Below are positions 1 to 35,931 of a DNA stretch of 35,931 bases, piece after piece. How positions within the stretch are numbered: the first letter of the stretch is position 1; each line of letters opens with the position of its first letter. The notes under the pieces are model-generated. The model was not told where the DNA came from. It worked only from the letters and a program-made list of their open reading frames with translations, and searched no databases. Source of the DNA: a virus; the IMG/VR virus record IMGVR_UViG_3300025703_000013, positions 1 through 35,931 of that record, one strand, 5' to 3'. A program made the position numbers and the translations under genes.

Positions 1-559
1 GGATTATGTTGCTATTGAAAACGCTGTTGGGATTGTTGTCCCCGCTAATACCATTTTTGAAGTCTATAATGTCGCCGATGCTAATAATATTACCCTTTAT
101 GCGCCTTTTATTACCGGAGCTTATCTTGGTGGTGGAACATTGGCGCGAGTATCGAACATACAGATCTACACAAAGCAATTTAATCCCTATGACAAAGATG
201 ATTCTAATGTCTATCTGGCCAGAGTAGATTTTGCCGTAGAAAGAACGCCAGCAGGACAAATAACCGTTGATTATTATCCTTCAGCAACTGAAGTATCAAT
301 GATAACGCAAGGTAAGGCTACGCAGACTATCATGGGTACGGGAGTATTAGAGACTAACGCCTATAATCCTCTTCTCTATCCTCTTGAAGTTGAACAAGAA
401 CGATTAAATCATCCGGTCTACTTCCAATCATCGGGAACCTGCATACAGTTGGTGCTTTATTTCACGCCACCTCAGATTTCTAATATGCAGATTGCTTGGA
501 GTGATTTTGAATTAGACGCTATGACTATCTACACAATGAGATCAGGAAGGATGCAGTAA
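1..559 (+). CDS. Tail (stabilisation-type) protein, C-terminal part, cut by left edge
   Basis: The frame is open from the left edge (first full codon at base 2) and gives at least 185 residues. The first internal ATG is not taken as a start because coding sequence clearly continues upstream (VAIENAVGIVV, then ITGAYLGGG). The protein is beta-rich and ends with the pattern seen at the C-terminus of large podovirus tail proteins: ISNIQIYTK-like segment, VYLARVDFAVERT, TVDYYPS, GTGVLET, then LDAMTIYTMRSGRMQ. The right edge of the window holds the N-terminal part of a protein of the same type, so both may be one gene in a circular genome. Function is inferred as part of the tail or neck; family recognition is from memory of similar phage proteins. 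Confidence 0.6.
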   Translation, partial: DYVAIENAVGIVVPANTIFEVYNVADANNITLYAPFITGAYLGGGTLARVSNIQIYTKQFNPYDKDDSNVYLARVDFAVERTPAGQITVDYYPSATEVSMITQGKATQTIMGTGVLETNAYNPLLYPLEVEQERLNHPVYFQSSGTCIQLVLYFTPPQISNMQIAWSDFELDAMTIYTMRSGRMQ

Positions 560-1080
560 TGGCAACGTCGAGTGAATATGGTGCATTTCTTAATACTACG
601 CAGGTATGGGATGTCTCAAATGTTTATGCAGTAGAGAACATTTCCCCGCAGTTGAAAGAACTCCTTGTTCGTATGTATCAGAATCTTAATATCATGGCTC
701 AAGTTATCAATGTAAAAACCACCGGCCAGTTTCCCCTCATGGAAACCGTTGATAGCAATACCTGGTTCCCCAACCCACTCAATAACTCTTCAACAGCAGC
801 AGCCCCAGAAGAGAGACAGGAAATGCAAAAGACTTTCTATTTAACTAGCTTAGCGACCTTTAATCACGGCATTACTGTAACGCCCAATACCACTTTTACG
901 GCTTTTAGGGGAATGGCTAATGATACGGTAGGCAATAATTACTATCCGTTGCCTTGGCCTAGCGCAGCAGGATTAACTAATATTGAAATTAAAGTTAATG
1001 CTACGCAAGTAGTGATAACTAATAACAGTGGAATAACGTTTAACAAATCTTATCTGGTACTCTATTACTTACAGAGTTAA
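559..1080 (+). CDS. Conserved virion-type protein of unknown function, 173 aa
   Basis: ATG overlaps the previous stop (TAATG), so the two genes are translationally coupled; an AGGA-like site lies about 10 bases upstream. The product has an N-terminal helical part (QLKELLVRMYQNLNIMAQVIN) and a beta-rich C-terminal half rich in Asn and Thr, ending in LVLYYLQS. No signal peptide or membrane segment is visible. Its place directly after the tail protein and before two likely internal virion proteins suggests a small tail component. I do not recognise the family. Confidence 0.7.
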   Translation: MATSSEYGAFLNTTQVWDVSNVYAVENISPQLKELLVRMYQNLNIMAQVINVKTTGQFPLMETVDSNTWFPNPLNNSSTAAAPEERQEMQKTFYLTSLATFNHGITVTPNTTFTAFRGMANDTVGNNYYPLPWPSAAGLTNIEIKVNATQVVITNNSGITFNKSYLVLYYLQS

Positions 1081-1089
1081 GGAATAAAA

Positions 1090-1650
1090 ATGGCAAACAG
1101 CGCATCAAATTTCTTCTTCGGCAGTGAAGGTAGAGAACATCAGTTCCAGAGGTTTAATCCTCAACAACAATCAGCATTTAGCCAACTATTGGGCCAAGGC
1201 ATGATGAATGCAGGGCCCCAAGGGCAAGAGGATAGAGCAAGAAGACAGTTTAACACCCAGACCATACCGTCTATAGCCGAGAGATTTACTTCCTTTGGTG
1301 GGGCAAATAATTCCAATCGCGGTTCATCTGAATTTACGGGAGCATTGGGATCCGCAGGAGCTGATTTAGAATCACAACTTGCTTCATTGAGATCACAGTA
1401 TGGGCTACAACAAACTCAATTGGGTCTTACACCACAAACTGAAAATGCTTATTTCCAACGCCAACCAGGATTTCTAGAAAATGCGGGCATTGGATTAGCT
1501 CAAGGAGCAGGACAAGCATTAGCAAGTCCTATAAGTTCGGGACTTTCAGTGCTTGGTGGCGGGATTTCATCAGGATGGGAAGCCCTAATGCAGAACCCTC
1601 AAGTTAAACAGTTCATACAATTACTTCAACAAGGAAGAGGAGGACAGTAA
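1090..1650 (+). CDS. Probable internal virion protein, Gln/Gly-rich, 186 aa
   Basis: Preceded by AAGGAATAAAA at good spacing from ATG. The sequence is rich in Gln, Gly, Ser and Phe (FNPQQQSAF, then a Gly/Ala-rich stretch GIGLAQGAGQALA and SGLSVLGGGISSG), a composition typical of small tail or ejected virion proteins. The C-terminus is again Gln-rich (QFIQLLQQGRGGQ). It is two bases from the next gene and almost certainly co-expressed with it. No homology to a named family is recognised; the role is inferred from composition and neighbours. Confidence 0.65.
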   Translation: MANSASNFFFGSEGREHQFQRFNPQQQSAFSQLLGQGMMNAGPQGQEDRARRQFNTQTIPSIAERFTSFGGANNSNRGSSEFTGALGSAGADLESQLASLRSQYGLQQTQLGLTPQTENAYFQRQPGFLENAGIGLAQGAGQALASPISSGLSVLGGGISSGWEALMQNPQVKQFIQLLQQGRGGQ

Positions 1651-1651
1651 C

Positions 1652-2878
1652 ATGGTACAAATAATACAAGAAACAAATCCTGGCGGTAATATTGGTGCAG
1701 CTCTTGGTACTGGATTAAGCAAAGGCTTAGAGGCATTGGCCGCGTCACGTCTGAAACAAATTCAAGATAGACATGCTCTTTCTGAAAAAACAAAAGCTTT
1801 TAAAGATTCAGGCTACTTTAATGATAAAGAGTCGGCTTTTCTTGCAGGTCTTCCTGAAAAGACTTCAGGGCCAATTATAAAAGCCTTTCTTGAAAAAGGA
1901 GGTATGCAGCAAGAGCAAGCACAAGAAGGTTCTCAGTTAGAACAGAGTATGGCTCCTTTACAGCAACAGCCTCAACAAAAAATGCAGGCACCCGATTTTT
2001 CCCATAAAGCACTTTTGGATTTATTAGGATCTCCATCCTTAAGCAAGGTAGGCCTTTCTCCTTCTCAGGAACAACCTGTTGCTGAAATAATGCAAAAAGC
2101 GGGATCAAATCCTCAGCAACAATTGACTCCCGAACAACTACAGGTGAAAGAAGGACGGATAGCTGAACATCAGAAGCGGAAGAGCCTTGGAGAGGTCTTA
2201 AGTCAACCAACTAAAGCAGAATCTGCCAAAGAACAAATAGCACTCCGCAAAGAAACACAACCAATAGTAGATAAGCTTACTAATGATAAGGACTTTGCTG
2301 ATTTCTCCGATTCTCGTATTAACAAGATGGAGAATTTAGTTAAGAAGGGAAGTTTGCCTAACGCTTCTTTTTATAGTCTTTTTAAGAAGCTTGATGAAAA
2401 AGGACATGCTATAGAAGGTGCAGGAATTGGTGGCGTACTTGGTGCAGCAATTGGTGGTCCCGTTGGAGCGATTGCCGGTGGAATTATAGGAGGAGTTGGT
2501 GGAAGTTTAATAAGCCCCATAGCAAATATGTTAAGATATGCCCAAAGGCAAACATCTCCTGATGCTGAAGAATTTGAAAAGCTATCATCTGAATTCATAA
2601 AAGGCGCTAAGGCATTGTTTGGATCAAGAATTACTGACGCAGATTTAAACGCTTTTCTAGCCCAGATACCTACTTTAGCTAATACCGATCATGGCAAACT
2701 TCAGATTATAAAAAATATGCGCATAACTAACGATATTTCTAAAGTGAAATATAATGAACTTAAGAAGATTCTGAAAGAAAATGGCAATAGAAGGCCAATA
2801 GATTTAGCTTTTCAGATAGAAGAACGATCTAAGGATAAGATTGATAAATTAGCAAAAGAATTCGAAACTGTTAGTTAG
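1652..2878 (+). CDS. Probable DNA-ejection (internal virion) protein, 408 aa
   Basis: ATG follows the AGGAGGACAGTAAC site overlapping the end of the previous gene. The N-terminal region has a Gly/Ala-rich start, followed by Gln-rich helical segments (residues about 85-190). Residues about 254-290 form a Gly/Ala/Ile-rich stretch with GxxxG-type spacing (GAGIGGVLGAAIGG), which resembles a glycine-zipper membrane-inserting hairpin. The C-terminal third is charged and helical. Such an arrangement suits an ejection protein that leaves the virion and helps DNA cross the envelope. This is inference from composition and position; sequence family is not recognised. Its 3' end overlaps the opposing small gene by 8 bases. 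Confidence 0.65.
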   Translation: MVQIIQETNPGGNIGAALGTGLSKGLEALAASRLKQIQDRHALSEKTKAFKDSGYFNDKESAFLAGLPEKTSGPIIKAFLEKGGMQQEQAQEGSQLEQSMAPLQQQPQQKMQAPDFSHKALLDLLGSPSLSKVGLSPSQEQPVAEIMQKAGSNPQQQLTPEQLQVKEGRIAEHQKRKSLGEVLSQPTKAESAKEQIALRKETQPIVDKLTNDKDFADFSDSRINKMENLVKKGSLPNASFYSLFKKLDEKGHAIEGAGIGGVLGAAIGGPVGAIAGGIIGGVGGSLISPIANMLRYAQRQTSPDAEEFEKLSSEFIKGAKALFGSRITDADLNAFLAQIPTLANTDHGKLQIIKNMRITNDISKVKYNELKKILKENGNRRPIDLAFQIEERSKDKIDKLAKEFETVS

Positions 2879-3029
2879 CAGTATCTTGCATATATTCATA
2901 AGCAACTATTATTATAAAAATTAATGGTGCCATGAATAAAAGAGTTGCAGCCATCCATTTATGCAATGAATGCTTACATTTCTCTTTACTAAGCCAATTT
3001 CTTACTTTGCATTCTTTATGTAAATTCAT
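2871..3029 (-). CDS. Membrane micro-protein, 52 aa
   Basis: Begins at an ATG that shares bases with the stop of the upstream gene (ATGA overlap), the best evidence that it is real. It encodes a Lys/His/Cys-rich N-terminus (about 24 residues) followed by one hydrophobic segment, AATLLFMAPLIFIIIVAY, and a short polar tail. A single-pass, N-in topology is likely from the positive N-terminus. It is the last gene of the leftward operon and converges with the ejection-protein gene, overlapping its final 8 bases. Function unknown; holin or host-envelope effector roles are possible but unsupported. Confidence 0.65.
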   Translation of the reverse strand: MNLHKECKVRNWLSKEKCKHSLHKWMAATLLFMAPLIFIIIVAYEYMQDTAN

Positions 3030-3319
3030 GTCTTATTCAACTTCCAGGCTACATAACCAGGTTTTCTAAACGGTTCAAAATCCATGAACTTTAACGCAGG
3101 AATACTGGTGTAGTCTATATTGCCTTTTCGTAGTATGGCATCGAACTTAAAATCGCCACCACACGAAGGTTCATTAAAGGATGCCTCTCTTAGTAAGACG
3201 AGTAGGTTTTCTTCCTGCTCAATCTGTTTTTTAAGGTCTTTTTTGACTTCCCATAACTGAGCGGCAATAGTTACCCAGTGGCTGTCGCGTTGTTTATATT
3301 TGCTTTCAAAAGTAATCAT
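3026..3319 (-). CDS. Stand-alone C-terminal segment of a YqaJ/lambda-exonuclease-type protein
   Basis: The start is placed at the second ATG because GGAGG lies 6 bases upstream of it; a longer start at 3331 adds four residues. The product (97 aa) has a helical, charged coiled-coil-like middle and ends with the pattern that closes many YqaJ-family recombination nucleases: GNIDYTSIPALKFMDFEPFR then a short final strand. The catalytic domain of that family (GxSE, D-x-E-x-K) is absent and the frame is closed by a TAA upstream, so this is either a domain that acts alone or a remnant. The ERF annealing protein elsewhere in the phage would normally partner a full exonuclease. Family resemblance is by eye. 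Confidence 0.55.
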   Translation of the reverse strand: MITFESKYKQRDSHWVTIAAQLWEVKKDLKKQIEQEENLLVLLREASFNEPSCGGDFKFDAILRKGNIDYTSIPALKFMDFEPFRKPGYVAWKLNKT

Positions 3320-3369
3320 TTTTTCCTCCATTTGATGTTCCTCTAGATGTATTCGTATTTATCATAATG

Positions 3370-3705
3370 TCAGTGATAACATTCAGTGCCTTCGCATTTA
3401 CATTTTCCCAATAATTTTTCTAATAACTCTTGATCGGCATGTGAATCAAAATATTTAAATTGATCATCTATAATTTCTCTTTCATGGAAAGACCGTTTTC
3501 CCATTTCAATAAACCATTGATGAAAATGATTCATTAAATATGCATAATCCATCCATTCAGAGAGCAAATGAGTAATAACCTCTTTAGAAGCATTATTTTT
3601 TATAGCATCATTTACTTTATCACTTGATGCATTATAAAGATTAATGAATCCATTCATGTTTTTGTTAATATTTCGTATGAATTCTTGTGCTTGTTGTTTA
3701 TTCAC
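3370..3705 (-). CDS. Helical protein of unknown function, about 111 aa
   Basis: The chosen GTG start overlaps the end of the ribbon-helix-helix gene (GTGAATAA), avoiding a 44-base overlap that the upstream ATG at 3741 would need; the longer version would be 123 aa. The protein looks all-helical and acidic, with NKNMNGFINLYNAS and EWMDYAYLMNHFHQWF segments, and ends with a Cys/His group (CKCEGTECYH) that could bind metal. No family recognised. It lies between the RHH gene and the YqaJ-like piece in a leftward operon. Confidence 0.6.
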   Translation of the reverse strand: MNKQQAQEFIRNINKNMNGFINLYNASSDKVNDAIKNNASKEVITHLLSEWMDYAYLMNHFHQWFIEMGKRSFHEREIIDDQFKYFDSHADQELLEKLLGKCKCEGTECYH

Positions 3706-3874
3706 GTTCTTTCTCTTTCTTAACTTTTTGTATAATCGCATCCAAGACCCAATCTTTGATGCTCATGTTGTAATCAAGCGCCCGTTGCTTGATCTCTTTA
3801 TGCCAGTTATCAGGAATCTCAATTGCTAATTGTTTAGGCCGTTTCTTCATCTCATCCGTCATAGTAACTTTCAT
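3698..3874 (-). CDS. Arc/CopG-like ribbon-helix-helix protein, 58 aa
   Basis: A short gene with ATG after GGAAACA. The sequence has the ribbon-helix-helix layout: a basic start, a short strand (KQLAIEIPD), then two helices (NWHKEIKQRALDYN and SIKDWVLDAIIQKVKK). Proteins of this size and pattern bind DNA as dimers and often repress their own operon. It is the first gene behind the leftward promoter at 3894-3926, whose -10 region is covered by two copies of an 8-bp repeat, so autoregulation is likely but inferred. Confidence 0.7.
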   Translation of the reverse strand: MKVTMTDEMKKRPKQLAIEIPDNWHKEIKQRALDYNMSIKDWVLDAIIQKVKKEKERE

Positions 3875-3893
3875 TGTTTCCTTCTTACTTATA

Positions 3894-3926
3894 TTACTAG
3901 ATTACTAGAATTCTTGTGATTGTCAA
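3894..3926 (-). promoter_or_regulatory. Leftward sigma70-type promoter with tandem operator-like repeat
   Basis: Read on the minus strand: TTGACA (3926-3921), 16 bases, TAATCT (3904-3899). Two perfect tandem copies of TCTAGTAA (3909-3902 and 3901-3894) overlap the -10 and the start region, the usual size for a ribbon-helix-helix dimer site array. It drives the genes 3874 to 2871. Seen directly in sequence; the operator role is inferred. Confidence 0.6.
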
Positions 3927-4001
3927 CTATTACTTGCTATCGGTTATTGATGTGTTCTACGATGGGTCTGAATCTACAAACAGTACTTTAAGGAGTCCTC
4001 A

Positions 4002-4673
4002 ATGGTAACCCCTCGTCGTGTCGTCGCTTATGGGCTTTCAGATGCCCTGCCTAATGTTTTCCCAGCTCCTATTGTGGCCAAGAGGGTACCTACTTCCTCT
4101 GATATAGGGTATCTATTTGGTCAAGTGTGGTTAGTTCCCGCTTCTAATGTTGCCTATATGTTGGTATCCGTAGTGGCCAATGTTGCTACTTGGAATCTTC
4201 TTGAATCAAGTGGCAGTTCAGGAGTCTTTTCTTCTCTTACTGTAACTCCTGGCCCTATTTCTCTGACTGGTACTACCGGTATCAACGTATCGGGAGCTGG
4301 CGTTACTACCATTAATACGGGTGGTACTGGTGCGCTTAATCTTGGAAATGCGACTGGTAATACCGCTGTTACCGGTTCTTTAGGAACAACTACTTCTCTT
4401 TCAGCAGGAACGACTGTTACTGCCGGAACGGGATTAACGGTAACTCTTGGCAATGCCACATTAACAAACGGTAACTTAGTTCTTTCAACAGCAGCAACCT
4501 ATGTTTCTCTTCCAGGGCCAGTAAATATCATGTCTGGTGCAGGAGCTCCTGCAGCAGGACTCGCTGTCAACGTTGGAGACATGTATATCAATACAACCGC
4601 TGCCTCTGCAACTACACGGCTTTATATAGCAACTGCTGCGTCTACATGGACTTACATTGCGGCTAATGCTTAA
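4002..4673 (+). CDS. Fibre-like beta-repeat protein, 223 aa
   Basis: Start ATG follows TTTAAGGAGTCCTCA, a strong ribosome binding site. An N-terminal part of about 70 residues (RVVAYGLSDALPNVFPAPIVAK) is followed by low-complexity Gly/Thr/Asn beta repeats of the kind ITxGGTGxLNLG and TTSLSAGTTVTAGTG, then a C-terminal module that reads VGDMYINTTAAS and TTRLYIATAASTW. Such sequences form trimeric beta-helical shafts in phage fibres. It opens the receptor-binding cluster and ends at a strong terminator, so it may be expressed apart from the larger fibres. Confidence 0.65.
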   Translation: MVTPRRVVAYGLSDALPNVFPAPIVAKRVPTSSDIGYLFGQVWLVPASNVAYMLVSVVANVATWNLLESSGSSGVFSSLTVTPGPISLTGTTGINVSGAGVTTINTGGTGALNLGNATGNTAVTGSLGTTTSLSAGTTVTAGTGLTVTLGNATLTNGNLVLSTAATYVSLPGPVNIMSGAGAPAAGLAVNVGDMYINTTAASATTRLYIATAASTWTYIAANA

Positions 4674-4688
4674 TCACGAATAATAACC

Positions 4689-4713
4689 AGGGGCTGCCAA
4701 AGAACAGCCCCTT
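4689..4713 (+). terminator. Rho-independent terminator after fibre-like gene
   Basis: Perfect 8-bp GC-rich stem AGGGGCTG / CAGCCCCT (4689-4696 with 4705-4712), 8-base loop, followed by TTATAA. The tail is short in T, so termination may be partial, with read-through into the next gene. Confidence 0.65.
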
Positions 4714-4731
4714 ATAACTAAAAGGACGATT

Positions 4732-4947
4732 ATGAATGTAAATCAATATGCGACCGTAAACTTAGAAATAGTGAATGAAGCTAGAAAGCATCAATTGCTT
4801 ATTGCTATGGGAACGCCATGGGAAGAAGCAGAACAAGTTGTTGATGGATTTAAAGCAACCCTTCTTGAAATGAAACGGTTATCCCAAAAACCACCAGAGC
4901 CAGAAGCAACCCAACCAGTTGACCAACCAGCACCAGAAAGTGAGTAA
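4732..4947 (+). CDS. Small acidic protein of unknown function, 71 aa
   Basis: ATG is preceded by AAAAGGACGATT. The product begins with a helical part (VNLEIVNEARKHQLLIAMG, then PWEEAEQVV) and ends with a Pro/Glu/Gln tail (PEPEATQPVDQPAPE) that is probably disordered. No membrane segment is visible. It lies two bases before the next gene inside the tail cluster; a chaperone or linker role for fibres is possible but not shown. Confidence 0.6.
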   Translation: MNVNQYATVNLEIVNEARKHQLLIAMGTPWEEAEQVVDGFKATLLEMKRLSQKPPEPEATQPVDQPAPESE

Positions 4948-4949
4948 TC

Positions 4950-5288
4950 ATGGCATTGTTACAAATTAAAGCAGTTGTTCTTAGCCAGTTTCCAGCGAGT
5001 ACCCTTACCGCTTCCTATCAGCCCATCAATCCATCAGGACTATCAAACCCTTGTTACCTGATACGACTAGTTAATGATTCAAATCAATCAGTTCTTATCA
5101 GTTATGATGGGACCAATGATCATGAATATATGCTTGCCGGTACTTTTTATGATATCTATGGGCCTACTAATGCAATTCAGCAGAGTCATGGCGGCCAATG
5201 GCCTCAGGGAACTATTGTCTATGTTAAGTCGGGCTCAAGTGGTACTGGAGTAATTAATCTTTCAGCTTATTACCAACGATATTCTTAA
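4950..5288 (+). CDS. Small beta-sandwich virion protein, 112 aa, paralogue of next gene
   Basis: ATG follows closely on the previous stop. The sequence is mostly beta with the signature LIRLVNDSNQSVLISYDGT, then DHEYMLAG, and a GTIVYVKSGSSGTGVINLSAYYQ end. The next gene shares the same order of elements (NP.R/L..N.T....SFDG..DH; GT.VYVR.G...G.V.LT.FY), so the two are paralogues. Small proteins of this pattern recur near tail-fibre genes of podoviruses and are probably structural; the exact role is unknown. Confidence 0.65.
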   Translation: MALLQIKAVVLSQFPASTLTASYQPINPSGLSNPCYLIRLVNDSNQSVLISYDGTNDHEYMLAGTFYDIYGPTNAIQQSHGGQWPQGTIVYVKSGSSGTGVINLSAYYQRYS

Positions 5289-5298
5289 AGGAGCAACA

Positions 5299-5643
5299 TT
5301 GAGTAACCTAGCAGTAAGACTTTACCCAGAACCTTTGCGATCATTAGCCTTTGGGAGCATTTCTGGTACTTATGCCGGTATCGGAACAGCGATATCTAAT
5401 CCTGTACGAATATTTATGCTTCAAAATCTTACCGACACACAAATGTTCTTTTCCTTCGATGGCATTGTCGATCATATAACACTACCTCCGGATGCCTTTA
5501 TTCTGCTTGATGTTACTACTAACAAATCAATATCAGGTGGTTCACTCAATATTGCTGAAGGAACACGAGTCTATGTTAGAGAAGGCGCTGCTCCTAGTTT
5601 AGGGTCCGTGTATCTCACAGTATTTTACGGTCAAGGGGGCTAA
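5299..5643 (+). CDS. Small beta-sandwich virion protein, 114 aa, paralogue of previous gene
   Basis: Starts at TTG, chosen because AAAGGAGC sits at ideal spacing upstream and no ATG fits. It aligns in pattern with the previous protein: RIFMLQNLTDTQMFFSFDG, VDHITLPPDAFILLD, then GTRVYVREGAAPSLGSVYLTVFYGQ. A tandem duplication followed by divergence is the likely origin. Structural role in the tail inferred from neighbours. Confidence 0.65.
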   Translation: MSNLAVRLYPEPLRSLAFGSISGTYAGIGTAISNPVRIFMLQNLTDTQMFFSFDGIVDHITLPPDAFILLDVTTNKSISGGSLNIAEGTRVYVREGAAPSLGSVYLTVFYGQGG

Positions 5644-5644
5644 A

Positions 5645-7954
5645 ATGAGCCAAAGTGGGATTTATAATAACTCAACTCCTATACCACCAGGAACCTATGT
5701 AGAAACCCTCACGGGCAATGATGGTACTATTGTTGGGCCTAGCGCGTTAGGTAATATTAATGTTGTTGGGGATGGTACAACAACCTATGTAACCGGTAAT
5801 GCAGGAACTAATACAGAAACGATTACCCTTCACGGGATTACGCAATATGATGTTCAAGTTGGAGGAGCTAGTAATACTCTTGCTAACGTCTCGCCTTCTA
5901 CTGCGGGATTCGTATTAACCAGTAATGGCATTTCATCCAATCCAAGTTTTCAGGGATTGCCTGGTTCAAGTATTTCAATTACCGGAGATAGCGGTGGTGC
6001 ACAAGTTGGAAATGCATTTACCTTTACTGCTTCTGGTATTGGTCTGTCCTTTGCCGGAGCTGCGGATATCTTCACATTAGGCGGGACTTTATTATTAGCG
6101 AACGGGGGCACTTCTGCCTCTCTCACAGCAAACAACGGTGGCATCTTCTATTCAACGGCAACAGCAGGAGCTATTCTTGCTGGTACTGCCACCGCTCGCC
6201 AAATGTTACAATCTGGCGCAAGCACTACTCCTGCTTGGAGTACGGCTACGTGGCCAGCAACAACTACCATTGATCAACTTCTGTATTCTTCTGCCAATAA
6301 TGTTGTTGGTGGGGTCACCGCGGGAAACTATGGAGTTCTTATAAGTTCTTCTACCGGCGTGCCTTCATGGCTTGCTAACGGAACAACGGGGCAATTATTA
6401 ACGGCTACTACTGCCGGTACTCCTTCATGGGAAAATCCTGCAGCATCCAGCATAAGCATTACTGGCGATTCGGGTGGCGCACTTACAGGTGCAGCATTTA
6501 CTTTTACGGGAGCTTCTACAGGTCTTACCTTCGCAGGTAGTGGAAGTACCGAAACATTAACAGGAACTCTAGTAGTCGGAAACGGCGGTACGGGAGCTAC
6601 TACCCTTACATCTCATGGTGTTTTGTTAGGCAATACCACCAGTCCTATAACTGCCACCGCCGCAGGAACGACAGGTCAAGTATTAACAGGCGTTACCGGA
6701 TCAGCCCCAACTTTTCAATCACCAGCAGCTTCTTCTATATCCATAACCGGAGATTCTGGTGGTGCACTTACAGGTGCGGCATTCACCTTTACCGGCGGCA
6801 CAACAGGACTTTCATTTGGTGGCGCTGGATCTACTGAAACACTCTCAGGAACTTTAGCCGTAGCTAACGGTGGAACCGGCGCGACTAATCTAACAGGCGT
6901 TGTTACTGCTAATAATGGAACTGGCCCATTTACTGCAAGCGCAGTAACTCAATACGATGTTCTTGTAGGTGCCGCATCAAATTTAATCAGTTCAGTCGGG
7001 CCTGGAACTGCTCTTCAAGTATTGCAATCAGGGGGCAATGCGGCCAATCCTGCTTATAGTACGGCTACCTATCCTGCCACAACAACTATTAACCAACTGC
7101 TCTACTCCTCATCTAATAACGTCGTTGGCGGAGTCACCGCCGGAAACTATGGCGTTCTTATAAGTTCTTCTGCCGGCGTTCCCTCTTGGCTTACTAATGG
7201 AACAACCGGACAAGTGTTAACCGCTACGACATCGGGAATTGCTTCTTGGGCAGCAGCTGCTGCCGGCGGCATAACTACCATCAATGGTGATACGGGTTCA
7301 GTAACTGGTTCTACAGTGACGATAACGGGAGGCACCACAGGATTAACTTTTGGGGGCTCTGGAACAACGGATACTCTGGGTGGCACCCTTGTAATTGCCA
7401 ATGGGGGTACTAACGCAACATCGTTTACCCAATCAAATGGCATTGTTACCTATAACGGTACTAGATTAGTCAATTATGCTGGGCCACAAATAAGTTCTGG
7501 TGGCCTCATGACTAATACAAGTCAGCCGGCATTCTTATATTATTTAGGAACCACTGTTAGTGGATTTTCTGGAACTGGTACCCCCTACACTATTGGATCA
7601 ACACAAGCTTTAACCAAAGTATTTGATAATGACAGCAACTTCTCAACAAGTGGTGTATTTACTGCCCCTGTTACCGGTATATATAATTTCTATTTTGCAG
7701 TTTTAGTATTGAATTGTACTATCGCTTCAGAGTGTCAAATGCAACTTATTCCTTCTACCGGATCTTCTTACTCAACCAGACAAGATAGAAATGCTTCAAA
7801 TAATAATTTTGGTTTATCAGGAAGCTTTATTATAAATTTAACTTCTGGGACAACCGTTACTTTTGTCCTTGATACTTTTGGGGAAGTATCGAATACAAAT
7901 AATCTACAAGGCGCTCAAGCTAATACTTGGTTTGGCGGAAATTTGATTTGTTAG
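5645..7954 (+). CDS. Large tail fibre with internal repeats and C-terminal C1q-like domain, 769 aa
   Basis: The protein is built from repeated Gly/Thr/Ser beta units: SISITGDSGGALTGAAFTFT appears twice with a diverged third copy (SISITGDSGGAQVGNAFTF), each followed by a TLxVANGGTGAT-type block. A longer module, QLLYSS.NNVVGGVTAGNYG followed by VLISSS.GVPSWL.NGTTGQ, occurs at about 6259-6432 and again at about 7079-7252. The last 130 residues change character: FDNDSNFSTSGVFTAPVTG, IYNFYFAVL and a final WFGGNLIC match the C1q/TNF-like jelly-roll pattern, a trimeric binding head. Likely the main receptor-binding fibre. The DNA repeats can recombine and change shaft length. Confidence 0.75.
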   Translation: MSQSGIYNNSTPIPPGTYVETLTGNDGTIVGPSALGNINVVGDGTTTYVTGNAGTNTETITLHGITQYDVQVGGASNTLANVSPSTAGFVLTSNGISSNPSFQGLPGSSISITGDSGGAQVGNAFTFTASGIGLSFAGAADIFTLGGTLLLANGGTSASLTANNGGIFYSTATAGAILAGTATARQMLQSGASTTPAWSTATWPATTTIDQLLYSSANNVVGGVTAGNYGVLISSSTGVPSWLANGTTGQLLTATTAGTPSWENPAASSISITGDSGGALTGAAFTFTGASTGLTFAGSGSTETLTGTLVVGNGGTGATTLTSHGVLLGNTTSPITATAAGTTGQVLTGVTGSAPTFQSPAASSISITGDSGGALTGAAFTFTGGTTGLSFGGAGSTETLSGTLAVANGGTGATNLTGVVTANNGTGPFTASAVTQYDVLVGAASNLISSVGPGTALQVLQSGGNAANPAYSTATYPATTTINQLLYSSSNNVVGGVTAGNYGVLISSSAGVPSWLTNGTTGQVLTATTSGIASWAAAAAGGITTINGDTGSVTGSTVTITGGTTGLTFGGSGTTDTLGGTLVIANGGTNATSFTQSNGIVTYNGTRLVNYAGPQISSGGLMTNTSQPAFLYYLGTTVSGFSGTGTPYTIGSTQALTKVFDNDSNFSTSGVFTAPVTGIYNFYFAVLVLNCTIASECQMQLIPSTGSSYSTRQDRNASNNNFGLSGSFIINLTSGTTVTFVLDTFGEVSNTNNLQGAQANTWFGGNLIC

Positions 7955-7962
7955 GAACAATC

Positions 7963-8253
7963 ATGAAACGAATGTTTTTATTATTTCCTCTTTCAGTCTT
8001 AGCAGCCCAACCACCATTGCCAACCTTTGACAAAGACAAAGAACGTTCTGCTTTTGTAGAAGAATATAAAAAGCTGATGACTGAAGTCGAAACCGTATAT
8101 GAAGATATCCGTCATCCTGAATCAGCAGTAGAGAAAGCTCTTGAGGCTTATATCATCAAAGTTATTGAAGCAGAAGTTAAAAGTATTGCTGAACGGGAAG
8201 CTAAGAAGATATTAGCAGAACTTAATCCATTTCCCTCAAAGAAGGAAAAGTAA
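7963..8253 (+). CDS. Secreted small helical protein with signal peptide, 96 aa
   Basis: Start ATG at 7963 is chosen because TTAGGAACAATC precedes it and it begins a clean Sec signal peptide, MKRMFLLFPLSVLAA, with cleavage likely after AA. The mature part is charged and helical (FVEEYKKLMTEVETVYEDI, EAEVKSIAEREAKKILAEL), likely coiled coil. The stop overlaps the next start (TAATG). An exported helical protein between two fibre genes is unusual; it may be a periplasmic fibre chaperone or a host-envelope protein. Function unknown. Confidence 0.65.
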   Translation: MKRMFLLFPLSVLAAQPPLPTFDKDKERSAFVEEYKKLMTEVETVYEDIRHPESAVEKALEAYIIKVIEAEVKSIAEREAKKILAELNPFPSKKEK

Positions 8254-10136
8254 TGGCATTTAATAAAATTAATCAGCGGCTTAATGGACTGAATCCTCTT
8301 TCCTACTTAGGAGAAAATGCCTACCAGCCTTCTGAATTTGTTACTAATACTAGTGACCCTACAGCAAACGATTCCCAGAACTTTGCCTTGGGAACCTTTT
8401 GGCTTAATACCAACACTAATGCACTGTGGTATTTAGCAAGTTTAGCAAGTGGTATTGCCACATGGATTAAAATTTCATCAGGTACAGGGAATACTGAAAC
8501 ATTGACCGGTAATAGTGGTGGTCCAATAAGTCCTGATGGCTCATTTAATATTAATGTAGTCGGGGACGGAACTACCATTAATGCTGTGGGAAATCCAGCT
8601 ACTCACACTATTACCTTTTCAGCAGTCGGGACAGGTCTTGTCACTTCATTGGAGACTCAAGATAGCCATGTGGTAACTCCAACAGGTGGAGTGATACAAC
8701 TTTCGGGATCCGGAGTACTTCATACCACAGGAACAGTGGGCCCAAATACGGCTACTATTAACCTAACCAATGGGACTAATGGGCAACTCTTGATCGGTGG
8801 TGGAGCTAACGCAGCATGGGCATCTTTGACATCAACAGGAGGAACTATTACTTTCACTCCTGGAGCTAATAGTCTTAATCTCGAAGCAGCAGCGGCTGTC
8901 TCCGATTCATTTGTTACCGATTCTGGAACTGCAACTCCAGTTGCGCATGTACTTGATATTAAGGCAGGCGTATCCACACAGAACAGTGGATCATCGGTAG
9001 AATTTACGGGCGCTACCAATGTAGTCCTTCTTAATGTCACCGATTCTTTAGGCAATACTATTATCGGTAAAGGTTCAGGAAATGCTTCTCTTACCGGCAC
9101 TAATAATACCATTCTTGGAAAAGCTTCAGGTGCGGCATTTACTACTGCTGCTTCTAACGTAGTAGTAGGAGAAGGTGCTCTGGCTGCAAGTCTAACGGGA
9201 GCAAATAATGTAATCATAGGAACTGGCGCAGGAAGTGCCTATACAACTTCTGAATATAGCAATGTTATTATAGGTAATGGTGTTCCTGGAGTTGCTACGG
9301 AATTAGGCGTTATCAGAATAGGTAATGCTGCTGAAGGATACGATAATATCTTCATAGGGTTCAACTCCGGTGCCAACGCTTCACAAGTAATTGGAACTGC
9401 AAATGATAATGTTTGCTTAGGATCGTCTACTCTTTCTTTATTAACTGATGGGGGCGGAAATTCTGCTTTTGGGGCTATTGCTCTTGCAGCTCTTACTTCA
9501 GGTGATGGCAATATGGCCATAGGGAATGCATGTCTCACTACTCTTACTAATGGAGATTCCAATTCCTGTATTGGATGGCATAGCATGGATCAGTTGATAA
9601 CAGGAGATTATAATGCCTCTTTGGGATATGAATCTGGTCATAATTGCACTGGTGCAGAGAGCAGTAATATCTTTATTAATAATATTGGCGTAATGGGTGA
9701 TAATAATACCTGCCGTATTGGTGCTACCACGGGGACAGGAACCCAACAACTTAATAAAACATTTATTGCAGGTATTGCTGGGGTTACTACTACCGTGAAC
9801 GATGCTGTAGCAGTTCTTATATCGGTTTCAACTGGTCAACTTGGTACTGTATCATCATCGCTACGCTATAAAGAAAATGTTCAAGACATGGATAGTTATA
9901 GCAATCGATTGATGAAATTGAGGCCTGTGATCTTTAATTATAAGAAAGATGAACGTGCACATGTGCAATATGGATTGATTGCAGAAGAAGTAGATCAAAT
10001 ATTCCCAGAACTAGTCGTATATCATAATGATCAGCCAGAATCAGTTCGCTACCATGAGTTACCGACCATCCTTCTTAATGAACTTATTAAACTGAGCAAT
10101 CGAGTTAAAGAACTCGAAGACAAACTAAAATCCTAA
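8253..10136 (+). CDS. Tail fibre with S74 intramolecular chaperone domain, 627 aa
   Basis: Domain order by eye: N-terminal attachment part (about 1-75), Gly/Thr shaft repeats, then a YadA-head-like left-handed beta roll with repeats such as NTIIGKGSGNASLTG, NNTILGKASGAAF and NNVIIGTGAGSAY (about residues 270-500), and finally a Peptidase S74 domain. That domain is recognised by SSLRYKENVQDM (the Ser and Lys form the self-cleavage dyad in this family), LMKLRPVIFNYKKD, QYGLIAEEVDQIFPELV and a final coiled coil. In the family the chaperone trimerises and then cuts itself off. A strong bidirectional terminator follows. Confidence 0.85.
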   Translation: MAFNKINQRLNGLNPLSYLGENAYQPSEFVTNTSDPTANDSQNFALGTFWLNTNTNALWYLASLASGIATWIKISSGTGNTETLTGNSGGPISPDGSFNINVVGDGTTINAVGNPATHTITFSAVGTGLVTSLETQDSHVVTPTGGVIQLSGSGVLHTTGTVGPNTATINLTNGTNGQLLIGGGANAAWASLTSTGGTITFTPGANSLNLEAAAAVSDSFVTDSGTATPVAHVLDIKAGVSTQNSGSSVEFTGATNVVLLNVTDSLGNTIIGKGSGNASLTGTNNTILGKASGAAFTTAASNVVVGEGALAASLTGANNVIIGTGAGSAYTTSEYSNVIIGNGVPGVATELGVIRIGNAAEGYDNIFIGFNSGANASQVIGTANDNVCLGSSTLSLLTDGGGNSAFGAIALAALTSGDGNMAIGNACLTTLTNGDSNSCIGWHSMDQLITGDYNASLGYESGHNCTGAESSNIFINNIGVMGDNNTCRIGATTGTGTQQLNKTFIAGIAGVTTTVNDAVAVLISVSTGQLGTVSSSLRYKENVQDMDSYSNRLMKLRPVIFNYKKDERAHVQYGLIAEEVDQIFPELVVYHNDQPESVRYHELPTILLNELIKLSNRVKELEDKLKS

Positions 10137-10166
10137 CGGTGCATTCCTTCTATGCGTCCTTTTCTT

Positions 10167-10200
10167 TGCCGTATCGGCTTCCTCCGGTACGGCATTTATA
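10167..10200. terminator. Bidirectional terminator between fibre and ERF genes
   Basis: Stem TGCCGTATCGG / CCGGTACGGCA (10167-10177 with 10184-10194, one G.U pair), loop CTTCCT, followed by ATTTATATTTAT on the plus strand; on the minus strand it is followed by AAAGAAAAGG. It separates converging transcripts. Confidence 0.75.
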
Positions 10201-10205
10201 TTTAT

Positions 10206-10952
10206 CTATTTACCAACACCGTTGCGAGAATTTTTAATTTCTCTTATGCGAGTTAGGGCAGTTCTATACTTCGATCGTGGCATATCGGCGATCGATTGAA
10301 TTTTCAAACCATCCAAAACTTGAGAGCAAATATCCGGATATTCAGCCAATTCATACTCGACTTCACGCAGTTCATCAGGAGTTATCGTCTCATAACTCTG
10401 TTCTTTAGGGTTATATTTAGTATTCAGAGCAACCCCTTTAGCAAGTACGTCTCTTGATTCAGCAACCGCTCGTTCACCATCATCATCTTCACCTTTTGAT
10501 ACCACCCCAACCAAAGCAGCATAAGAATATCGCTTTAAGTAAGTGATATAGCTTGCCAGTGATTGGACATCAGGCTTAGCAGGCAAGATCCTCATGCGAG
10601 TCTCAATCCATTGCCCACTCGTATGGCAAAGTATGGTATGCAATATATTCTGCCCATCTTCATTAGGCATAATCTGTTGAATAACTGATAAACCATTCAC
10701 CGATAGTGCAGGTCTACTCACTCTCACAATCTCAGCCATATCAGAATAAGAACTCTTAAAGTAGGGATTCTCACTATTAAGGCCAGCGGTTGGCATGATT
10801 GCTTGAGCTTTAGCTAACGCTGCGAATAGTTCCTTCAGTTCCGACGATCTTGACGGTGGCAATGGTAGTGGCTTTGCTTGGCTAATCTCGTTCAACCTGA
10901 TCAATATCTGTTCGAATTTATCTTGTAATTGCTTGAGTACATGATCTTCCAT
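10206..10952 (-). CDS. erf: ERF-family single-strand annealing protein, 248 aa
   Basis: The central part carries the ERF signature: ELKELFAALAKAQAIMP, NPYFKSSYSDMAEIVRVSRP, ALSVNGLSVIQQI, LPAKPDVQSLASYITYLKRY and SYAALVGVVSKGEDDDGERA. ERF proteins bind single-stranded DNA and anneal complementary strands in phage recombination and genome circularisation. The N-terminal 40 residues form a coiled-coil-like lead, and the C-terminal 70 residues are a helical tail that varies in the family. The gene start overlaps the stop of the upstream leftward gene. Only a piece of a possible exonuclease partner is present in the window (3026-3319). Confidence 0.85.
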   Translation of the reverse strand: MEDHVLKQLQDKFEQILIRLNEISQAKPLPLPPSRSSELKELFAALAKAQAIMPTAGLNSENPYFKSSYSDMAEIVRVSRPALSVNGLSVIQQIMPNEDGQNILHTILCHTSGQWIETRMRILPAKPDVQSLASYITYLKRYSYAALVGVVSKGEDDDGERAVAESRDVLAKGVALNTKYNPKEQSYETITPDELREVEYELAEYPDICSQVLDGLKIQSIADMPRSKYRTALTRIREIKNSRNGVGK

Positions 10953-11158
10953 TATTTACCTTTGTTACTGTTACTCAGAATAGTGTCCATAGATTCATTC
11001 ATTTGAGGGCTATATGATCGAATTATATTCTCCATTTGATGCAAGAGATTATTAAACTCAGCCTGTGATGTTTTAAGATCTTTTTCTTGCCGTATAAAAT
11101 CTTCTTTCTTCGATTTTATAATTTCTTCCAATTGCTTTATGAGAGAAGGCAAATCCAT
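10952..11158 (-). CDS. Small coiled-coil protein, 68 aa
   Basis: The start at 11158 is preferred because AAAGGGAGTGATTTA gives a good ribosome binding site; a longer start at 11188 would add ten residues. The sequence is almost entirely helical with heptad-like spacing (LIKQLEEIIKSKKEDFI, LKTSQAEFNNLLHQMENII). It is directly coupled to the ERF gene downstream and may be an accessory factor of annealing. No family recognised. Confidence 0.6.
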   Translation of the reverse strand: MDLPSLIKQLEEIIKSKKEDFIRQEKDLKTSQAEFNNLLHQMENIIRSYSPQMNESMDTILSNSNKGK

Positions 11159-11205
11159 TAAATCACTCCCTTTGTTTCGTAGAATCATTAACTATCTCCC
11201 TGAAT

Positions 11206-11409
11206 TTAAAGATCATAGCTAGAGACCTCTAAACTATCATTGAATGAAAGCTTAGTATTCTTATCAATCTCCTCAATCTCTTTTAAGGTTTTAGCAATGG
11301 TAATAAATCTATGCTGAATACGCTTAATCTTTTTCTGTTTAAGCTTCAGCATTTTAATATCATCGTTTACTTGTTTAATCATCAATTTAAAATTAGGCAT
11401 TTTAATCAT
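11206..11409 (-). CDS. Small basic helical protein, 67 aa
   Basis: Lys-rich helical protein (DIKMLKLKQKKIKRIQHRF then AKTLKEIEEI). ATG lies 8 bases after AAGAG. A shorter start (MPNF) three codons in is possible. Third gene upstream in the leftward ERF operon. Function unknown. Confidence 0.5.
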   Translation of the reverse strand: MIKMPNFKLMIKQVNDDIKMLKLKQKKIKRIQHRFITIAKTLKEIEEIDKNTKLSFNDSLEVSSYDL

Positions 11410-11442
11410 AACTATTACTCTTAATATGAGTTTGGTTCGTCC

Positions 11443-11733
11443 TTAATTGATATTCTTTTTTCTATCTTTAGCTAATTCCATTGTTGTCTTTCCGTGGGTA
11501 TGTTTAAAGATCTCATCAGCTTCATCAAGCAGGTCTTCCATACGAATTGCCTTCTTATCTATTTGATCATTGATAAAGTCATTAATCCATTCATCTGAAC
11601 GCTTATAAGTGAGTTGTTCTAAAGTACCACCCTCTTCTTTGAGGAATTTCTGTGCTCTTTGATGAAAGTAGGTTTTCATATTTTTAAGAAGATTAACGAG
11701 ATCTTCTCGTTCGAACATGTAAGTTTTTCCCAT
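11443..11733 (-). CDS. Helical protein of unknown function, 96 aa, first gene of ERF operon
   Basis: Highly charged, all-helical protein (EREDLVNLLKNMKTYFHQRA; DEWINDFINDQIDKKAI; EDLLDEADEIFKHTHG). It is the first gene downstream of the leftward promoter at 11792-11820 and so likely among the early products. No motif allows a role to be given. Confidence 0.6.
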   Translation of the reverse strand: MGKTYMFEREDLVNLLKNMKTYFHQRAQKFLKEEGGTLEQLTYKRSDEWINDFINDQIDKKAIRMEDLLDEADEIFKHTHGKTTMELAKDRKKNIN

Positions 11734-11791
11734 TATCTACCCTTCATAGTTTCCATCTCAGATTACTCTTCTTTATTTTTCTTTCTTTACT

Positions 11792-11820
11792 ATATATATC
11801 ATAAGTAGTATCATTGTCAA
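11792..11820 (-). promoter_or_regulatory. Leftward early promoter with direct-repeat operator candidate
   Basis: Minus strand: TTGACA (11820-11815), 16 bases, TATATA (11798-11793), close to sigma70 consensus. Within the spacer the hexamer TATCAT (plus strand) occurs at 11797-11802 and 11809-11814, 12 bp apart, so a protein bound there would sit on one DNA face and block the promoter. The divergent HTH gene starts 20 bases away and is the natural candidate. Confidence 0.6.
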
Positions 11821-11839
11821 AAATCTTATAAAGGATAGT

Positions 11840-12052
11840 ATGGAAACTATAGATGTCGTGAAATTGAGAGAAGAGTTATTGGAATTTTTAAAGGTAAGCA
11901 AGATGGGTTACTTAAAGGCAGGAAAAGAGATTGGTATTCATCACAATACCTTTATCGGCTTTCTTGATGAGAGAAAAGATATTTCATTTAAAACAGCAGT
12001 AAAGATACAAGATTGGTTGGAAGAAAAAGAAAATAATAAAAAAGAGTCTTAG
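11840..12052 (+). CDS. Small helix-turn-helix regulator (Cro-like size), 70 aa
   Basis: ATG after AAAGGATAGT. Residues about 8-62 fit a five-helix HTH fold: LREELLEFLKVSKMGYLKAG, KEIGIHHNTFIGFLDER as turn and recognition helix, then TAVKIQDWLEE. It resembles short phage and plasmid repressors of the type that pick a site with one recognition helix. It is divergent from the ERF operon, with the repeats between them, which suggests control of both directions. A hairpin overlaps its stop codon. Confidence 0.7.
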   Translation: METIDVVKLREELLEFLKVSKMGYLKAGKEIGIHHNTFIGFLDERKDISFKTAVKIQDWLEEKENNKKES

Positions 12053-12075
12053 TTGTAGGTTCAAACTAAGACTCT
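12043..12075 (+). terminator. Strong hairpin overlapping end of HTH gene
   Basis: Perfect 12-bp stem AGAGTCTTAGTT / AACTAAGACTCT (12043-12054 with 12064-12075), 9-base loop. The stop codon of the HTH gene lies in the 5' arm. It lacks a clear T run, so it may act in mRNA stabilisation as much as termination. Confidence 0.55.
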
Positions 12076-12242
12076 CGATTCTCTATGAATAATGCACTAA
12101 AAACGCACGTGAAGAGTTATTAGTTTTTATTCATTGAACACAATTACACAACTGTATTCATTTAAAGAATACCAAGGAGGCAGTGCAAAAGAAACAACAA
12201 CAAGTAGTTAAACATCTAATGTATTTTTATTTAGGATTTTAC

Positions 12243-12749
12243 ATGAAACGAATATTAGCACTTACATTACTCTCAATTTCTACATTAATATCTGCAATGG
12301 ATTCTCAAGATGTCGTTAGACTCAATGCTGTTAAAGCAGTCATGGCTAATAACGAAGTTGCCAAAGTAGCGGTTATCCATGATGAAGAGGGTTTCTTTAC
12401 CGTAGAGCATAATCAACGACTCTGTCCGGTGAATAAGCACGACGTCGATCCCGCTATCAGACTTGCCTCTAATGCCAAGCTTCTGAACTTTATGAAGCAT
12501 GGCTACCTTGAAGCAAAAGAACTCAGCAATGGGGAATTTAAGCTCAATGCACATGTTCGTGGACATGGTGGTGGGCCTGTTACTGGTAAGATCGCTGGTT
12601 GGTCAGTATACGCTGTTGGCCATATTGGCTATGGTATTTACTGTATCATTCACCCAATAGGGCTCGCTGAAGCTCACGCTGCCCATGAGATTATAAGTGT
12701 GGCATCATCAATGGCTGAAGCGGCCGGCTTCGCTATGCCAACTCCCTAA
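12243..12749 (+). CDS. Exported protein with signal peptide and hydrophobic C-terminal region, 168 aa
   Basis: Start at 12243 is preferred: it follows TTAGGATTTTAC and opens a typical Sec signal peptide, MKRILALTLLSISTLISA. A GTG at 12183 would add 20 residues, but its AAGGAGG is only two bases away. The mature part has a soluble domain (HDEEGFFTVEHNQRLCPVN; KLLNFMKHGYLEAKEL) and then a Gly/His-rich hinge (VRGHGGGPVTG) and a hydrophobic stretch WSVYAVGHIGYGIYCIIHP. It could act in the host envelope or on the eukaryote-facing side of an intracellular host. No family recognised. Confidence 0.6.
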   Translation: MKRILALTLLSISTLISAMDSQDVVRLNAVKAVMANNEVAKVAVIHDEEGFFTVEHNQRLCPVNKHDVDPAIRLASNAKLLNFMKHGYLEAKELSNGEFKLNAHVRGHGGGPVTGKIAGWSVYAVGHIGYGIYCIIHPIGLAEAHAAHEIISVASSMAEAAGFAMPTP

Positions 12750-12757
12750 GGTAGACC

Positions 12758-13111
12758 ATGATTACCTATCATCAAGCATTTCTGTATCAGCTCGAGAATA
12801 CCGTGTATTGTTCCATTATTGTCATACTGAGCATTTTATTCAGTAGTGAGAGTGAAAAGCAAAAATGGTATGGCATGTTTAGTGATGATAAAGGCCGTAA
12901 TCCTTACTTCAGACTCTTTATGGTATGGTTTTGGTTCTTTGCTATTCCTGTCCTGACTTGGTATTACCAAATACCACGCTATGGATTCTGGGAGAAATTG
13001 TTCAATATCAATCCGTATATGGGATGGATACTAAGGATAGGGTCAATGGTGATCTTTCTGGGATTATACTTTTATTGGAAACGAAAGAACTTCACCAATC
13101 CTTCTAGGTGA
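12758..13111 (+). CDS. Three-pass membrane protein, 117 aa
   Basis: ATG follows TAAGGTAGACC. Three hydrophobic segments are visible: VYCSIIVILSILF, LFMVWFWFFAIPVLTWYY and RIGSMVIFLGLYFYW, with a charged loop between the first two. A hairpin terminator follows. Position after an exported protein suggests an envelope function; holin is one option from size and topology, but nothing specific supports it. Confidence 0.6.
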   Translation: MITYHQAFLYQLENTVYCSIIVILSILFSSESEKQKWYGMFSDDKGRNPYFRLFMVWFWFFAIPVLTWYYQIPRYGFWEKLFNINPYMGWILRIGSMVIFLGLYFYWKRKNFTNPSR

Positions 13112-13121
13112 ATACTGCTGG

Positions 13122-13141
13122 GGCCTCCGCAAGGGGGCCTC
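13122..13141 (+). terminator. GC-rich hairpin after membrane protein gene
   Basis: Stem GGCCTCC / GGGGGCC (13122-13128 with 13133-13139, one G.U), GCAA tetraloop. Followed by TCATTAATG without a T run, so probably a weak or rho-assisted terminator. Confidence 0.5.
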
Positions 13142-13210
13142 ATTAATGAAAGGAAGACAATGAACAAAGCAATGATTAAAGTCTTATTATTTTAGCAATG
13201 AGGATTAAAA

Positions 13211-13477
13211 ATGTGGCCATTTACCCAATCAAGAAAAGAAAGACAGTTCGATTCTAGTAAATCACTGAGGTTTGATATACCTAATTGTATTTCTAACCGG
13301 GCTCCGAAAGAAAAAGATATTGAAGGATTACCCCATAAGTTGTTATGGATTCATAAAGAATCTTCATGTGATCATTGTAAACTTCCTGAAAAGTATATTT
13401 TCTATGTTCTTTGGTGGGATTCACCTGATAAAAAACGATGGATTAAATTAAAGGAATGCGATGAAAAAGATTCTTGA
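13211..13477 (+). CDS. Small protein of unknown function with CxxC pair, 88 aa
   Basis: ATG follows TGAGGATTAAAA. The product has a basic N-terminus (SRKERQFDSSKSLRF), a middle CDHCKLPEK that could be half of a metal site, and a Trp-rich end (FYVLWWDSPDKKRWIKL). It overlaps the next micro-gene by 17 bases. No family recognised. Confidence 0.6.
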   Translation: MWPFTQSRKERQFDSSKSLRFDIPNCISNRAPKEKDIEGLPHKLLWIHKESSCDHCKLPEKYIFYVLWWDSPDKKRWIKLKECDEKDS

Positions 13478-13562
13478 ATGGTTCACTGACTTTGATAGAG
13501 TCATTTGGCTTTATATACCGCTGGCTATAGTTATTGTTTTTCTAATGATTAAAGGAAAATAA
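13461..13562 (+). CDS. Membrane micro-protein, 33 aa
   Basis: ATG after AAAGGAATGCG inside the end of the previous gene; its TAA overlaps the next ATG (TAATG). It has an amphipathic start (KKILEWFTDFDR) and one membrane span, VIWLYIPLAIVIVFLMI, ending KGK. The tight coupling on both sides supports expression. Pinholin-like size, but no evidence for that role. Confidence 0.55.
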   Translation: MKKILEWFTDFDRVIWLYIPLAIVIVFLMIKGK

Positions 13563-13831
13563 TGAAGTGGATTAAAATAACTGAACAATTGCCTCCGGAA
13601 TGTGGCTGGGTATTGGTTGGTGGAATTAATGTCAATGGAAATTGGCTAGTAACAACAGCTCGAATTACATGCGGAGGAAATAAAGAGTGGTCATGGTTTA
13701 ATCATGATGAAGATATCATTGATGTCCCTTATTCTGATGGAACATGGGGACCGTTGAATATTTCCGAAATCACCCATTGGATGGATTTACCACCTTGTCC
13801 TGATGAGGATATCTATGAGAATCTCTCATGA
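13562..13831 (+). CDS. DUF551-like protein, 89 aa
   Basis: Matches the DUF551 pattern found in many phages: an N-terminal WIKITEQLPPE, a GWVLVGG strand, and the closing ITHWMDLPPCP motif. Function of the family is unknown. This window encodes about six proteins of this type; this copy and the one at 29325-29654 are the closest to the family pattern. Its end overlaps the next gene (ATGA). Confidence 0.7.
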   Translation: MKWIKITEQLPPECGWVLVGGINVNGNWLVTTARITCGGNKEWSWFNHDEDIIDVPYSDGTWGPLNISEITHWMDLPPCPDEDIYENLS

Positions 13832-14067
13832 CAAAACTACTTCTTCTCTGCCTACTTCTCACCATATCCCTCCAAGTTCACGCCTGTTACGTCCATTTAG
13901 AATGGCCCAACCACACCTTTACCGATCAATTTAAATCTTACTCAGCCCAATTATGGCAGCCACATAACCGACTATTCACCATTGGCTTTGGGGTGGGGAT
14001 ATTATTAGTGGGGATTATTATTGGTAGATGGTCTGTTTATGATGGAACTTATTTTAAGGATAAATAA
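13828..14067 (+). CDS. Small protein with signal sequence and C-terminal membrane span, 79 aa
   Basis: ATGA overlap with the previous stop. Residues 1-19 are a signal sequence (LLLLCLLLTISLQVHA, with Cys20 right after), then about 25 polar residues, then a span FGVGILLVGIIIGRW and a short tail. Cys after VHA is not a clear lipobox. The double-hydrophobic layout is compatible with a spanin-like or envelope protein; not recognised. Confidence 0.55.
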   Translation: MTKLLLLCLLLTISLQVHACYVHLEWPNHTFTDQFKSYSAQLWQPHNRLFTIGFGVGILLVGIIIGRWSVYDGTYFKDK

Positions 14068-14423
14068 TGAGACGTCGTGAAAGAGCTGTTCGTTGGAGTA
14101 CCTGTCATAAATGCAGCGGAAATATATCAACGCAACAAGACTGCAATTATGTACATTGTCGAGAAATAAAGGTTAATCTTTGTCCTTCTTGTTATGAAAC
14201 TTTTTTAGATATTAATAAAGATATTTTAGAATTGGAGAGAGAAAACAGATATAAATCGACATCTAAAATTAGGAGGCTAATTTATGCATTACATGACAGC
14301 GAATCAGGCCACGATGAAGTAGAAGATGTGTATGATTGCAAAGTTTGTTATGAATTAATAAAGCTTGTGTGCTCAGAGAAATGCATAAAGAAGACAGAAA
14401 AAATGGGTAACGAAGAGAACTAA
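14067..14423 (+). CDS. Cys-rich zinc-binding-type protein, 118 aa
   Basis: TAATG coupling with the previous gene. Two clusters of Cys pairs are seen: CHKC near residue 13 with CPSC near 45, and CKVC with CSEKC near the end. This suggests two zinc ribbons joined by a charged helix. No family recognised; nucleic-acid or protein binding is possible. Confidence 0.6.
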   Translation: MRRRERAVRWSTCHKCSGNISTQQDCNYVHCREIKVNLCPSCYETFLDINKDILELERENRYKSTSKIRRLIYALHDSESGHDEVEDVYDCKVCYELIKLVCSEKCIKKTEKMGNEEN

Positions 14424-14680
14424 TGAAGTTAGGAAAATTGATTAGAGAATTTCGTACCCAAAGAAATATTTGGACTATCAAAGAATTCATTCAGAAATTG
14501 GGACTTGATATATCTCCGGGATATATAACCAAGATAGAAATGCATGGGGAAATTCCTACTCCCTTCTTTCTTCATAAGCTCGCCCCTTTAATGAATATAG
14601 AATTGAATCATCTATTAGATAGAGCAAGAGAAGAGAAGATCGAAGTTTATAAGAAAGCAATTGCCGAAAAATATAAATAA
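14423..14680 (+). CDS. XRE-type helix-turn-helix protein, 85 aa
   Basis: Coupled to the previous gene by TAATG. KLGKLIREFRTQRNIWTIKE, FIQKLGLDISPGYITKIE and FFLHKLAPLMNIELNHLLD follow the XRE HTH layout, with a charged C-terminal helix. It is the second regulator in the window and is followed by a terminator, so it likely closes a transcription unit and may control the replication genes behind it. Confidence 0.65.
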   Translation: MKLGKLIREFRTQRNIWTIKEFIQKLGLDISPGYITKIEMHGEIPTPFFLHKLAPLMNIELNHLLDRAREEKIEVYKKAIAEKYK

Positions 14681-14723
14681 AGCTATCATTACCCAAGTTT
14701 GTTTGAAAATCATATAAATAAAA

Positions 14724-14758
14724 AACACCCAGGCGCTAACCTGAGTGTTTAATTTTTT
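14724..14758 (+). terminator. Rho-independent terminator before replication gene
   Basis: Stem AACACCCAGG / CCTGAGTGTT (14724-14733 with 14740-14749, one mismatch), loop CGCTAA, then TAATTTTTT. A classical intrinsic terminator. Confidence 0.8.
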
Positions 14759-14822
14759 AAGAGGGCATTCTCGTTCTAAAATCCTGTCCTCTTGATGTAC
14801 ACACACATAAGCAGGAAGCTTT

Positions 14823-16178
14823 ATGTATTTGAGTAGCAATATTACGACACAAGACATTACAAGTCAACACAAATATACACAATATCCTCTCTACTTTGAG
14901 GATTGTTTACGTAATCATCAGTTAATACCTAAACTTCTACGTCCACATCATCGATTACTCTTCAACAAGATCATTGCCCTAAGCCTCCCTCAGAAATACA
15001 TCAATCCATCCCATGCTTATCTTGCCAAAGAATGTGGCATTTCTGTGAGCACAGTGCAGAGAACTCTCAGGAAACTTAGAGATTGGGGTTGGCTTAGATG
15101 GACGTATCGCCATAGGAATAGCAACCTTTACTACGTTCACCCCCTCTTTTATAACTACCATGTTATTAATGTATTTGCCCCCTATTTTGAGGCTCTTGTT
15201 TACTGGCAAAATGATGAAGAATTAATACCATCTGAAAAGAAGCTGCTAGAGAGGAGATCGTTTCAAATTGACCGACCATTTAAGGTTAGTTATTTATTTA
15301 TTATAAAGTCATCTAATCAATCATCAGTTTATCTACCATCATTAGTCAATCAGTTATCGTTAGTTAAGACGCGCGAAGCCGCGGCCTTAAAAACTGACAA
15401 AACTGATGACGGACGGATTGACAGAAAGGAAATCATGGAAAGAAGCAGAGAACAAATGAAGCACTTTGGATTGCAGGATACCCAAATCGAAGAATTGGTG
15501 ACAGGATATCCTCTCGATACGATCAAGCATGCAATTACTCGTTACAAAACCGTAAAGGACGTCAAAGTCCCCTTCAATTACTTCAAAGCCATTTGTGAGA
15601 AGCATCGCTTTGAGGCCGTTCAAAAGAAATCATCCCCATCAGTCAATCCAGCAACTCCACCACCACCCTTGCATACCAGTCCACAACCCAAGCCAGAGAA
15701 ACATGAATGCAAAGTGGGATCTAAGCTCCTGATGATGGATGATGATGAGCATCATCGCTTGATGACGGTTGGTTGGGAAGAACTGACGATGACTGAGAAG
15801 CAAGACCTGTGGGAACTGAGAAAGAGAGAATACCAAGAATGCGGTAATAGTCCCTTGCTGAAGAAGTTAGAAGCTCGCATTCCAAGTTTCTCGGAACCTA
15901 AATCCCCACAACAGGTGCAGATGATGGCCAATCTACTACCAGTACCCGATCATATCTTAGAAGACTGGGCACAGAAAGTTGCTAATGATTCTACTTTTAT
16001 GAGTCGCTTTGATAACAATCCCGTAGGACTTCATCTTTTACAGGAGTATATTAAACGCCGTAAAACTGCTACGATATTCCCGGCAAAAGTTGAAATGCCC
16101 CCTGTTTCGCTTGAGGACACTAATGAGTGGGAAGAAGTAACCCCACAGTCCCCAGAAACTATGTCAATTTTCAACTGA
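14823..16178 (+). CDS. Replication initiator-like protein with winged helix, 451 aa
   Basis: Start ATG after GCAGGAAGCTTT. Residues about 45-105 form a winged helix of the HTH_36 type: NPSHAYLAKECGISVSTVQR, TLRKLRDWGWLRW and a wing RHRNSNLYY. A Ser/Asn-rich linker (about 155-190) follows, then a helical region (MERSREQMKHFGLQDTQIEE), a Pro-rich spacer (PATPPPPLH), and a C-terminal helical domain. Phage initiators such as lambda O have this order, with the origin inside the linker-coding DNA; repeats are found there (15294-15410). It probably recruits the host replisome, because the window encodes no polymerase or helicase. Confidence 0.65.
   Translation: MYLSSNITTQDITSQHKYTQYPLYFEDCLRNHQLIPKLLRPHHRLLFNKIIALSLPQKYINPSHAYLAKECGISVSTVQRTLRKLRDWGWLRWTYRHRNSNLYYVHPLFYNYHVINVFAPYFEALVYWQNDEELIPSEKKLLERRSFQIDRPFKVSYLFIIKSSNQSSVYLPSLVNQLSLVKTREAAALKTDKTDDGRIDRKEIMERSREQMKHFGLQDTQIEELVTGYPLDTIKHAITRYKTVKDVKVPFNYFKAICEKHRFEAVQKKSSPSVNPATPPPPLHTSPQPKPEKHECKVGSKLLMMDDDEHHRLMTVGWEELTMTEKQDLWELRKREYQECGNSPLLKKLEARIPSFSEPKSPQQVQMMANLLPVPDHILEDWAQKVANDSTFMSRFDNNPVGLHLLQEYIKRRKTATIFPAKVEMPPVSLEDTNEWEEVTPQSPETMSIFN
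15294..15410 (+). other. Candidate replication origin with iteron-like repeats inside the initiator gene
   Basis: AT-rich run at 15294-15317, then ATCAGTTTATC at 15323 and ATCAGTTATC at 15349, a GC-rich hinge GCGCGAAGCCGCGG near 15371-15384, and inverted copies AAACTGAC (15391) and AAACTGAT (15400). TCATCAGTTT (15321-15330) and AAACTGATGA (15400-15409) form a perfect 10-bp inverted repeat. The coded peptide here is low-complexity linker. Inferred by analogy with lambda O. Confidence 0.4.
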
Positions 16179-16201
16179 GATAAAAGAAAAGGATCTTGGT
16201 A

Positions 16202-16639
16202 ATGGGTAGACCAGAGAAGGAAAGAAATCCATCAAAGGAATTGAAATTTGATCGTGTATGCAAATACGTTATTCCCGGTGATCCGATAGGGCACCTCAGG
16301 AATCGTGAAGCTAATACGAGAGTCATTGATGGCTATCATTTACAGAAGACCATGTATCGCAATCACTTAGAGCAACAGCATAATGAGCAACCACTCTTTG
16401 ATGGACCATTACATCTCGATATCTATTTCTATTTCGCCTATCCCCGTAAGCAACTCTTCTCTACCTGGCATACCGAACAACCATTACTGAGTAATCTCAT
16501 GATCTTCATAGAAAAGGCCGCGCATGAAGTTCTCTTTGGTAATGTAGGCAAAGTATGCTCTGCTACTATTAACAAACAATACGAAGATAAGGCGCGTACC
16601 GAAATTACCATTAGCCAGATAAAGAAAGGAAAAGGATGA
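16202..16639 (+). CDS. RusA-like protein lacking the usual acidic catalytic residues, 145 aa
   Basis: ATG at 16202 has AAAGGA 8-9 bases upstream; a TTG at 16196 is too close to it. YVIPGDPIGHLR, HLDIYFYFAYPRK and KARTEITISQI follow the RusA Holliday-junction resolvase layout. In the family the active site lies in a PD.DNLIK motif and a later DD; here the matching stretch reads QPLLSNLMIFIEKAAHEVLF and then GNVGKV, so the acidic residues seem lost. It may be an inactive binding form or a resolvase with a changed site. The start of the next gene overlaps its stop (ATGA). Confidence 0.55.
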   Translation: MGRPEKERNPSKELKFDRVCKYVIPGDPIGHLRNREANTRVIDGYHLQKTMYRNHLEQQHNEQPLFDGPLHLDIYFYFAYPRKQLFSTWHTEQPLLSNLMIFIEKAAHEVLFGNVGKVCSATINKQYEDKARTEITISQIKKGKG

Positions 16640-17145
16640 GAGTAGAACAAATGGATAAGCCTATCACACAAAAGAAAAGCAGGAAAAAAACTGTGACTCT
16701 TTCACAACTCGATCCTGATTGCATTTATGCCTTTAAAACTATACCAGTATCTCAGGCTTTAATAGAAAAATGGATTGAGAGACTGGAAGCATTCCCAAAA
16801 GACTATCCCGAAGACATCTTCATTACTCGCTTTTATAAGAATCAAGGCGTCCAGCGTCATCAGTATTATCGACTCTTAGATAGACATCCCGATCTCAAAG
16901 AAGTACATGGCGAAGTAATGCGTGAATTGGGTGAGCGCATGTATCATCAAGCGGTCTATAAACAGGCTGATTGGAAACCTATCCATTTTATGCTGCATAG
17001 TTACTCAGATACCTTTAAAGAAAGCTATAAGTTCCACGCATCGTTAGCTACCGAGGAAGCAGCCGCTTCCAATGCCGGCCCTAAAGTAATAGTGATAGAG
17101 AAGTCTCCTGATTGTCCCGACGTAAAAACAAGGATTAAAGAATGA
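16636..17145 (+). CDS. Putative terminase small subunit, 169 aa
   Basis: Overlaps the previous stop by ATGA. Basic N-terminus (KKSRKKTVTLSQ), a helical middle with an HTH-like part (FYKNQGVQRHQYYRLLDRHP) and KEVHGEVMRELGERMYHQA, then W-KPIHFMLHSYSDTFKESY, and an acidic/disordered tail. This order, a DNA-binding part followed by helices and a tail that contacts the large subunit, fits small terminases. It lies about 2.4 kb before the large subunit, separated by micro-genes, which is farther than usual. No decisive motif. Confidence 0.45.
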   Translation: MRVEQMDKPITQKKSRKKTVTLSQLDPDCIYAFKTIPVSQALIEKWIERLEAFPKDYPEDIFITRFYKNQGVQRHQYYRLLDRHPDLKEVHGEVMRELGERMYHQAVYKQADWKPIHFMLHSYSDTFKESYKFHASLATEEAAASNAGPKVIVIEKSPDCPDVKTRIKE

Positions 17146-17447
17146 GCTGGATAAAAGTATTTGATCGGGGCGAGTTGCCTCGTAAAAAAGGTGGCTATAA
17201 ATATACGGAGCCATCTATTTTTTTAGCTATCTATAAAGGCACTATAGCTCTTGTTGAATATGATGAAGATGAAGACAGATTTTATATGATTTCTTGGCCA
17301 GCTAGGACGGGGTCATGGCGACTGACTGATCAAGAAGATGAAAAGCGCTTCACTTTTTGGATGCCCTTACCAGAGTTGCCAGCATGTTGCCAAACTTCTG
17401 AGCCATGTTCTCCTGCCGCCGAGTGCCCTGTTTGTAGGCCTGAATAA
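17142..17447 (+). CDS. DUF551-like protein with Cys-rich tail, 101 aa
   Basis: ATGA overlap with the previous gene. MSWIKVFDRGELP at the start and FTFWMPLPELP near the end are the DUF551 frame; the C-terminal tail adds CCQTSEPC and CPVC, a possible metal-binding extension not usual in the family. Family function unknown. Confidence 0.6.
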   Translation: MSWIKVFDRGELPRKKGGYKYTEPSIFLAIYKGTIALVEYDEDEDRFYMISWPARTGSWRLTDQEDEKRFTFWMPLPELPACCQTSEPCSPAAECPVCRPE

Positions 17448-17692
17448 TGCTGCAGAACCATCCACCACCACAACCAAGTGAAATCGAACGCCAAGTGCGC
17501 CAATGTCAGAATTGCCTCAAGGCGCAAGATGTTGAGAACGCTCGACTTGCGATAAGGAAGCTTCGGGAAGACGGCGATAGGGTTGAATTCTATAGCCCTA
17601 AGATGCTGGTAATGTATGGGAGACAGCACTTTAATGCACCTGCTAAGTGCCATAACTGTTTAGTGAAGGAATGTGATGAAAGGACGAAGTAA
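17447..17692 (+). CDS. Small protein with two CxxC pairs, 81 aa
   Basis: Coupled by TAATG. Contains CQNCLKAQ near residue 21 and CHNC near residue 69, separated by a helix (VENARLAIRKLRED) and a basic middle, so a four-Cys metal site is possible. Pro-rich N-terminus. Overlaps the next gene by 17 bases. No family recognised. Confidence 0.55.
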   Translation: MLQNHPPPQPSEIERQVRQCQNCLKAQDVENARLAIRKLREDGDRVEFYSPKMLVMYGRQHFNAPAKCHNCLVKECDERTK

Positions 17693-18032
17693 CAGCATGA
17701 AAAAAAGAAACACTAATATTGATAAGTATTACTGCATATGCGAGAACTGCGGTGGCCATGAACCCCGCAATGACGATAAGTCTCTCTTTGAGTCAAATGC
17801 CAAGTACAAATGGGTGCCAATCCAGGATAAGCACGGTCGTTTACCGAAGATAAGAGACCATATCTTATTGGTGAGTGATGGCGATTCTGTATGGGCTATA
17901 AATTGTTCCAACAAATATGGCCAAGTAGACTTCTTATTGGAAGAGCTGCCCGAACCACGTGATCAGATTGAAAGCAGATTAACTCATTGGATTGATTTAG
18001 CATTCATTCCAAGACCACCTAAGGAGAAATAA
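17676..18032 (+). CDS. DUF551-like protein with N-terminal CxxC, 118 aa
   Basis: ATG at 17676 has GAAGGA 5 bases upstream; a later ATG at 17697 is an alternative. A CICENCGG motif comes first, then the DUF551 frame: YKWVPIQDKHGRLPKI, HILLVSDGDSVWA, and a closing LTHWIDLAFIPRPP. The Cys pair before the DUF551 part suggests a fused zinc-binding piece. Confidence 0.6.
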   Translation: MKGRSNSMKKRNTNIDKYYCICENCGGHEPRNDDKSLFESNAKYKWVPIQDKHGRLPKIRDHILLVSDGDSVWAINCSNKYGQVDFLLEELPEPRDQIESRLTHWIDLAFIPRPPKEK

Positions 18033-18035
18033 AGA

Positions 18036-18344
18036 ATGTACCCAATGATAATGACGATTATTTACTATGTCTTGGCGTTTAAATCAGGCTTTTGTGCTTA
18101 CTGGGGTTATCTTACCATTAAGAACTATCTTGCCCATAAGAAGGCTGAAAAGAAGAATGCATTACTGCGCCTTAAGTATGGCTCTGATCTCAAAGGTTAT
18201 CTTCATGAGCTGCTCAAGGATTACGGCGCGGTAAAAGAATATTTAAAGGCAGAATTGGAAGAGCCTAACCCCCAAGCGTTATGGATTGCTATTAAAGAAA
18301 CGTACGAAGCTAATGATCTCGGAACATTATATAAGGATAAATAA
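18036..18344 (+). CDS. Membrane-anchored helical protein, 102 aa
   Basis: ATG after GGAGAAATAAAGA. One N-terminal hydrophobic segment (PMIMTIIYYVLAFKSGFC) is followed by a charged helical part (HKKAEKKNALLRLKYG; YLHELLKDYGAVKEYLKAEL). Probably anchored with the helical domain in the cytoplasm. Stop overlaps the next ATG. Not recognised. Confidence 0.55.
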   Translation: MYPMIMTIIYYVLAFKSGFCAYWGYLTIKNYLAHKKAEKKNALLRLKYGSDLKGYLHELLKDYGAVKEYLKAELEEPNPQALWIAIKETYEANDLGTLYKDK

Positions 18345-18433
18345 TGGTTGAATGTTTGATTGCTTTTGCGGTAGGTGTATTGTCCCATTGTTTGTATCTA
18401 AGAATTCGGTATGGACATGAGAATAAAGGCTGA
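18344..18433 (+). CDS. Membrane micro-protein, 29 aa
   Basis: TAATG coupling to the previous gene. It is almost only one hydrophobic helix, VECLIAFAVGVLSHCLYL, with a basic tail (RIRYGHENKG). It overlaps the start of the next gene by 23 bases. Expression is inferred from coupling only. Confidence 0.4.
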   Translation: MVECLIAFAVGVLSHCLYLRIRYGHENKG

Positions 18434-18683
18434 TCCTAAAGACGGTCATTGGTATCCCTATCCTGAGTACTTGCCCGATAAAGAAAGCGAGTACTTAGTC
18501 ATTGATGAGGAAGACTCGGTGTATATTGCTTGTCACTTTAAGAGCGATCCTTCACTGACGAAGCCTCAGGGTAAACGGTGGTGGGGACTAAAGGCTCTCT
18601 CAAGGGATAATGTAATAGGATGCACACGCATCGAAATCCAATACTGGGCACCTATTCCTAAGCGGCCGAAGGATAGCAAATGA
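18411..18683 (+). CDS. Diverged DUF551-like protein, 90 aa
   Basis: GHWYPYPEYLPDKESEYLV at the start and IQYWAPIPKRPKD at the end keep the outer frame of DUF551; the middle (VYIACHFKSDPSLTKP) is unlike the other copies. ATGA-type overlap with the next gene. Start at 18411 is chosen; an ATG two codons later is possible. Confidence 0.5.
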   Translation: MDMRIKADPKDGHWYPYPEYLPDKESEYLVIDEEDSVYIACHFKSDPSLTKPQGKRWWGLKALSRDNVIGCTRIEIQYWAPIPKRPKDSK

Positions 18684-18982
18684 TGACGATGAAAGACTTT
18701 ACGCCAGAAACACTCTACAAAATGCAATTTAATGATCGCGATTTATTTTATAAAATTATGCTCAATACTCGCTTAGAAAGTCTTAGTAAGTGGCTCGATT
18801 ATGCTGAACTTGCTTTACAGAATAATGATTTAAAATTGTATGCAATATATATAAAAGATGCTTTTGAAAGCAGATTTAAAACGGGTATGGATTTTAAAAA
18901 GGCTGATGTAGATAAGTCTATTTTGGAAGAATTCGATATTCGTTTCAGAGTTCTTCTCGCTAAAGGCTTAAACCATGCATGA
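18680..18982 (+). CDS. Helical protein of unknown function, 100 aa
   Basis: All-helical acidic/basic protein (FTPETLYKMQFNDRDLFYKI; LDYAELALQNNDLKLYAIYI; DKSILEEFDIRFRVLLAKG). Coupled at both ends to neighbours. No motif recognised. Confidence 0.55.
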   Translation: MMTMKDFTPETLYKMQFNDRDLFYKIMLNTRLESLSKWLDYAELALQNNDLKLYAIYIKDAFESRFKTGMDFKKADVDKSILEEFDIRFRVLLAKGLNHA

Positions 18983-19070
18983 TGCAGCAGTAATCATTCT
19001 CATTATTCTCTTGATGTATTTTGTATATCTCTTGCGTGAAATTGAACTTAATATCTGGAAGGATGAATGA
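18975..19070 (+). CDS. Membrane micro-protein, 31 aa
   Basis: ATG lies inside the end of the previous gene and the stop overlaps the next start (ATGA). The product is a short N-terminus, one span AAVIILIILLMYFVYLL and an acidic tail (REIELNIWKDE). Similar in size and layout to the micro-proteins at 13461 and 18344. Confidence 0.5.
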   Translation: MHDAAVIILIILLMYFVYLLREIELNIWKDE

Positions 19071-19273
19071 AGCATTTTCTTTTAAAGAAGGATTTCCCTT
19101 GCGAGAGATGTGGTAAGGTTCGCCATCTTTTTAAGTTATACAGTCCCACAAATAACATGTTTAAGACCACCGATCTTTGTGATGAGTGCGCTGGAATATG
19201 GACAAAAAGAGTAGAAAATCTATTTGATGAGTTTTTAAAGGAAGGAAACGATAATGACGTGGATAAAAGATAA
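19067..19273 (+). CDS. Zinc-ribbon-type small protein, 68 aa
   Basis: CERCGKVRHLFKL and LCDECAGIW form a CxxC...CxxC pair about 20 residues apart, a classical zinc ribbon, followed by an acidic helix. It overlaps the next gene by 20 bases. Possible DNA or protein contact; family not recognised. Confidence 0.6.
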   Translation: MKHFLLKKDFPCERCGKVRHLFKLYSPTNNMFKTTDLCDECAGIWTKRVENLFDEFLKEGNDNDVDKR

Positions 19274-19538
19274 AAATTTAAATCCGTATAGGGATAACTA
19301 CAGTTGGCTTACTGAATGCGACCATGTTCGCGATGAGTTTAAGCCGTGGGAATATTTTGATAAAATGTTGTTTAATCATAGCAAAGAAGAGCGATTAAAA
19401 GAAATGGCAGAGCTTGAAAAGGATCATGCTCTCTTTCGGGCTTTCAGCGACCAATTACGCAAGCAATTAGACGCGGGCACTCTTACGGAAGAGCAGTATC
19501 TTAAATTGCTCTTGGATTATCAGTGTAGGGATAAATAG
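19254..19538 (+). CDS. Helical protein of unknown function, 94 aa
   Basis: ATG follows GGAAACGATA. The N-terminus starts MTWIKDKNLNPY, reminiscent of the DUF551 beginning, but the rest is helical (EERLKEMAELEKDHALFRAF; LTEEQYLKLLLDYQCRDK) and lacks the closing motif. It is directly coupled to the terminase gene (TAGTG). Confidence 0.55.
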   Translation: MTWIKDKNLNPYRDNYSWLTECDHVRDEFKPWEYFDKMLFNHSKEERLKEMAELEKDHALFRAFSDQLRKQLDAGTLTEEQYLKLLLDYQCRDK

Positions 19539-20932
19539 TGCAACTAAACCATCTTGAAGGCGTCAAACCTGAATCAATCATCAAGCTGAATAAGTTCGTA
19601 GCGCGGCCATACCAATTGCCTATGCTTGATGCACTAGAGAATAAGGGCTATAAGAAGCTCATCTGTGTCTGGCATCGACGGGCCGGTAAGGACGTTGTTG
19701 CCTTCAATATTATGATCCGCCAAGCACTCAAGAAGGTTGGAACTTATTACTATATCCTGCCTACCTATAAGCAAGCGCGCTTAGTTCTCTTTTATGGGAT
19801 GACTAATGAGGGTAAGCCGTTCCTTGATTACATACCGCCAGAACTTATTGCCCCTAATGGTGTTAATAAGTCTGAAATGAAGATTAAGCTCATCAATTCT
19901 TCACTCATCTACTTTGTTGGATCTGAAAACTATGATTCGCTCCGTGGGACTAACCCTTCGGGTATTGTTTTTAGTGAATTCGCATACCAACACCCATCGG
20001 TATACGCCACCCTTAAGCCTATTGTTCTTGCAAATAACGGTTGGATGATATTTATAAGCACGCCGTTTGGCGAGAATTTTTTCTATACCCTTTATGAAGT
20101 TGCTAAGAATTCAGAGGACTGGTTCACATCCTATCTCACGGTTGATGATACCGGTATTGTCACGCCAGAACAGATAGATAATGAGCGTAAAGAAGGCCTT
20201 ATCTCCGAGGACATGATCCAGCAGGAATACTATTGCAGTTATAAAGTAGGTGCGCAAGGCTCATACTATGCTCGCTATCTCAATAAGATGGAACTTGAAG
20301 ACAGGATCGGCGATGTTCCCTGGGAAGCAGCTTTCAAAGTACACACGGCATGGGACCTGGGAATGGCGGATCAGATGGTTATATTATGGTATCAGACTAT
20401 TGGACAGACCGTCAGAATTATAGATTGCTATGCAAATTCAGACCTAGGCCTAGAGCATTATGTATCCATCCTTAACACCAAGCCTTATACCTATGGCAAA
20501 CATTTTGGCCCTCACGATATTGCAGTACGCGAACTACAAACAGGGATGTCTCGCGTTGAGAAAGCACGCCAATTAGGCATCAAATTTGAAATGAGAGACG
20601 GAAAAAGCGCAGTGCCTAACATTCCTATTATCGATGGCATTGAAGCAGTACGCTCAGCCTTCTCTAAGATATGGATTGATAAGGATCATTGCGGGCCATT
20701 GATTACTGCTATTAGAGATTACCGTAAGGAGTATGATGCGTTACGCAAAGTATACAAAGATCATCCTCTTCATGATCGCAATTCTGATTATGCCGACGCT
20801 TTACGTTATTTGGTATTATCATTACCAAGAACGAGAGACGGCAACTCAGCTGAGGAATTAGATAAGAGATATCAAGAAGTAGTCTATGGAACTGCCAATA
20901 AAATATCAGGATTTTTTAGGGAAGATATATGA
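19538..20932 (+). CDS. terL: Terminase large subunit, 464 aa
   Basis: Starts at GTG overlapping the preceding TAG. Packaging ATPase: Walker A-type WHRRAGKD (residues 45-52), Walker B with catalytic Glu in GIVFSEF (142-148, Glu147), and a coupling motif ISTPFGENFFY (173-183). RNase-H-like nuclease: Asp in AWDLG (273), a second Asp in RIIDCY (296) and Asp417/Asp420 in SDYADALRY. The protein cuts concatemers and pumps DNA into the prohead through the portal. Length is normal for podoviruses. The Arg-rich Walker A variant (HRRAGKD) is common in this group. It overlaps the next gene by 4 bases. Confidence 0.92.
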   Translation: MQLNHLEGVKPESIIKLNKFVARPYQLPMLDALENKGYKKLICVWHRRAGKDVVAFNIMIRQALKKVGTYYYILPTYKQARLVLFYGMTNEGKPFLDYIPPELIAPNGVNKSEMKIKLINSSLIYFVGSENYDSLRGTNPSGIVFSEFAYQHPSVYATLKPIVLANNGWMIFISTPFGENFFYTLYEVAKNSEDWFTSYLTVDDTGIVTPEQIDNERKEGLISEDMIQQEYYCSYKVGAQGSYYARYLNKMELEDRIGDVPWEAAFKVHTAWDLGMADQMVILWYQTIGQTVRIIDCYANSDLGLEHYVSILNTKPYTYGKHFGPHDIAVRELQTGMSRVEKARQLGIKFEMRDGKSAVPNIPIIDGIEAVRSAFSKIWIDKDHCGPLITAIRDYRKEYDALRKVYKDHPLHDRNSDYADALRYLVLSLPRTRDGNSAEELDKRYQEVVYGTANKISGFFREDI

Positions 20933-21270
20933 AGAGTAAACCACTCAGAATTCCTACTTCTCAATGCACGCAATGTCGTTTAGAAAAAGAGAACGTATCC
21001 TTAATTGATTATTGCGCCGGTCATAAAAAGCACTATAAATGTATCCAAAATGAAGATAATTGGCAGCTTATAGATGACCAATGCCGTGGAGAATTGATTC
21101 CCAAGTATGGCAATCGCCAGCAATACATTGAGGGGAAATTAGTATCAACCTCGTATGAAATGAAGAAGGTATGCTCCGGCTGTAAGAAAGAATATTGCGT
21201 GGAGCAACAGAAAAAAGACAGAGAATATCTTAAAGAATTGCCGAAGTTATATCGAAAGGTTAAAATATAA
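20929..21270 (+). CDS. Cys-rich zinc-binding-type protein, 113 aa
   Basis: ATGA overlap with terL. CTQCRLEK, then HYKC, CRGEL and a final CSGCKKEYC give two likely metal sites, with basic residues between. Possibly a DNA-contact factor linked to packaging by its place, but no family is recognised. Confidence 0.6.
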   Translation: MKSKPLRIPTSQCTQCRLEKENVSLIDYCAGHKKHYKCIQNEDNWQLIDDQCRGELIPKYGNRQQYIEGKLVSTSYEMKKVCSGCKKEYCVEQQKKDREYLKELPKLYRKVKI

Positions 21271-21274
21271 AACG

Positions 21275-21350
21275 CCAGGAAACTATGTTAAATATCATTA
21301 ATACAGATCTTCAATACAGATCTTCCTGGGTGAGACTATCTCACAACTTC
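21275..21350 (+). repeat. 13-bp tandem repeat enclosed in a hairpin, next to a second hairpin
   Basis: AATACAGATCTTC is perfectly duplicated (21300-21312 and 21313-21325). It lies in the loop of a stem CCAGGAA / TTCCTGG (21275-21281 with 21323-21329), and is followed at once by GTGAGA-CTA-TCTCAC (21330-21344). Role unknown; regulation of the terL messenger or a protein-binding site is possible. Confidence 0.55.
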
Positions 21351-21390
21351 AGGGATCAAGAGTTGACGCTCTTGATCCCTCTTTATCTTC
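21351..21390 (+). terminator. Strong terminator downstream of terL unit
   Basis: Perfect 12-bp stem: AGGGATCAAGAG / CTCTTGATCCCT (21351-21362 with 21369-21380), loop TTGACG, followed by CTTTATCTTC. Ends the replication-to-terminase transcript. Confidence 0.75.
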
Positions 21391-21434
21391 TAGATTCCTA
21401 AAGAATTGCCGAATCTCTACAGGAGGAGGAACAA

Positions 21435-21668
21435 ATGAAACATTACTGCAAACTAGAAAGCGGTATTATTTGCAAGCAACAGGGACTTTCTAAACTTAAT
21501 TTAGAAATCTGTCAGTTTTATGATATTAATACAGAAAATGGTGAATGTGATTGCTCTTCATGTGCTTCCTTACAGCTTGAAGTCAATTTCTGTCCTAATT
21601 GTGGTTACAAATATAAAGCATCTTCCGCGGTACAAGAAGGACATCTTTATACTAGCGATGATATTTAA
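21435..21668 (+). CDS. Small Cys-rich zinc-ribbon-type protein, 77 aa
   Basis: ATG after ACAGGAGGAGGAACAA, the strongest ribosome binding site of the region. CDCSSCASLQ and CPNCGYKY give a C-terminal zinc ribbon; the N-terminal half has further Cys residues (YCKLESGIICKQ). It stands alone between a terminator and the structured non-coding stretch, so it probably has its own promoter or arises by read-through. Function unknown. Confidence 0.6.
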   Translation: MKHYCKLESGIICKQQGLSKLNLEICQFYDINTENGECDCSSCASLQLEVNFCPNCGYKYKASSAVQEGHLYTSDDI

Positions 21669-21962
21669 TAACTAATCTTTGTTGCAATCCGTCATAAGAT
21701 TAAATAAGGGATGCCGACTATATCTTTCCCGATTGGAATCGAACCAATACTGATATGCGCTATCCACTGTTACTCGTGGCTAAGCGAGTACGCATACATC
21801 ACGCTCAACTCGTCACCTTTACCCTCTGTGGCCTACGGTACGAATATCACTTTTTGAAAGCATCCCATTTATTAATATATAAAAATTAACGATTACTTGA
21901 TATCCGTTATCTCTCTATTTTATGCTTGACCCAAGCGCATCTGCATAAAATCAAGGAATCTA
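21669..21962 (+). other. Non-coding stretch with folded RNA candidate
   Basis: No credible gene is present in these 294 bases. A folded unit at 21708-21866 is described as its own entry. The flanks (21669-21707 and 21867-21962) are AT-rich with no clear motif, and the last part leads into the next gene without an obvious ribosome binding site beyond CAAGGAATCTA. Confidence 0.6.
21708..21866. ncRNA. Candidate structured RNA closed by 7-bp stem
   Basis: GGGATGC (21708-21714) pairs with GCATCCC (21860-21866). Inside: ATTGG-loop7-CCAAT (21732-21748), whose minus strand reads like a tRNA T arm (GGTTCGATTCC), and a long stem TGATATGCG / CGCAT..ATCA (21751-21759 with 21791-21801) capped by TACTCG / CGAGTA (21771-21776 with 21785-21790). 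Strand is uncertain. It is not a complete tRNA: no D or anticodon arm fits. It sits between the terminase and portal transcription units, where a packaging or regulatory RNA would be plausible but is only inferred. Confidence 0.4.
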
Positions 21963-22163
21963 ATGATTGGGTCTACCCATAACAAATGGACAATTGTAGA
22001 AGATAAAGGAAGAAGCATTCATGGAGAACGCATCTATCTCTGTCGTTGTGAATGTGGAACCGAGAAAATAAATAGACTCACTAATTTACCTATGCGCTGT
22101 AAAGAATGTCATGTAAATAAATATTTGCTTAATAAAGGTAGAGGAAAACATGCTATTTCCTGA
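21963..22163 (+). CDS. Small four-Cys zinc-finger protein, 66 aa
   Basis: NKWTIVEDKGRSIHGERIYL followed by CRCECGTEK and MRCKECHV resembles the N-terminal zinc module found before HNH or AP2 homing-endonuclease domains in phages, here without the nuclease. It overlaps the portal start by 14 bases. It may be a free-standing DNA-binding remnant. Confidence 0.55.
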   Translation: MIGSTHNKWTIVEDKGRSIHGERIYLCRCECGTEKINRLTNLPMRCKECHVNKYLLNKGRGKHAIS

Positions 22164-24204
22164 ACTTGGTCCTCAATACCTTTCAGAAACTGATCGTCCT
22201 CTTTTGGCAAGGATGGAAGCGTTCTATGCCGAATCAATCACGATAAACCAATCATTCTGGCAAGAAGCCGACATCGACACGAGATTCTTTTCGGGTGATC
22301 AGACAGTCTTTTCAGATCTTTATGGCAATCTTCCTGCTAATCGTCGTCGTCAGTTTAGTTTTAATCGGATCAGACGCGTTGTTAACATGATAAGCGGCCA
22401 TCAACGTCGCAATAGAAAATCAACGATTGCTACTGCTATTGAGAACGGTGACTCAGAGACCAGTGATCAATTCACCAAAGTACTCATGCATATCAATCAG
22501 CAAGAGGGCGTCCTTGAAACTATTTCAGAATCGTTTGAAGGCGCCTTAGTTACTGGAATGAATCTCTTACAGGTCTGGGTAGACTATAGATCTGACCCAA
22601 TTTCAGGAACTATTAGAGTAGATAACTGCTCATACAATGCCTTTCTTATTGATCCCTATTTCCGTAAGTCAGATCTATCGGACTGCAATTCAGTATGGAA
22701 GCGTTCGTTTTTAACCAAGCGTGAAGTGATATCTTTATTGCCTGATTTCACTAAGGAAGTTCTAGGATTATGGGGTAACGACACGGGTACTGGTAGAGAC
22801 GGCAAGTTCCAGTTCATGCCTGAATCATACGGCTACTCCTACAAAAATTTATTAACCTATGATGAATTTTATTATCGTGACTATCGCACTCAAAAGATGT
22901 TAGTTGATACTAATACCGGCGAATCTACTGAATGGCGATCATCCGATGAAGAACAATTACGAGCATTCTTGAAATCAGAACCAAGTATTATGGTGGTGGA
23001 TCAAGAAATACCAACGGTAAGAATGGCAATAGTGGTGCAGGGTAAAGTATTTTATGATGGGCCTCAAAGTAATGGATTAGATCGTTATCCTTTTGTTCCG
23101 GTCTTAGGGTATTACACCCCTCAAATGCCATACTTTGATTACAGAATCCAGGGCGTTGTTAGAGGTTTGCGTGATGCACAATACCTCTACAATCGCAGAA
23201 AGATTATTGAACTAGATATCTTAGAGTCTCAGGTCACTTCAGGATTCATCTATAAAGAAAACTCCCTCGTTAATCCAAAAGACATCTTCATGGCTGGACA
23301 AGGCAAAGGCATCGCTCTGAAAGATGAAGCTATGATGACCGATGTCACCCAGATCCAAGCGCCTCAGATTCCACCATCCATGATCGAGCTCTCTAAGATC
23401 CTTGCTGAAGAAATTCAACAAATTTCGGGGGTCTCAGAAGAACTACTCGGTAGTGCTTCTGACGACGTTGCCGGCGTATTATCAATGCTTAGACAAGGGG
23501 CAGGCCTTACTACTCTGCAAACACTTTTCGATCAACTGGATCGATCCCAGAAGCTATTGGGGTCGTTAATGATTGATCTTATACAGACCAATTACACTCC
23601 TGGTAAGGTTAAGAAGATTCTTGAAACCCAAGAACCAACCAACCAGTTCTATAATAAAGCCTTTGGGAAGTATGATGCCGTTATTGAAGAAGGCATGAAC
23701 ACCACCACCCAAAAGCAGATGGAGTTTGCTCAACTCTTGCAGTTGCGTGAGCTTGGTGTGCCAGTGACGAATGCCGATCTCATTGATAAGGCCACTATTC
23801 AAGGCAAGAAAGAACTTATTGAGAACATGCAGAAAGAGCAGCAACAAGCGCAACAAATGCAGCAACAACAAGCACAGATTCAAATGGAAGAAATGCAAGC
23901 CAGAACCCAGTTGGCTCATGCACGAGCGGCTGCTGATATTGGATTACGTCATGAGCGTGATGCCCGTGTTGAATCTGATAAAGCGTTGGCTATTGAGAAG
24001 ATACACGAAGCAAATCAGCAAGATGAGCTGGCGTTGCTTAATAAAGTAAAAGTATTGAAAGAACTTGAAACCATGGACATCGGTCATATTCAGCAATTAT
24101 TGGCAATGGCTAATGAGTTGAAGTTGGCTGAACGTGCTCAAGTTCCTGGTAATAAAGAATCTAATTCCTCAGCGGGACAGAGTGTTTCTGCACCAGCTAG
24201 TTAG
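22150..24204 (+). CDS. Portal protein, P22-like, 684 aa
   Basis: ATG after AAAGGTAGAGGAAAAC. The dodecameric portal forms the DNA channel at the head vertex and docks terminase and tail adaptor. Visible marks: QADIDTRFFSGDQ-type N-terminal wing, FNRIRRVVNMISGHQRRNRK, an extended central body with FLIDPYFRKSDLSD, DGLDRYPFVPVLGYY-like core (NGLDRYPFVPVLGYY), the clip region and a long helix with QISGVSEELLGSASDDVAG. After about residue 550 a Gln-rich coiled coil (MQKEQQQAQQMQQQQAQ) forms the barrel-like tail. Length is close to P22 gp1 (725 aa). Confidence 0.85.
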   Translation: MLFPELGPQYLSETDRPLLARMEAFYAESITINQSFWQEADIDTRFFSGDQTVFSDLYGNLPANRRRQFSFNRIRRVVNMISGHQRRNRKSTIATAIENGDSETSDQFTKVLMHINQQEGVLETISESFEGALVTGMNLLQVWVDYRSDPISGTIRVDNCSYNAFLIDPYFRKSDLSDCNSVWKRSFLTKREVISLLPDFTKEVLGLWGNDTGTGRDGKFQFMPESYGYSYKNLLTYDEFYYRDYRTQKMLVDTNTGESTEWRSSDEEQLRAFLKSEPSIMVVDQEIPTVRMAIVVQGKVFYDGPQSNGLDRYPFVPVLGYYTPQMPYFDYRIQGVVRGLRDAQYLYNRRKIIELDILESQVTSGFIYKENSLVNPKDIFMAGQGKGIALKDEAMMTDVTQIQAPQIPPSMIELSKILAEEIQQISGVSEELLGSASDDVAGVLSMLRQGAGLTTLQTLFDQLDRSQKLLGSLMIDLIQTNYTPGKVKKILETQEPTNQFYNKAFGKYDAVIEEGMNTTTQKQMEFAQLLQLRELGVPVTNADLIDKATIQGKKELIENMQKEQQQAQQMQQQQAQIQMEEMQARTQLAHARAAADIGLRHERDARVESDKALAIEKIHEANQQDELALLNKVKVLKELETMDIGHIQQLLAMANELKLAERAQVPGNKESNSSAGQSVSAPAS

Positions 24205-24215
24205 AGGGAGAACCT

Positions 24216-24286
24216 TGCGATTCAGTCCGTGACAAAAATTCACGACCTCGAAGTCGTACCAAAACGTCACGGGTTCGAAGTTCGCA
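24216..24286 (+). other. Three-tier nested hairpin between portal and next gene
   Basis: TGCGA / TCGCA (24216-24220 with 24282-24286) encloses CCGTGAC / GTCACGG (24227-24233 with 24266-24272), which encloses ACGAC / GTCGT around the loop CTCGAA (24242-24257). No T run follows, so this is not a usual terminator. It could be an RNA processing or translation-control element for the genes behind the portal. Confidence 0.5.
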
Positions 24287-24305
24287 GTAACTCAAAGGAC
24301 CAATC

Positions 24306-24680
24306 ATGGCAAAGAGATATTATGACTCAGCCAAAGGCTCAAGCAAAGGCGGATCATCTGTCAATAAAGCTCGAGACAAATTCAATGACGAAGTACGTGG
24401 CGATAAAGAAGCGTACGGGATGGCTCCAGAATATGGTCGTGGCGCTAACTACTTTCCTACTATGAGTGGTGAAGGTCGCGGATCATTAGAAAAGCCAGGC
24501 ATGATCTATGAAGATCACCGCGCTATCGCTAATCTTCCTCAAGAAGTAATGATGAAGCCTTATCCAAAAGTCGGCCCATACATGCCTGAAGATCTTGATG
24601 ACACACAACGTGGTGTTAATGAACAGATGGACTATGACGATAAGAAACGCGCAGAACATTTCTATCCCCACAAGTTCTAA
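24306..24680 (+). CDS. Small conserved virion-associated protein, 124 aa
   Basis: ATG after AAAGGACCAATC. Basic, Ser/Gly-rich start (MAKRYYDSAKGSSKGG) and a C-terminal signature GMIYEDHRAIANLPQEV, then MPEDLDDTQRGVNEQM. The gene at 24884-25372 has the same signature (GMIREDQQAMANLPRQA, YLDDTVRGADKRR), so they are paralogues. Proteins with this motif are common hypothetical proteins of small phages; role unknown, probably structural by position. Confidence 0.65.
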   Translation: MAKRYYDSAKGSSKGGSSVNKARDKFNDEVRGDKEAYGMAPEYGRGANYFPTMSGEGRGSLEKPGMIYEDHRAIANLPQEVMMKPYPKVGPYMPEDLDDTQRGVNEQMDYDDKKRAEHFYPHKF

Positions 24681-24689
24681 GGAATAATT

Positions 24690-24839
24690 ATGCCAGCAGC
24701 ACCACGAACACGAAGCAAAGCTACTAAGATTGCTTATAAGATCTTGGGTAAGCCGGCTAACCTGCAAGAGAAAATTTCACGTGAAAAGGCAGCTATTGAG
24801 CGCCGACTAACGTGGGAAGAAACGATGCGGGTACGTTAG
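24690..24839 (+). CDS. Small basic protein, 49 aa
   Basis: ATG after TAAGGAATAATT. Arg/Lys-rich, helical: PRTRSKATKIAYKIL and EKISREKAAIERRLTWEET. Could be a small DNA-associated virion protein. Followed by a clear terminator. Not recognised. Confidence 0.6.
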   Translation: MPAAPRTRSKATKIAYKILGKPANLQEKISREKAAIERRLTWEETMRVR

Positions 24840-24847
24840 AATAAATG

Positions 24848-24872
24848 AGAGGGGAGTAATTTCCCCTCTTTT
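24848..24872 (+). terminator. Rho-independent terminator
   Basis: Perfect 8-bp stem AGAGGGGA / TCCCCTCT (24848-24855 with 24862-24869), loop GTAATT, then TTT. Short T run, possibly partial; the ribosome binding site of the next gene follows at once. Confidence 0.7.
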
Positions 24873-24883
24873 AAGGAAAAATA

Positions 24884-25372
24884 ATGGCTAAAGAAAAAAA
24901 AGCTAATCACCTTGAGGGTTATGCCAAGTCGATCCGCAATCGCGGTGAAGATATAGGCACGGCCCAATCACGTCAAGGCTATGATTACAGACCCGAGAAC
25001 CAATATACCGATCGTTCTCAAGAACGAGCTATTCGTCGGCATGAAGTTCGTCAGGGCTATGCCGATGTGTACGATCTTGAACAAGAACGTGATCAGCGAA
25101 CCTTTGAGCGCACCCAAGAGAAGCCTAATGAATTCTTCAGAGGGTTAGATCCGCGCAGAAAGATAGAAATAGCTGAAGGCGGCATGATTCGTGAAGACCA
25201 GCAAGCAATGGCTAATTTGCCACGGCAAGCTATTCATTGCGAGTATCCGCAAGCACCATTCTATTCGACACCCTATCTTGATGACACCGTTCGCGGTGCA
25301 GACAAGAGACGTGATGATGATGGAATGCCTATGACTCGTTTTAGAAATGTTAGAAACCCTTACGATCGTTAA
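24884..25372 (+). CDS. Arg-rich virion-associated protein, 162 aa, paralogue of 24306 gene
   Basis: ATG after TTAAGGAAAAATA. The first 110 residues are rich in Arg, Gln and Glu with repeated RQGY motifs (SRQGYDYRPENQY, VRQGYADVYDLEQ). The C-terminal part holds the paralogue signature GMIREDQQAMANLPRQA and LDDTVRGADKRRDDDG. Probably structural or DNA-associated; function unknown. Confidence 0.65.
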   Translation: MAKEKKANHLEGYAKSIRNRGEDIGTAQSRQGYDYRPENQYTDRSQERAIRRHEVRQGYADVYDLEQERDQRTFERTQEKPNEFFRGLDPRRKIEIAEGGMIREDQQAMANLPRQAIHCEYPQAPFYSTPYLDDTVRGADKRRDDDGMPMTRFRNVRNPYDR

Positions 25373-25381
25373 AGGAATACT

Positions 25382-25450
25382 ATGGTGTCCTGTAAAAAAT
25401 GCGGTAAAAAGCACGATGGTAAATGTAAGAAGGTAGTAAAAAATGCCTAA
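25382..25450 (+). CDS. Zinc-knuckle micro-protein, 22 aa
   Basis: ATG after AAAGGAATACT. The peptide reads MVSCKKCGKKHDGKCKKVV plus three residues; Cys-x2-Cys-x3-His-x3-Cys is a compact zinc-knuckle-like arrangement. It overlaps the next gene (ATG at 25443). Expression is supported by the ribosome binding site and tight packing only. Confidence 0.5.
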   Translation: MVSCKKCGKKHDGKCKKVVKNA

Positions 25451-25715
25451 GTTGAAGAAATCTGTGCCTAAAAAGGCACAGAAAGAAGTCAGTAAGAAGG
25501 GAGCTGATTCGAAAAAATCATCCTCTAAAACTTCTACTGCTACTAAAACGGCTACTGCGACTAAAACTTCTACCGATGCTTATACTCAAGGAAATATCAC
25601 AGTAACCGGTGGTGCTGGCAACGGAGCTACTAAAGTTAACATAGCCATCCCGGGGCTTGCGAGTAAGAAAAACAAAGCACAGAAAGCAGGTAAAAAATCT
25701 AAAGGAAAGAAATAA
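25443..25715 (+). CDS. Lys-rich protein with histone-like tail composition, 90 aa
   Basis: Begins MPKLKKSVPKKAQKE, continues with Lys/Ser/Thr/Ala repeats (SKTSTATKTATATKTST), a short hydrophobic patch (VNIAIPGLA) and a Lys-rich end. The same opening (MPKLKKSAPKKAKK) begins the next gene, showing a 5' duplication at DNA level. Likely nucleic-acid binding by charge; no family recognised. Confidence 0.6.
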   Translation: MPKLKKSVPKKAQKEVSKKGADSKKSSSKTSTATKTATATKTSTDAYTQGNITVTGGAGNGATKVNIAIPGLASKKNKAQKAGKKSKGKK

Positions 25716-25912
25716 TGCCTAAATTAAAGAAATCAGCCCCTAAAAAGGCAAAGAAAGATCGTGTTAAGTCCGAGATGCATAAGTTTAAAGCAGGGAAGTT
25801 ACATTCTGGGTCTAAGAAAGGGCCTTTAGTATCAAATCCTAAACAGGCTATTGCTATTTCTCTTTCTGAAGCTGGATTATCAAAGAAGAAATCTAAGAAA
25901 AAGAAAAAGTAA
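25715..25912 (+). CDS. DUF6496-like Lys-rich protein, 65 aa
   Basis: Coupled by TAATG. After the shared MPKLKKS opening it contains MHKFKAGKLHSGSKKGPLV and KQAIAISLSEAGLSKKK, the signature of the small phage family I know as DUF6496 (function unknown). Very basic; a packaged DNA-condensing role is plausible. Confidence 0.65.
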   Translation: MPKLKKSAPKKAKKDRVKSEMHKFKAGKLHSGSKKGPLVSNPKQAIAISLSEAGLSKKKSKKKKK

Positions 25913-25932
25913 CCAACTCCCCCTTCTTCCCG

Positions 25933-25978
25933 GGCCACCGTTCTGCTACTGCCAAAACTACCGGTGGCCTTTCCCTTT
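25933..25978 (+). terminator. Terminator with 8-bp GC stem and long loop
   Basis: GGCCACCG / CGGTGGCC (25933-25940 with 25962-25969), 21-base loop, followed by TTTCCCTTT. Placed between the basic proteins and the scaffold unit. Confidence 0.6.
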
Positions 25979-25994
25979 AAAGAAAAGGAACTGA

Positions 25995-26474
25995 ATGACG
26001 CGAGATACAGTAGGAAAACTATCGGCTGATCTCAATAAGAATGCAGTAGATAATACCCATTCTGCTCATGAGCAAATGAAAGAGCAGCTCTCAGAATATG
26101 ATTACAATCTCTTTATCTGCCTTAAAGAAGCTAAGAAGCACTTTTATGGAGATTTCTTTGTAGTCGTTACCACTAAAAAAGAACGATTAATGCAAAACGT
26201 TATTCGTAATTACTTCTTTGCCCGTAACACATGCCCTACACCGGAATGGGATCAGACTGTTTATCGTTATGATCATCAATCAGGCGATGTATTCTTTTTA
26301 TGGGTAATTCCTGCCAAGGATGTATGCCAACATATAGTTATGAACGCACTCACATTGCCCCCAGAAGAGAGGCAGCTTCTTGAATTTGTAATGCAATTCC
26401 ATGATGGAACCTTATTAAAGCGCGCAAAGAAATTTAACAATGAACAGGACGATAGTAGTTTATTAATCACTTGA
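25995..26474 (+). CDS. Conserved protein upstream of scaffold, 159 aa
   Basis: ATG after AAAGGAACTGA. A domain with a mix of helix and strand: YDYNLFICLKEAKKHFYGDF, FFVVVTTKKERLM, VFFLWVIPAKDVCQHIV and LPPEERQLLEFVMQF. The same kind of protein lies before scaffold and capsid genes in several podoviruses, but its role is not known to me. Confidence 0.65.
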   Translation: MTRDTVGKLSADLNKNAVDNTHSAHEQMKEQLSEYDYNLFICLKEAKKHFYGDFFVVVTTKKERLMQNVIRNYFFARNTCPTPEWDQTVYRYDHQSGDVFFLWVIPAKDVCQHIVMNALTLPPEERQLLEFVMQFHDGTLLKRAKKFNNEQDDSSLLIT

Positions 26475-26487
26475 GAAAAGGATGCCT

Positions 26488-27336
26488 ATGTCAGATTATC
26501 ACTTGAGCCAGGAAAAGGGCAAACCAGTAGAAATTGCCATGCCACCATTACCTGATGAACAACCAGCCCAACCACCAGTTCTTGCGCAACAATTACAACC
26601 CCATGCTGAACCTGAAGAACTAACCTCTGAAGAACAACCATCACGGGATGAAAAGTCCCCTGAAATTCAACCAGCGACAGTCGAAGTTGCACCCGTTAAA
26701 GATAACCGCGTTAAAACTAACTGGCGTGAACTAGAGAACGCTAAGACCAAAGCAGAACGTGAACGAGATGAATTGCTTGTCCTCTTAAAGCAACAGCAAT
26801 GGCAACAACAACCCCAGCAACAACAAGCTGCCCCTAAAGAAGATGCCGAATATGTCTTGCCTGGCGATAACGATATTGTTGAGGGCAAACATCTTACCTC
26901 CGTACAGAAAGAGTTAAGAGCAGTTAAATCTCAACTTAAGCAATTTCAGCAGCAATCAGCATCAGCTCTCGCTGAAGCACGTCTTAAGTCTAAATATCCA
27001 GACTTCGATCAAGTGGTAACTCCTGAGGCAATCTCTGCTCTCAAGACCATAGATCCCGATGCGGCTTATGCTCTTGATGCAACCACTGATCTTTACAGTA
27101 AAGCTATTCTTGCTTATAAGACTTTGAAGAATAACGGTATAGTACCCCAAGAAGCAAACGAAGAGGATAAGATGCGTATCCAAAAGAATTCAGTCAAGCC
27201 GAGACCATTAGTATCGGTATCGCCACAGCAAGGTGAAAGTCCCTTATCGCGAGCAAATGCTTTTGCAAACGGCTTAACTCCAACCCTCCAAGCTCAATTA
27301 AGAAAAGAGATGGAAGAAGCTCGAAAAAATAGATAG
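26488..27336 (+). CDS. Probable scaffolding protein, 282 aa
   Basis: The ATG at 26488 is chosen because GAAAAGG sits 6 bases upstream; the ATG at 26482 is too close. N-terminal 70 residues are Pro/Glu/Gln-rich and disordered, then a coiled coil (WRELENAKTKAERERDELLV, with KQQQWQQQPQQQQ), a second coiled coil (VQKELRAVKSQLKQFQQQ) and a helical C-terminus (LTPTLQAQLRKEMEEARK). This composition and its place before the capsid genes match phage scaffolds, which bind the coat protein by a C-terminal basic helix. Confidence 0.65.
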   Translation: MSDYHLSQEKGKPVEIAMPPLPDEQPAQPPVLAQQLQPHAEPEELTSEEQPSRDEKSPEIQPATVEVAPVKDNRVKTNWRELENAKTKAERERDELLVLLKQQQWQQQPQQQQAAPKEDAEYVLPGDNDIVEGKHLTSVQKELRAVKSQLKQFQQQSASALAEARLKSKYPDFDQVVTPEAISALKTIDPDAAYALDATTDLYSKAILAYKTLKNNGIVPQEANEEDKMRIQKNSVKPRPLVSVSPQQGESPLSRANAFANGLTPTLQAQLRKEMEEARKNR

Positions 27337-27368
27337 ACTGTTCCTGCTTCATTACTCTCTATTTTAAT

Positions 27369-27430
27369 CCCTGTCGTTAGTTAATAATTTATAACCATTT
27401 TCCATCAAAAAATCTGACGACAGGGGTTTT
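27369..27430 (+). terminator. Long-loop hairpin after scaffold gene
   Basis: 12-bp stem CCCTGTCGTTAG / CTGACGACAGGG (27369-27380 with 27414-27425, one G.U), 33-base AT-rich loop, then GTTTTGC. The remaining bases up to 27498 contain a small inverted repeat ACTTC-ATATAC-GAAGT near 27459-27474 and no gene. Confidence 0.55.
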
Positions 27431-27498
27431 GCTATCTTCTCGTTATTGATCTGATGTAGACTTCATATACGAAGTTCTTTAAAGTATCGTGAGGCCAC

Positions 27499-27813
27499 AT
27501 GAAACCATTGTTATTATTTATAGTTATTCCTTGTCTTGGAATGGATACTCCCCATAAAGAAATGCCCGTAAAAATTCCTGTACACAGCAGCGAACATATG
27601 CATATTGATATTGAATCACGGGGCAATAGGGAACACGAATCATACCCTAATATTACCTTCTCCAACCCCGATGCGAAGGAACCCGCTGAGCCTCAAGGAT
27701 GTTGCTGCTCTGAAAAGGTCAAACTCGCTTTAATCGCTTCTCTGATAGCAGTTATATCATCAGGGATAACTGCTGCAGTAGCTTTTGGAACCCAATCCCA
27801 GAAAACATGTTAA
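27499..27813 (+). CDS. Secreted, membrane-anchored small protein, 104 aa
   Basis: ATG after TGAGGCCAC. Signal peptide MKPLLLFIVIPCLG, a polar His/Pro-rich middle (HSSEHMHIDIESRGN), a CCC triplet near residue 69 and a C-terminal membrane span LALIASLIAVISSGITAAVA. Topology suggests an exported domain anchored at its C-terminus. Next gene has the same plan. Possibly lysis or envelope factors; no family recognised. Confidence 0.6.
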   Translation: MKPLLLFIVIPCLGMDTPHKEMPVKIPVHSSEHMHIDIESRGNREHESYPNITFSNPDAKEPAEPQGCCCSEKVKLALIASLIAVISSGITAAVAFGTQSQKTC

Positions 27814-27821
27814 GGAGTCCT

Positions 27822-28334
27822 ATGTTTATACTCTTATTGTTATTAACGCTGAATTGTTCTGCGGCAGAACAATATGCCGCTCTTAATCAAACTGAACAGG
27901 ATCTTTCCTATCAAAGCGCACCATCATCAGATGCAGAAGAACGTATCTTATCGATACTAGCGCTATCTCGGTACTTTGGGGGCTATTTTTATGATGTTGA
28001 AGATGAAGTTATTCCTCATTTGCAGCCAAAAATGCACGATTTCATGCAATCAAAGAAATTAGAAGACCAACACGCGTTACAGGTACTTCAGACCATGAAG
28101 GTTCTTAATACCCCAGCATCAAAACCATTACCAGCCTCGGTACAGATGATGGTTGTAGAATCTCTCAAAGATTCGTTACGTCATAAAACTCGAGAAGTAC
28201 ACCAGACAAAAGCAGAACGTGATCAAGAGAAGGTAAAGACGAGAAGAACTGCATGGGCTCATATTGGCACCGCAGTGCTTTCAGCAGCTTTATCGGCTCT
28301 CACGCTCTATGTGAGTCATTGTAATAAATCATAG
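27822..28334 (+). CDS. Secreted, C-terminally anchored protein, 170 aa
   Basis: ATG at 27822 is used because TTAAGGAGTCCT precedes it and a signal peptide begins there (MFILLLLLTLNCSA). The mature part is helical (LSILALSRYFGGYFYDVED; HALQVLQTMKVLN), with a basic coiled stretch (RHKTREVHQTKAERDQEKVK) and a final membrane span HIGTAVLSAALSALTLYVS. Pairs with the previous gene in layout. Unknown function; a spanin-like pair is one option. Confidence 0.6.
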   Translation: MFILLLLLTLNCSAAEQYAALNQTEQDLSYQSAPSSDAEERILSILALSRYFGGYFYDVEDEVIPHLQPKMHDFMQSKKLEDQHALQVLQTMKVLNTPASKPLPASVQMMVVESLKDSLRHKTREVHQTKAERDQEKVKTRRTAWAHIGTAVLSAALSALTLYVSHCNKS

Positions 28335-28343
28335 GAGAAATAT

Positions 28344-28649
28344 ATGTCAGTATTTAATCTTCAAGAACTTCAAAATATTGCTGAAAATCTAGTATCGGCA
28401 CGAGTCGCTGCTTTAAAGGCTTTGCAGGCTACCTTAGCACAATTAGAGAATGTACCCTCTGATCTTGCGGCTATCAAAAGTGTATTCGATGAAATGAATA
28501 CTATTTATAAAGAATTGGCTCCCGCTAAAGCAATAGCAGAATCACTGTTTCCTGAACTGATTCCATTATTTCTGATCTTAGATAAGCTGAGCCTTCTTGA
28601 AAGTGATATGGGTGCGTTTACCGCAGCTATTCCTGCTAAGACTTCATAA
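28344..28649 (+). CDS. Helical protein of unknown function, 101 aa
   Basis: ATG after TAGGAGAAATAT. Entirely helical, Ala/Leu-rich with heptads (NLQELQNIAENLVSARVAAL; LKALQATLAQLEN), and a hydrophobic helix LFPELIPLFLILDKLSL. Could sit at a membrane or form a bundle. It converges with the minus-strand endolysin unit. Confidence 0.6.
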   Translation: MSVFNLQELQNIAENLVSARVAALKALQATLAQLENVPSDLAAIKSVFDEMNTIYKELAPAKAIAESLFPELIPLFLILDKLSLLESDMGAFTAAIPAKTS

Positions 28650-28664
28650 AAATATTCAACTTAT

Positions 28665-29102
28665 TTATAACAAATCGCGCTCTTGCCGTTCAAAATGATT
28701 GCCGTCGCCAATAGCTCCACTATGAAAATCACCACCCCAACGATTATGGTGGGGATCTAAGGATACCCAGTACTTGCCAAATATCTCGTAATCTTTGGAA
28801 TGAGTTAGATATTCTCCTGATGGACTGAAGAGATCGATATCGAGAGCTAATCTAATACAATGCTGAGAGTGGCGGATTCCTTTGCCTTCTTTGGCATAGA
28901 GGATTGCTTGTTCCTCGGTGCGATAACCTTCCCCTAATGAACAACTATATCCTTGCCCATAGATATAGAGTAAGAGATTTCCAATATCATGAGCGAATTT
29001 TGCCTGGTTCTGGTGTAAAGAAAATACTTTGGGATGTTGTAAGAAATTTGAAGGAGTCGCTAAGGCCATAGACGTTATAAAGAGAAAGGCATATTTATTC
29101 AT
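28665..29102 (-). CDS. Secreted M15-family peptidase, likely endolysin, 145 aa
   Basis: Starts at the ATG overlapping the upstream stop (ATGA). Residues 1-17 form a signal peptide (NKYAFLFITSMALA). The M15/VanY zinc site is visible: SQHCIRLALDID (His81, Asp88) and GNHFER (His136), with WGGDFH between. Such enzymes cut peptide stems of peptidoglycan; phage members (L-Ala-D-Glu or D-Ala peptidases) act in lysis. With its own signal it could be exported by the host Sec system without a holin pore. It is on the minus strand in a plus-strand morphogenesis region. Confidence 0.8.
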   Translation of the reverse strand: MNKYAFLFITSMALATPSNFLQHPKVFSLHQNQAKFAHDIGNLLLYIYGQGYSCSLGEGYRTEEQAILYAKEGKGIRHSQHCIRLALDIDLFSPSGEYLTHSKDYEIFGKYWVSLDPHHNRWGGDFHSGAIGDGNHFERQERDLL

Positions 29103-29305
29103 TTTGTTAATGATTTCCATTTAGAAAGAAGTTTGAGTGGATAACTAGGAGTTGTGCCACAATATTCTTTACCTTTTACTTCAGCATCAGTTTTTTCCTT
29201 ATTGGGTCTAAATATTCCCGTTAAAGGTAAATCAATATAATTCCGTTTATATATTACGGCTTCACCATCTTCTGGCCATTTATCTTTAAATGAAATCCAA
29301 TCCAT
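29099..29305 (-). CDS. Diverged DUF551-like protein, 68 aa
   Basis: MDWISFKDKWPEDGEAVI is the DUF551 opening; the end LLSKWKSL keeps only the Trp position of the closing motif. RBS TTGAGGATGATAT. It is coupled to the endolysin (ATGA) in a leftward unit. Confidence 0.5.
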   Translation of the reverse strand: MDWISFKDKWPEDGEAVIYKRNYIDLPLTGIFRPNKEKTDAEVKGKEYCGTTPSYPLKLLSKWKSLTK

Positions 29306-29324
29306 ATATCATCCTCAACTTTGT

Positions 29325-29654
29325 TCATTTATTCCATCTCACTGCTTCAGTTATTAAATGATAACAATGCCATTTATAGTTACAACATTCATGTTCATCT
29401 TTATAAGGAGAAGGCAATGGTAACCAATGGGTTATTGGTCTTTCATAGTATTTAGGAATTTCTTCGGTAGAGAACCAATACCATGATCCATTTCCTCTAT
29501 ATTCTAAAAGTTGCCAATCGAGGTCTTCATAAATTAATACTTTTTGACCTATTTCAGGAAGTTTATTTGGTTTATAGATCCATTTTATCTTACCACCACC
29601 ACATCCACCTTCGATCTTGAATTCATTGATGGATTTTTCTTCTTTATTATTCAT
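29325..29654 (-). CDS. DUF551-like protein, 109 aa
   Basis: After a Gly-rich start (EGGCGGGKIK) comes WIYKPNKLPEIGQKVLIYED, GSWYWFSTEEIPKYYE and the closing ITHWLPLPSPYK motif, then a Cys/His tail (HECCNYKWHCYHL). RBS TTGAGGATGATGA. First gene of the leftward unit ending with the endolysin. Confidence 0.6.
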   Translation of the reverse strand: MNNKEEKSINEFKIEGGCGGGKIKWIYKPNKLPEIGQKVLIYEDLDWQLLEYRGNGSWYWFSTEEIPKYYERPITHWLPLPSPYKDEHECCNYKWHCYHLITEAVRWNK

Positions 29655-29667
29655 TCATCATCCTCAA

Positions 29668-29697
29668 TTGATTTCCGTTATCACTTTACAGTATAGT
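29668..29697 (+). promoter_or_regulatory. Candidate promoter for capsid unit
   Basis: TTGATT (29668-29673), 18 bases, TATAGT (29692-29697), facing the capsid leader. The -10 lies in a near-palindrome (GTATAGTAC) that could also serve the divergent unit. Moderate match to sigma70 consensus. Confidence 0.4.
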
Positions 29698-29732
29698 ACG
29701 CATGAGTGTAATGAGAAGTCGCTCATCTCAAC

Positions 29733-29807
29733 GGACGTCTTAAAACAGGTCAAGAATTCGTCCACCTTGCAAATCGGACGTCTCAAAATCCTGTTAAGAC
29801 CTCGTCC
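29733..29807 (+). repeat. Pair of self-closing repeats in the capsid leader
   Basis: Two units begin with GGACGTCT and end with CGTCC (29733-29763 and 29776-29807), so each can close GGACG on CGTCC. They can also pair with each other: GTCTTAAAACAGG in the first with CCTGTTAAGAC in the second. Two mutually exclusive folds of the leader are therefore possible. A smaller hairpin ATGAG / CTCAT lies just upstream. Position suggests control of capsid expression. Confidence 0.5.
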
Positions 29808-29851
29808 AGCTTAAGGTTAGTTATATTCATAACAGCTTTAAGGAGAATTCG

Positions 29852-31190
29852 ATGGCAATAACCACTACATCGTCCTTACCTTCTCCGGTACAGCAAAGCT
29901 TTAGTTATAAGCTCCTTTCAGTACCGGTTCCCAACATGATTCACAAGATCCCTGCTATGAAGAAGAATATGCCCCGTAACGGTGGTAATACTCTTCGTAT
30001 GCGACGCTATAATCCTTTGAATACCGCAATGGTACCACTGGGTAATAGTGGCGTAACGCCTCCGCCTCAAAATCTGACAGCGGTCGATATTGATGCAAAG
30101 ATCAGTTTTTACGGTATAAATTAGGGTGCCGTATGACTGGTTTTGTAAAAATGACCTACGTCCAAATTAACGAACAAGTGACGTTACAAAACCAGGATCC
30201 CGTAAAGTTTAATGCGGGATTAAAACCCATGGTAATTGACTTGGAAGCGCTAACGTAAAGCCGAGCGTGACAAGGGGCAAGAATGATAATAGTGTATAAG
30301 AACGATATGAAGATCGATGTTGGAGCCGTGTCCCCACGGACAGCGTGCAGGCGCAATTCAACGAAAGTTGATAAATGTTTACTTACCTGTTCAGGCGGTC
30401 GACTTCATATCGTTCTATCTATCTCTATTCAGCCTGAACGACTAAATCCAAGGGCGCCGTAAGGCGATGCGATAGTCTGAACTCTATGGAGACATAGAGA
30501 GGGAGATTCGAAGAAGTTTCCCCGCCTAGAAATAGGTCACAAAAGTAACAGAACTGATTAAATGAATGCGCGGCTCGTCTCGGTGTTTCTCTTCGTCAAA
30601 CCGAAGATCAACTTACCCGTGACATGCTTGCATCTACTGCTTCCTTCATTAACTGCGTTGGTGGTGTTGACGGCGATAACCCTACTGAAATTACACGCTC
30701 AGACGTTGATGTGGTTGTTCGTACATTGTTGAATAACAATGCTTACACAATCATGGATAACATCGAAGGTGAAGATAAGTTCGGTACGGCTCCCGTTCGT
30801 AATGCTTACTTTGCATTATGCTCAACACAATTGACCGGAAATCTTGATAACGTTGCCGGATTTATTAATCAGTCACAATATCCTGCGCCAATGAATGCAT
30901 TGCGCTCAGAATGGGGTGCGATCGGTAATCTTCGTTTCCTGATTTCTAGTATTGGATCAGTCTCTCCAAATGCTTCGGCACTTGGCGCGGACGTCTACAA
31001 TATTTTCTGTGTTGGTATGGAAGCTTATGCCTGCATCGAACAAGATGGTTACAGCGCAAGCTTTATCTATCGTCCACCAATTTATGATGGTCCATTGGCT
31101 CTCAACGTTTCTGTGGGTTACAAATTCGCAGAAGTACCTCGTATTACTAACGATCTCTGGGTACTTAACTTACGCGCCACATTAGCGTAA
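29852..31190 (+). CDS. Major capsid protein, N4-gp56-like, interrupted twice (exons 29852-30115, 30154-30203, 30557-31190)
   Basis: ATG after TTTAAGGAGAATTCG. Joined exons give 948 bases, 315 residues, in one frame. Exon 1 ends KISFYG, exon 2 reads TYVQINEQVTLQNQDPV and exon 3 continues LNECAARLGVSLRQTEDQLT. The joined YG-TYVQ...DPVLNEA-like line and the following R-D-xLAST match the N4-gp56 capsid family (HK97 fold) as I recall it. The end is typical: YKFAEVPRITNDLWVLNLRA. The 38-base gap (30116-30153) brings an in-frame TAG and a frame change; the 353-base gap is a group I intron. Without removal or another rescue, translation would end after 90 codons. Confidence 0.85.
30116..30153 (+). 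other. 38-base insertion in capsid gene with group I intron end signals but no core
   Basis: The base before it is T and its last base is G. Exon TACGGT (30110-30115) pairs with GCCGTA (30128-30133), with a G.U pair exactly at the junction, as in P1 of group I introns. GGT (30125-30127) next to this guide strand can pair with ACC at the start of the next exon, as in P10. No room exists for P3-P8. It holds TAG (30122) in the incoming frame, an AGGG, and an ATG (30133) in the outgoing frame. The boundary can slide by one base. Confidence 0.7.
30204..30556 (+). ncRNA. Group I self-splicing intron in capsid gene, 353 nt, no endonuclease
   Basis: P1: exon GATCCCGT with GCGGGATT (30214-30221), G.U at the splice site. 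P10: TTTAAT (30208-30213) with ATTAAA at the start of the next exon. P3: CTTGGA (30240-30245) with TCCAAG (30447-30452). P7: GACTA (30440-30444) with TAGTC (30473-30477). P8: CGCC-GTAA-GGCG (30455-30466). P9: CTCTATG-GAGA-CATAGAG (30482-30499). Other hairpins include TCAAC-GAAA-GTTGA (30358-30371) and CCGTG-TCCC-CACGG (30326-30339). The last base is G. Splicing restores DP-V-LNEC in frame. No endonuclease is encoded, so mobility would need help from elsewhere. Confidence 0.87.
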
Positions 31191-31202
31191 AAGGAGATAA
31201 TC

Positions 31203-32432
31203 ATGGACGGAACTATAATTGGACAAGGTTCATTTGTCGCAAACTTTGTAGGACTCGCTAATCCTAATCCTGGTGTTGCTAGTATCGGGCAATCAAATCC
31301 CGTTATTATAGCAATTCCATCAGGAGCAGATTGGGTTAGTGTAAGAAACTACACTCAATTTGGAACTGTTGGTTCAGCAGCGGGCGCATACTTTAATGGT
31401 ACTGCCAACGCTACACCGGGTGCCGAATTCTATTGGCAACGTGGTATGGCTCCTGGCACCGGTATTGTTGAAGCTTATAAAGCAGCCGCAACAGCAGCTC
31501 TTTCTGGCGATACATTAGTTTCAGGCGGCTTTACTCTGTATGATCCATCTGGCCAAAGCACGGGAGCTCAGCCTCTTCTCGGGCCTACGGTTGCCGTAAC
31601 TGCTGTTACTAATGCAACACGACCAGTCTTAAGCACTGCTAGTACAGCAGGAGTATCAGTTGGTTCAGTGGTACGCTTAAGCAATACTGCGCAATCTGAT
31701 GTTAACGGCCAAGACTTTGTTGTTGGTGCTGTTGTGGTTAATACAAGTATTACCTTATTAGCGGCAAGCAATGCATTAGCAAATGCTCCTGGCGCTATTG
31801 GTGGTGCTGGATTCTACCGCATTGTTTATAATGGTAACAGTCAGTTGTTCTATCCAAGAAACAGAGTTGTTACGAACATTACTCAAGCAGTTAATGCTCA
31901 GGTAAGTGTTGGACGCGCTCATGGGTTAACACCAGGGCAAGAAGTACGGTTCAATATTCCTGCTGTTTCTGGCATGATCCAATTGAATCCTCAGTTGAAT
32001 AACAACTACTTCCCGGTAGGTGCTTCAGCTGCAGCAATCGTTCTCAGTGTTGTTGATGATTACAATTTCACCATCAATATTGATACTTCTGCCTACACCG
32101 CATTTACTTACCCAACTATCGCTCAGCAACCAAGTAACTTCCCCGAAGTTACACCAATTGGTGAAGACACTGCTACTTCATTGGTAGCACTTGGTGCTCA
32201 AATTCCTACTATTGCTGGTTTGCAAATCTTTAATACCCAAACGGGTCTTTTAGCTGATGCAACCGTCAATACAGGATTCCTGGGCATGATACTGGGCTCT
32301 GGTGGTAACGGACTTGAACTCACTACGCCAATCCTGGGGCCATCCGGTTCTGTGGCATGGAGTGCAGGTAACGTTGCAACAGGCGATGTCTTGTATTGGG
32401 TCGCAGGTAAATCTACCTACGGCGGACTATAA
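31203..32432 (+). CDS. Capsid-associated beta-rich protein, 409 aa
   Basis: ATG after AAAGGAGATAATC. Mostly beta with several domains: an N-terminal VIIAIPSGADWVSVRNYTQ part, a middle with repeated Ig-like strands (VSVGSVVRLSNTAQSDVNG), and a C-terminal module with VRFNIPAVSGMIQLN, IDTSAYTAF and EVTPIGE. The same module makes up the gene at 32956. It directly follows the capsid gene, so decoration or head-completion is likely; family not named. Confidence 0.65.
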   Translation: MDGTIIGQGSFVANFVGLANPNPGVASIGQSNPVIIAIPSGADWVSVRNYTQFGTVGSAAGAYFNGTANATPGAEFYWQRGMAPGTGIVEAYKAAATAALSGDTLVSGGFTLYDPSGQSTGAQPLLGPTVAVTAVTNATRPVLSTASTAGVSVGSVVRLSNTAQSDVNGQDFVVGAVVVNTSITLLAASNALANAPGAIGGAGFYRIVYNGNSQLFYPRNRVVTNITQAVNAQVSVGRAHGLTPGQEVRFNIPAVSGMIQLNPQLNNNYFPVGASAAAIVLSVVDDYNFTINIDTSAYTAFTYPTIAQQPSNFPEVTPIGEDTATSLVALGAQIPTIAGLQIFNTQTGLLADATVNTGFLGMILGSGGNGLELTTPILGPSGSVAWSAGNVATGDVLYWVAGKSTYGGL

Positions 32433-32441
32433 CCGAATAAT

Positions 32442-32472
32442 AAGAGAGAGAGGGGACGCCTTCTCTCTCTTT
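32442..32472 (+). terminator. Terminator or attenuator after decoration gene
   Basis: Perfect 10-bp stem AAGAGAGAGA / TCTCTCTCTT (32442-32451 with 32462-32471), loop GGGGACGCCT, followed by T and ATGG. Weak T run suggests partial termination that lowers expression of the following tail genes. Confidence 0.6.
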
Positions 32473-32512
32473 ATGGCACAGCCGTGCCAATTTTAACGAG
32501 AAAAGGATTTCT

Positions 32513-32938
32513 ATGGCACAAGCACCATTAGCTAAAAATATAACTCCCCAAGCACCTCAAGCACCAAAAGTAAAACCAAACCTGAAGTATATGCGTGATA
32601 AAGATCGTGAGATGGTCAAAGGCATCTTCCGATTTCATGAAGTACCAGGTGGATTAATGAGCTTCACCGTACGATTCTATAAAGAAGATCAACCAGAGAC
32701 CTATACTATGATCGATGGTCATATTTATACGGTGCCTCTTGGTGTTGCTCGTCATCTTAATAAGAATCTACGCTACCCAGTACATGCCCATACAACCGAA
32801 GAAAACGGTATGCCATCTATGAAGATAGGATCATGGGTTAGACGCGCTAGTTTCCAATCACTTGAGTTTGTAGACATTGAAGATTTGAGTCCATCAGGCT
32901 CAGATTTAGTGACTGTAGAGATGAGTGGTCTCGGCTAA
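32513..32938 (+). CDS. Conserved small virion protein, 141 aa
   Basis: ATG after AAAAGGATTTCT. After a Pro/Ala/Lys-rich start it has REMVKGIFRFHEVPGGLMSF, IDGHIYTVPLGVARHLNKN and KIGSWVRRASFQSLEFVDIE, a pattern seen in many podoviruses between capsid and tail genes. Function in the virion is not known. Confidence 0.7.
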   Translation: MAQAPLAKNITPQAPQAPKVKPNLKYMRDKDREMVKGIFRFHEVPGGLMSFTVRFYKEDQPETYTMIDGHIYTVPLGVARHLNKNLRYPVHAHTTEENGMPSMKIGSWVRRASFQSLEFVDIEDLSPSGSDLVTVEMSGLG

Positions 32939-32955
32939 ATAAAAAGGAGCCTGTT

Positions 32956-33330
32956 ATGGCCTATTCGGCTTTTATAAACCCCATTTACCAACCAGCCATG
33001 CGTATCATCTCAGCCATTACCAATGCTCCCGTAGTAACGGTGACAACATCGTTTGCTCACTTATATGTGAGTGGCACTATAGTGCGGTTAGATATTCCGG
33101 TTGGCTTTGGTATGGAACAAATAAATCAGCAGTTTGGCCCTATAACCGTGACAGGCTCTACTACCTTTATAATGCCTATAGATACGACTAACTACGATGT
33201 TTTTCAAATTCCTTCCTATGCGTTATTGCCTAGTGGTATTGTAGTATCGTTACAGCAAGCCCAGTGTGTGCCTATAGGAGAATTGTCAGGGCAATTAACA
33301 GCGGCAGTCCAGAATACGCTTCCGCATTAG
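32956..33330 (+). CDS. Small beta protein sharing a module with the 31203 gene, 124 aa
   Basis: ATG after AAAAAGGAGCCTGTT. ISAITNAPVVTVTTSFAH, VRLDIPVGFGMEQINQQFG, FIMPIDTTNYDVF and CVPIGELSG follow the same order as the C-terminal module of the 31203 product. Modules of this kind also occur inside podovirus tail proteins. Structural role inferred. Confidence 0.65.
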   Translation: MAYSAFINPIYQPAMRIISAITNAPVVTVTTSFAHLYVSGTIVRLDIPVGFGMEQINQQFGPITVTGSTTFIMPIDTTNYDVFQIPSYALLPSGIVVSLQQAQCVPIGELSGQLTAAVQNTLPH

Positions 33331-33337
33331 GAAAGAT

Positions 33338-34498
33338 ATGAATCCAACACCACCTACCCCGACAGCGACTATCGGAGCACCAACAAGCACACTACAAGCT
33401 ATTGAAACAAAAGTACGAAGATTAACACGATCACCTTCTCTGCAACAACTATCTCAAGCAGATTTAGATAATTATATTAATACGTTTGTTGTCTACGATT
33501 TTCCCGAACAATTGAGAACGTTCAATTTAAGAACGCAATTCAATTTTTTCACCAATCCTGGCCAAGATATCTACAATACTGATCAGGCTTCTTTCTCTGG
33601 TGCTACGAGTAACCTTCTCTATAACTTCCAAAATCTTTATTTAACCGTACATCCTCCCTTTTATGTTGCGGGTTTTCCCGCTTTCTTTACTCAATCGCCA
33701 AGCCAGTTTTATGCTATCTATCCTAAAGTGAATAGCATCAGTTCTATTGGTTTTTATGGTAATGGCACCTCAGGGCCATTTACCGGCATTATTAATTCAC
33801 AGCAATCAATCCTTCCGCCTGGCATAGTCCAACGGATAGGATTGGTGCAATACAAAGTATTATTTAGCGCTATTGGTACTCCAGGTACCAGTGAACAAAT
33901 TGGTATGGGATTAGCCGATGTTCCCTTAGTAGACCAAACAACCGGATCAAAACTTAATCTTGGCAATCTTTATAATGTTAATTCGGCAGCCTATCAAACA
34001 GCTTTAGCAACCCCACCAATCGCCCTTGATCCTAATAACAATATTAACTATCTCACCGGTGCATTTACGATCAATTTCCCTCTTAATACGATTGTAGGAA
34101 CTCCCATAAATAGTCAGACTGTTCCTCAAGCTTTATCGCTACCACAAGCGATTTTATATTACGGCAACACCTTTACGGTAAGGCCAGTACCCGATCAGAC
34201 CTATACGGTCAATTTTGAAGTATTCCAGAGACCTGTTGCGCTTCTTGCTTCAGGCCAAAGTCCCGAATTGGAAGAATACTGGCAATATATCGCTTATGGT
34301 GCTGCTAAAAAGATATTTGAAGATCGATTAGATATGGATAGCGTGCAATTGATTATGCCAGAGTTCAAGAAACAAGAAGCATTATGCTTACGCAGAACAC
34401 TCGTACAGATTTCCAATGAACGTACGGCTACTATTTATACCGAACAGGTGAGTGGTGTTGGTTCTTCAGGATGGGGTTGGCCTGGTGGTAATTTTTAG
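33338..34498 (+). CDS. Probable head-tail adaptor or tail protein, 386 aa
   Basis: ATG after TTAGGAAAGAT. The N-terminal part is helical (IETKVRRLTRSPSLQQLSQ, ADLDNYINTFVVYDFPEQL), the middle beta-rich, and the C-terminal end helical (EEYWQYIAYGAAKKIFEDRL). This plan is found in proteins next to the neck of podoviruses. It precedes a fibre-like gene and the large tail protein. Assignment rests on pattern and position. Confidence 0.6.
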   Translation: MNPTPPTPTATIGAPTSTLQAIETKVRRLTRSPSLQQLSQADLDNYINTFVVYDFPEQLRTFNLRTQFNFFTNPGQDIYNTDQASFSGATSNLLYNFQNLYLTVHPPFYVAGFPAFFTQSPSQFYAIYPKVNSISSIGFYGNGTSGPFTGIINSQQSILPPGIVQRIGLVQYKVLFSAIGTPGTSEQIGMGLADVPLVDQTTGSKLNLGNLYNVNSAAYQTALATPPIALDPNNNINYLTGAFTINFPLNTIVGTPINSQTVPQALSLPQAILYYGNTFTVRPVPDQTYTVNFEVFQRPVALLASGQSPELEEYWQYIAYGAAKKIFEDRLDMDSVQLIMPEFKKQEALCLRRTLVQISNERTATIYTEQVSGVGSSGWGWPGGNF

Positions 34499-34500
34499 TC

Positions 34501-34525
34501 AGTTGTAGACAAACTGTCGACAACT
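34501..34525 (+). other. Hairpin between adaptor and fibre genes
   Basis: AGTTGT-A-GACA / TGTC-G-ACAACT (34501-34511 with 34515-34525), loop AAC, one internal mismatch. No T run. Probably an mRNA processing or stability element. Confidence 0.5.
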
Positions 34526-34553
34526 TGGCGACGGTTCAAATAAGGAGATTTTA

Positions 34554-35225
34554 ATGGCATATACGTATAACATTCCACAGGCAACCGATCAGATATCAGT
34601 CTCACAGACTCAGATACTGGCTAATTTCACTGCACTAGGCGCTATCGGAGGAACACCTGGCGTAGTTGGTAGCGACGGATTAAACGTTGTTCCTGGGGCA
34701 GGATTTAACTATGTTTACCTTCCCACTAATGGTGCGCTTGCCGGAGCACCACCTATTACCTTTCCGGCAGCTAATGATGCTATTTACTCAGCTACAGCGC
34801 CCGCTGGATTGGGGGGTCTTAATGAGATCTATCTTAATAAGCAAAAAGCGGGGCCATTGCCACAACAAGTGCCGATGACCGCTTCAATCTTTGCTACCGT
34901 GGCATCACCAGGATTATTAACTCAAGGATGGTCATATCTACCTTCTGGATTCATTGTTCAATGGGGCAATACTAAATATGATGGTGCAGCTCAAGCTATT
35001 CCTGATAATGGTCAAATCACGGTACCCTTTAAACTTACTTTTCCTAATCAGTGCCTAGAGATCAATGTTTCAATATTATCAAGTGCTGCTACGGGAGGTA
35101 TAACCACGGTGCCCTCTATTTGGGTACGTGATGGCTTCATAACTACCAGTAATTTTATATTGGTGGGCAAAGGTGGTAATAGTGCTGGTCAATGTTATGT
35201 CCTTTGGTGGGCGATAGGATATTAA
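34554..35225 (+). CDS. Tail fibre or tail-tip protein with gp53-like C-terminal domain, 223 aa
   Basis: ATG after AAATAAGGAGATTTTA. N-terminal YNIPQATDQISVSQTQILAN is typical of short phage tail-tip or fibre proteins. The C-terminal part, GWSYLPSGFIVQWGNTKYD then TVPFKLTFPNQCLEINVSI, follows the gp53-like tail-fibre C-terminal domain pattern (LP.G.I.QWG...FP..C). Likely a receptor-contact protein at the tail. Confidence 0.7.
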   Translation: MAYTYNIPQATDQISVSQTQILANFTALGAIGGTPGVVGSDGLNVVPGAGFNYVYLPTNGALAGAPPITFPAANDAIYSATAPAGLGGLNEIYLNKQKAGPLPQQVPMTASIFATVASPGLLTQGWSYLPSGFIVQWGNTKYDGAAQAIPDNGQITVPFKLTFPNQCLEINVSILSSAATGGITTVPSIWVRDGFITTSNFILVGKGGNSAGQCYVLWWAIGY

Positions 35226-35226
35226 C

Positions 35227-35931
35227 ATGGCATTTGATCGTTTTTTAATTGCTCCTTTCAAGACAGGTATGCAATCGGATTTAAAGCCGTTCTTAATAAT
35301 GGATGACGCGTTCCAATACCTCCAGAACGCTTATGTCTTTAGGGGAAGAGTTAGAAAACGGTTCGGGTCATTGTTTATGGGGATCAATCAATTCACTACC
35401 CGACTAGCCATATCAATTGGCACTGTTGCTTCCAATACCATACCTGGTATAGCTACTCAGTTAAAAATCGGCCAAATGTTTTTAGTGGGCTCCGATGTAT
35501 TCACCGTGTATCAATTAGGTGCAGGCGTTCTTACGTTAAGCACTAATGCCGGGGCAACGGCCACCATTGATAGCACCACTAATCCCAATACCATTGTATT
35601 TACTGGCGAACCTGCTGGCTCTACCGTTTATTATTTCCCCGCTAATCCGGTAATGGGGTTAACTCAATATGAGGCCGGCAGTATTAATAATCATCCTAGC
35701 TATGCTTTTGATACTCAATTTGCTTATGTCTTTAATGGCGGTTCTTGGAGTAGATCAGGTACTGCTGTTTGGCACGGTACTAATCTCAATTATTTCTGGG
35801 CTACAAACTGGCAAGGAACTGCATCAACGGCATCATCTCAGCCCATTCTATGGGTTACCAATTTCAATTTCACTTTGGGAGGAGCACAGCCCTCGGCAAC
35901 CGATGATCCTATTTGGACATTCGATGGAACT
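35227..35931 (+). CDS. Large tail (stabilisation-type) protein, N-terminal part, cut by right edge
   Basis: ATG lies two bases after the previous stop. The 235 residues seen start MAFDRFLIAPFKTGMQSDLK and include ILMDDAFQYLQNAYVF-like and RGRVRKRFGS segments, as in podovirus tail proteins that begin by reading FxxGL.....P..i..dA...L.N....g.i..R. Beta strands follow. The open frame runs off the window after a full codon (GGA ACT). The C-terminal part of a protein of this kind is at 1-559. Confidence 0.65.
   Translation, partial: MAFDRFLIAPFKTGMQSDLKPFLIMDDAFQYLQNAYVFRGRVRKRFGSLFMGINQFTTRLAISIGTVASNTIPGIATQLKIGQMFLVGSDVFTVYQLGAGVLTLSTNAGATATIDSTTNPNTIVFTGEPAGSTVYYFPANPVMGLTQYEAGSINNHPSYAFDTQFAYVFNGGSWSRSGTAVWHGTNLNYFWATNWQGTASTASSQPILWVTNFNFTLGGAQPSATDDPIWTFDGT

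What the first reader, a model, noticed from the sequence alone, without database searches (positions are those of the whole stretch)
30110..30157. A 38-base interruption of the capsid gene with group I splice-site signals but no ribozyme core
The capsid reading frame is broken by exactly 38 bases (30116-30153), which introduce TAG and a frame change. Deleting them restores the N4-gp56 line FYG-TYVQ. The insertion is preceded by T, ends in G, has a 6-bp P1 (TACGGT with GCCGTA) with G.U at the junction, and a guide-adjacent GGT that pairs with the next exon's ACC. All four features are those of a group I intron, yet P3-P8 cannot fit. Only 50 bases later lies a full group I intron. A core-less mini-intron spliced by the neighbour's ribozyme (in cis or after excision, in trans) would be a new arrangement. 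A decayed intron kept by another rescue is the plainer reading.
Basis: partly seen in the sequence, partly recalled or inferred. Interest (0 to 1): 0.9.

Follow-up and report, generated by a model that had tools for sequence, protein, structure and literature searches.

The report
Core-less mini-intron borrowing neighbour's ribozyme
A phage capsid gene is interrupted by a tiny 38-base intron that has group I splice signals but no catalytic part, and comparison of about 90 related viruses shows it is wired by base pairing to the self-splicing intron just downstream, so one ribozyme probably removes both introns.

Summary
The 38-base insert (30116-30153) is real and is not an assembly artefact. 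A short insert at exactly this site (FYG|TYVQ of the major capsid gene) was recovered in 91 loci counting the window (72 distinct insert/exon pairs). Lengths are 28-65 nt, in all three frames, and none is translatable. [quoted passage not shown] In 70 of 72 the guide-adjacent triplet pairs with the next exon (P10), with compensatory changes (GGT:ACC, AGT:ACT, TGT:ACA, CGT:ACG, TTG:CAA).

The insert's tail forms a helix of typically 8-13 bp with the exon (window 30137-30148 with 30184-30195). In almost every locus it ends exactly at the 8-nt P1 strand of the downstream full group I intron, whichever of several sites that intron occupies. The helix covaries strongly.

In every locus with enough sequence a full intron follows; the reverse is not true. 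Rfam's group I model, run on a close relative, takes P1 from the insert and the core from the neighbour.

Best reading: a non-autonomous group I mini-intron removed in cis by the adjacent intron's ribozyme. Translational bypass is rejected. Splicing itself remains to be shown.

The parts
29852..30115 (+). Major capsid gene, exon 1 (88 aa, ends FYG; last 6 nt TACGGT = 5' strand of the mini-intron's P1)
   Evidence: ORF and relatives; PHROG 1357 major head protein
30116..30153 (+). 38-nt core-less mini-intron, ends in G
   Evidence: absent from 80 uninterrupted relatives; same-site inserts in 91 loci, 72 distinct
30128..30133 (+). internal guide GCCGTA, P1 with 30110-30115, U.G at the splice site
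   Evidence: 100% paired in 57 distinct rows, C-G to U-A compensatory change in 3
30125..30127 (+). GGT, P10 strand pairing with ACC 30154-30156 of the next exon
   Evidence: 70 of 72 paired, shuffles at most 55; all four N:N' combinations plus TTG:CAA
30137..30148 (+). tether strand CTGGTTTTGTAA, begins 3 nt after the guide
30154..30203 (+). capsid exon 2 (50 nt, TYVQINEQVTLQNQDP plus GT)
30184..30195 (+). exon strand of the tether, TTACAAAACCAG, directly abuts the 8-nt P1 strand of the downstream intron
   Evidence: register unique in scan: offset 3 / distance 8
30196..30203 (+). GATCCCGT, 5' strand of P1 of the full intron (3' strand GCGGGATT 30214-30221)
   Evidence: sequence and fold
30204..30556 (+). 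full group I intron, 353 nt; P7 GACTA 30440-30444 / TAGTC 30473-30477; the presumed ribozyme for both introns
   Evidence: 217/250 aligned bases identical (87%) to the L083 intron, which Rfam RF00028 recognises
30557..31190 (+). capsid exon 3

Best explanation
The 38 bases are a non-autonomous group I mini-intron. It supplies the parts of a group I intron that define its own splice sites: P1 with the guide and U.G, the P10 strand, and the terminal G. It has no catalytic core. A 12-bp tether helix with exon 2 fixes its P1 directly beside P1 of the 353-nt intron, forming a junction of P1(mini), tether and P1(full). The core of that intron docks P1(mini) first, cleaves after TACGGT with exogenous G, places the mini-intron's terminal G in its G site with P10 aligning ACC, and joins FYG to TYVQ. 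Removal of the mini-intron dissolves the tether, and the same core then docks its own P1 and removes itself. Shown by comparative sequence: P1, P10, terminal G, tether, its fixed register, and dependence on a downstream core. Inferred: catalysis, order, and cis action.
For: (1) Same-site inserts in 91 loci, 72 distinct, 28-65 nt in all three frames; 67 carry an in-frame stop and the other 5 are out of frame, so none is translatable. (2) All 72 have P1 and end in G; P10 70/72 vs a maximum of 55 in shuffles. (3) Tether: cognate pairing beats swapped exons in class A (150.5 vs 128.4, 0/20000) and class C (387 vs 224, 0/20000); tails fit only their own class of site (7.7-8.9 vs 1.2-3.0); the register peaks at 3 nt after the guide and 8 nt before the 5' splice site. 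(4) On 57 distinct rows 96.8% of cells pair (75.7% shuffled; at most 44% when slid), 198 double-change cells vs 53. (5) A core model hits downstream of 86 of 91 inserts; the 5 misses have only 85-1146 nt of downstream sequence. Site-C introns without an insert exist (about 17), so dependence is one-way. (6) RF00028 on L083 (E 7.9e-5) aligns its P1 to the insert's P1, skips the exon, and uses the neighbour's core. (7) The shortest inserts (28 nt) consist of P1 loop, P10 strand, guide, 3-nt linker, 9-nt tether, 3 nt and G.
Against: No RNA data. A few class C elements have a short or interrupted tether (L129, L149, L152, L163, L192, L196, L197), and a few others do not fit the fixed register as scored (e.g. 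L193). Two elements break P10 (L157, L173). In class B the exon strand does not vary at the tether, so swapping gives no test there. RF00028 does not reach threshold on the window's own intron. The counts come from related sequences and near-duplicates, so events are fewer than rows. The far end of the tether must fold back to bring the terminal G to the active site; this was not modelled.
Confidence: 0.86

Rival explanations
1. The mini-intron is spliced by the neighbour's ribozyme in trans, after that intron has excised itself.
For: Group I ribozymes can be engineered to excise a segment in trans (trans excision-splicing, spliceozymes; PMC6155759, PMC4094466). The tether lies in exon 2 and would survive removal of the full intron.
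Against: The tether almost always abuts the P1 strand of the still-unspliced intron, in every class of site, which has meaning only while that intron is in place. RF00028 models insert plus neighbour as one cis intron.
Confidence: 0.07
2. The insert is a self-sufficient minimal group I intron that needs no neighbour, like the 63-75 nt Phialophora introns.
For: Those introns have P1, P10 and a pairing of the intron's middle with the 3' exon, and one is reported to splice in vitro (PMC3160393).
Against: After P1, P10 strand, linker and tether the shortest inserts have only 3 nt plus G left, so no P7 fits. The exon partner follows the neighbour intron's position. A core is downstream wherever enough sequence is held.
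Confidence: 0.03
3. Ribosomes bypass the insert, or shift frame, as in T4 gene 60.
For: The window happens to have a GGT take-off codon and a GGT in the landing frame (30139-30141), and a hairpin at the take-off site.
Against: Across 72 elements a matched landing codon in the open landing frame is at chance: 27 observed vs 32.5 shuffled; GGT 7 vs 10; 45 have none. Frame shifting cannot serve inserts of all three lengths mod 3. P10 and terminal-G conservation are unexplained.
Confidence: 0.01
4. Decayed intron or assembly error: a dead remnant with no function.
For: A full intron with the same P1 exists at this site (L111), so the insert may derive from one by loss of the core.
Against: Recurs in 91 loci from many assemblies, with compensatory changes in three helices. 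It would inactivate the major capsid gene in all of them.
Confidence: 0.01

Closest known systems
Small Phialophora/lichen rDNA introns (PaSSU type, 63-75 nt; PMC3160393)
   Same: Very short; P1 with G.U; P10; pairing between the intron's middle and the 3' exon
   Different: They are said to keep their own P7, end in U rather than G, lie in rRNA, and are not described as paired to a neighbouring intron's splice site. Here there is no P7, the terminal base is G, and the pairing abuts P1 of a full intron.
Engineered trans excision-splicing and spliceozymes (PMC6155759, PMC4094466)
   Same: A group I core removes a segment that is not part of itself; P10 (or P9.2) recognition of the 3' site
   Different: Laboratory designs with the guide in the ribozyme. 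Here the guide is in the mini-intron, the arrangement is natural, and it probably acts in cis.
Ordinary phage group I introns, including genes with several introns and exon skipping (Twort orf142, SIOphi; PMC11878797)
   Same: Group I introns close together in one phage gene; interplay of splice sites of two introns
   Different: There each intron is taken to have its own core. Here one core appears to serve two introns, and exon skipping would shift the frame.
Trans-split group I introns and twintrons (own knowledge)
   Same: Intron parts are not contiguous, or one intron depends on another
   Different: The pieces here are not halves of one intron on separate transcripts, nor nested; a complete coding exon lies between them.

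Membership tests
Group I intron (the 38-nt insert) | P1 with U.G at the 5' splice site | tested here: met
   57/57 distinct rows, compensatory change in 3
Group I intron (the 38-nt insert) | P10 between guide region and 3' exon | tested here: met
   70/72 elements
Group I intron (the 38-nt insert) | terminal G | tested here: met
   72/72; the and patterns did not require it, the pattern did
Group I intron (the 38-nt insert) | catalytic core P3-P9 within the element | tested here: not met
   shortest elements are 28 nt with all but 3 nt and G assigned to other parts; the core lies in the next intron
Group I intron (the 38-nt insert) | guanosine-dependent splicing | not testable with these tools
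   needs RNA
Group I intron (the 353-nt neighbour) | core recognised by a group I model | tested here: inconclusive
   no RF00028 hit on the window itself; 87% identical to the L083 intron, which has a hit at E 7.9e-5, 28.4 bits, below gathering
PaSSU-type minimal intron | own P7 and terminal U | tested here: not met
   no room for P7 in the shortest elements, terminal G in all
Translational bypass element | matched take-off and landing codons | tested here: not met
   27/72 vs 32.5 by shuffling
Twintron / nested intron | one intron inside the other | tested here: not met
   separated by a conserved coding exon of 26-86 nt

The most novel reading that the evidence does not exclude
A widespread natural class of non-autonomous group I introns: core-less elements of 28-65 nt that carry only splice-site recognition and a base-paired address, and are removed by the ribozyme of a neighbouring intron across an exon, so one core serves two introns. 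Losing the full intron alone would then be lethal, which would lock it in place.
Probability: 0.86. Interest if true: 0.95.

Novelty: categorically new. Interest (0 to 1): 0.93.

Why it matters
Group I introns are taken to carry their own catalyst. Here substrate-recognition parts and catalyst appear to sit in different introns and to find each other by a specific helix. That is the division of labour that separates spliceosomal introns from their self-splicing ancestors, apparently in nature and in a system small enough to test in a tube. It also suggests an addiction device (the mini-intron makes the full intron indispensable), a template for compact engineered splicing, and a class of short inserts that gene callers would read as frameshifts.

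Tried and rejected
Assembly artefact: rejected by recurrence in many assemblies. Translational bypass and -1 frameshifting: rejected by codon-match statistics and by insert lengths in all three frames. Exon skipping (mini 5' site to the full intron's 3' site): shifts the frame in the window and, from the splice phases, in the other classes. Template-switch origin of the 12-bp inverted repeat: cannot explain compensatory changes or the same geometry at several intron sites. Exact DNA search for the window's own insert found none elsewhere. Phage isolates hold only distant relatives. A search for more full introns at the mini-intron's own site gave only L111 in this gene. Rfam at gathering threshold found nothing in the window. 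The genome scan gave one clear capsid hit, in a Methylococcaceae MAG contig (L242), a weak host hint. No structure prediction was run, because the question is about RNA.

Full report
Observation. The capsid frame opened at 29852 runs ...SFYG and then meets TAG at 30122. Removing 30116-30153 (38 nt) and 30204-30556 (353 nt) gives a 315-aa protein with no stop. It is a major head protein (PHROG 1357) and is 84-94% identical to 80 viral contigs in which FYG-TYVQ is continuous.

A missed feature. A repeat search showed a perfect 12-bp complementarity between the insert (30137-30148) and exon 2 (30184-30195). The RNA 30104-30224 folds into three consecutive hairpins: P1 of the insert, 3 nt, the 12-bp helix (called the tether here), no gap, then P1 of the 353-nt intron (z = -5.0, 0 of 200 shuffles as good).

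Relatives. A pattern for 'TYVQ... preceded by a G that cannot be the end of GGN' found 12 viral contigs, all with a short insert at exactly this site. A pattern for introns at the window's second site found 17; where the upstream sequence is held, each also carries the short insert. A pattern for the insert itself, with no condition on an intron following, found 69 stretches, of which about 60 are this capsid gene. A pattern for introns 24 nt nearer found about 30 more inserts and about 17 introns without insert. In all there are 91 loci counting the window and 72 distinct insert/exon pairs.

Four classes by position of the full intron: A at GATCCCGT| (the window), B at GTGTCGCT|, C at GAGCAGGT|, D one case. 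In each class the insert's tail pairs with the exon sequence just upstream of that intron's P1. The tails of class A do not fit the exon site of class C, and so on (mean 7.7-8.9 cognate vs 1.2-3.0 across classes).

Strength of the pairing. Averaged over all loci, only one register stands out: the tether begins 3 nt after the guide and ends 8 nt before the 5' splice site. The P1 strand of the full intron is 8 nt in classes A, B and C, so tether and P1 are contiguous on the exon strand. Swapping exons within class lowers the score (A: 150.5 vs 128.4, C: 387 vs 224; 0 of 20,000 permutations reach the observed in either). Class B has no exon variation there and gives no test. On an alignment of 57 distinct elements the three helices are 96.8% paired against 75.7% after shuffling and at most 44% after sliding, with 198 double-change cells against 53. 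The rows of that alignment were cut out at the best of three tether offsets, which leans slightly towards pairing. The rows are related, so counts are not independent events; a quick tree of exon 1 needs about 38 changes between insert and no insert, which is patchy as for mobile introns.

Splice-site signals. The 5' exon is TACGGT in 69 and TATGGT in 3; the guide changes with it (GCCGTA, GCCATA). P10 is GGT:ACC in 50, AGT:ACT in 7, TGT:ACA in 7, CGT:ACG in 4, and TTG:CAA in one phage with Gln instead of Thr; two do not fit, and L085 (guide GCTGTA, GGT:ACC) makes the total of 70 of 72 paired. Searches used patterns that fix parts of these sites; searches did not look at the insert at all, and their inserts show the same signals. 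All 72 end in G; one search's pattern required that, searches did not. Lengths fall in all three classes mod 3. 67 have an in-frame stop and the other 5 are out of frame.

Dependence. A profile of the 3' core domain of class A introns hits downstream of 86 of the 91 inserts; the five without a hit have only 85-1146 nt of downstream sequence. Conversely about 17 class C introns have no insert. So the insert needs the intron, not the other way round. In L083, whose intron is 87% identical to the window's, Rfam RF00028 puts its P1 and P2 on the insert, skips exon 2 and the intron's own P1, and continues in the neighbour's core (E 7.9e-5; 28.4 bits, below the gathering score of 50). The window's own intron does not score with that model, so its group I identity rests on homology.

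Origin. L111 has a full intron at the insert's site with the same P1 and its own core, plus a second intron downstream. Loss of the core from such an intron, rescued by the neighbour, is a natural origin (inference).

Mechanism (inference built on the above). The composite RNA is a group I core with two alternative P1 helices attached at one junction. With the tether formed, P1 of the insert docks, the insert is excised with its own terminal G and P10, the tether strand leaves with it, and the core then uses its own P1. In the shortest class C elements the tether (9 bp) equals P1 plus P10 (6 + 3 bp), which could bring the terminal G back beside the splice site; this was not modelled.

Rivals. 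Bypass: matched codons at chance. Self-sufficient minimal intron: no room for P7, and the pairing follows the neighbour. Trans action: possible, but the abutment to an unspliced P1 points to cis. The literature held here describes engineered excision by group I ribozymes (PMC6155759, PMC4094466), 63-75 nt fungal introns with a similar but self-contained plan (PMC3160393), and phage exon skipping (PMC11878797). No natural core-less intron served by a neighbour was found; the library covers open-access papers only.

Verdict. Real, conserved and structured. The chemistry is classical group I chemistry; the arrangement (recognition parts in one intron, catalyst in another, joined by an address helix) appears new. 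Direct splicing data are missing.

Noticed in passing
L111, intron after 8019 (oriented): A 706-nt full group I intron with an open reading frame sits at the mini-intron's own site with the same P1, and a second intron of about 196 nt lies downstream; a likely picture of the ancestral state.
   Followed up: partly
L188, 5' splice site region of the capsid gene: The codon after the mini-intron is CAA (Gln) instead of ACN (Thr), and the P10 strand has changed from NGT to TTG to match it.
   Followed up: yes
L097: Carries a mini-intron plus two full introns (class C and class A sites) in the same capsid gene.
   Followed up: partly
L158, L173, L190, L193, L201, L202: Longer inserts (52-65 nt), most with an extra hairpin in the P1 loop; the rest of the plan is kept.
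   Followed up: partly
window 22841-23017: Weak RF00028 match (17.7 bits) inside the uninterrupted portal protein ORF; probably chance.
   Followed up: no
L242 (CAIPPE010000153.1): The same mini-intron and a class A intron in a contig binned as Methylococcaceae; a weak hint at the host.
   Followed up: no
window 29715-29815: Repeated GGACGTCT and related motifs just upstream of the capsid gene, possibly a regulatory region.
   Followed up: no
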